Below are positions 1-29,285 of a stretch of DNA of 29,285 bases, one piece after another. The notes under the pieces are model-generated. The model ran no database searches and was not told where the DNA came from. It saw only the letters and a list, made by a program, of their open reading frames with translations. Source of the stretch: a virus; the IMG/VR virus record IMGVR_UViG_3300045452_000092, positions 1 to 29,285 of that record. One strand, given 5' to 3'. Each line of letters begins with the position of its first letter. Position 1 is the first letter of the stretch. The position numbers were made by a program, and so were the translations under genes.

Positions 1-1164
1 CTACCCGCCCCGCGCCCGCTCAAAACCTCCAACCGTGCCCTCGCCGAGGGAATAGAGCACGCCGATGTCGCTGGCGGTGGTGCTCGCCTCGGTCGCGACA
101 ATGCCCGAGCCGAAGGCCCGGGCCGTGCTGGCCGGGAGGGAGGCAGTGATCGTCACGTCAAGCACCGGCACCGGGTTCTGCGCCTCCCAGATCCGAAAGC
201 GCGCGGCGGTGCCTGCCGCGTTGACCTCGATGTCGAAGGTGAAGGGCTCGTCAAGCGCCAGCGTGCGCGTGGTCGCATGCACGGTGCGCGCGCCATTGTT
301 CGCGGTTTTGGCCGAGCATACATCGCCGAGGATCTCGAAATAGGCTCCGTCGGTGGCATCGGCATGGGTGAGCGTATCGAGATAGCCGATCCGCACGGTG
401 CGCCCGGTGAAGCTGCCCGCCCATTTGAACTGGCAGCGGAACTTGAAGCTAGCCAGGCCGAAAAAGGCGACGGCAACGCTCGAGGACTGGTAGCGGAAGC
501 CGCCGTTCGCGGTCGTGCCTGAGCGCAGAAGGATGCCGTAACGGTCATACCCGGCAACGGCGGGCGGCCCGCTACCGTTGGTGCCGCCCGAGATGGCCGT
601 GCCCACCCACAGACCTGCGGCGACCTGCGTGCTGCCGAACCGGTGCTCGCTCCAGAAATCCCACAGGCCGAGGGCGGGGGGGCTGGTGCCCGGGTCGCCT
701 TGCGGGCCTTGCGCGCCGGTCGGCCCGGCGGGACCCTGCGGCCCGGCCGGGCCCGCAGGGCCGGGGTCGCCGGTGTCGCCTTTCGGCCCGGCCGGGCCAG
801 CGGGACCGGCAGGCCCCTGCGCGCCGGTCGCCCCGGTGGGGCCGACCGGGCCAGCGGGGCCGGTATCGCCGGTGTCGCCCTTCAGCCCTTGCGGGCCAGC
901 GGGTCCGGCAGGGCCCTGCGCGCCGGTTGCACCGGCGGGGCCGACCGGGCCAGCGGGGCCGGGGTCGCCGGGGTCGCCCCTGGGTCCGGCGGGACCGGCA
1001 GGCCCCTGCGCTCCGGCCGACCCAGCCCCCGCAGGTGGCACGACAAAGGCTGCGGGCGACGTCATCGGCTGGCGCGCGGCCGCTTCGAGCACGCCTGCAG
1101 GCGTGATCCAGCGGATTGCCGCGCGGCGCGCAGGCACCAGCCAGCGCATCACAAAGGCGCTCAC
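1..1164 (-). CDS. Collagen-like tail fibre protein
   Basis: A 387-residue protein with a short N-terminal region (1-47), about 38 Gly-X-Y triplets at roughly residues 48-160, and a C-terminal domain of about 225 residues rich in beta-type, aromatic and Gly/Thr segments that looks like a lectin-type jelly roll. Collagen-like triplets in phage proteins form trimeric rigid shafts, so this is probably a fibre or fibre accessory that presents the C-terminal domain to the host surface. The stop codon is at the very first bases of the window, so the gene is complete. It starts with GTG, overlapping the upstream stop as GTGA. It lies at the distal end of the tail block, where adhesin genes usually sit. 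Shaft and location are well supported; receptor binding is inference. Confidence 0.85.
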
Positions 1165-1508
1165 GGTGCGGCGGCCCGGGTGAGATCGATCAGGAGCGTT
1201 GCCTCGCTCAGCTCCTCGCCACCCTCGGCGAAGATCACCTGCGCATCAATGCCGTAGGTGCCGGGCACCAGATTGCGGGACTGCGCCGCCGCGAGGGTGA
1301 AGTTCCAGCCCGGGCCGATCGCGCCGCTCGCCGCGCGCGGGGCGGCGTTCATTGCGATCACGGCGGCCCCGGGAAAGGGCACGAAGCGCGCCAGGTTGTC
1401 GCTCCGCTGCATCCAGGCGCGCACAAGCTCGATCGCGCCCAGCGCCGCCGGATCGACGATGATACCGACGCTGATGTCCTCGCCGACCCTGAACACTGCG
1501 CGGCTCAC
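1161..1508 (-). CDS. Hypothetical phage protein, tail-fibre cluster
   Basis: 115 residues, no family recognised. The sequence alternates short hydrophobic strands with polar turns and ends in a Leu/Ile-rich strand, compatible with a small beta-sandwich; no membrane segment or signal peptide is seen. It is locked between gam and the collagen-like fibre by GTGA overlaps at both ends, so it is translated with them. Its position directly before a fibre gene suggests a fibre-attachment or fibre-assembly factor, but nothing in the sequence proves that. GTG start chosen because it overlaps the upstream TGA. Confidence 0.75.
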
Positions 1509-2059
1509 GCCGCCAGTTCCTTTTTCAGCTCGTCCTCATCGAGGCAGGCGGCGATGAAGAACTCGTCGGTCTGCTCGACGGTCAGGCGCTCGGCGAAGAT
1601 TTCGGCGATGTCCTGCTCGGCCTGCACCGCCTTGATCACCGCCTGCCGGTCGAGCTCGATCTTGGTGCGCAGGAAATCGCGGGCCCGCACCCAGCGCAGG
1701 CTGCGCAGCCAGGCGACCACGTCGCCCAGCGTCACCCCGCGCCTGAGCTTGACCCTGGGCGTGGTGAGCCGGATGCCGATTCTGGCCCCGGCGATCTCGG
1801 CCGAGCGGCGGCCGCTGGCGATCTCGTCCTTGCCGCCCGCTTCCCACCAGGCCTTGAGCCCGGCGAACAGCGGCTGGGCCTGCGCCCTGAGATCGGCGAG
1901 GCGCGCGTCGCGCTGGGCCGCGATCCGGTCGATCGCGGCGGCAGCGGCGAGCCGTTCCAGCGCGATCTCGCGCTCGATCGCGACGAAAGCGCCGATCATC
2001 AGGGTCGCCTCAGACGCGTCTGAGGGGGCAATCACGGCTTTTTCCTTGCGACGGGGCAT
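1505..2059 (-). CDS. gam: Host-nuclease inhibitor Gam (Mu Gam family)
   Basis: 184 residues. Mu Gam and its relatives bind the ends of linear double-stranded DNA and shield it from exonucleases such as RecBCD; they are structurally related to Ku. The protein has the family layout: a long N-terminal Ala/Glu/Arg-rich helix (about 20-75) that would form the dimer coiled coil, then the block WWEAGGKDEI, a beta segment RIGIRLTTPRVKLRRG, and the conserved stretch around DFLRTKIELDRQAVIKA. ATG start with AAAGGA upstream, 12 bp after the preceding stop. In Mu, gam belongs to the early region; here it sits near the end of the tail module between a small membrane protein and fibre genes, which is odd. 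Family assignment is strong; timing of expression is unknown. Confidence 0.9.
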   Translation of the reverse strand: MPRRKEKAVIAPSDASEATLMIGAFVAIEREIALERLAAAAAIDRIAAQRDARLADLRAQAQPLFAGLKAWWEAGGKDEIASGRRSAEIAGARIGIRLTTPRVKLRRGVTLGDVVAWLRSLRWVRARDFLRTKIELDRQAVIKAVQAEQDIAEIFAERLTVEQTDEFFIAACLDEDELKKELAA

Positions 2060-2071
2060 GCGGTGTTCCTT

Positions 2072-2329
2072 TCAGTTGAAGATCAGCGACGCGGAGATCC
2101 CGCCGAGCGCCCAGAAGGTCAGGTCGATCCACGGGTCGCGCTTGCGGAAATGCGCCGCCACCTCGGCCAGCGTGATCCGCGACCCGCCAGCCTCGGCAGT
2201 CTCGCGGACCAGGCCGAGCGCGAGGCCCGCGAGCGCGCCCGCCCAGACCGTGCCCAGCGCAAAGATCGACAGGATCAGCGCGGCGGCCGCGAAGTGGGCG
2301 AGCTGGTCGGTGATGTGCCGAACGCTCAC
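2072..2329 (-). CDS. Small membrane protein (holin-like size)
   Basis: 85 residues with two hydrophobic segments, about 13-40 (FAAAALILSIFALGTVWAGA) and 72-83 (FWALGGISASLI), separated by a charged stretch. GTG start at 2329 overlaps the TGA of the S74 fibre gene (GTGA), which is why the start is placed here; the longer upstream reading in this frame is only antisense-like shadow of the fibre gene. Small size and two hydrophobic segments would fit a holin or another membrane accessory, but the lysis genes are far away at 24710-25956, so a lysis role is speculative. No named family recognised. Confidence 0.7.
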   Translation of the reverse strand: MSVRHITDQLAHFAAAALILSIFALGTVWAGALAGLALGLVRETAEAGGSRITLAEVAAHFRKRDPWIDLTFWALGGISASLIFN

Positions 2330-3708
2330 TGGCTGGCTTCCAGCGCCGCCACCCGCTGCGCCAGCGCGGCGAGCAGGAACATGGTCAGCTGGTCGATGCG
2401 CAGGCCGAAGCGGTTGCCGGCGTGCCTCACCTGAACCTGCTTGCCGGTTCCGCGGCGCTCCAGACGGGTCACGGTGCGCAGGATCGGGTTGCCGTGCTGA
2501 TCGAACAGCCCGCTCGGCTCCTGAGCCGGAACAGCGACCTCGGCCACCTCCTCCTCGAACACGTCTTCCCACGTATCGAAGCACAGGAAAGCGTGGCGAA
2601 AGCTCGGGCGATCATCTTGGGCAACGAACACGTCGGGCGCCAGGTCAAGCGACTGCTCGTCCTCCAGGCCTTCTTCGATCATGATCCGCATGACGTCCTG
2701 CGCCTGCGCACCGAAGTGGACGCGCGCGCCGTTCTCACCCTTTTCCGCCACCGCATCGTTCCATTGGAAAAACCCAAGCTCGGCGATGATCCGCCGGGCC
2801 GCGCGCAGCCCCGCTTCGCAGGGGCCACCGCGCCACGTTTTCTCGCGCGCGTCGGACGTGTTGATTGTGCCGGTTGCGGCAAAGATCGTGCCGAAGCGCA
2901 GCGAACCGGTGCCAATGTTCTGCGCGTTGTCGGCACCCGGAGTTAGATGGCCGGTGGAACCGATCTTGAACCGCAGCGCGCCGTTGGTGAAAAAGTCCCA
3001 CTCCTGCGCCTGATACGAATAGGCGCAGATCGCGCGCTGGAACCCGCCCGACGCGTTATACTGTGCGATCTGCAATCCGCCCTGGGTTGCACCGGCTGTA
3101 AGGTTGACGTGCGAAATGCCGGTCCCGCCCTGGTTGCCCAGGCTCGATGGCCCCAACATCAGAACGCCAGAACTTTCGAACTGGGTGGTCGAGGTCTGAA
3201 GTAGTTGCAACGGGAAGAACGAACTTGCCGAGATGCTGGTCCGGTTCAGGATTTCTGTGGTGCCGTCACCGAATACGCGCAGCCGATCCACGCCAGATGT
3301 GACGAGGCTCATGGAGTTTGCCCCCACGCGCCGCAGCCCGGTGTCCTGATCGGCGGCAAAGCGCATTCCAGGCAGGCTAACCGTGCCGTCGCTCATCAAC
3401 CCCGCGCCGATGCCGTCGCGCACCGCCGCAAAGCTCGCGAGCAAACTGGAAGTTTCGGCGACAAGACCGGCGATGCGGCCCCGCAGCGGGGCGATGGCAT
3501 AGCTCTGCCCGCTCGCCGAGCTGCCGAGATAGGCCGGGGTGATCGTCAGCGCCGTGTCGGATGCGATGCCGATGATCTCGTAGATGCGGCCATCGGGTGC
3601 GACCAGCCCTTCGCCGATCTGTGCGTTGGCGATGAAAGCCGTGCCTGTCCCGGTGACAGCGGCGCTGCCGTTGGTTAGAGCGATCGTGCCCGCGCGATAC
3701 CAGCTCAT
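2326..3708 (-). CDS. Tail fibre/spike protein with S74 intramolecular chaperone
   Basis: 460 residues. The N-terminus (1-75) matches the pattern of phage fibre attachment domains beginning WYRAGTIALTNGS and containing VTGTGTAFIANAQIGEG and a DGRIYEI strand. The middle is a beta-rich shaft. At residues 285-290 the motif SDAREK marks the start of a Peptidase_S74 domain, with the later FGAQAQDV motif typical of the family. S74 domains drive trimerisation of fibres and then cut themselves off. ATG start, with AGGAG 7 nt upstream, just after the J-like gene. Probably a second host-recognition fibre in addition to the J-like protein and the collagen-like fibre. Confidence 0.9.
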   Translation of the reverse strand: MSWYRAGTIALTNGSAAVTGTGTAFIANAQIGEGLVAPDGRIYEIIGIASDTALTITPAYLGSSASGQSYAIAPLRGRIAGLVAETSSLLASFAAVRDGIGAGLMSDGTVSLPGMRFAADQDTGLRRVGANSMSLVTSGVDRLRVFGDGTTEILNRTSISASSFFPLQLLQTSTTQFESSGVLMLGPSSLGNQGGTGISHVNLTAGATQGGLQIAQYNASGGFQRAICAYSYQAQEWDFFTNGALRFKIGSTGHLTPGADNAQNIGTGSLRFGTIFAATGTINTSDAREKTWRGGPCEAGLRAARRIIAELGFFQWNDAVAEKGENGARVHFGAQAQDVMRIMIEEGLEDEQSLDLAPDVFVAQDDRPSFRHAFLCFDTWEDVFEEEVAEVAVPAQEPSGLFDQHGNPILRTVTRLERRGTGKQVQVRHAGNRFGLRIDQLTMFLLAALAQRVAALEASQ

Positions 3709-3712
3709 TGAT

Positions 3713-6700
3713 TTACTCCTCTGTTGCCGTCAGCGCGACGATCTGGCTCTCGATCGTGCCCAAGACGGCATCGGTCCGGTTGGTGATGGTTGCCGTGAAG
3801 GTGCGGTTCTGTGTCCCGCCGCCATTGTCGGTCGAGGTGATCGAGCCGCTGACGGTGCGCAGGTAGGTCAGGTTGCCCTCCTGATCCCCCGGCGTCGGCG
3901 CCTGCCCGGTCAGCGTCTCGGTCCCGCCCGTGATGGTGAGCGTGGCCCATTGTGCGGGCGATCCGTTGCCCACAGCCCGGTCGACCCGCACCGCCACGTT
4001 GCAACTGATCGTTTTGCTCGCGCTCACGGTGAGGCCCGGCGTTGCCCCCCACGCGCTGACGGCCGCGTTCCATTCGGCGAGGCCCTGCGAGGTCGCCGGA
4101 TAGGTCGCCACGTCCTGACTGAGCGCCGAGTAGCTGGTGACGACGAGGATCGGGTTGCCGTTGGTGCCGAAGGGGCCGATGGTAATGCTGGCCCCCGCGC
4201 CAATGTCGGTCGAGCGCGCGGCGTTGCGGATGACGCCTGCCGAAAGGCTGCCGCCGAAATAGGCGTCCCCGTTGGTCTTGAGGTAGGACAGCGCCGCCGC
4301 CTCGGTGCAAAGGGCGAGATCGCCACCTGCCGGGCGCGGGCCAAACCATTCGATGAACTGCCCGCTGGTGCCGAAGCCGACGCCGGTGGCCTTGATATAG
4401 GCCCCGTTGTCCATGATGACCCGGCCATTGCGCAGCCGCAGGCCGCTCTCGTCGGCGTCGATGAAGGCCGCGCCGGTGTCGGGGTCGACGACCCGGAAAT
4501 TGTCGGCGACCACGATGAAATCGCCCTGCGTCCCATCATTGTTCTGAACGAAACCGGTGATCCGCCCGTTCACGTCGAGCCGCACCCCATGCCGCGCACG
4601 CAGCCCGTTGATGCTCTCCCCGAAGGTCACGAGCGTCGCAGTGTTGCCCGCAACGCTTGTGCTCAGCGTGTTGATTTGGGCTGAAAGGGCACTGACCGCG
4701 TTGGCCCTGACGATGCTTTCGCTCGCGATGGCGGCTTCGGCCTGGCCGACCCGCACCGCAAGTCCGAGCCGCTGCGCCGCCTCAGCCGCATCGCCTTGCA
4801 GCAGGCGGGCGGTGATTTCCTGCCGCGCCTCGGCAATCGCAGCCACCTGATCGCGGCGCGTCCGGTCCCCTTGCAACAGCGCGCGCAGGTCGCTTTCGGC
4901 ATTGCCGTCCTGATCGCGTTCGACCAGCCTGACCGAGCGCACAGCGTTGATGATCGAGGCTGTGTCGCCGATTGCCGTGAGCGTGTTTTCCGCATTGGTC
5001 ACGCGGCTTTCGAGCGCGTTGAAGGTGGTGCTCTCGACCTTGGTGGTAATCAGGCCCTCAAGCGCATTGATCGCGCTTTCAGCGGTGGTGACGCGGCCTT
5101 CGATGAGGCTGAGCTGCGCGGCGGTGGCGAGGGTGGTGACAGTGGCCTGGAGCCCGTCGATGTCCACCTCGGCGGCGGTGAGGCGCACGAACACCGTATT
5201 GAGATCAGCGATCTGACCGGGATCAAGCACGGCGTTGGCGATCGCCTCATCGACGTAATTCACGGTCGCCCGCAGGTTGATCTGCGCTTCGGCGGCGTTG
5301 AGGCGGATTTCCGCGCTGCTCACCCGTTCGCGCGTCTGCTCGATCGCGTGGATGCGGACCTGCCCGGTCGCAGGGTCCGAATAGAAGCCCGCGTCCGTAA
5401 AGGTGGTTCGCGTCTCGGAGGCTTCGCCCAGCGCAATGGCCATCGCAGCGGCAAGCCGCTCCACATCGGCGTCGGCGCGGCGGATTGCCACCTCGCTCGC
5501 CGCGCCCAGATCGGGCAGGGCAAGACGGCCAAGATTGACCGCAGGCTCACCCGGCAACGGGCGATATTGCAACCGTCCGGCGGGCGTGAGCTCAAGCGAG
5601 ACATTGAGGAGCTCGCCCGGGTCATAACGCCGCCCCAGATCGTCACGGATGTTGCCGATGACCGCGCTGCCTGGCAGCGGAATGACTGCGCCTTCGGTCG
5701 CCCCTGGCTCAGAGGGCTGCAGCGCGTCGACAGGGGTGCCGTCGGGATAGGTGATCGGACCGATATCGACCGGCCCGAGCACCGCACGCGGGCCAAGCAC
5801 ACCGTCGACGACATAGGAAACGGCGACGAAGAACCGCCCCCCGGCGACCAGCGGTATGTCCAGCAGCGTCACATCCGACCGCGAGTTCGAAGCAAAGGTC
5901 CAGACGGTCGCCAGCCCGGGAGGCTCGATCTGCTGGACATATTCGAAGACGACGAACTGCGCCGCCGGATCGTCTGCCGCTCCGGTGACCCTAATCGCCG
6001 AAACCGACAGCCCATCGCCTTCCAGCGTGACCGCTGCGGCCGACCAGGCATTCGGCGCGGGAGCGGCCACCACGGGGGGCGCAGGACGGTTGCCGGCGAT
6101 CACCCCGTCATCCAGAGGGTCGGTATCACTGAAGACGCTGGCCGAGATCTGGCGCAGGGTCAGCTTGTGATGCCATGCCCGGTCGGATCCCCAGGCCTCG
6201 ACCCGGAACGTGCGGGTCGCGCCGCCGAACCGACGATTGCTCTGCCAGGTGACCCAGTCACCCTCCTCGATGAAAGCAAAGCGAGGCGGCAGCGTGACCT
6301 CGGCCCGCCCCCAGAGCCGTCCGAAGCGGCGCACGATCTCGGCAAGGCGCTGGGCCTGCGGAAGATTGTTGACGAAGTCGAGCTGTGGCTGCTGCTCGCG
6401 CGGACCGCGATCAGCGATGATGTCCACGTTCTCGCGTCGCACGGGGGCGCTGCGGACGTTCCAGCGCTGCTCGGGATCGGTGAACCGCACGGCCACAGTG
6501 TTGACCCACCCATCGTCCTGCTGGCCAAGGATGGCGCGGTTCCAGCTGACCGTGCTGCCAACGATGATGTCGTCGTCTGTGAAGTGCGCGATCGGCGCCT
6601 TGGCCTGCCCGGGATCGACCTCGACAGCACCTTCAGGCTGGCTGATGATCCCGCCGACCGCGGCAGCAAAGTCGCTCTCGACCGCAATGAAAGGCTCATT

Positions 6701-7621
6701 GGAGGCAACAAGCCCGCCGATGCGGTAGCGCGGTTGCCCGTCGACCAGCTCGTCGCAAAGGTTGGCGCGCGCAAAGACGTTCTGCGGCGGAGCTTCGAGC
6801 TCGCTGAGCCCGCGTCCGATCAGCAACATCGCCGGGTCGTTCACCTGGTCGCCGGCGTAGATCCCGCGCACCCAGTTGTAGCGGATCACGATCGGGTTCT
6901 CGGTCCATTCCCACGTCTCGGGGTTGGTCCAGCGGTGGCTGCCGCTCCCGCCTGCCGTGCTGTCCTTTCTCGGATCGTAGCAGCGCAGACCGCGAACTAC
7001 CCACCGGAACCGGGGCCGCCCGCCGGTCCAGATCGGGTTCTTGGCCTTCTCGTCGTCGGCCTTGTAGGCGATCACGGCATAGGCTATTCCCCAGGCGCGA
7101 TCATCGGCGGTCCAACCTGGGCCATGATTGGTGAGGATCCACGGCACCTCCTGCCCCCAGGTGCCGGCCCGCCAGAACACGCGGAGCTGACTGTTGAACC
7201 CCGGGACGTCGCCATCGCCGGTGTAGGCAACGAAGGTGTCGTCGACATAGAAGCCCTCAAGCGCATCGCAGCGGTGATCCGCCAGCGCGATCACCATGAC
7301 TTCCCAGTCCGTGCCGTACTTGCCGCCATAGTTGAACGCGTCGACCAGCGTTCCGCCCACCGCCGCGCGGCCGAAGATCGCCTGCCGCGGCTGTTCGCCC
7401 AGCTGCAGCTGCGCCGCCACAGCCGAACGGTTTCCCGAGAGGCCCGCCGGGCGGGAGAGGAGAGCAGCACCAACCGAAAGGCCGACTGCGATCGCGCTGG
7501 CCGCGAGGCTCGAAATCCCGAGCTTGGCCGCCAGCAGACTTGTGCCGCCCGAAGGGATCGCCAGAGCGATGCCGGCCACGACGGCCCCGATTTGGACGAT
7601 GGTGCGGAATGCCTTACTCAC
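3713..7621 (-). CDS. J-like tail tip / host specificity protein
   Basis: 1302 residues, the largest gene here. The N-terminal 60 residues are hydrophobic and Ala/Gly/Ser-rich, followed by a large region rich in Trp and aromatic residues (to about 520) of the lambda J / GTA 'megatron' type that forms the central tail tip. Fibronectin-like beta segments follow, then a long Ala/Glu/Arg-rich region (about 720-1010) with heptad-like VTTAESAINALE patterns expected for trimeric coiled coils, then a C-terminal domain containing FGTSGQFIEWFG and a Thr/Ser-rich end. GTG start, overlapping the upstream stop by 8 bp, with AGGAG 7 nt before it. It should close the tail tip and bind the receptor. Family assignment rests on size, position after the NlpC-like gene and composition. 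Confidence 0.88.
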   Translation of the reverse strand: MSKAFRTIVQIGAVVAGIALAIPSGGTSLLAAKLGISSLAASAIAVGLSVGAALLSRPAGLSGNRSAVAAQLQLGEQPRQAIFGRAAVGGTLVDAFNYGGKYGTDWEVMVIALADHRCDALEGFYVDDTFVAYTGDGDVPGFNSQLRVFWRAGTWGQEVPWILTNHGPGWTADDRAWGIAYAVIAYKADDEKAKNPIWTGGRPRFRWVVRGLRCYDPRKDSTAGGSGSHRWTNPETWEWTENPIVIRYNWVRGIYAGDQVNDPAMLLIGRGLSELEAPPQNVFARANLCDELVDGQPRYRIGGLVASNEPFIAVESDFAAAVGGIISQPEGAVEVDPGQAKAPIAHFTDDDIIVGSTVSWNRAILGQQDDGWVNTVAVRFTDPEQRWNVRSAPVRRENVDIIADRGPREQQPQLDFVNNLPQAQRLAEIVRRFGRLWGRAEVTLPPRFAFIEEGDWVTWQSNRRFGGATRTFRVEAWGSDRAWHHKLTLRQISASVFSDTDPLDDGVIAGNRPAPPVVAAPAPNAWSAAAVTLEGDGLSVSAIRVTGAADDPAAQFVVFEYVQQIEPPGLATVWTFASNSRSDVTLLDIPLVAGGRFFVAVSYVVDGVLGPRAVLGPVDIGPITYPDGTPVDALQPSEPGATEGAVIPLPGSAVIGNIRDDLGRRYDPGELLNVSLELTPAGRLQYRPLPGEPAVNLGRLALPDLGAASEVAIRRADADVERLAAAMAIALGEASETRTTFTDAGFYSDPATGQVRIHAIEQTRERVSSAEIRLNAAEAQINLRATVNYVDEAIANAVLDPGQIADLNTVFVRLTAAEVDIDGLQATVTTLATAAQLSLIEGRVTTAESAINALEGLITTKVESTTFNALESRVTNAENTLTAIGDTASIINAVRSVRLVERDQDGNAESDLRALLQGDRTRRDQVAAIAEARQEITARLLQGDAAEAAQRLGLAVRVGQAEAAIASESIVRANAVSALSAQINTLSTSVAGNTATLVTFGESINGLRARHGVRLDVNGRITGFVQNNDGTQGDFIVVADNFRVVDPDTGAAFIDADESGLRLRNGRVIMDNGAYIKATGVGFGTSGQFIEWFGPRPAGGDLALCTEAAALSYLKTNGDAYFGGSLSAGVIRNAARSTDIGAGASITIGPFGTNGNPILVVTSYSALSQDVATYPATSQGLAEWNAAVSAWGATPGLTVSASKTISCNVAVRVDRAVGNGSPAQWATLTITGGTETLTGQAPTPGDQEGNLTYLRTVSGSITSTDNGGGTQNRTFTATITNRTDAVLGTIESQIVALTATEE

Positions 7622-8030
7622 CCGCAGTCTCCTGCGGCGTGATCGACCAGGCCACGATCATCTCGCTGCGCGGCGATCGGATCAGTCCCTCGGCGCCCGG
7701 GGCAACCAGCGTATCGCCCTCGACGATCATCAGCCTCACGCCGAACAGATCATCGGGAAGACCGGCGATGTCCCCGCGCTGCGCAAGTGCCGGCGGGATC
7801 CGCACGAACCGCTTGTCGATCGCGGCTTCCAGTCCGCCCTCAGCCTCAGCGACCGCCAGCGCTTCGCGCCGCGTACGCCAGGACGGCAGATCGGTGAGCG
7901 GATCGCGGCCGGTCTGAGCCGCGATGCAGGCGGCCGAGAAGCCGACACACTCGCGGCCCCGCCGCCACCGGAATGGGCGGCTCTGACGCTGCTCGATGGT
8001 CTCGACGAGGGCGATGAAGTCGCGGTTCAT
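7614..8030 (-). CDS. DUF6950 / NlpC-P60-like tail protein
   Basis: 138 residues. The N-terminal pattern PFRWRRGRECVGFSAAC resembles the start of DUF6950 and NlpC/P60-type phage proteins, where an Asp-Cys pair precedes a helix; here the acidic residue is Glu and the Cys is kept (about residue 28). Further on, ALAQRGDIAGL matches the 'RGD' turn of the family, and the protein ends with an IVAWSI strand. In GTA-like and lambda-like tails such a protein precedes the J-like tip and can be a cell-wall peptidase used during entry. Catalytic activity is uncertain because I cannot place the downstream His. ATGA overlap with the upstream gene. Confidence 0.75.
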   Translation of the reverse strand: MNRDFIALVETIEQRQSRPFRWRRGRECVGFSAACIAAQTGRDPLTDLPSWRTRREALAVAEAEGGLEAAIDKRFVRIPPALAQRGDIAGLPDDLFGVRLMIVEGDTLVAPGAEGLIRSPRSEMIVAWSITPQETAGE

Positions 8031-8674
8031 CGCTGGCTGGCCTGGATTGCTGCGTTGATGATGTCGCTGCCGAACCCGCCGCCGACACCCGGCAGTGCTG
8101 CGCCGGCGCGCGCCGGCCTGCGCCCACCCCAGTAAAGTGTCTTCTCAGCGGCGAATGAGACGTTCTTGAAGAAGCCGTCAGACGGGTTGATCAGCCGCTG
8201 GTCCGCATCCGACCGCATCCGCGCCCCGCTTCGGCCGAGCCCCTTGGCGGCGGTCTCGAGCTGCGCAACGATGGCCGCCGTGCCGCCGATCTCCTCTTCG
8301 GTCTGAAGCGTGTCGAGGCGGCCCCGCGCCCACACATTGTGGCCGAGCAGGGTGTTGCCGGTCTGATCGAAGATCAGCCGCCACAGCACGGCTGGGGCAC
8401 CCGCTACACCTTCCGCGTCCAGCAGCTCCAGAGCTTCGGGCTCGATCCCGGACAACGCGAGGCTGATGTTCTGGGCCGCATCGCCCAGCGCGCCGCCAGC
8501 CACCTGGACAAGCCCGCGATCGCCGATCAGCTCGAAGGTCCGGCCTTCGAAGATGATCGGGTAATACCCGCCCCAAACCCGCAGGGGCGGTGTGCAGCCG
8601 ATCTCCAGTGCGCCGGTGACGATGGCGGTGCCAGCCTCGAGCGCGGCCAAGGCAGCGGGCGAGAGTGACTTCAT
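8027..8674 (-). CDS. Tail tip/baseplate protein (position of GTA DUF2163 protein)
   Basis: 215 residues. The N-terminus (LSPAALAALEAGTAIVTGALEI) and the following beta-rich region resemble tail-tip hub proteins; a later stretch has RMRSDADQ followed by INPSDGFFKNV, and a Gly/Ala-rich tail follows. It occupies the slot between the distal tail protein and the NlpC-like protein where GTAs and siphoviruses encode the DUF2163-type protein. Membership in that exact family is inference from position and general appearance. ATGA overlaps on both sides show tight coupling with its neighbours. Confidence 0.7.
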   Translation of the reverse strand: MKSLSPAALAALEAGTAIVTGALEIGCTPPLRVWGGYYPIIFEGRTFELIGDRGLVQVAGGALGDAAQNISLALSGIEPEALELLDAEGVAGAPAVLWRLIFDQTGNTLLGHNVWARGRLDTLQTEEEIGGTAAIVAQLETAAKGLGRSGARMRSDADQRLINPSDGFFKNVSFAAEKTLYWGGRRPARAGAALPGVGGGFGSDIINAAIQASQR

Positions 8675-9369
8675 GGTCTGAGGTCCTGAATTGCAGTGAT
8701 GGAACCGCCCGACAGGATGCCGCCCGCGCCGATCGGGCCCAGCTCGCTGTTCTCAGGCACCAGCTGCATCACGGCGGCAGGGTCATTGAGATGCGCAATG
8801 GCGCTGGCCGGGACGAGCGCGGTATTGAGCGGCGGCTCGACGGTCAGCTGCGCCTGGCCTGCCCCGGTCGCTGTCGCCGGCAGCACGGCGCGCGCGATCG
8901 TCCGGCGCATCATGTTGCCTGCGCCCATTCCGGCCGCGTCCCAGCGGAAGCCGATCATGTCGCCGACGCTGAGCTGCAGCCCCGCCGGCAGGCCGTTGAG
9001 GGTGACCAGCGCATTGCCGTTGCTGTCGATCGCCTGGCTCCAGCTGGTCGCTGTGCCGTCAAAGGCTGTGGCGGTGCCGGCGCGCACCAGCCCGGCGAAG
9101 CCGAACCGGTAAAGCTTGGGCATGCGCCGCTTGGGGTCGATGGCATAGAACCGCCGGATCCGGCCCCGCATCCGGTCGAAGAAGGCCTGCCACAGATCGG
9201 CGCTGTCCGGATCGCTGCGATCGAGCTCGTAGCGTGCGGACCAGAGAGGCCACCCCGCCTGCACGCCGCCCTGTCGTCCGCTGGCCTCGGGCGCGGCATA
9301 GTCGACGCGCTCGATGTCGAACCGGACCCGGGCGATCCCGCTGGGGGTGTTGGGCTGGGCAAGGATCAT
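8671..9369 (-). CDS. Distal tail / tail-tip structural protein
   Basis: 232 residues, directly downstream of the tape measure gene and joined to it by an ATGA overlap. The N-terminal half has a WPLWSARYELD strand and a Trp/Phe-rich helix (LWQAFFDRMRGRIRRFYAID) like the domain of distal tail proteins that packs around the tube end; the second half is a beta-rich insertion (GDMIGFRWDAAGMG) as in other phage tail-tip proteins that carry a small OB- or lectin-like domain. In long-tailed phages the gene after the tape measure normally encodes the distal tail protein, which supports this call. No catalytic motif is seen. Confidence 0.72.
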   Translation of the reverse strand: MILAQPNTPSGIARVRFDIERVDYAAPEASGRQGGVQAGWPLWSARYELDRSDPDSADLWQAFFDRMRGRIRRFYAIDPKRRMPKLYRFGFAGLVRAGTATAFDGTATSWSQAIDSNGNALVTLNGLPAGLQLSVGDMIGFRWDAAGMGAGNMMRRTIARAVLPATATGAGQAQLTVEPPLNTALVPASAIAHLNDPAAVMQLVPENSELGPIGAGGILSGGSITAIQDLRP

Positions 9370-11630
9370 CGGACACCGCCCGTCGGAAGGAAGCGGCGCT
9401 GCCCCGCCTCGCGCACGGTGTTGATGATGCGGCCCGGCAGTTCGGCCTGCAGTTGCTGAAGCTGGGCGTTTAGCCGCGCGATCGCCGCTGCATCAGCGCC
9501 GGTCGCATCGATGCTGATCGGAATGGACACGCTGGTGCCGCCGGGGCGGCTGCCCAGCAGCTTGCGGCTGTCAGGGTTGGACAGGATGCCGAGCCCGCCC
9601 GGCCCGGCAAAGGCAAGCTCGGGCCATTCCTCGCCCACCACCGCGAACTTGCCGGTGGGGATCATCCCGCCGCTGGCCTTGCCGCCCACGAACTTGCCCA
9701 TCATGACACCAAGCCCGCCACCACCACCGCCACCGCCGCCGCCACCGCCGCCGCCCAGGAACCCGCCAACGCTCCCGAACAGCATCCCGGCCAGCGGGCG
9801 CACGATCGCCTGCTGGATCGCGATCCGCAGCAGATCGGCGATGATCTGGTCGGCCACCCGGCTGAAGGCATCGCCGAGGCTCTCGGCTCCCATGATCGCG
9901 CGGGTCAGCCCGTCGTTGAGCGCCTCGAGCCCGTCGATCCGGATGCCCTCCAGCGCCTCGTTGATCATCGCCGGGGTGGCGTTGAGATGGCGCAGGTAGC
10001 GCTCGAACTCGGTTTCGTTCTGGCGGCCCACCGCCGCGCGGCGGGTGGTGGCCGTGGCATCCAGCGCATCGCGCGCGATCTGCGCCCGCTGGCGCTCGGC
10101 CTCGTTGGCGGTTTCGGACAGGATCACCGCATCGAGCCGCGCGCGCAGGTGCGCGTCCTCGGCCTCCAGCAGCCGCAGCGCGATCGCCTTGCGCTCGGCC
10201 TCGGTGTCGGCGAGAGCGAGCTGCATCCGCAGCGCCTCGGCCTGCGCGTTGAACTGTTCCTGCGCGAGCAGCTCGGCCTCGCGCTCGATCTGCATCATCC
10301 GCTCGCGCGCGATGATCTGGCCCTCGATCCCCTTGTTGGCCGAAAGGATGAGATTGCCCTGCGCATCGACCAGCGGCGCGATGCCGAGCAGCGCCTCGAT
10401 CTGGGCGATCAGCGCATCCTTGCGTTGACGGCCGAGATCGCTGCCCTCGACCTCGGCGATACGCTGCTCGCGCTCGAGATCGAGCAGCTGCTGCTGGATT
10501 GCGGCGCGCTCCTCGGCCCCGGTGGCGAGCTGGATCTGCGCTTGCAGGCTCTGGCGCTCGAGGTTGAAGCTCTGGTCCTCGAAGTCAGCCTGTTTCTTGT
10601 CCTCCGAGCGCTCGCGCGGGCCGCGCGCCTGGCGAGCCCTGCGCGTCCGCTGCGGACCGAAGATCGATCGCGCCGCCGCTTCGTCGCCGTTGAGCGCGGC
10701 CTGCGCGTCCTGGAACAGCCGCACGTTCTCGCCCTCGACTGCGAAACTGGTGATCGCCTGGGCGGCGCGGAAATAGGCATCCTGCGACAGCGTGCCCGCG
10801 TCCATCCGGGCGCGCAGCTGGGCCTCGGCGGCAGGCGCGGTCAGCCGGCCGCTGCGGAACAGCTCGACGATGCGCTGGCCGTTGTCGGCGCGGCTGATGC
10901 TGAGGCCGCCCCCCATCGTCCCTTCAAGCCGCAGATCGCCGAACCCGCCCTGGCTGATCGATTGCAGCTCGCCGCGCGCCGCCGCCTGGCGCTGCATCGC
11001 CCCCACCATCCCCGCCGCCGCCTGCGCCCGGGCCAGCGCCAGCAGCGCGGCCGACTGGGTGTTGATCTGCCCGGTTGTGCGATCGATCACCCCGCCCAGG
11101 ATCGCCTGCGCATCGCCCAGCTTGTCCGATGCGAACGCGACCGATTTGAGCGCATCCTCGGCCTCGAACAGCCTGCCGACAAACGGGGCGAGCACGATCG
11201 TCGCGGCGGTGAGCGCGATCCCCCAGGGGCCGCCCAGGAACGCCGCGAACCTGCTGGTCCCGCCGCTCATCATCTGCACCGCCTGGGTCACCTGCCCGAT
11301 CTGGCTGGCGAAGATCTGGGTCGGCCGCGCGCCCAGCGAATACATCGTGGCGATGTCGCCGAGCTGGAAGCTGAGCTGCTGCATCCCCTGCCGCTGCGCC
11401 CCGGCCGACTGGATGACGCGCTGCCCGGCCTGTTCGAAGCCCGTCCCCATCTGCGCCGCGCTGCGCCCGGTGGTGACCATTTCGGCGGCGAGCTGGGACG
11501 AACTGCCCTTGGTCCGGTCCAGCTGCGCGCCGAGCTGCTCGGCCTTGCCCTTGGCCTGCTCCACACCGCTGGAGAAGCCCGCATCGTTGGTGCGTAGATC
11601 GAGGAGCGCTTCGCCCAGCCTTTCAGACAT
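9366..11630 (-). CDS. Tail tape measure protein
   Basis: 754 residues. The ruler protein sets tail length and is injected ahead of DNA. The start is placed at MSERLGEALLDL (11630, GAGGAG upstream) rather than at a farther in-frame ATG inside the preceding gene. The N-terminus (DAGFSSGVEQAKGKAEQL) is typical of tape measure proteins; long Ala/Gln/Glu/Arg helices run from about 340 to 560; a hydrophobic stretch lies around 130-165 (FLGGPWGIALTAATIVLAPF). Near 640 there is a run of 14 glycines, then a KASGGMIPTGKFAVVGEEWPELAF segment of the kind found at the end of lambda-type and GTA-type tape measures. If the usual 0.15 nm per residue holds, the tail would be near 110 nm (inference). Confidence 0.92.
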   Translation of the reverse strand: MSERLGEALLDLRTNDAGFSSGVEQAKGKAEQLGAQLDRTKGSSSQLAAEMVTTGRSAAQMGTGFEQAGQRVIQSAGAQRQGMQQLSFQLGDIATMYSLGARPTQIFASQIGQVTQAVQMMSGGTSRFAAFLGGPWGIALTAATIVLAPFVGRLFEAEDALKSVAFASDKLGDAQAILGGVIDRTTGQINTQSAALLALARAQAAAGMVGAMQRQAAARGELQSISQGGFGDLRLEGTMGGGLSISRADNGQRIVELFRSGRLTAPAAEAQLRARMDAGTLSQDAYFRAAQAITSFAVEGENVRLFQDAQAALNGDEAAARSIFGPQRTRRARQARGPRERSEDKKQADFEDQSFNLERQSLQAQIQLATGAEERAAIQQQLLDLEREQRIAEVEGSDLGRQRKDALIAQIEALLGIAPLVDAQGNLILSANKGIEGQIIARERMMQIEREAELLAQEQFNAQAEALRMQLALADTEAERKAIALRLLEAEDAHLRARLDAVILSETANEAERQRAQIARDALDATATTRRAAVGRQNETEFERYLRHLNATPAMINEALEGIRIDGLEALNDGLTRAIMGAESLGDAFSRVADQIIADLLRIAIQQAIVRPLAGMLFGSVGGFLGGGGGGGGGGGGGGLGVMMGKFVGGKASGGMIPTGKFAVVGEEWPELAFAGPGGLGILSNPDSRKLLGSRPGGTSVSIPISIDATGADAAAIARLNAQLQQLQAELPGRIINTVREAGQRRFLPTGGVR
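9714..9755 (-). repeat. Glycine-codon run in tape measure gene
   Basis: Fourteen consecutive glycine codons (mostly GGC and GGT with one GGG), giving an uninterrupted poly-Gly linker in the tape measure protein. The mixed codons argue against a recent pure-trinucleotide expansion, but the tract could still vary in length between strains. Confidence 0.9.
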
Positions 11631-12105
11631 TGCCCAGCCACTCCTCGAGGTTATCGATAGCGGGCAGATCGCCGGCATTCGCGATGCCGATGCCCATGCC
11701 AGCCAGATCGGACGGATCGGCCTTCACCGGTGCCGGCGGCGGCGGCGGCGCTTCACCCGCAGCCTTGCTGCGCAGCGCATCGAGCTGCTGCTGGCGCTCC
11801 TCGAGCGCGGCCTGCGCCTCGATCTCGTCGCTGCCGCTTACTGGCTGCGCGAGCTGGTCGACACGGATGGCGGCCAGCATCTCTCCGGCTTCGAGACGAG
11901 GGATCATCCGCACATAGGCCCTCACCAGCGCGGCAGGAACCGCCTCCAGCCAGTCCTGCGCCCGGCCGCCGTAAAACCGCTGGAGCCGGGGGACGAGCTC
12001 GCCCCAGTCAAGCCGGGGATCGTCCCGGTCGCTGCTGTCATCGCTCCGGCCACCTTCAGCGTCGATCGCAGCCGGAGCGCGGTAAAAAGGTCGATGATCG
12101 CCCAT
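11623..12105 (-). CDS. Tail assembly chaperone, -1 frame part (T-like)
   Basis: The -1 frame relative to the chaperone gene just upstream. It encodes LVPRLQRFYGGRAQDWLEAVP, the core expected of tail assembly chaperone domains, followed by an acidic/Gln helix and a Pro-rich linker, and ends GDLPAIDNLEEWLGNV. There is an ATG at 12105 but no convincing ribosome site before it, so the part is probably made as a fusion after a -1 frameshift near 12090-12083. The fusion would be about 254 residues: 101 from the first frame plus 153 from this one. Stop overlaps the tape measure start by 8 bp. In lambda the equivalent GT fusion binds the tape measure and recruits tube subunits. Confidence 0.8.
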   Translation of the reverse strand: MGDHRPFYRAPAAIDAEGGRSDDSSDRDDPRLDWGELVPRLQRFYGGRAQDWLEAVPAALVRAYVRMIPRLEAGEMLAAIRVDQLAQPVSGSDEIEAQAALEERQQQLDALRSKAAGEAPPPPPAPVKADPSDLAGMGIGIANAGDLPAIDNLEEWLGNV

Positions 12106-12386
12106 CGCTGCGTGCCCGGCAGCTTGGCGAACAGCTCATCGGAGATACCGACACAGATCTTGCGGGCAACCGTAGCGACCAGCTGCTCGAGCTCCTGCTC
12201 GGCATCCTTGCCGGACTGGGAGGTGAGCTCATCGAGCCGTCGCCCCCACACGCCGAAACGGTGACTTTCGATGACGCTCAGCTCCTCCGGGTTGAGGATA
12301 TCCACCCGCACACCGTCGATGGCGATGAAGGGCCGCGCGACGAACGTATCGAGATCGAGCAGGGGCTTGTTGGTTGGCTCGGTCAT
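11922..12386 (-). CDS. Tail assembly chaperone, 0 frame (G-like)
   Basis: 154 residues if read to its own stop. Start MTEPTNKPLLDLDTF at 12386 has a strong GGAGGA site. The first 100 residues (IDGVRVDILNPEELSVIE, later FAKLPGTQRWAIIDLF) look like a phage tail tube assembly chaperone. After about residue 101 the composition changes to Ser/Gly/Arg-rich filler that is the shadow of the conserved FYGG motif in the neighbouring frame. This is what a G/GT frameshift pair looks like: the short form is made without slippage and the long form by slippage. It lies between tail tube and tape measure genes, the standard place. Confidence 0.85.
   Translation of the reverse strand: MTEPTNKPLLDLDTFVARPFIAIDGVRVDILNPEELSVIESHRFGVWGRRLDELTSQSGKDAEQELEQLVATVARKICVGISDELFAKLPGTQRWAIIDLFTALRLRSTLKVAGAMTAATGTIPGLTGASSSPGSSGFTAAGRRTGWRRFLPRW
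12083..12090 (-). other. Candidate -1 frameshift site CCTTTTTA
   Basis: On the minus strand the 0-frame codons GAC CTT TTT ACC contain five consecutive T. A Phe tRNA on TTT can slip back one base and still pair perfectly, after which TAC is read and translation enters the frame carrying the FYGG motif. It is not a canonical X-XXY-YYZ heptamer, so the exact slip point is inference. Confidence 0.5.
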
Positions 12387-12399
12387 GACCGTCCTCCGA

Positions 12400-13002
12400 T
12401 CAGACCGCCGGCAGGTGCGCGGCGAGGATGTAGCCGAAGCGCTCCTGCGCGTTCGTGGCGGCCAGATGCTCGAGTGCCTCGAACTGCAACGCAAGCGCCG
12501 CGCCCGTGCCGCCCTTCCGGAAGACCGGCGCCGGCGCACCCGACTGGAAGCACCGCGGGATACAGTACTGCATGGCCAGAGCCTCGTTGTAGGGAGACAG
12601 GCCGCGCGCGAGCAGGGCATACTCGCGGGTCACGCCGACATCCTCGGAGAGGCCGATGCGCTTGGTGCCTGGCTGTCCGGAGGCCGGCGCCACGGTGGTG
12701 ACGGTGTTGCCATTGAGCGCGAGCTGGTACTGCTCGAGCGTGAGGTCGAGCAGGGTGACGCCGAACATCAGGTCCTCTTCCGAGAGGAAGGCCTTGACCG
12801 GACCGCTCGATCCGGCCGTGCGGACCTTGTCGTAAGCCTTGCTGTGCGTGACGGTGATCCCGCCGTTCTCGTAGCTGCGATCGCCGTTGCTGCCGATGCG
12901 GGTCCAGCCCACGCCGGGGGCAGCGGCGATGGTCGGAAATGCGGTGCCAACCGGGGCAACCCAGAGGGTGAGCGGGGCACCGATGATTTCAAAGGGGGTC
13001 AT
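12400..13002 (-). CDS. Major tail tube protein
   Basis: 200 residues, a typical size for long-tail tube subunits. It begins MTPFEIIGAPLTLWVAPVGT and contains the sequence WTRIGSNGDRSYENGGITVTHS, the pattern of tail tube proteins in which an early beta-hairpin is followed by an 'ENGG/T' turn. The rest alternates strands and short helices (LLDLTLEQYQLALNGN). It follows the tail terminator gene and precedes the chaperone pair, the usual order. ATG start with AGGAG; the upstream stop is 6 bp away. No baseplate or sheath gene is seen, which fits a non-contractile tail. Confidence 0.85.
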   Translation of the reverse strand: MTPFEIIGAPLTLWVAPVGTAFPTIAAAPGVGWTRIGSNGDRSYENGGITVTHSKAYDKVRTAGSSGPVKAFLSEEDLMFGVTLLDLTLEQYQLALNGNTVTTVAPASGQPGTKRIGLSEDVGVTREYALLARGLSPYNEALAMQYCIPRCFQSGAPAPVFRKGGTGAALALQFEALEHLAATNAQERFGYILAAHLPAV

Positions 13003-13008
13003 TGCTGG

Positions 13009-13440
13009 TTACTCCTCGATTTTCAGCAGGCCGTGCATGACCTGGAAGGACTGGAACTGGCGGGGCCACTCGGTGTCGGGTTCGCGGCCAGACAGGCGGC
13101 CGCTGGCGGGATTAGCCCAGTGGATCAGGCACCCGGCATGGATCGAACGGCGTAGGGACCGAAGAGCGTAGAAGATGGCGCCCATCAGGCGGGTCGCCTC
13201 GCGCGGGGTAGGACCGAAGGCGAAGACATCGACCCGCTGCGTATCGTGCTCGACGTAGCTCTCGCCGGTCAGCGAAACGCCGCCCGAAGCCTTCACCACG
13301 AAGGCGTGGAGCGGCATGGAAGCGGCCTCGCGCGCGGGGAGCTCGCCGCCGAAGCCGCGCCCTTCGACCATCGCCGCGACAAAGGCGTCGGCCTTCAGGA
13401 ACGCGACCAACCCGCCTTCAAGATCGGCCATCTCAGGCAT
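13009..13440 (-). CDS. Tail terminator / tail completion protein (DUF3168-like)
   Basis: 143 residues from the ATG at 13440 (GGGAGG upstream); this start overlaps the previous stop by 8 bp and was preferred to a longer reading. The pattern LVAFLKADAFVAAMVEGR at the N-terminus, the beta-strands SMPLHAFVVKA and QRVDVFAFG, and the helix TRLMGAIFYALRSL fit the tail terminator fold that caps the tail tube and joins it to the head connector. Placement between the HK97 gp10-like and tube genes supports this. Family name is from layout and pattern, not a search. Confidence 0.72.
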   Translation of the reverse strand: MPEMADLEGGLVAFLKADAFVAAMVEGRGFGGELPAREAASMPLHAFVVKASGGVSLTGESYVEHDTQRVDVFAFGPTPREATRLMGAIFYALRSLRRSIHAGCLIHWANPASGRLSGREPDTEWPRQFQSFQVMHGLLKIEE

Positions 13441-13888
13441 CACTCGGACCTCCCTGAGAAGCGCCTGAGGCGCGTTCAAAGGCCGCGCGGATTTTGCCCG
13501 CGAGCTTGGGATAGATCGCGTCGGCGGCCGGGCGCAGGTAGGGGCGCGCGGGGATGCGCACGCTCTTGACGAAGCGGAAGGTGCCGTCGGGCTGCGGGAT
13601 CTTGAGCGCCCTGGCCCGCACCGGCACGATCACGCCGCCCAGCTCGTGGATCAGCGCGTAGCGGACATCGGTGCTGCCCCAGGTGCCGACCACCCCGGCC
13701 GCATCCTCGCGGGCAGGCTCGACAATGTTGATCGACGCTTCGAGCCTGCCCTGGCGGTTCTGCCAGGTGTGATTGTTCCGTGCGTGCTGGGCCGCCTCGG
13801 ACATCGTGGCGTTGATGCCGAGCTTCTGCGCCTCGCGCATCCGGCGGGTGATCGCCGCGCCGTCCCAGCGCAGGGATTGCGAGGTCAT
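13433..13888 (-). CDS. HK97 gp10-like head-tail joining protein
   Basis: 151 residues. The pattern with an N-terminal helix (ITRRMREAQKLGINATMSEAA), a beta-turn with GRLEASINI, the ALIHELGG motif, and the late RPYLRPAADAIYPKLAGKI helix is the classic signature of HK97 gp10-like proteins of the head-tail interface. ALxHElGG plus R-P-F/Y-L-x-P is the most recognisable part. It overlaps a 17-codon reading frame upstream by ATGA and the tail terminator gene downstream by 8 bp. Confidence 0.88.
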   Translation of the reverse strand: MTSQSLRWDGAAITRRMREAQKLGINATMSEAAQHARNNHTWQNRQGRLEASINIVEPAREDAAGVVGTWGSTDVRYALIHELGGVIVPVRARALKIPQPDGTFRFVKSVRIPARPYLRPAADAIYPKLAGKIRAAFERASGASQGGPSDA

Positions 13889-13938
13889 GGCCGCACCACC
13901 TCGGGCAGCGCAGCGGCAGGTGCGACAAGCAGCACCAT
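13885..13938 (-). CDS. Possible 17-codon minigene between head-tail genes
   Basis: An ATG-started frame encoding MVLLVAPAAALPEVVRP that begins in a TAATG overlap with the head closure gene stop and ends in an ATGA overlap with the gp10-like gene. It fills the gap exactly, so it could keep ribosomes moving between the two genes whether or not the peptide has a function. The peptide is too short to identify. Could be chance. Confidence 0.35.
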   Translation of the reverse strand: MVLLVAPAAALPEVVRP

Positions 13939-14285
13939 TACCCGATCCTCAGCAGCGCGGCTTCGCGGTGGGTGTGCTTGAACTGCACCGGCCCCTCGAC
14001 CCTGAGGCGGCCGGCGATGATCGTGCGGCCGTTCCGATCAACCACCCCGGTGATTTCGTCGCCCGGCGCAAGGTCCGCGCCCAGCGCGATCATGATCCGC
14101 AAATCCTCGATCTGGGCGGTCTTCATCCCGTCGCGCAGCTCGCGCGCGGCGGGCGAATAGACGAAGCACGCCAGCGCCGGGTGCAGCTCGGTGAAGACGG
14201 GCGCAGCCGCGCCGCCCCAGCTGTCTTGGGCGGTGGCGGTGTTGCGCACGACCCGCGCGAGCATGGTGAGGCGGCCCGCGATCAT
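13938..14285 (-). CDS. Head closure / head-tail adaptor protein
   Basis: 115 residues. Begins MIAGRLTMLARVVRNTATAQDSWGG and contains ALACFVYSPAARELRDG and later GDEITGVVDRNGRTIIAGRLRVEG. This order (N-terminal strand, W-containing loop, a strand with VxP, 'ARE' helix, then a GRTI strand) is that of head closure proteins of the phage head-tail joining family (HK97 gp7, SPP1 gp16 type). It lies directly before the gp10-like gene, as expected. ATGA overlap with the small membrane protein upstream. Confidence 0.75.
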   Translation of the reverse strand: MIAGRLTMLARVVRNTATAQDSWGGAAAPVFTELHPALACFVYSPAARELRDGMKTAQIEDLRIMIALGADLAPGDEITGVVDRNGRTIIAGRLRVEGPVQFKHTHREAALLRIG

Positions 14286-14488
14286 GCGCCGCGCGCCCGG
14301 CGGATCAGCGCGACGATCCCGTCGATCGCCATCATCAGCGCAAACAGGATCAGCGCGGGCAGCCAGAAGACGACGACCAGCGCGGCCCCGCCCAGGCGCG
14401 CCCGGAACGGCGCGTCGCCGGACACGGCGAACATGCCGGCACCCAGCGCCAGAGACACCACGAGATAAAGGCCTTCGAGCCAGCTCAC
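14282..14488 (-). CDS. Small two-span membrane protein
   Basis: 68 residues with two hydrophobic stretches, about 6-22 (GLYLVVSLALGAGMFAV) and 34-60 (ALVVVFWLPALILFALMMAI), and a short basic C-terminal tail (RRARGA). It sits in the head-tail joining block joined by overlapping stops on both sides, GTG start. A membrane protein here is unusual; possible roles are a holin-like or superinfection-related function, but the sequence shows only membrane topology. Confidence 0.7.
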   Translation of the reverse strand: MSWLEGLYLVVSLALGAGMFAVSGDAPFRARLGGAALVVVFWLPALILFALMMAIDGIVALIRRARGA

Positions 14489-15060
14489 GCCATCACCATC
14501 CCGCGCCGGTCTTCCAGCGCCTGCAGGATCGCCTCGCGATCGGCGGCAATGTCGCCCGACAGCGTCATCTGGTAATCGCCCGCCCGCTCGCTGCGCAGCG
14601 CGCCGCGATAGCTCAGATCGAGCGCGATCAGCTTGATCGTCACCTCGTCGCGCGCCGCCGCGAGGCCGACGGGCGTGTAATCGACCCGCACCAGCGGGGC
14701 CCAGTGGTCGCGCGCATTCGGCCCGCCGGTCAGCCGCTGGAGCGTGCGCCCGCCGTGCAGCACCCGGAAATCGGCGGAGGCGAGCACGGTTTCGTGACCG
14801 GCAAGGCCGGAGTTGCCCGGGTCGATCTCGGTCACGCTGATCGGCTGCGCGGTGTCGGCCGGGCGCAGCAGGCGCAGGGTGGTGTTGAAGCGCGAGGCCG
14901 GATCGGCCGGATCGCCCAGCTGCACGCTGATCGGCCCCGCCGCGCCGAAGCGCGCGTCAAGCTCGGCCGCGATGCCGGCGATCATGGCCAGAAGCTCGCT
15001 GTCGGGCAGATCGCTCGGCACCCGCAGCCTGACCCGGTTGAGGAGGGCGGGGTTGCTCAT
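14485..15060 (-). CDS. Putative head-tail connector protein
   Basis: 191 residues. The N-terminus LLNRVRLRVPSDLPDSELLAMIAGIAAELDARFG is a helical pair like the start of head-tail connector (gp6-like) proteins, which form a ring beneath the portal. The C-terminal two thirds are beta-rich with several conserved-looking turns. Position upstream of the head closure gene supports this. It is longer than the usual 90-110 residue connectors, so an extra domain may be fused. No catalytic or metal-binding motif is seen. Confidence 0.6.
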   Translation of the reverse strand: MSNPALLNRVRLRVPSDLPDSELLAMIAGIAAELDARFGAAGPISVQLGDPADPASRFNTTLRLLRPADTAQPISVTEIDPGNSGLAGHETVLASADFRVLHGGRTLQRLTGGPNARDHWAPLVRVDYTPVGLAAARDEVTIKLIALDLSYRGALRSERAGDYQMTLSGDIAADREAILQALEDRRGMVMA

Positions 15061-15299
15061 CAGGCGGCTTTCTGCTCGGCAACCGGCGCGGGCGCGCTCT
15101 CAGCGCCCGCAGCCGCCGCGAGCGGCATCTCGGTGACCAGCAGATCGAAGCCGGGCGGCAGGGCGAACTCCTGCGCGCAGTGCGGCGGAAGCTGGGCGAT
15201 CTCGGTGAACGGGACCTCGGGCACCGGATCGCTGTCGCGCGGGTAGATCAGCACGATCGCGGTGGCCTCTTCGGTGACGATGCGGACGCGCGTTGCCAC
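15060..15299 (-). CDS. Small hypothetical head-module protein
   Basis: 79 residues, GTG start with AAGGA upstream. Two beta-like stretches (ATAIVLIYPRD and FDLLVTEM) flank a Pro-rich middle, and the C-terminus is Ala/Pro-rich. No family recognised. Located in the capsid-to-connector interval, overlapping the next gene by one base (TGATG). Could be a minor head component. Confidence 0.65.
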   Translation of the reverse strand: MATRVRIVTEEATAIVLIYPRDSDPVPEVPFTEIAQLPPHCAQEFALPPGFDLLVTEMPLAAAAGAESAPAPVAEQKAA

Positions 15300-15302
15300 G
15301 GC

Positions 15303-15587
15303 TCAGGCGTCCTTGGTCTCGGCGGGGGCGGCGGCCTTGTTGGCGGGCGTGCGCTTGGGCTTGGTCGCGGGCGCGGGGGCGGCCTTTTCGGCGCGCTCGG
15401 CCTTGTTTCCAGCGGCGGGCCGGGGCAGTGCGCCCCCGACCAGGCCGAACTTCTCGGCCATCTCCGGCGGGATTTCGTCGCCTTGGGCAGCGTAAAGGAA
15501 GGCCGCGCGCGCATCGCCTTCGCCAACCAGCGCCTGCTTGTCGGCGGTGAGGAACAGCTGCTGGGCGGCGATCACGTTCTGGGTCAT
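15303..15587 (-). CDS. Small hypothetical protein with basic Ala/Pro tail
   Basis: 94 residues from ATG at 15587, preceded by AAGGAG. The first half is helical (MTQNVIAAQQLFLTADKQALV), followed by EIPPEMAEKFGLVGG, a short motif common in small phage head-module proteins; the last 35 residues alternate Lys, Ala and Pro (PATKPKRTPANKAA), a disordered basic tail that could touch DNA. A GTG at 15617 in the same frame overlaps the previous stop and is an alternative start. Function unknown. Confidence 0.7.
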   Translation of the reverse strand: MTQNVIAAQQLFLTADKQALVGEGDARAAFLYAAQGDEIPPEMAEKFGLVGGALPRPAAGNKAERAEKAAPAPATKPKRTPANKAAAPAETKDA

Positions 15588-15613
15588 GGACAGGGGCTCC
15601 TTGTTGAAACGGA

Positions 15614-15871
15614 TCACTGGGCCTGCGCCCAGGTGACCACCAGCCAGCTGCCGGTGGTGTCGACGGTGGCCATCGCGATCCGGCCGACGCTGCCTGCGGG
15701 GATCGAGGCATTGGCAAAGCGATCGGTGCGGGCGAGCGCGGCGGTCATCTGGGTGACCGCGATCAGCTGGTCGCCGGCGCGGATGCCATCGACCGGGATG
15801 TTGCCGATCGGCCCGCCGCGAACGACGGCGGTGGCAACGGTGCGCGGGAAGCCGGACTGGGTGACGGACAT
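15614..15871 (-). CDS. Small beta-rich head protein, possible decoration protein
   Basis: 85 residues, start MSVTQSGF at 15871 with AGGAG. Almost entirely short strands and turns (TVATAVVRGGPIGNIPVDGI, RIAMATVD, SWLVVTWAQ), no long helix, no Cys. It is the first gene after the major capsid protein, where many phages encode a capsid decoration or stabilisation protein; that role is inference. It is separated from the capsid gene by 137 bp holding two strong hairpins, suggesting its expression is set separately from capsid. Confidence 0.7.
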   Translation of the reverse strand: MSVTQSGFPRTVATAVVRGGPIGNIPVDGIRAGDQLIAVTQMTAALARTDRFANASIPAGSVGRIAMATVDTTGSWLVVTWAQAQ

Positions 15872-15930
15872 GGGAACTCTCCTGAAGGGGCTTGCCGGGC
15901 AGCTCTCAAAGGAAAGCGGCCGGGAAAGCC

Positions 15931-15998
15931 GGGGCCGGTCAAACGGGATTGGGCGACCGGCCCCGCAGGGATCGGCCGGGCTCAAGCTTGCCCGGCCG
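15931..15998 (-). terminator. Tandem perfect hairpins after the capsid gene
   Basis: Two perfect inverted repeats lie in the 137-bp gap: 15973-15981 pairs with 15990-15998 (9 bp, 8-nt loop), and 15931-15940 pairs with 15955-15964 (10 bp, 14-nt loop). The first begins 11 bases after the capsid stop. There is no clear U tract on the minus strand, so they may reduce rather than end read-through, or protect the 3' end of capsid mRNA. Confidence 0.6.
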
Positions 15999-16008
15999 GG
16001 AGAGACGG

Positions 16009-17343
16009 TTAGGCGTTGAGGCCGGTGACCGTGTGGAACGCGGCCGGGCGGAACACCGCCAGCGCGGCGCGCATGTCGGCGCGCATCGTGCGCAGGCCCT
16101 GGGTGAACTGGGTGTTCACGTAGCCCATCTGGATATCGATGCCGCGCCGTTCGAACAGCATGATCCATTCCGGCGTGAAAGCGCCCACCAGCGCGGAGCC
16201 TTCGGCCAGCGCATCGTTGAGCACCACCGGCAGGCCCCACAGGCGCATCGGCCCCGCTTCGAGCGGCGAGCCGTAGATGTAAATCCCGTCGGCCGTCTTC
16301 ATCAGCCGCACGCGCTGGAAATCGCGCGGGTGCATCACGATGTGGGTGGCGGTCGCCCGGCCCGTCAGCATGATGTTGACGATCGCGATGTAGAGCGCGT
16401 CCATCACGGTGTTGGTCCCGCGCGCGGCGGTCTGGATGCCGACCGTGTTGAGGATGCCGCGCAGGTTGGGCGCGGCGCCGTTGCCGGTCAGGCACTGGCT
16501 GTCGAGCCGCTGGCGCACGCCGAAGCCGAGGCGGGCGTTGATGTAGCTCTCGACCAGCGCGACGTCCTCGAGCTGCTCGTCGGTGACCGGCAGGCTGTCG
16601 CCCACCTTGACCACCGGCACGCTCGCCTGGGTGAAAGCGAAGGTGCTCTCCGGATAGGCCGCGCCTTCCGCGGTTTCCGCCGCGGCATGGGTGCGGGTGG
16701 TTTCCACCATGTAGGGCACCGCCGCCTGGCTGGTGCGGCCCATCGGCAGGATGTCGAGCAACTGGATCGGGCGGGTAGCCGCCTCGACGAAGCCGGGCAG
16801 GCGGATGCTTTCCGGCGCGAAACCGGCGGTGGTGCTCATCAGCGCCTTGCGGCCGATGGTTTCGAACTGCGCGGTCTTGGCGAGGTAATCCGAACCGAGC
16901 ACGTCCTCGAAGGCGTAGTCGAAGCCCTGCGGGCAGCCACGCGCCTGCCAGTCCTTGAAGGCCTTGCTTTCGGTCACCACCGCGCCGAACGACTTGAACT
17001 GGTCGGCGTTGGCGGGCTGGCCGCCCCCGAACCCGCCCTGGCTGCCGGGCAGGATGAAGCCGGGGCGCACCTTGCCCATCGCCTCAAGGTTCATCGCCGC
17101 GTTCTTGACCGCCTGGAGGTTCTGAACGTGCTCGCCGATCTCGTCGAGCTCGGCGTCGCGCTTCTTGATTTCGGCGATCAGGTCAGAGGAACTCTTGAGA
17201 TCGAGCCCCGGCAGCGCGACCTTGGTGTGATCGTAGCTGCCGTCGGGCTGCTCGGCCTGCTTGAAAATGGTGCGCAGCTCTTCGGCCCGCGCCTGCATCT
17301 TTTCCTGCGCCTTTTCGAGCGGGAGGGTCTTGATATCGGACAT
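16009..17343 (-). CDS. Major capsid protein, HK97 fold
   Basis: 444 residues, start MSDIKTLPLEKAQEK at 17343 (GGAG upstream). The first 100 residues form a charged helical region with coiled-coil character (AEIKKRDAELDEIGEHVQNL), which in HK97-type capsids acts as a delta scaffold removed by the prohead protease; a Gly-rich linker around 107-118 follows. The rest carries the capsid fold: PMGRTSQAAVPYMVETTRTHAAAETAEG, VTDEQLEDVALVESYINARLGFG, and the late GLPVVLNDALAEGSALVGAF and YIYGSPLEAGPMRLWG patterns are diagnostic. Mu itself uses a different major head protein (gpT), so this marks a replaced head module. A plus-strand nuclease gene separates it from its protease. Confidence 0.93.
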   Translation of the reverse strand: MSDIKTLPLEKAQEKMQARAEELRTIFKQAEQPDGSYDHTKVALPGLDLKSSSDLIAEIKKRDAELDEIGEHVQNLQAVKNAAMNLEAMGKVRPGFILPGSQGGFGGGQPANADQFKSFGAVVTESKAFKDWQARGCPQGFDYAFEDVLGSDYLAKTAQFETIGRKALMSTTAGFAPESIRLPGFVEAATRPIQLLDILPMGRTSQAAVPYMVETTRTHAAAETAEGAAYPESTFAFTQASVPVVKVGDSLPVTDEQLEDVALVESYINARLGFGVRQRLDSQCLTGNGAAPNLRGILNTVGIQTAARGTNTVMDALYIAIVNIMLTGRATATHIVMHPRDFQRVRLMKTADGIYIYGSPLEAGPMRLWGLPVVLNDALAEGSALVGAFTPEWIMLFERRGIDIQMGYVNTQFTQGLRTMRADMRAALAVFRPAAFHTVTGLNA

Positions 17344-17433
17344 CGCGTTTTCTCCACTGGTCCGGGCCGCAGGCGAAAGTGCCGCAGCCCGGTTGAAACC
17401 GGTGGAGACGTATTGAGAGCAGAAACGCGCCGC

Positions 17434-17459
17434 CCGCGCCCCGGACACCTGTCCGCCCC
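17434..17459. promoter_or_regulatory. 26-bp regulatory repeat, copy upstream of capsid gene
   Basis: Identical over 26 bp and in the same orientation to 25989-26014. Its centre is the inverted repeat CGGACA-CC-TGTCCG (17442-17455). It lies 91 bp upstream of the capsid ATG, and a TCAATA-like stretch sits about 25 bp downstream on the minus strand. A binding site for the Mor/C-type activator of this phage is the favoured reading; a hairpin/terminator is the alternative. Confidence 0.5.
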
Positions 17460-17559
17460 GCTGGTGGCGGGCGGGGATTGCTGGCGATGCGGGGATCGCT
17501 TGTGCCTAATCGCAAAGTCTCGATTCGGCAAACGGCGCGGCGGCTGCTACCTTGGCGGC

Positions 17560-18021
17560 ATGATCGCAGCGCTTGCACCCACGTTGCTCGGCCTGGCCCT
17601 GATCGCCGCCTGCCCGCAAACCGGCCCGCGGCACCATTGCGTGGTCGATGGCGACACGGTGTGGTGGCAGGGCGAAAAAATCCGCCTCGCTGATATCGAC
17701 GCGCCCGAAATGTCCGGCCAGTGCGAGGCTGAGCGCCGCCGCGCCCGCGCCGCGCGCGATCGCCTGATCCAGCTCATCAACGCGGGCGAGCTGCGGATCG
17801 CGCGCACCGGCAGGGATCGTTACGGCCGCACGCTCGCGCGGCTGGGCACCGAACACGGCGGCATCGGCGAACGGCTGCTGTCCGAAAACCTTGCGGTCCG
17901 CTGGCCGCACCGGCGCAGCTGGTGCCAGCACCCTGGCCCCACCGCGCAAACACCCTCTAGCGGCGATTTAAGAGGGCATAAGAAGCCCCCCGCCCGCTTT
18001 TTGGCGGGCAGAGGGCCTTGA
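17560..18021 (+). CDS. Secreted thermonuclease-family (SNase-like) protein
   Basis: 153 residues and the only plus-strand gene found. The N-terminus (LAPTLLGLALIAAC) is a hydrophobic export segment with a possible lipobox ending at Cys18. The nuclease core shows CVVDGDTVWW, IRLADIDAPE and RDRYGRTLA, so the counterparts of the staphylococcal nuclease catalytic and calcium residues (Asp32, Arg42, Asp47, Glu50, Arg90) are all present. It should cut nucleic acid outside the cytoplasm or at the envelope. It lies antisense within the head module, like a moron gene carried for the host or for superinfection defence. The last 30 residues run into hairpins and look non-conserved, so the natural end may once have been near the WC at about 123-124. 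The 216 bp upstream, shared with the capsid gene, must hold its promoter; no strong -35/-10 pair is evident. Confidence 0.85.
   Translation: MIAALAPTLLGLALIAACPQTGPRHHCVVDGDTVWWQGEKIRLADIDAPEMSGQCEAERRRARAARDRLIQLINAGELRIARTGRDRYGRTLARLGTEHGGIGERLLSENLAVRWPHRRSWCQHPGPTAQTPSSGDLRGHKKPPARFLAGRGP
17953..18009. terminator. Two hairpins at convergent nuclease/protease junction
   Basis: CCCTCT at 17953-17958 pairs with AGAGGG at 17971-17976, and GCCCGC at 17992-17997 pairs with GCGGGC at 18004-18009 around a T-rich loop. Both lie within the 3' end of the nuclease reading frame. They could stop transcripts from either side, which would oblige the capsid gene to use its own promoter. The 64 bp from 18022 to 18085 contain no gene. 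Confidence 0.4.
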
Positions 18022-18085
18022 AGCGATCCTGAGGCATTCTGGGCCGCCTAACGCGGTTGCTGCTTGAGGCCGGTCTGGCCGGGTT

Positions 18086-18829
18086 TTAGAGGCCCAGCCT
18101 GATCCGCGCCTCGCGCGTCTCGTGGCGAGCCCTCTCATTGGCGATCATGGCGTGGAACTTGGCGTCGGCCTCGGCCCCTGAGGCGCAGGCACCTTGGCCC
18201 TCAGCCGGCGAAGCGGCAGGCGGCGTCAGCGCCTTGCCCAGCGCGGCGTGGATCTGTTCGAGCTGCTTACGCCCGGTGGCCGACAGGCTCGAGGCATCAC
18301 CGCCCAGCGCCTCGGCCAGCTCGCTCAGGGACGCGATCAGTGGAGAAAAGCCCGCCTCCTTCAGCGCCTTCATGCTCAGCGTGCCCGTCCCGCGCCCCGC
18401 GCCGCGCACAACGGTCGAAACCTCGTGCACGTCGAGCCGCTTGAGCACCCGGGTGCGCTGGTCCGCCTGGATGTTGTAATCGGCATCGAGGACGGCGAAA
18501 CCGTAGGAATACTCCTGCACCGGCCTGCCCTTGGCGAGATCGAACAGCAGCGCCTTGTGCCAGTCCGCCCCGGCCCGCGTTTCGAGATTGAGGTGCAGCT
18601 CGGCATAGGCAACATCGCCGTCCTCGTAGACGCGGGCCTTGCCGAAAGGCATCTGGTAGCGATCGTGGTGGTGGATCAGCGGGCACCACTGCTCACCCCC
18701 TTCCTTCCAGCTGAAGGCCCCCTTGGCGTAGGTGTCGCCGTCGTGGTCGATCTCGGACAGGCGGGCGAGGATGGCGAGGCCCTTGCCGGTCTCGCCCATT
18801 TGAGTGACGGTCAGGTTCTTGGTGAGCAT
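18086..18829 (-). CDS. Prohead protease (HK97 family, U35) with C-terminal scaffold-like part
   Basis: 247 residues from ATG 18829; a TTG one codon earlier is the alternative. The protease domain covers about 1-160: IDHDGDTYAKGAF, then CPLIHHHDRYQMPFGKA with the catalytic His around 53-55, GRPVQEYSYGF with the nucleophile Ser108, and RLDVHEVSTVVRGAG. It would cleave the capsid delta region during head maturation. Residues 160-247 are Ala/Glu/Lys-rich and helical, possibly a scaffold extension. AAGGA lies 8 nt upstream. It follows the portal gene, but is cut off from its capsid partner by the inserted nuclease gene. Confidence 0.92.
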   Translation of the reverse strand: MLTKNLTVTQMGETGKGLAILARLSEIDHDGDTYAKGAFSWKEGGEQWCPLIHHHDRYQMPFGKARVYEDGDVAYAELHLNLETRAGADWHKALLFDLAKGRPVQEYSYGFAVLDADYNIQADQRTRVLKRLDVHEVSTVVRGAGRGTGTLSMKALKEAGFSPLIASLSELAEALGGDASSLSATGRKQLEQIHAALGKALTPPAASPAEGQGACASGAEADAKFHAMIANERARHETREARIRLGL

Positions 18830-18850
18830 CAAACTGGTCCTTAAGAAACG

Positions 18851-18892
18851 CTCTGACGGGCCTCAAGCAGCGCAGCGGCAGGCCCGTCAGAG
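18851..18892. repeat. Stem-loop repeat copy A (13-bp stem)
   Basis: Perfect inverted repeat: 18851-18863 pairs with 18880-18892, with a 16-nt loop that reads GCCGCTGCGCTGCTTG on the minus strand. It contains the stop codon of the portal gene (18887-18889) and fills most of the gap before the protease gene. On the minus strand it is followed by CGTTTCTT, so it may also attenuate transcription. Confidence 0.75.
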
Positions 18893-21139
18893 ACCAAAAT
18901 GGGGAACGAAGGAAAGCGTGCAGTTGGGGCGCATGTTGTCGGCCATGATCCGGGCGTCCTCGGCCGAGACGATCTTGCCGCTGCGCGCGATGTGGCTGAG
19001 CTCGGATCGCGGCTCGCCGAAGATCCCGTCGAAGACGACCAGCTCGGTCGCACCGGCGGCCTTCGCGGTCTCCAGCACCGATCGGTTCTGCGCGAACTGG
19101 GTTTCGGTCCGGGCGATCACCCGCGCGCGGGTTTCGGCGTGGCCCCAGTGCCCGCCTTCGACCTGGTTGGCGATGCGGTTGGCGAGCGCGAGGATGCCCT
19201 CGCCCTCTTCGATGCCTGATCGCAGCGCCGCGAAGATCGCCTGCCGGGTCTGGGCGGACACATCGACCAGCCCGGCCCGGGTGCCGCCGGCCGCGATGAT
19301 CTCGCGCATGACGGGATCGGGCAGGCCGGTGCCGAAGCCTGCCTCCTGCAAGGTCTCGGCGGTGCGCCGCGCGATCGCCAGATACTGCGCCTGGTAGCGC
19401 GAGGACAGGCCCTGTTCCCACGCCTCGAGGTTGAGCAGGTCGATGATCTTGTTGATCAGCTCGGGATCGGGTTCGGCCTTCTGGCCCTTGGCCTCAAGCA
19501 GCGCAGCGATAGGCCGCGAGTGCTCCTTGAACCCGCTGGCGCGCAGGACATCGGCCGCGATCTTCGCCGCCGTGTCGCCCCAACCGGCAAACAGATCGAG
19601 CAGGCTGGCAGCAAAAGGCTCGGTCTGCGCCAGGGCTTCGCGGTTGAGCAGCCGCGCGACGCGCTCGGCGCGGGCGATCACCGCCTCACCGGCCTCGCGC
19701 GCCCCGGCGGGCAGCCAGTCCTCGAGCGGGTTGGCCTTGGTCTCAAGCAGCGCCGACAGCGCCTTGGCGGGCGGCGGCAGCCGGGGATCGGGCGCGGCCT
19801 CAAGCAGCGGCGCGGCAGGCCGCAAAGACGCCTCGCCGCCGCGCCCGGCGATCGCGGCCGGAACCTCAAGGACCGAAATCGGGCGCAAGTAATATTTGTG
19901 GCTCTCGTCGGCCTCGCGCCCGGTGGCGAGGAGGTAATCGTGGAGCATGATCGCCCCGGCCTGGAGTTCCTTGAGCAGGCGCTCGGTGCGCTTGTTCTCG
20001 TCCTCCTGCAGCGCGAGCACCTCGGCGGTGTCCCAGAACAGCTCGAGGCGGCGGCGATCGCCTGCGCGCTGGAAATCGGGAAGCAGGCTGCGCTGCAGCT
20101 CGTCCACCAGCGCGCGGCCCAGGGGCAGCACGCCGTTGTGCCAGGCGAGCTTGCGCATTTCCTCCATCGTCGCGCCGACCTTGGTGGCTTGCAGCCCCGC
20201 GCCGAAGCCGACGACGGCGGCCGGGATGCCGAGCGCGGCGCAAACCCGCTCCTCGGCCACGTCGCGCGCTTCGGACAGGTTCATCTGCTGCGGATTGAAG
20301 CCGTAGGCGGTGACATCGACCGGGTCGGCCATCACCAGCGTGCTGCCGCGCCCGTCGCCGCTGAAGGCTTGGCTAAACCAGGTCCTGGTCGCCTCGACAT
20401 CGTCGGGGTTGCCGATGCGGCCGTTCTTGGGGCTGATGACCACGCCGGGCACGCCCATGTTGCGCAGCAGGCTGGCGACGAAGTTGCTGCTTTCCATGTC
20501 GGCGAAGATTTCGCGGATGACGCTGCGCATCGGCGCGTAGCCGCGGCGCAGATCGCGCGGGTTGAGGCCGTTGCGAAAATGGATCACATCGGCCGGGTCG
20601 ATCGCGATCCGGCCATTGCCGGTGCCGGGCGTGTACCAGTAGTGCGACAGGAACTCGGTGCCGTCGAGCCCCGCCCTGGGCTCCATCATGAACTGCGGCA
20701 CGTACCACAGCTCGCGCACCCTGCCCGAAAGATCGCGGACCTTGAGCAGGTAGGCATCGCCCCAGAGGCAGAAATCGGCGACCACCCCGTTCCACAGCGC
20801 GATGTCGCCGTAATGCGGATTGGGCGCGCGGATCAGCTCGAGCAGGGGGTGATCCTCGACCGGCTCGCACTTGCCGCCCTGCTTGCGCTCGCGCATCGCC
20901 AGGCTCGCTTCGGGCAGGGCGCGCTGGAGCCACATCACCGGGGCCATCACCACCGAGGCGTCGAGCATGTCGCCGACTTCGCGGGCGTAATCGAAGCGGG
21001 TGCGCTTCAGCAGCCCGCCCAGGAACAGCGACTGCGCGGTGTGGCGCATCTGGGTGAGCGAGCTGGTGACCCGGGCGAGCGCCTTGGTCAGGAAATTGCC
21101 GCCGCCGGTGCTGCCAGTGGTGGTTGCGGGGAGGTTCAT
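18887..21139 (-). CDS. Portal protein fused to phage head morphogenesis domain
   Basis: 750 residues. Residues 1 to about 420 form an HK97-type portal: GDMLDASVVMAPVMWLQRAL, DHPLLELIRAPNP, WGDAYLLKVRDLSG, then DVIHFRNGLNPRDLRRGYAP and FGAGLQATKVGATMEEMRK. Residues about 600-750 resemble the SPP1 gp7 / Mu gpF minor head family: ETRARVIARTETQFAQNRSV, VVFDG, and a final DNMRPNCTLSFVP in place of the usual HPNCRC ending. The two are usually separate genes in Mu-like and HK97-like phages. The linker (about 430-560) carries three LLEA/LLET stretches encoded by copies of the stem-loop repeat. The portal forms the DNA channel and packaging dock; the fused part is thought to sit inside the head. The stop lies in a hairpin arm. 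Confidence 0.9.
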   Translation of the reverse strand: MNLPATTTGSTGGGNFLTKALARVTSSLTQMRHTAQSLFLGGLLKRTRFDYAREVGDMLDASVVMAPVMWLQRALPEASLAMRERKQGGKCEPVEDHPLLELIRAPNPHYGDIALWNGVVADFCLWGDAYLLKVRDLSGRVRELWYVPQFMMEPRAGLDGTEFLSHYWYTPGTGNGRIAIDPADVIHFRNGLNPRDLRRGYAPMRSVIREIFADMESSNFVASLLRNMGVPGVVISPKNGRIGNPDDVEATRTWFSQAFSGDGRGSTLVMADPVDVTAYGFNPQQMNLSEARDVAEERVCAALGIPAAVVGFGAGLQATKVGATMEEMRKLAWHNGVLPLGRALVDELQRSLLPDFQRAGDRRRLELFWDTAEVLALQEDENKRTERLLKELQAGAIMLHDYLLATGREADESHKYYLRPISVLEVPAAIAGRGGEASLRPAAPLLEAAPDPRLPPPAKALSALLETKANPLEDWLPAGAREAGEAVIARAERVARLLNREALAQTEPFAASLLDLFAGWGDTAAKIAADVLRASGFKEHSRPIAALLEAKGQKAEPDPELINKIIDLLNLEAWEQGLSSRYQAQYLAIARRTAETLQEAGFGTGLPDPVMREIIAAGGTRAGLVDVSAQTRQAIFAALRSGIEEGEGILALANRIANQVEGGHWGHAETRARVIARTETQFAQNRSVLETAKAAGATELVVFDGIFGEPRSELSHIARSGKIVSAEDARIMADNMRPNCTLSFVPHFGL
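19490..19515. repeat. Stem-loop repeat copy B, inside portal gene
   Basis: GGCCT/AGGCC arms around a 16-nt loop reading ATCGCTGCGCTGCTTG on the minus strand. In the portal frame it encodes RPIAALLEA. Confidence 0.65.
19794..19823. repeat. Stem-loop repeat copy D, inside portal gene
   Basis: GCGGCCT/AGGCCGC arms (7 bp) around a 16-nt loop reading GCCGCGCCGCTGCTTG on the minus strand, encoding RPAAPLLEAA. A weaker copy without pairing arms lies at about 19741-19765 and encodes ALSALLET. Confidence 0.65.
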
Positions 21140-21300
21140 GGCAGGACATCCTTCAGCAGCGCGATCTGGTTGGCCGACAGGATGACCTTCTGCTCACCGC
21201 CCGAACCGATCTGGCGGATGATCAGCGCCCCGGCCTCGGCTTTGACGATGGTCGCCTGCGCAAAGGCGTTGGGCCCGAGATTGTGCGTGCCGATCTTCAT
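21136..21300 (-). CDS. 54-residue protein between terminase and portal
   Basis: ATG at 21300 overlaps the terminase stop (ATGA) and the TGA overlaps the portal start (ATGA), so the frame fits exactly between two certain genes. The product begins MKIGTHNLGPNAFAQ and has strands ATIVKAEAGALIIRQ and EQKVILS followed by a short helix (ANQIALLKDVLP). No family recognised; it could be a small head or packaging factor. The overlaps are the main support. Confidence 0.75.
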   Translation of the reverse strand: MKIGTHNLGPNAFAQATIVKAEAGALIIRQIGSGGEQKVILSANQIALLKDVLP

Positions 21301-22718
21301 GCCGGGATCCAGTTTGCATCAAGGTCGAGCACGTCGGCAGACGCCCCCCTGCCCGGCGCGAGGCCGAGCGGCTGCATCCGCACCGTGCCCGCATCGCTGC
21401 CCGCGTGGATCGCCAGCGCCAGCGCCCAGAAGCGGTCGGCGTGGCCATCGGGCGTGCGCTCGGCGGTGAAGCGGATGTTGCCCGCGCCGGTCACCTGCTT
21501 GGTGACAGAACGCAGATCGGCGCGGATCTTGCCATCGTGCGGGATGCGCAGCCGCCGATCTTCCATCGTCCCGCGCACCGGGTAGGCCAGCGCCTCCTTC
21601 GACTGCGCGGTGAAGTTCACGCCCTCGACCCGGTACTTGCCGAAATTCGCCTGGGCGTCGTCCACCCAGCCGATGCCGAGGCCGGTGTTGTCGATCGCCA
21701 CCCGCCCGCCGCTGGCGAGCACCTCGGCGATGCACGGCCAGATCACCTTTTCCTGCGCAGGCTTGGTCATGTTGTGCAGGGTGATGACCCGGCGGGTGTA
21801 GAACACGTCGCCCAGCTTCTCGAGCAGCCAGAGGACGGTGAGGTCCTTCTTGCGGCCGAGGTCGATCCCGGCGAACAGCGTGCCGTGCTCGATCGTCTCC
21901 CAGGCGGTGCCGGCAGGATATTCGCACCGCGCGATCAGATCATATTCGAGGAACGCCGCGTCGTCATCGGCCGGGCGGCACATGTATTCCTGCTGGAAGC
22001 TTTCCTCGTCGGCCGCGCCGCTCTTCACGAAATCGAAATAGGCCGCCTCGTCCATCGCCTGGCGCTGATCGTCGGGCGGCAGCGCCTGCTGGAGCTTGTA
22101 GAGAAAGCCCTGATCCAGCGCGTCCTGCAGCGTCACGGTGTGCAGGCTGATCCCCTTGGGATTGCCTTGCTCGCGGATCTCGCGGACCAGCAGGTTGAAG
22201 AAGTTGGCGCTGCCGCGGTGCGTGCTGATCAGCTCCATCGCGCCGCCCCAGGTGATCCCCGGGTAGGCAATGGTCCACAGCTTTCTCGGATCGGGGTGGA
22301 GCGCGAACTCGTCAAGAATGCGCGGCCCGCGCTTGCCCGCCTGGGCGTTGGGGTTGGAGCTCATCGAATTGATCCGCCGCCCGCTGGCAAAACGCAGCAC
22401 GTAGGCGGTCTGGCGGTCACCCGGGTCGAGCACCTGCTCGCCCAGATCCTCGGCGGCGAGCTGAAGGTTGCCCGCCCAGAACTTGCAGTCTTCGACAAAC
22501 AGCTGCGCCTGGATGTCATCGCGCGAGCTGACCCACTGGTCGAGCCGCGCGGTGGAGAGCGCGGTGCGCGAGACGGCGGCGTAGGCGGTTGCCCAGGAAA
22601 GGCCGATCTGGCGGCTTTTCTCGATCAGCTTGAGCCGCGCCTCGTCCGCGATCCAGCGCGCCTGGTAGGGCAGGAAGATCGCCTCGGGCGCGGCAGGGAT
22701 GCACTTGGCATTACCCAT
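21297..22718 (-). CDS. Terminase large subunit, Mu gp28-like
   Basis: 473 residues. ATPase part: FLPYQARWIADEARLKLIEKSR carries the adenine-binding Gln and a Walker A variant (EKSRQIGLSWA, about 33-43), with RILDEFAL as the acidic Walker B-like motif. Nuclease part: FAGIDLGRKKDLTVLW (first acidic motif), VAIDNTGLGIGW (second) and DGHADRFWALALAIH (third), the RNase H-type nuclease of large terminases. It cuts and pumps DNA into the head; Mu relatives package by headful from inserted copies. Starts in a TGATG overlap with the small subunit gene. Confidence 0.93.
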   Translation of the reverse strand: MGNAKCIPAAPEAIFLPYQARWIADEARLKLIEKSRQIGLSWATAYAAVSRTALSTARLDQWVSSRDDIQAQLFVEDCKFWAGNLQLAAEDLGEQVLDPGDRQTAYVLRFASGRRINSMSSNPNAQAGKRGPRILDEFALHPDPRKLWTIAYPGITWGGAMELISTHRGSANFFNLLVREIREQGNPKGISLHTVTLQDALDQGFLYKLQQALPPDDQRQAMDEAAYFDFVKSGAADEESFQQEYMCRPADDDAAFLEYDLIARCEYPAGTAWETIEHGTLFAGIDLGRKKDLTVLWLLEKLGDVFYTRRVITLHNMTKPAQEKVIWPCIAEVLASGGRVAIDNTGLGIGWVDDAQANFGKYRVEGVNFTAQSKEALAYPVRGTMEDRRLRIPHDGKIRADLRSVTKQVTGAGNIRFTAERTPDGHADRFWALALAIHAGSDAGTVRMQPLGLAPGRGASADVLDLDANWIPA

Positions 22719-23299
22719 CAGCCCTGCCCCATCAGCGCGCGGTTGATCTTCGCCATTGCCTCGGGCGAAACGCCGTTGCGCTTGCCGATCTCGCCCGCCT
22801 GCCGGGCCGCCTCGGCGAGGCGCGCCTGCACTTCCTTTTCGAGCCGCTCGCGGTATTCGGCGCTCATCTTCTGGGCGGCGACAGCCGATTGAAGCGCGCG
22901 GCTCAGCTGCATGATGCCGGTGGTCGAAACTTCGCCTTCCTCGAGGATTTCGAACGCCGCCACCTTGAGCAGCTCGGCCACTGCAACCGTGACCTCGTCC
23001 GGGGCCTTGGCGTCCATCGTCCGGGCCAGCTCGCCGCCCATCCGCTGGATTTCGTCGAGGCGGCGGAACTGGATCGCCTTTCTCACCGCGTAGCGGCCCC
23101 AGGCGCTCCGGCTGACCGGGGCGATGCCGACATCGGCCAGTTTTTCGTTGAACTCGGCGAGGATCACCGCGCTCGGCAGCTTGCGTTCGCGCAGCGCATC
23201 ATTGGCCCAGACGATCGCAGCCTCGGCCTCGTCGGGGAGCATGTCGATCGACGAGAGGTGCCCGCGCCCCTTGCGCCGGTCGTTGCGCAGGCGCGGCAT
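22718..23299 (-). CDS. Terminase small subunit, Mu gp27-like (DUF3486)
   Basis: 193 residues from MPRLRNDRRKGRGHLSSIDMLP at 23299. The opening basic segment followed by SSIDMLPDEA and a helix-turn-helix-like region (AVILAEFNEKLADVGIAPVSRSAWGRYAV) is the signature of the Mu gp27 / DUF3486 family, a DNA-binding protein that works with gp28. The middle and end are long helices (SAVAAQKMSAEYRERLEKEV) for oligomer contact. One base separates it from the upstream stop. Confidence 0.9.
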   Translation of the reverse strand: MPRLRNDRRKGRGHLSSIDMLPDEAEAAIVWANDALRERKLPSAVILAEFNEKLADVGIAPVSRSAWGRYAVRKAIQFRRLDEIQRMGGELARTMDAKAPDEVTVAVAELLKVAAFEILEEGEVSTTGIMQLSRALQSAVAAQKMSAEYRERLEKEVQARLAEAARQAGEIGKRNGVSPEAMAKINRALMGQG

Positions 23300-23300
23300 C

Positions 23301-23609
23301 TCAGCGCGCCTCGGCCGGGCGCAGCACGCCTTCGAGGATGCTGCGCTCTTCCAGGTGATCGCGGCCCGCAGGCGCAAGCGTGGCGAAGATCACGTCCTCT
23401 GCCTCGGTCAGGGTGACCGCCCCCAGCGCCTCGAGCTTGCGCATCTGGGTGCGCACCCAGTCGCGATCGCGGCGGTAGCCGAAATAGTCGAGCGTGCGCC
23501 TGAGCAGCAGGTCGGACAGGCTGCCATCGGCCTGCGCCTCGAGCACCCGCAGGATGCGCAGCCGCACGTCGCGCGCGATGGCTTCGGCAAGATCGGCCTT
23601 GAAGCTCAC
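23301..23609 (-). CDS. Winged-helix phage protein (VpaChn25_0724-like)
   Basis: 102 residues, GTG start in a GTGA overlap. Helices AIARDVRLRILRVLEAQ, LSDLLLRRTLDYFGY and RDWVRTQMRKLEALGAV followed by a beta wing (TLTEAEDVIFATLAPAGRDHLE) make a winged helix. Genes of this type, often named VpaChn25_0724-like, occur before the Mu gp27/28 terminase genes in many Mu-like prophages. The job is not known; a role in packaging or late regulation is inference. Confidence 0.78.
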   Translation of the reverse strand: MSFKADLAEAIARDVRLRILRVLEAQADGSLSDLLLRRTLDYFGYRRDRDWVRTQMRKLEALGAVTLTEAEDVIFATLAPAGRDHLEERSILEGVLRPAEAR

Positions 23610-24022
23610 TTTTCCATCCCCCGGGGCACGACGACAGACAGGATCAGCGCAAGGTTCTTGTCGATCTGATCGACCTTGGCGGCGGTCCCGGCCGAGATCG
23701 CGGCGTGTTCCGACTGCTTTTCGGCAAGCACGCGCTGGCGCGATTCGTGGTCGGCCTGCTTGCTGGCGAGGCGCTCGATCGCCTTTTCGAGCCGCTTGAT
23801 GTCGGCCGCGCTGGCGAAGTTGCCCTCGATCTTCTCGACCCGTTCGGTCAGATCGCCGAGCCTGCCGGTCACCGCCTTGACCTCGCCCGCAAGCACCCCG
23901 ATCTTCCGGTCGAGCCCGCCGGTGGCGACCGGGTTGCGCGCCCCCCCGCGCCAGGCGGCGAGGGTGATGCCGAAGACGATGAAGGCGATGATCGCCAGCT
24001 CGAAGAGATTGCCGGTGGTCAC
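23606..24022 (-). CDS. DUF2730-like membrane-anchored coiled-coil protein
   Basis: 138 residues from a GTG in a GTGA overlap. One N-terminal membrane span (about 8-24, LAIIAFIVFGITLAAWRGG) is followed by a long coiled coil with repeating heptads (LAGEVKAVTGRLGDLTERVEKIEGN, IERLASKQADHESRQRVLAEKQ) and a final hydrophobic stretch LALILSVVVP. This is the DUF2730 layout common just upstream of the terminase genes in Mu-like phages. Function is not established; a lysis-related envelope role is possible. Confidence 0.75.
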   Translation of the reverse strand: MTTGNLFELAIIAFIVFGITLAAWRGGARNPVATGGLDRKIGVLAGEVKAVTGRLGDLTERVEKIEGNFASAADIKRLEKAIERLASKQADHESRQRVLAEKQSEHAAISAGTAAKVDQIDKNLALILSVVVPRGMEK

Positions 24023-24492
24023 GCGTCTGGTCCTTCTTGCCGCCCTGCCGCCTCGCTGCTTGAGGGCTGGATGGTCGATGTTGCCCCGGCAAACGCGCGG
24101 CGCAGGAATTCTCTCGACTGCTCGCCGAACATTTCGAGCAGGGAGAAACCGGAAAAGCCCAGGCCGATCGCGACGACAAAGGCGAACAGCCACCCCGGGC
24201 GGCTTTCGATGATCCACAGCTGGACAGTGACCAGCAGGATGAAGCTGACCAGGAGGCGCAGCTTCCAGCCCAGATCGGCCTCGGCCCGGACGGTGAAGGG
24301 CCGCGCCGCGATCACGCCGACCGCGCCCAGCACGCAGGTGACCACCGGGACCGGCAGGCCCCAGGCATCGATCAGGAAGCGATCGGCGAGCGGGGTGCGC
24401 GCGTCGGGCACCACGATCGCCACCGCCAGGGTCGGCAGCCAGAGCTGGAGGAATTTGGAGAAGCTCAGCGGCAGCGAAAGGTTCTGGATCAC
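24019..24492 (-). CDS. Integral membrane protein, candidate holin
   Basis: 157 residues from a GTG in a GTGA overlap. Three or four hydrophobic segments: about 17-29 (LQLWLPTLAVAIV), 47-65 (PVPVVTCVLGAVGVIAA), 79-96 (LLVSFILLVTVQLWII) and 99-115 (WLFAFVVAIGLGFSGF). It lies in the lysis block next to the spanin and endolysin genes, which have no signal of their own for export, so this is the best holin candidate by position; Mu-like lysis holins are not easily recognised by sequence. The Ser/Glu/Gly-rich C-terminal tail is encoded across stem-loop repeat copy F. Confidence 0.65.
   Translation of the reverse strand: MIQNLSLPLSFSKFLQLWLPTLAVAIVVPDARTPLADRFLIDAWGLPVPVVTCVLGAVGVIAARPFTVRAEADLGWKLRLLVSFILLVTVQLWIIESRPGWLFAFVVAIGLGFSGFSLLEMFGEQSREFLRRAFAGATSTIQPSSSEAAGRQEGPDA
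24042..24067. repeat. Stem-loop repeat copy F, opposite orientation
   Basis: GCCCT/AGGGC arms around the 16-nt loop GCCGCCTCGCTGCTTG, here on the plus strand, within the 3' end of the candidate holin gene. The arms differ from those of the other copies but still pair. Confidence 0.6.
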
Positions 24493-24713
24493 CGGCGCGC
24501 CTCCAGCCTGGTCTGGCAAGCGATGCAGCGCCTGGCCGAAGGCAGCGCCAGACGGCGCGCCTCCTCGATCCGTTCGCCGCAGGTGAGGCAGAAATCCTCG
24601 CCGAGCCCGCCCAGGCGGCGCTGGATGCGGGCGACCGCGCCCTCCTTCTCGAGCCGCTCGAAGGCCTCGGCGCGCTCGAGGCCGCGCTCCCCCAGATCGA
24701 GCGGGCCGGTCAC
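24489..24713 (-). CDS. DksA/TraR-type C4 zinc finger protein
   Basis: 74 residues from a GTG in a GTGA overlap. An N-terminal helix (LERAEAFERLEKEGAVARIQRRL) is followed by CLTCGERIEEARRLALPSARRCIACQTRLE, with Cys42, Cys45, Cys63 and Cys66 in the DksA/TraR arrangement. Short TraR-like proteins bind the secondary channel of RNA polymerase and can shift host transcription without ppGpp. Such genes occur in many Mu-like phages. It lies between the spanin and membrane protein genes, so it should be made late. Confidence 0.88.
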   Translation of the reverse strand: MTGPLDLGERGLERAEAFERLEKEGAVARIQRRLGGLGEDFCLTCGERIEEARRLALPSARRCIACQTRLEARR

Positions 24714-25369
24714 CGGCGCGGCTCCTCGGGCGTGAAGCGGACAGCCGATTGCGCCTCGACCCAGGCGATCAGGCGATCGTGGTTGTGCGCGTCGATGCTG
24801 GCCTGCTCGGCCTCCTCGATCGTCAGGCAGACGAACTGCGAAGGGCAGAGCGGCTGCGGGGTCAGGTCTCCGGCAGGAAGGTCTTGATCCGCGGGCGCAC
24901 CAGCAGCTCCGGCGGCGGCGCTGCCGGCACCGGGCAGACCAGCTGGGTCGGCACGGCCGGGATCGATTGCGGCGTTTCGCGCCCGCAGGCGGTCAAAGCG
25001 AGCGCGCAGGCCAACATGATCGGCGCGCAGATCGGCGAGGGTCGCATCGGTGATTTTCTCCTGTTCGGCCTTCACGCGCGCAGCATTGGCTTCGGCCCGG
25101 CGTTGGGCCTCGGCGCTGGCGTCGATGAAGCTGGCGATGGTGCCGAGGTGGGCGAGCTGGGTTTCGGTCAGCAGCGCCTCGGTTGCGGCGATCGTGCGAT
25201 CGCGCGCGGGGATCGTGACCCAGGCCAGCCACAGCACCGCCCCCCCGAAGGCGACCAGCGGCAGGTTGCGCCAGTCGCTGACAAGCCACTGGGCGGCTGC
25301 TGAGAGGCCTCTCAGAAACCGTTCAGCCGCGCCCGAGGCGAGCAATCTGATCGCCGCCCAGGAAATCAC
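24710..25369 (-). CDS. Inner-membrane spanin (Rz-like)
   Basis: 219 residues; GTG start in a GTGA overlap with the endolysin stop. One membrane span at about 36-53 (LPLVAFGGAVLWLAWVTI), then a long helical periplasmic region (TIAATEALLTETQLAHL, EAQRRAEANAARVKAEQEKI), an Ala/Gly-rich loop and a C-terminal part with QFVCLTIEEAEQASID. Inner-membrane spanins join an outer lipoprotein to fuse the two membranes at lysis. It is unusually long for Rz because the frame continues for about 50 residues past the end of the nested Rz1 gene. Family inferred from topology, nested lipoprotein and position after the endolysin. Confidence 0.82.
   Translation of the reverse strand: MISWAAIRLLASGAAERFLRGLSAAAQWLVSDWRNLPLVAFGGAVLWLAWVTIPARDRTIAATEALLTETQLAHLGTIASFIDASAEAQRRAEANAARVKAEQEKITDATLADLRADHVGLRARFDRLRARNAAIDPGRADPAGLPGAGSAAAGAAGAPADQDLPAGDLTPQPLCPSQFVCLTIEEAEQASIDAHNHDRLIAWVEAQSAVRFTPEEPRR
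24862..25047 (-). CDS. Outer-membrane spanin lipoprotein (Rz1-like), nested in Rz
   Basis: 61 residues in a different frame, wholly inside the Rz gene. MRPSPICAPIMLACALALTAC is a lipoprotein signal with lipobox LTAC (Cys21), and the mature part (about 41 residues) is Pro-rich (PQSIPAVPTQLVCPVPAAPPPELL), the hallmark of Rz1 o-spanins. With Rz it forms the complex that disrupts the outer membrane after endolysin action. Too small for many automated annotations but well supported by the signal, composition and nesting. Confidence 0.85.
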   Translation of the reverse strand: MRPSPICAPIMLACALALTACGRETPQSIPAVPTQLVCPVPAAPPPELLVRPRIKTFLPET

Positions 25370-25956
25370 GCCGCCCCCGCCTTGCGCAGCGCCGCGCGGA
25401 CTTCGTCGCGGATGTCGATCTCGCGCGCGCTCGACCAGACCGGGTTGCGCGGTTCGCGCGGGTTGACCCGGTCGTAGATCGTGACGACGCCGTCCTGGCT
25501 CCAGCGCCCGTCGAAGAACAGCGCGCGTTCGGCCCGGCGGCGCGGGATGATTTCGCGCGGGCGGGACCAGTTCATGAATTCGGCCCAGGCGCGCTCGCGG
25601 CGGCCGAGCAGGAAGGACTGCACCCAGTCGGCCTGCCCGATCGCCCCGGTGTTCCAGTGAAAGCTGAGCGCGGCGGCGAGCTGCGCCTCGGTCACCTCGC
25701 GCCCCCGGAACGCGGCTCTGACCTGCGGCAGGTAACGGGTGCGCAGCAGCCACTCGAAGATTTCGACCGCGCGCCCGATGCTGGAGCGCCGCCCGCCGCG
25801 CGCGGTGTCGTAGCGGTCAACCGTGTGGCCGCTGGCGTTGGTGACGCCAAAGCCCCAGGTCAGCACGCCCGCGCTGCACTTGTAGGCTTCGAGCACGAGG
25901 CCTTCGTGCTCGGCGACTTCGAGCAGGATGCGTTCGGAGAGGAGAGCGGTGGTCAT
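25366..25956 (-). CDS. Endolysin, T4-type lysozyme (glycoside hydrolase 24 family)
   Basis: 196 residues. It cuts the glycan strands of peptidoglycan. The family's catalytic spacing E-x8-C/D-x5-T is present as Glu18, Cys27, Thr33 in AEHEGLVLEAYKCSAGVLTWGFG; ALSFHWNTGAIGQADW later matches the family too. No signal or SAR segment is seen at the N-terminus (MTTALLSERIL), so export probably depends on a holin. It is the first gene of the late block, 65 bp downstream of the activator gene, with the 26-bp repeat in the gap. The ribosome site is weak, so the start rests on the catalytic spacing and overlap with the next gene. Confidence 0.9.
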   Translation of the reverse strand: MTTALLSERILLEVAEHEGLVLEAYKCSAGVLTWGFGVTNASGHTVDRYDTARGGRRSSIGRAVEIFEWLLRTRYLPQVRAAFRGREVTEAQLAAALSFHWNTGAIGQADWVQSFLLGRRERAWAEFMNWSRPREIIPRRRAERALFFDGRWSQDGVVTIYDRVNPREPRNPVWSSAREIDIRDEVRAALRKAGAA

Positions 25957-25988
25957 GGCCGCCGCTGGATGGGGGAAATCGGGGGCGG

Positions 25989-26014
25989 CCGCGCCCCGGA
26001 CACCTGTCCGCCCC
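25989..26014. promoter_or_regulatory. 26-bp regulatory repeat, copy upstream of endolysin
   Basis: Second perfect copy of the 26-bp sequence at 17434-17459, with inverted repeat CGGACA-CC-TGTCCG at 25997-26010. It fills much of the 65-bp gap between the activator gene and the endolysin, 33 bp upstream of the endolysin ATG. A late promoter controlled by the activator encoded just upstream is the favoured interpretation. An outer GGGGGCGG/CCGCCCCC pairing (minus strand) could instead form a terminator-like hairpin. Confidence 0.5.
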
Positions 26015-26021
26015 CTTTCGA

Positions 26022-26420
26022 TCAGAACAGCTTGCCCTGCCGCGAATCGTGCAGGGCCTTGAGCCGGGCGCGGCGGCGGCGGATCGTTCGCGCGGTGTAT
26101 CGGCAGGCCCGCGCGATGTCACGTTCCGAGCGTCCGGCGAGGATCATCGCGTCGATGCGGGCCTGCTGGCTGGCGATGAAGCCGGTGTCGCCGAGCGGGA
26201 TTTCGAGGTTGACCGAAAAGCCCGCGCCGAAGTGATCGGCGATCTTGCGGGCGGCCTCAGGTCCGACGAGCTGGCTCAGCCAGTGATCGGGGCCGGGCAC
26301 CGGCGGAATGTAGACGCGGGTGCCGCCGACCGCGCCCGCGATCCGGCGCGCCGCTTCCTCGCCCGCGATCCGGGCGATGTCGGCGAGCACCTGCGGGCGC
26401 GGATCGGCGGGCCGGGGCAT
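26022..26420 (-). CDS. Mor/C-family late transcription activator
   Basis: 132 residues from ATG 26420 in a TGATG overlap. Two repeats of the Mor domain pattern are visible: LADIARIAGEEAARRIAGAVGGTRVYIPP and SQLVGPEAARKIADHFGAG, then EIPLG, followed by a C-terminal helix-turn-helix (ILAGRSERDIARACRYTARTIRRRR, about 95-117). In Mu, Mor switches on the middle promoter and C the late promoters by binding dyad sites near -35. Here only one such protein is seen before the late genes. Its likely site is the 26-bp repeat immediately downstream and before the capsid gene. Confidence 0.9.
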   Translation of the reverse strand: MPRPADPRPQVLADIARIAGEEAARRIAGAVGGTRVYIPPVPGPDHWLSQLVGPEAARKIADHFGAGFSVNLEIPLGDTGFIASQQARIDAMILAGRSERDIARACRYTARTIRRRRARLKALHDSRQGKLF

Positions 26421-26599
26421 CAGCTGGCGTGGGTCGCCTGCGCCAGCGGCAGCGGGTGGCCGCACTGGGCGCATTCGGCGGTGGTGCGCCCGACGTGCCA
26501 GGCGCGGCTGGTGCACTGCGGGCAGCGGTTGACCTCGCCCTCGTGGTAGCACAGCGGCGCGGGGCGATCGAACTGGGCGAAGGCGGTCCGGGCGTTCAT
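26420..26599 (-). CDS. Small zinc-ribbon protein
   Basis: 59 residues, with two Cys pairs (Cys26-Cys29 in RCPQC and Cys43-Cys46 in CAQCG) spaced as a zinc ribbon, plus an upstream CYH. It overlaps both neighbours (ATGA and TGATG). Such small zinc ribbons occur next to GemA/Mor genes in Mu-like phages. A DNA- or protein-binding role is likely but the partner is not known. Start at MNARTAFAQF chosen for the ATGA overlap. Confidence 0.78.
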   Translation of the reverse strand: MNARTAFAQFDRPAPLCYHEGEVNRCPQCTSRAWHVGRTTAECAQCGHPLPLAQATHAS

Positions 26600-26748
26600 G
26601 ACAGCGTGCCTGTCTCGAAGTATTCTTCGATAAATGAGAGCGGTATCATCGTGTAGCGGATGGCGCGGAATGCCGCGCGCGTGCCGATCAGCAGGCGAAA
26701 ACCCTCTTGATCGGCGGCGGCAGTGTTGAACCACTCGGTCTCTTTCAT
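26596..26748 (-). CDS. 50-residue hypothetical protein
   Basis: Starts MKETEWFNTAAADQEGFRL at 26748, overlapping the GemA stop (ATGA), and ends overlapping the zinc-ribbon start. Mixed charged and hydrophobic residues with an aromatic end (FIEEYFETGTLS). No family seen. Support comes only from the overlaps and absence of another frame in the gap. Confidence 0.6.
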   Translation of the reverse strand: MKETEWFNTAAADQEGFRLLIGTRAAFRAIRYTMIPLSFIEEYFETGTLS

Positions 26749-27452
26749 GCCGCACCTCCCGCTGCGCGCAGCTTCTTGCCGAGCTGCTGGGCGAGGCGCT
26801 GGTAGGCCTCCGCATTCATCGGGCCTTCCGCGCCCAGTTCGACGCCGCACAGCCGCCACGCGGCGGTGTTGAGCGTCCAGTCGGGGCGCGCCTCGCCCGC
26901 CTTCACCAGCTTGGCGAGGATCGCCTCGCACAGCCCCTCGTTGAGCTTCAGCGGCGAGAGGTTGTTGCCGTTCGCATCGGTCTGGGCCCAGCCTTCGATC
27001 TCGGCCCGTTTCTTGAGTGCCTCGATCAGCTTGTAGCCATCCGACTGCTTGGCCCAGACGAGCCGCTCGCAGCCGAGCTGGCGCTTGGCGAAGGCCTCCA
27101 GCGCCTTCTCGTCCCGGCTGCGCGCCCAGCCGAGGTGGTAGAGGCTGATCCACAGCGCCCGCGCCTTGCGCGCCATCGGGTTCTGCGCGACGCTCTTGCC
27201 GGTGCCCTTTGGCAGCGGCTTCCACCCCAGCGCCTGGAACCGGCCGAGAACGCGTTCGAGCTGCTGCTCGGTGCAGTGCTTCGCCGAATCGTGGCCGGTC
27301 TCCTGCATCAGGATGTTGCGGTAATCGTCCTCGTCGAGGCACAGCGCCTTGCGGGCGACATGGACCTTGCCGATCATCGCGTTGCGACGCCGGGCGCGGG
27401 GATCGAGGTGGGCAGGCCGCGCGGGCGCGGTCGAGGCGAGGGACAGGGCCAT
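26745..27452 (-). CDS. gemA: GemA-like regulator (DUF1018, Mu gp16 family)
   Basis: 235 residues, GGAGA upstream of ATG. IGKVHVARKALCLDEDDYRNILMQETGHDSAKHCTEQQLERVLGRF is the DUF1018 opening, and the WISLYHLGWARSRDEKALEAFAKRQLG segment and KLIEALKKRAEIEGW end match the rest. GemA-type proteins are linked to control of host gene expression and DNA topology in Mu. Located between MuB-side small genes and Mor, the usual order in Mu-like prophages. An N-terminal 25-residue basic extension precedes the conserved domain. Confidence 0.9.
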   Translation of the reverse strand: MALSLASTAPARPAHLDPRARRRNAMIGKVHVARKALCLDEDDYRNILMQETGHDSAKHCTEQQLERVLGRFQALGWKPLPKGTGKSVAQNPMARKARALWISLYHLGWARSRDEKALEAFAKRQLGCERLVWAKQSDGYKLIEALKKRAEIEGWAQTDANGNNLSPLKLNEGLCEAILAKLVKAGEARPDWTLNTAAWRLCGVELGAEGPMNAEAYQRLAQQLGKKLRAAGGAA

Positions 27453-27610
27453 CAGGCGTCTCCTGTGATAGCGGCGATCGCGACGGCGAAGACCGCGAAA
27501 GCGACGAGACCCAGCCCCATCGCGATGGAATCGGCGCGCGAGCCGCCGGGGCCGTTCACCGCGTCATTCTGCGCGGCGATGAAGCGGCAGAGGTCGAGGA
27601 ACCGGGTCAT
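27452..27610 (-). CDS. 52-residue single-span membrane protein
   Basis: Starts MTRFLDLCRFIAAQNDAV at 27610 (ATGA overlap with the upstream gene) and ends in a TGATG overlap with gemA. It has one hydrophobic segment at about 31-48 (MGLGLVAFAVFAVAIAAI). No family recognised. Placement inside the early block suggests early expression; possibly related to superinfection or host-membrane changes, but that is a guess. Confidence 0.65.
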   Translation of the reverse strand: MTRFLDLCRFIAAQNDAVNGPGGSRADSIAMGLGLVAFAVFAVAIAAITGDA

Positions 27611-27801
27611 GTCACCGGCTCCACGGGAGAGACGATGGGAGCGGATCGCAGACGCGCCTGGGCCTCGAGTTTGTCCGCAGCCTCCCGCAGCCAGAGTGCG
27701 GCGCTAAACAGCAGTCCGCCATCGGCGCAGAACCATGCCATATCGACCAGCTCGGATGCGGTCATCTCGCTTTCCGCACGCGGTTCCTGCGGCGCGCTCA
27801 T
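27607..27801 (-). CDS. 64-residue hypothetical protein
   Basis: Starts MSAPQEPRAESEMTASEL at 27801, overlapping the MuB stop (ATGA). The middle (ELVDMAWFCADGGLLFSAALWLREAADKLEAQARL) is one or two amphipathic helices with a hydrophobic face. No family recognised. The overlaps at both ends support it as a real gene. Confidence 0.65.
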   Translation of the reverse strand: MSAPQEPRAESEMTASELVDMAWFCADGGLLFSAALWLREAADKLEAQARLRSAPIVSPVEPVT

Positions 27802-28796
27802 TGCCCCGTCCTCGAATTCTGCGCCCACGCCTTCTTGAGGTGCTGGATCGTCACGGTGGTGCCCTGCGTCACGGCCATCAGGTGCGCGACCTCCAGCGCG
27901 AAGGTCGCACCGCGCAGCGCGCCGGGCTTTCCGGCCATCTCCCGCACGAAAGCGATCATCTTCTCGTCCGCGATGCCCCATGCGGCAGCCAGCGCCTCGG
28001 CATCGCCGTCCACCGCGCGCGGGCGGGTGAGGTTCAGGCCGATGCGGCTGAAGATCTGCGCGAAATCGGCCGCGCGGCTCACGCCGTAGATCGACTGCTG
28101 CACCCGCTCGTTGCCCATCAGCGCGATGCCGACGCCGGTCTCGTCATGCCAGCTGCGGATTTCCTCGAGCGCCTTGATCGACAAGTGCTGGGCCTCGTCG
28201 ATGATGATCACCGCGTGGCGCAGCTCGCGGACCTTGTCGCACACCATTTCGGACAGGTGCGCGGGCGATCCGATCGCCTGCTTTTCGCCGAGCGCGCGCA
28301 GCACGCGTTGCTGCATCGGCATAATGCCGCTGGTCGATGCGGTCATCGTCGCCATGAAGCTGTTGTGATTGTCGCGCAGGAAGTTCCGCGCCGTCTCGGT
28401 CTTGCCGAGCCCCGCGCCGGTGACGATCAGCACCAGCCGGCCGCGCTGCGCCCAGCGCAGGTAATGCGTGATCGCCGCGCTGGTCGGCGTCTCGAAGAAG
28501 CCCGGCTTCTCGGGCAGATCGGCGACCAGTTCGGACTGCGAGGCGAGCGTCTGGCGGTAGGCCGCGATCATGTCGGCGTACTTCTTGCGGTTCCCCGCAT
28601 AGCCCTTGCCCAGCAGGTTGCTGACCGTGCCGTGCGGAATGCCGGTCCAGCTGGCGATCTCGGTGAAGCTCGCGCCGTTGTCGGCCTTGTGCGCCTTCAG
28701 CCATTCGATCTGCTCTTCGACGAAGCGATTTTCGGGCGTCATCTCGCCCTGCTGCTCCATCACCCCGGTGAGGCTTTCCTGTGCTCTGGTTGCCAT
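27798..28796 (-). CDS. MuB-like AAA+ ATPase, transposition target protein
   Basis: 332 residues, AAAGGA upstream. An N-terminal helix-turn-helix (about 43-62, SFTEIASWTGIPHGTVSNLL) is followed by an AAA+ core: Walker A GAGLGKTE at about 127-134, Walker B AVIIIDE at 195-201, and a GIALMGNE sensor stretch near 223-230. MuB forms filaments on target DNA, stimulates transposase and steers it away from the phage's own DNA. The C-terminal helical part (ALEVAHLMAV) is retained. It is 90 bp downstream of the transposase gene, in Mu order. Confidence 0.93.
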   Translation of the reverse strand: MATRAQESLTGVMEQQGEMTPENRFVEEQIEWLKAHKADNGASFTEIASWTGIPHGTVSNLLGKGYAGNRKKYADMIAAYRQTLASQSELVADLPEKPGFFETPTSAAITHYLRWAQRGRLVLIVTGAGLGKTETARNFLRDNHNSFMATMTASTSGIMPMQQRVLRALGEKQAIGSPAHLSEMVCDKVRELRHAVIIIDEAQHLSIKALEEIRSWHDETGVGIALMGNERVQQSIYGVSRAADFAQIFSRIGLNLTRPRAVDGDAEALAAAWGIADEKMIAFVREMAGKPGALRGATFALEVAHLMAVTQGTTVTIQHLKKAWAQNSRTGQ

Positions 28797-28886
28797 CTAT
28801 GTGTCCTTTCGTTCCTTCAGTGGGACAATCCCGAGGTGGCCGGGCGCGGGGGCGATTGGCGTTGGCCCCGCGATCCGGTCACCTCA

Positions 28887-29285
28887 TCACTCGACAATCC
28901 TGAGGCGCACGGCTCCTAGGGCTGCGATGATCTCTTCCTCGCCCGCGTCCGGCACGGCGGCGGCGGCGGGCTGCGGCTTCAGCGCGGCCGCGGCAGCGCC
29001 CGCGATCGGGCGATGCCGGATCGGCCTGATGATTGCGGTGTCGGGCCGTGGCGGCGCTTCGACCGGGACCTGCGCGGCGGCGACCTCGAGCGCGGACAGG
29101 GTGCGCTCTGCCTCCAGCCCGGCGCGGACCTCGCGGCGGGCCTGCTTGCGGCGCTTGCCCACCTCGATCGCCCCCGCCTGGTCGAAGAACCCGCGATCCT
29201 CCAGCAGCTCGGCCTGGGCGAGATAACGCCCTTCCTTGTCGTAGATGTGGACTTCGCGGTGCAGGTTGTCGTGGTCGAACCGGAC
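28887..29285 (-). CDS. MuA-like transposase, C-terminal part (cut by window edge)
   Basis: 132 residues visible, open at the right edge. It begins VRFDHDNLHREVHIYDKEGRYLAQAELLEDRGF, the pattern of the small beta-barrel that follows the catalytic core in Mu transposases, then a basic helical region (KRRKQARREVRAGLEAERTLSALEV) of the type that contacts MuB, and a Pro/Ala-rich end. The catalytic core lies outside the window. The next gene starts 90 bp on, and those 90 bp contain no gene. Identity rests on this domain plus the MuB neighbour. Confidence 0.88.
   Translation of the reverse strand, partial: VRFDHDNLHREVHIYDKEGRYLAQAELLEDRGFFDQAGAIEVGKRRKQARREVRAGLEAERTLSALEVAAAQVPVEAPPRPDTAIIRPIRHRPIAGAAAAALKPQPAAAAVPDAGEEEIIAALGAVRLRIVE

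Follow-up and report, generated by a model that had tools for sequence, protein, structure and literature searches.

The window analyzed here, a 29,285-nucleotide stretch of a Mu-like phage, carries one imperfect hairpin in six copies, and the same hairpin is found in other viral contigs, bacterial genomes, and plasmids. We suggest that these copies most likely represent a family of non-autonomous mobile hairpin elements of ~36 bp, the mover of which is unknown. Insertion of the element, its exact size of 36 nt at two chromosomal sites, its in-frame tolerance in genes, the covariation of its helix, and its patchy spread are shown below.

Copies of the hairpin in the Mu-like phage

When the window was searched with the pattern CTCAAGCAGCGNNGCGGCAG at up to 3 mismatches, 6 matches were obtained, compared with a mean of 0.19 and a maximum of 2 in 100 shuffles. 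The covariance model R1 was built from copies elsewhere together with two window copies (19794 and 19488), and the other window copies were scored independently. The features are as follows, with R1 E values unless another model is named.

13895..13930, + strand: intergenic copy between 13433-13888 and 13938-14285 (E=3e-6)
18037..18073, - strand: intergenic copy downstream of the protease gene, its inner loop being a variant (E=2e-5)
18857..18892, + strand: hairpin with 13-bp arms, within the palindrome 18851-18892 (E=7e-10)
18887..21139, - strand: portal gene, whose variable linkers host two copies and one remnant (phrog_2662 portal, E=4e-67)
19488..19523, + strand: portal-gene copy, antisense, encoding RPIAALLEA as an insertion (E=4e-10, copy within the model)
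19742..19765, + strand: degenerate portal-gene remnant, ALSALLETK (E=0.12)
19794..19829, + strand: portal-gene copy, antisense, encoding RPAAPLLEA (E=2.5e-10, copy within the model)
24034..24069, - strand: copy close to the 3' end of the gene 24019-24519 (166 aa), sense, encoding PSSSEAAG (E=5e-10)

The first-pass annotation had listed four stem-loop segments (18851-18892, 19490-19515, 19794-19823, and 24042-24067), all of which were found at those positions, and two weaker copies near 18046 and 19741. The copy at 18046 is a genuine element, because R1 scores it independently at E=2e-5. The claim for 19741 held only in part, since what remains there is a remnant, the site of which is occupied by better copies in the relatives L021, L023, and L026. 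The list was also incomplete, as it missed the copy at 13895, and the 16-nt loop that it described is not a plain one, since a small inner stem and an internal loop lie within it.

For four of the six window copies, the corresponding sites are empty in relatives. The site at 13895 is empty in L011, L012, L013, L016, L023, and L026, that at 18857 in L012, L013, L018, L023, and L026, and that at 24034 in L015, L018, L023, and L026, the last being filled in L011, L012, and L020. The residues encoded by the copy at 19488 are missing from most of the homologues L012-L029, the net insert being 33-36 nt. The occurrence of empty and filled sites means that insertion took place. The comparison of portal alleles proposed in the first-pass annotation yielded alleles both with and without the element, which, where present, is inserted in frame within a variable linker. 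In the portal protein alignment, the copy at 19794 is common to the window and L029. The portal gene has ~72% nucleotide identity to the portal genes of Sinorhizobium phages, from which the inserts are missing.

The copy at 18857..18892 lies at the junction of the portal and protease genes and supplies the portal stop codon. Its 13-bp arm has a predicted folding energy of -30.2 kcal/mol (z of -5.1), and its long-armed orthologues in L014, L016, and L029 show compensatory arm changes.

Architecture and covariation of the hairpin

The hairpin consists of the core CTCAAGCAGCGNAGCGGYAG, arms of at least 3 bp that vary in sequence yet remain paired, and an A-rich tail, with a total length of ~36 nt. 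The 20-nt core is common to 170 copies with unrelated flanks. Across these copies, arm position 2 is G-C in 61, C-G in 57, T-A in 33, and A-T in 4, and is thus paired in 91% compared with 32% expected; pairing ends beyond arm position 3, and the A-rich tail spans +4 to +11. The arms vary freely, with G-C and C-G about equally frequent and few G-U or mismatch intermediates. The covariation score was 0.330 versus 0.104 for shuffled alignments, a value that none of 500 shuffles reached, and the number of arm double-change cells was 61 versus 21 after shuffling. The first-pass annotation had called for a comparison of pairing with shuffled sequence, and covariation of the arms was far above both shuffles and slid controls.

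In some subfamilies, the inner stem is 5 bp long and its two strands change together (GCGAC/GTCGC, GCAAC/GTTGC, GGCCC/GGGCC, and others), and the internal loop CAAGYA/GRU stays conserved in those with longer covarying inner stems. RNAalifold favors a 2-bp inner pairing, which differs from the inner stem proposed here. The outer helix is resolved, but the way in which the short form folds inside it is not. The letters GTAG occupy core positions 17-20, with A19 and G20 in the outer helix.

Distribution in phages, bacteria, and plasmids

The search for further copies found many, in bacterial genomes as well as in related phages. Viral contigs contain the hairpin in 58 stretches, and bacterial contigs contain it in at least 117. 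Among the sampled genomes, carriers numbered 17 of 240 Alphaproteobacteria, 13 of 198 Actinomycetota, and 14 of 299 Pseudomonadota, which means that 5-7% of the Pseudomonadota and Actinomycetota genomes sampled are carriers, with 1 to ~48 copies per genome. The carriers include Erythrobacteraceae, Rhodobacteraceae, Caulobacteraceae, and Actinomycetota. The distribution is patchy across two phyla plus phages. A reversed-pattern control gave no match in 14 genomes. Eight plasmids in PLSDB carry the hairpin, several of them within rRNA operons. A consensus search of GenBank phages returned no matching record, no Rfam model covered the element at the gathering score or at a relaxed E value, and no description of it was found in the open-access literature searched.

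Copies in genes, RNA operons, and arrays

Insertions in genes, essential ones included, are often in frame. Nearly all in-gene copies encode either SSSEAVG or, when antisense, TASLLEA, and 47 of 61 use the SSSEAVG frame. Orientation in genes is biased 51:10 in favor of sense, because the SSSEAVG frame is preferred. The host genes include those for NrdJ, PheS, TrmFO, GlyS, PutA, Mfd, and ThiC. Other copies adjoin tRNAs or lie in the 16S leader, tRNA spacers, pre-23S, and the 5S-tRNA spacer; in Rhodobacteraceae, copies occur at ~175 and ~1330 nt from the start of the 23S. Nine of ten rRNA-operon copies are in sense, and intergenic copies show no significant strand bias (39:26, p of 0.14). Tandem arrays also occur, arranged head-to-tail with a period of 33-40 bp. 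A regulatory role in the 5'-UTR, suggested by the ATG that follows some copies, was rejected, as the distances to the next start vary widely.

Empty and filled sites in chromosomes

In an Erythrobacter gene, an exact 36-nt in-frame insert is present in 3 of 30 species alleles. In Caulobacter trmFO, two alleles read GGC, 36 nt, AAG, one has a tandem pair, and more than 20 species lack the insert. The filled alleles are scattered over the gene tree. No target-site duplication was seen at these two exact sites. At the diverged phage sites, the net insert size ranges from 25 to 51, and therefore the element boundaries are firm at the two chromosomal sites only. Movement was inferred by comparing species that are 10-25% diverged and was not directly observed.

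One phage site has a 5' arm that is apparently already present in the empty allele (GAGATCGC in both alleles), which simple block insertion does not account for. Templating of the arms by the target is hinted at by this site and contradicted by the insertion of whole arms at trmFO and the Erythrobacter gene, and we leave the matter open.

Search for a mover

The RAYT transposase domain (Y1_Tnp, PF01797) was absent from 28 of 29 carrier genomes, while controls were positive in 5 of 14, and the sole match among carriers (G355) contains a stop. The reverse transcriptase domain PF00078 was absent from 12 of 15 carriers, including G011, G399, G496, and G135, which have at least 30 copies. Clustering of 465 proteins neighboring the copies revealed mainly orthologous neighborhoods and no widely shared gene that could be an autonomous partner. 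A MITE would have the terminal inverted repeats of a known insertion sequence and a target-site duplication, and would be mobile in trans. The comparison with this class, which was not exhaustive with regard to a parent insertion sequence, revealed neither such a duplication at the two exact chromosomal sites nor a recurrent neighboring gene, and the empty and filled alleles speak for past insertion only.

Proposed mechanism

In the model that we favor, the unit comprises the outer helix (at least 3 variable pairs plus C-G and U-A), the conserved internal loop (5' CAAGYA and 3' GRU), an inner stem-loop that is short, and a tail of 8 nt rich in A. In this model, spacers, genes, phage genomes, and rRNA or tRNA operons receive the unit as a single block, which can subsequently expand in tandem with the period of the arrays. 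A putative trans-acting enzyme would use the internal loop to recognize the element as a folded single strand, with no dedicated partner gene traveling with the element. Copies in genes may persist because an insert of 36 nt leaves the reading frame intact and is translated into a bland linker, SSSEAVG or TASLLEA, and phages such as this Mu-like phage may help to carry the element between hosts.

A bolder reading can be entertained only as a possibility and as a whole: the hairpins would make up a class of their own among minimal mobile elements, an undescribed enzyme would read the internal loop in the folded single strand and rewrite the arms at each insertion, and the element would cross phyla on phages and seed protein linkers and rRNA inserts.

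Alternative explanations

The best surviving alternative, which we nevertheless regard as unlikely, is a selected cis-acting RNA element. In that case, a factor such as RNase III or an RNA-binding protein that recognizes the internal loop would bind or cut the hairpin, and copies would be kept for tuning the processing of rRNA, tRNA, and mRNA and spread by ordinary duplication and transfer. This alternative is supported by the variable helices around an internal loop conserved across two phyla and the subfamilies, by the copies in rRNA and tRNA operons with their predominance of sense, and by the sense bias within genes. However, only 5-7% of genomes carry the hairpin and close relatives lack a copy at the same site, the intergenic strand bias is not significant and that in genes is explained by the SSSEAVG frame, and no regulatory logic is common to the copies found in structural genes of phages and in metabolic enzymes. 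The first-pass annotation had left undecided whether the hairpin is mobile or an RNA signal, and this is now only partly settled: insertion is shown by the empty and filled sites, and the covariation of the helix suggests that the fold itself also matters, as DNA or RNA.

A REP/REPIN moved by a RAYT (Y1 HUH) transposase is largely refuted and very improbable. Like these elements, the hairpin is short, has a bulge inside, and contains the letters GTAG, and some REPs lie in genes (PMC3733652). However, its GTAG is within the folded core rather than an unpaired end tag, and PF01797 is missing from nearly all carriers while controls are positive.

Retroposition, in which reverse transcription and insertion of a small, A-tailed, folded RNA would proceed in the manner of a bacterial SINE, is also highly doubtful. 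The conserved A-rich tail after the hairpin, the structure conserved as RNA, and the sense bias in transcribed regions speak for it, but PF00078 is missing from most of the carriers examined, though the enzyme could be intermittent.

A protein-level repeat or ancestral linker, with the hairpin as a by-product of codon usage, would fit the SSSEAVG encoded by most in-gene copies but can be practically ruled out, because the same DNA occurs in either orientation and in other frames, and also within 23S rRNA, ITS, and other spacers, relatives lack the element, and covariation is seen in mostly non-coding copies. The earlier claim of selection or spread at the nucleic-acid level is largely supported.

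Comparison with known elements

The Rickettsia palindromic elements (RPE) and the Wolbachia WPE are palindromic and occur in spacers, in frame in housekeeping genes, and in RNA genes, and their mover is unknown (PMC2229807, PMC10969869). The new hairpin shares with RPE the in-frame palindromic insert in unrelated protein genes. However, RPE are 105-146 bp and restricted to Rickettsia, whereas the new hairpin is ~36 bp, is found in phages and in two phyla, combines variable arms with an internal loop that is conserved, and also occurs as tandem arrays; no direct sequence comparison was made. The likeness to RPE drawn in the first-pass annotation thus holds for behavior only, as length and taxonomic range differ.

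REPs and REPINs resemble the new element in being hairpins of 20-40 bp that contain a bulge or mismatch and can lie in genes or clusters, but differ in their unpaired GTAG end tag, head-head dimers instead of head-to-tail arrays, and Y1 transposase. CGTC-tagged REPs are alphaproteobacterial and have no known dedicated transposase (PMC3733652); however, their other traits (a CGTC tag, a CCA tail, stems of 8-9 bp, loops of 4-5 nt, and rare clusters) are not seen here, as judged from the composition of the 170 copies. The CIR repeats of Caulobacter and Brucella are likewise alphaproteobacterial and dispersed, with an RNA-like fold, but unlike the new hairpin they are ~110 bp, contain a GANTC motif, and are strictly intergenic (PMC2229807, PMC10969869). 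The Rhodobacteraceae copies fall at positions of 23S intervening sequences (helices 9, 25, and 45), although the classical intervening sequences are defined by position and the new hairpin also occurs far outside rRNA.

Significance

The absence of the usual transposase poses a sharp question, namely, what moves the hairpin. As the element is tiny and recognizable and some of its hosts are cultivable (Caulobacter, Cereibacter sphaeroides, and Asticcacaulis), the question is testable. Selfish palindromes in coding genes seem not to be peculiar to Rickettsia and Wolbachia: the hosts include free-living Alphaproteobacteria, Actinomycetota, and phages, and the genes include those for aminoacyl-tRNA synthetases, ribonucleotide reductase, and TrmFO. 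The element is also a possible source of the rRNA inserts in Rhodobacteraceae and of short protein linker insertions.

Hairpin copies in the phage

The window most likely comes from a B3-like, Mu-like phage, because the portal-terminase-protease region of this 29-kb virus record shares ~72% DNA identity with two Sinorhizobium phages (StopSmel, Aussie) and 71% with Microcystis phage Mwe-Yong1, its terminase also matches Pseudomonas phage B3, and the stretch 27798-28796 codes for a MuB-like DNA transposition protein (phrog_296). A probable tail-tip or fibre gene with collagen-like Gly-X-Y repeats occupies 1-1164 (minus strand).

The first-pass annotation had described four hairpins whose loop is shared and whose arms differ yet still pair; this held, and all four are present. 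The core pattern matches six times in the window against 0.19 expected by chance, and a covariance model of the hairpin (R1, built from 60 sequences, two of them from the window) recovered six copies at E ≤2e-5.

Hairpin copies in the window found with R1 (each copy E ≤2e-5)
13895-13930, plus strand, hairpin copy
18037-18073, minus strand, hairpin copy
18857-18892, plus strand, long-armed hairpin copy
19488-19523, plus strand, hairpin copy in the portal gene
19794-19829, plus strand, hairpin copy in the portal gene
24034-24069, minus strand, hairpin copy
19742, hairpin remnant, not among the six copies

The stop codon of the portal gene (CTC TGA, 18887-18892) comes from an arm of the 18857 copy.

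Filled and empty sites

Past insertion of the element is shown; its mover and any benefit are not. The first-pass annotation had proposed searching related phages and comparing portal alleles with and without the element, and both allele types were found. Among 60 loci with related portal genes gathered by protein search, contigs with portals above ~60% identity often carried the same hairpin, mostly at other positions, and it was mostly missing from more distant ones. When portal proteins are aligned, the 19488 copy shows up as ~9 extra residues (EHSRPIAAL) missing from most relatives, the 19794 copy is common to the window and phage locus L029, and three loci (L021, L023, L026) carry copies where the window has only the 19742 remnant. 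At the nucleotide level, the sites of copies 13895, 18857, 19488 and 24034 are empty in relatives; orthologues of the long-armed 18857 copy in L014, L016 and L029 have compensatory changes in their arms. Tandem arrays at close loci differ by whole units, as expected from slippage or unequal recombination. In three related phages (L013:13732, L014:13886, L016:9774) a copy lies at a gene start, and the start codon has apparently shifted to an ATG at the insert's 3' edge.

Filled and empty alleles occur in chromosomal genes as well. Two alleles of Caulobacter trmFO contain an exact 36-nt in-frame insert, GCGCCCTC...AAAA, between GGC and AAG; one allele has a tandem pair, others have variants or remnants, and >20 species lack the insert. 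In an Erythrobacter gene, exactly 36 nt occur at one codon boundary in 3 of 30 alleles, which are scattered on the gene tree without grouping and therefore imply repeated insertion, repeated precise loss or allele transfer. Further hosts of in-frame copies are NrdJ, PheS, GlyS, PutA, Mfd, ThiC, a GCV_T/DAO protein and a cyclophilin. Among 61 in-gene copies (genes called with a simple home-made caller), 47 are read in sense as SSSEAVG, 4 in the other open sense frame, 9 in antisense as TASLLEA and 1 in the other antisense frame. This uneven choice points to a filter at the protein level following insertion.

Structure and covariation

In 170 copies with unrelated flanks, Watson-Crick pairing at arm positions 1, 2 and 3 was 96, 91 and 88%, and position 4 paired at background only. 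Position 2 is almost unconstrained (G-C 61, C-G 57, T-A 33, A-T 4). The 20-nt core hardly varies apart from position 12 and, to a lesser degree, positions 7 and 17, and an A-rich stretch follows at +4 to +11. Across 60 diverse copies, 96.5% of cells were paired, double-change cells numbered 61 against 20.8 after shuffling, and covariation was 0.330 against 0.104 shuffled and lower in every slid control.

Subfamilies in carrier genomes have a longer, covarying inner stem, around CGC (GCGAC/GTCGC, GCGCC/GGCGC, GCAAC/GTTGC, GCACC/GGTGC, GGCCC/GGGCC) or AAA (GCGC, GGCC). The constant part is an internal loop in which CAAGYA faces GRU; the letters AGUA/GA in it possibly recall a bulged-G (sarcin-ricin type) motif, an inference from sequence alone. 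In a ~50-nt subfamily from bacterial genome G137 (L281-L287), CGC is flanked by a covarying inner stem of 5 bp; genomes G616 and G784 have 50-nt matches.

Distribution and search for a mover

The exact consensus CTCAAGCAGCGNAGCGGTAGG occurs in 58 stretches of viral contigs and more than 117 of bacterial contigs, the latter spanning Erythrobacteraceae, Rhodobacteraceae, Caulobacteraceae, Hyphomonadaceae, Hyphomicrobiales and Euzebyaceae (Actinomycetota); for 20 fixed bases we estimate <1 chance match per collection. Copy number ranged from 1 to 48 in the genomes counted, and the reversed pattern gave no match in them. Presence is patchy: with R1, carriers made up 17 of 240 Alphaproteobacteria genomes at E up to 0.01 and, at E up to 0.001, 14 of 299 from Pseudomonadota and 13 of 198 from Actinomycetota; each set includes the carrier at its centre. 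Two Actinomycetota genomes, G399 and G496 (L335-L337), have >30 copies each and show tandem arrays of period ~34-36, GAC/GTC being a common arm in G399.

Copies in Rhodobacteraceae and in one related genome (G612) occupy several places in RNA operons: the 16S leader, the gap separating tRNA-Ile from tRNA-Ala, the stretches following tRNA-Ala and immediately preceding 23S, and the 5S-tRNA spacer. Within 23S itself they lie ~175 and ~1330 nt into the gene, positions consistent with the known insert-prone helices 9 and 45. Nine of ten RNA-operon copies are in sense. A tRNA gene lies within 250 nt of 12 of 170 copies, three of these in rRNA operons. Copies or arrays of varying number (L131:4691, L157:1318, L160:740, L229:5203; Erythrobacteraceae and others) directly precede one common gene (starting MRVDFYQ), which we take to resemble DNA polymerase III chi, and in Asticcacaulis biprosthecium (L174:2541-2656) a TPP riboswitch lies directly upstream of two copies.

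We favour, by inference, an enzyme in trans that would recognise the folded single strand of the element, and no mover was identified. PF01797 (RAYT, IS200-type) was absent from 28 of 29 carriers searched and PF00078 from 12 of 15, and no gene family recurred widely beside copies among the neighbouring genes compared. The sole Y1_Tnp match among carriers (L333, G355:C31:2212-2487) has an in-frame stop.

Comparison with known elements

The literature matches to 11-mers were rejected, the papers being unrelated and the matches probably primers. Searching the open literature for the core and peptide gave no relevant paper, which does not prove that the element is undescribed. It is unlike GTAG and CGTC REPs in tag, stem, dimer habit and transposase (PMC3733652). 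The likeness to Rickettsia palindromic elements suggested in the first-pass annotation held for behaviour as described in the reviews PMC2229807 and PMC10969869, entry into RNA genes included, but failed for length and range. The hairpins are a real family of ~36-bp, probably mobile elements that is not listed in the sources searched and is of the same general kind as known mobile palindromes.
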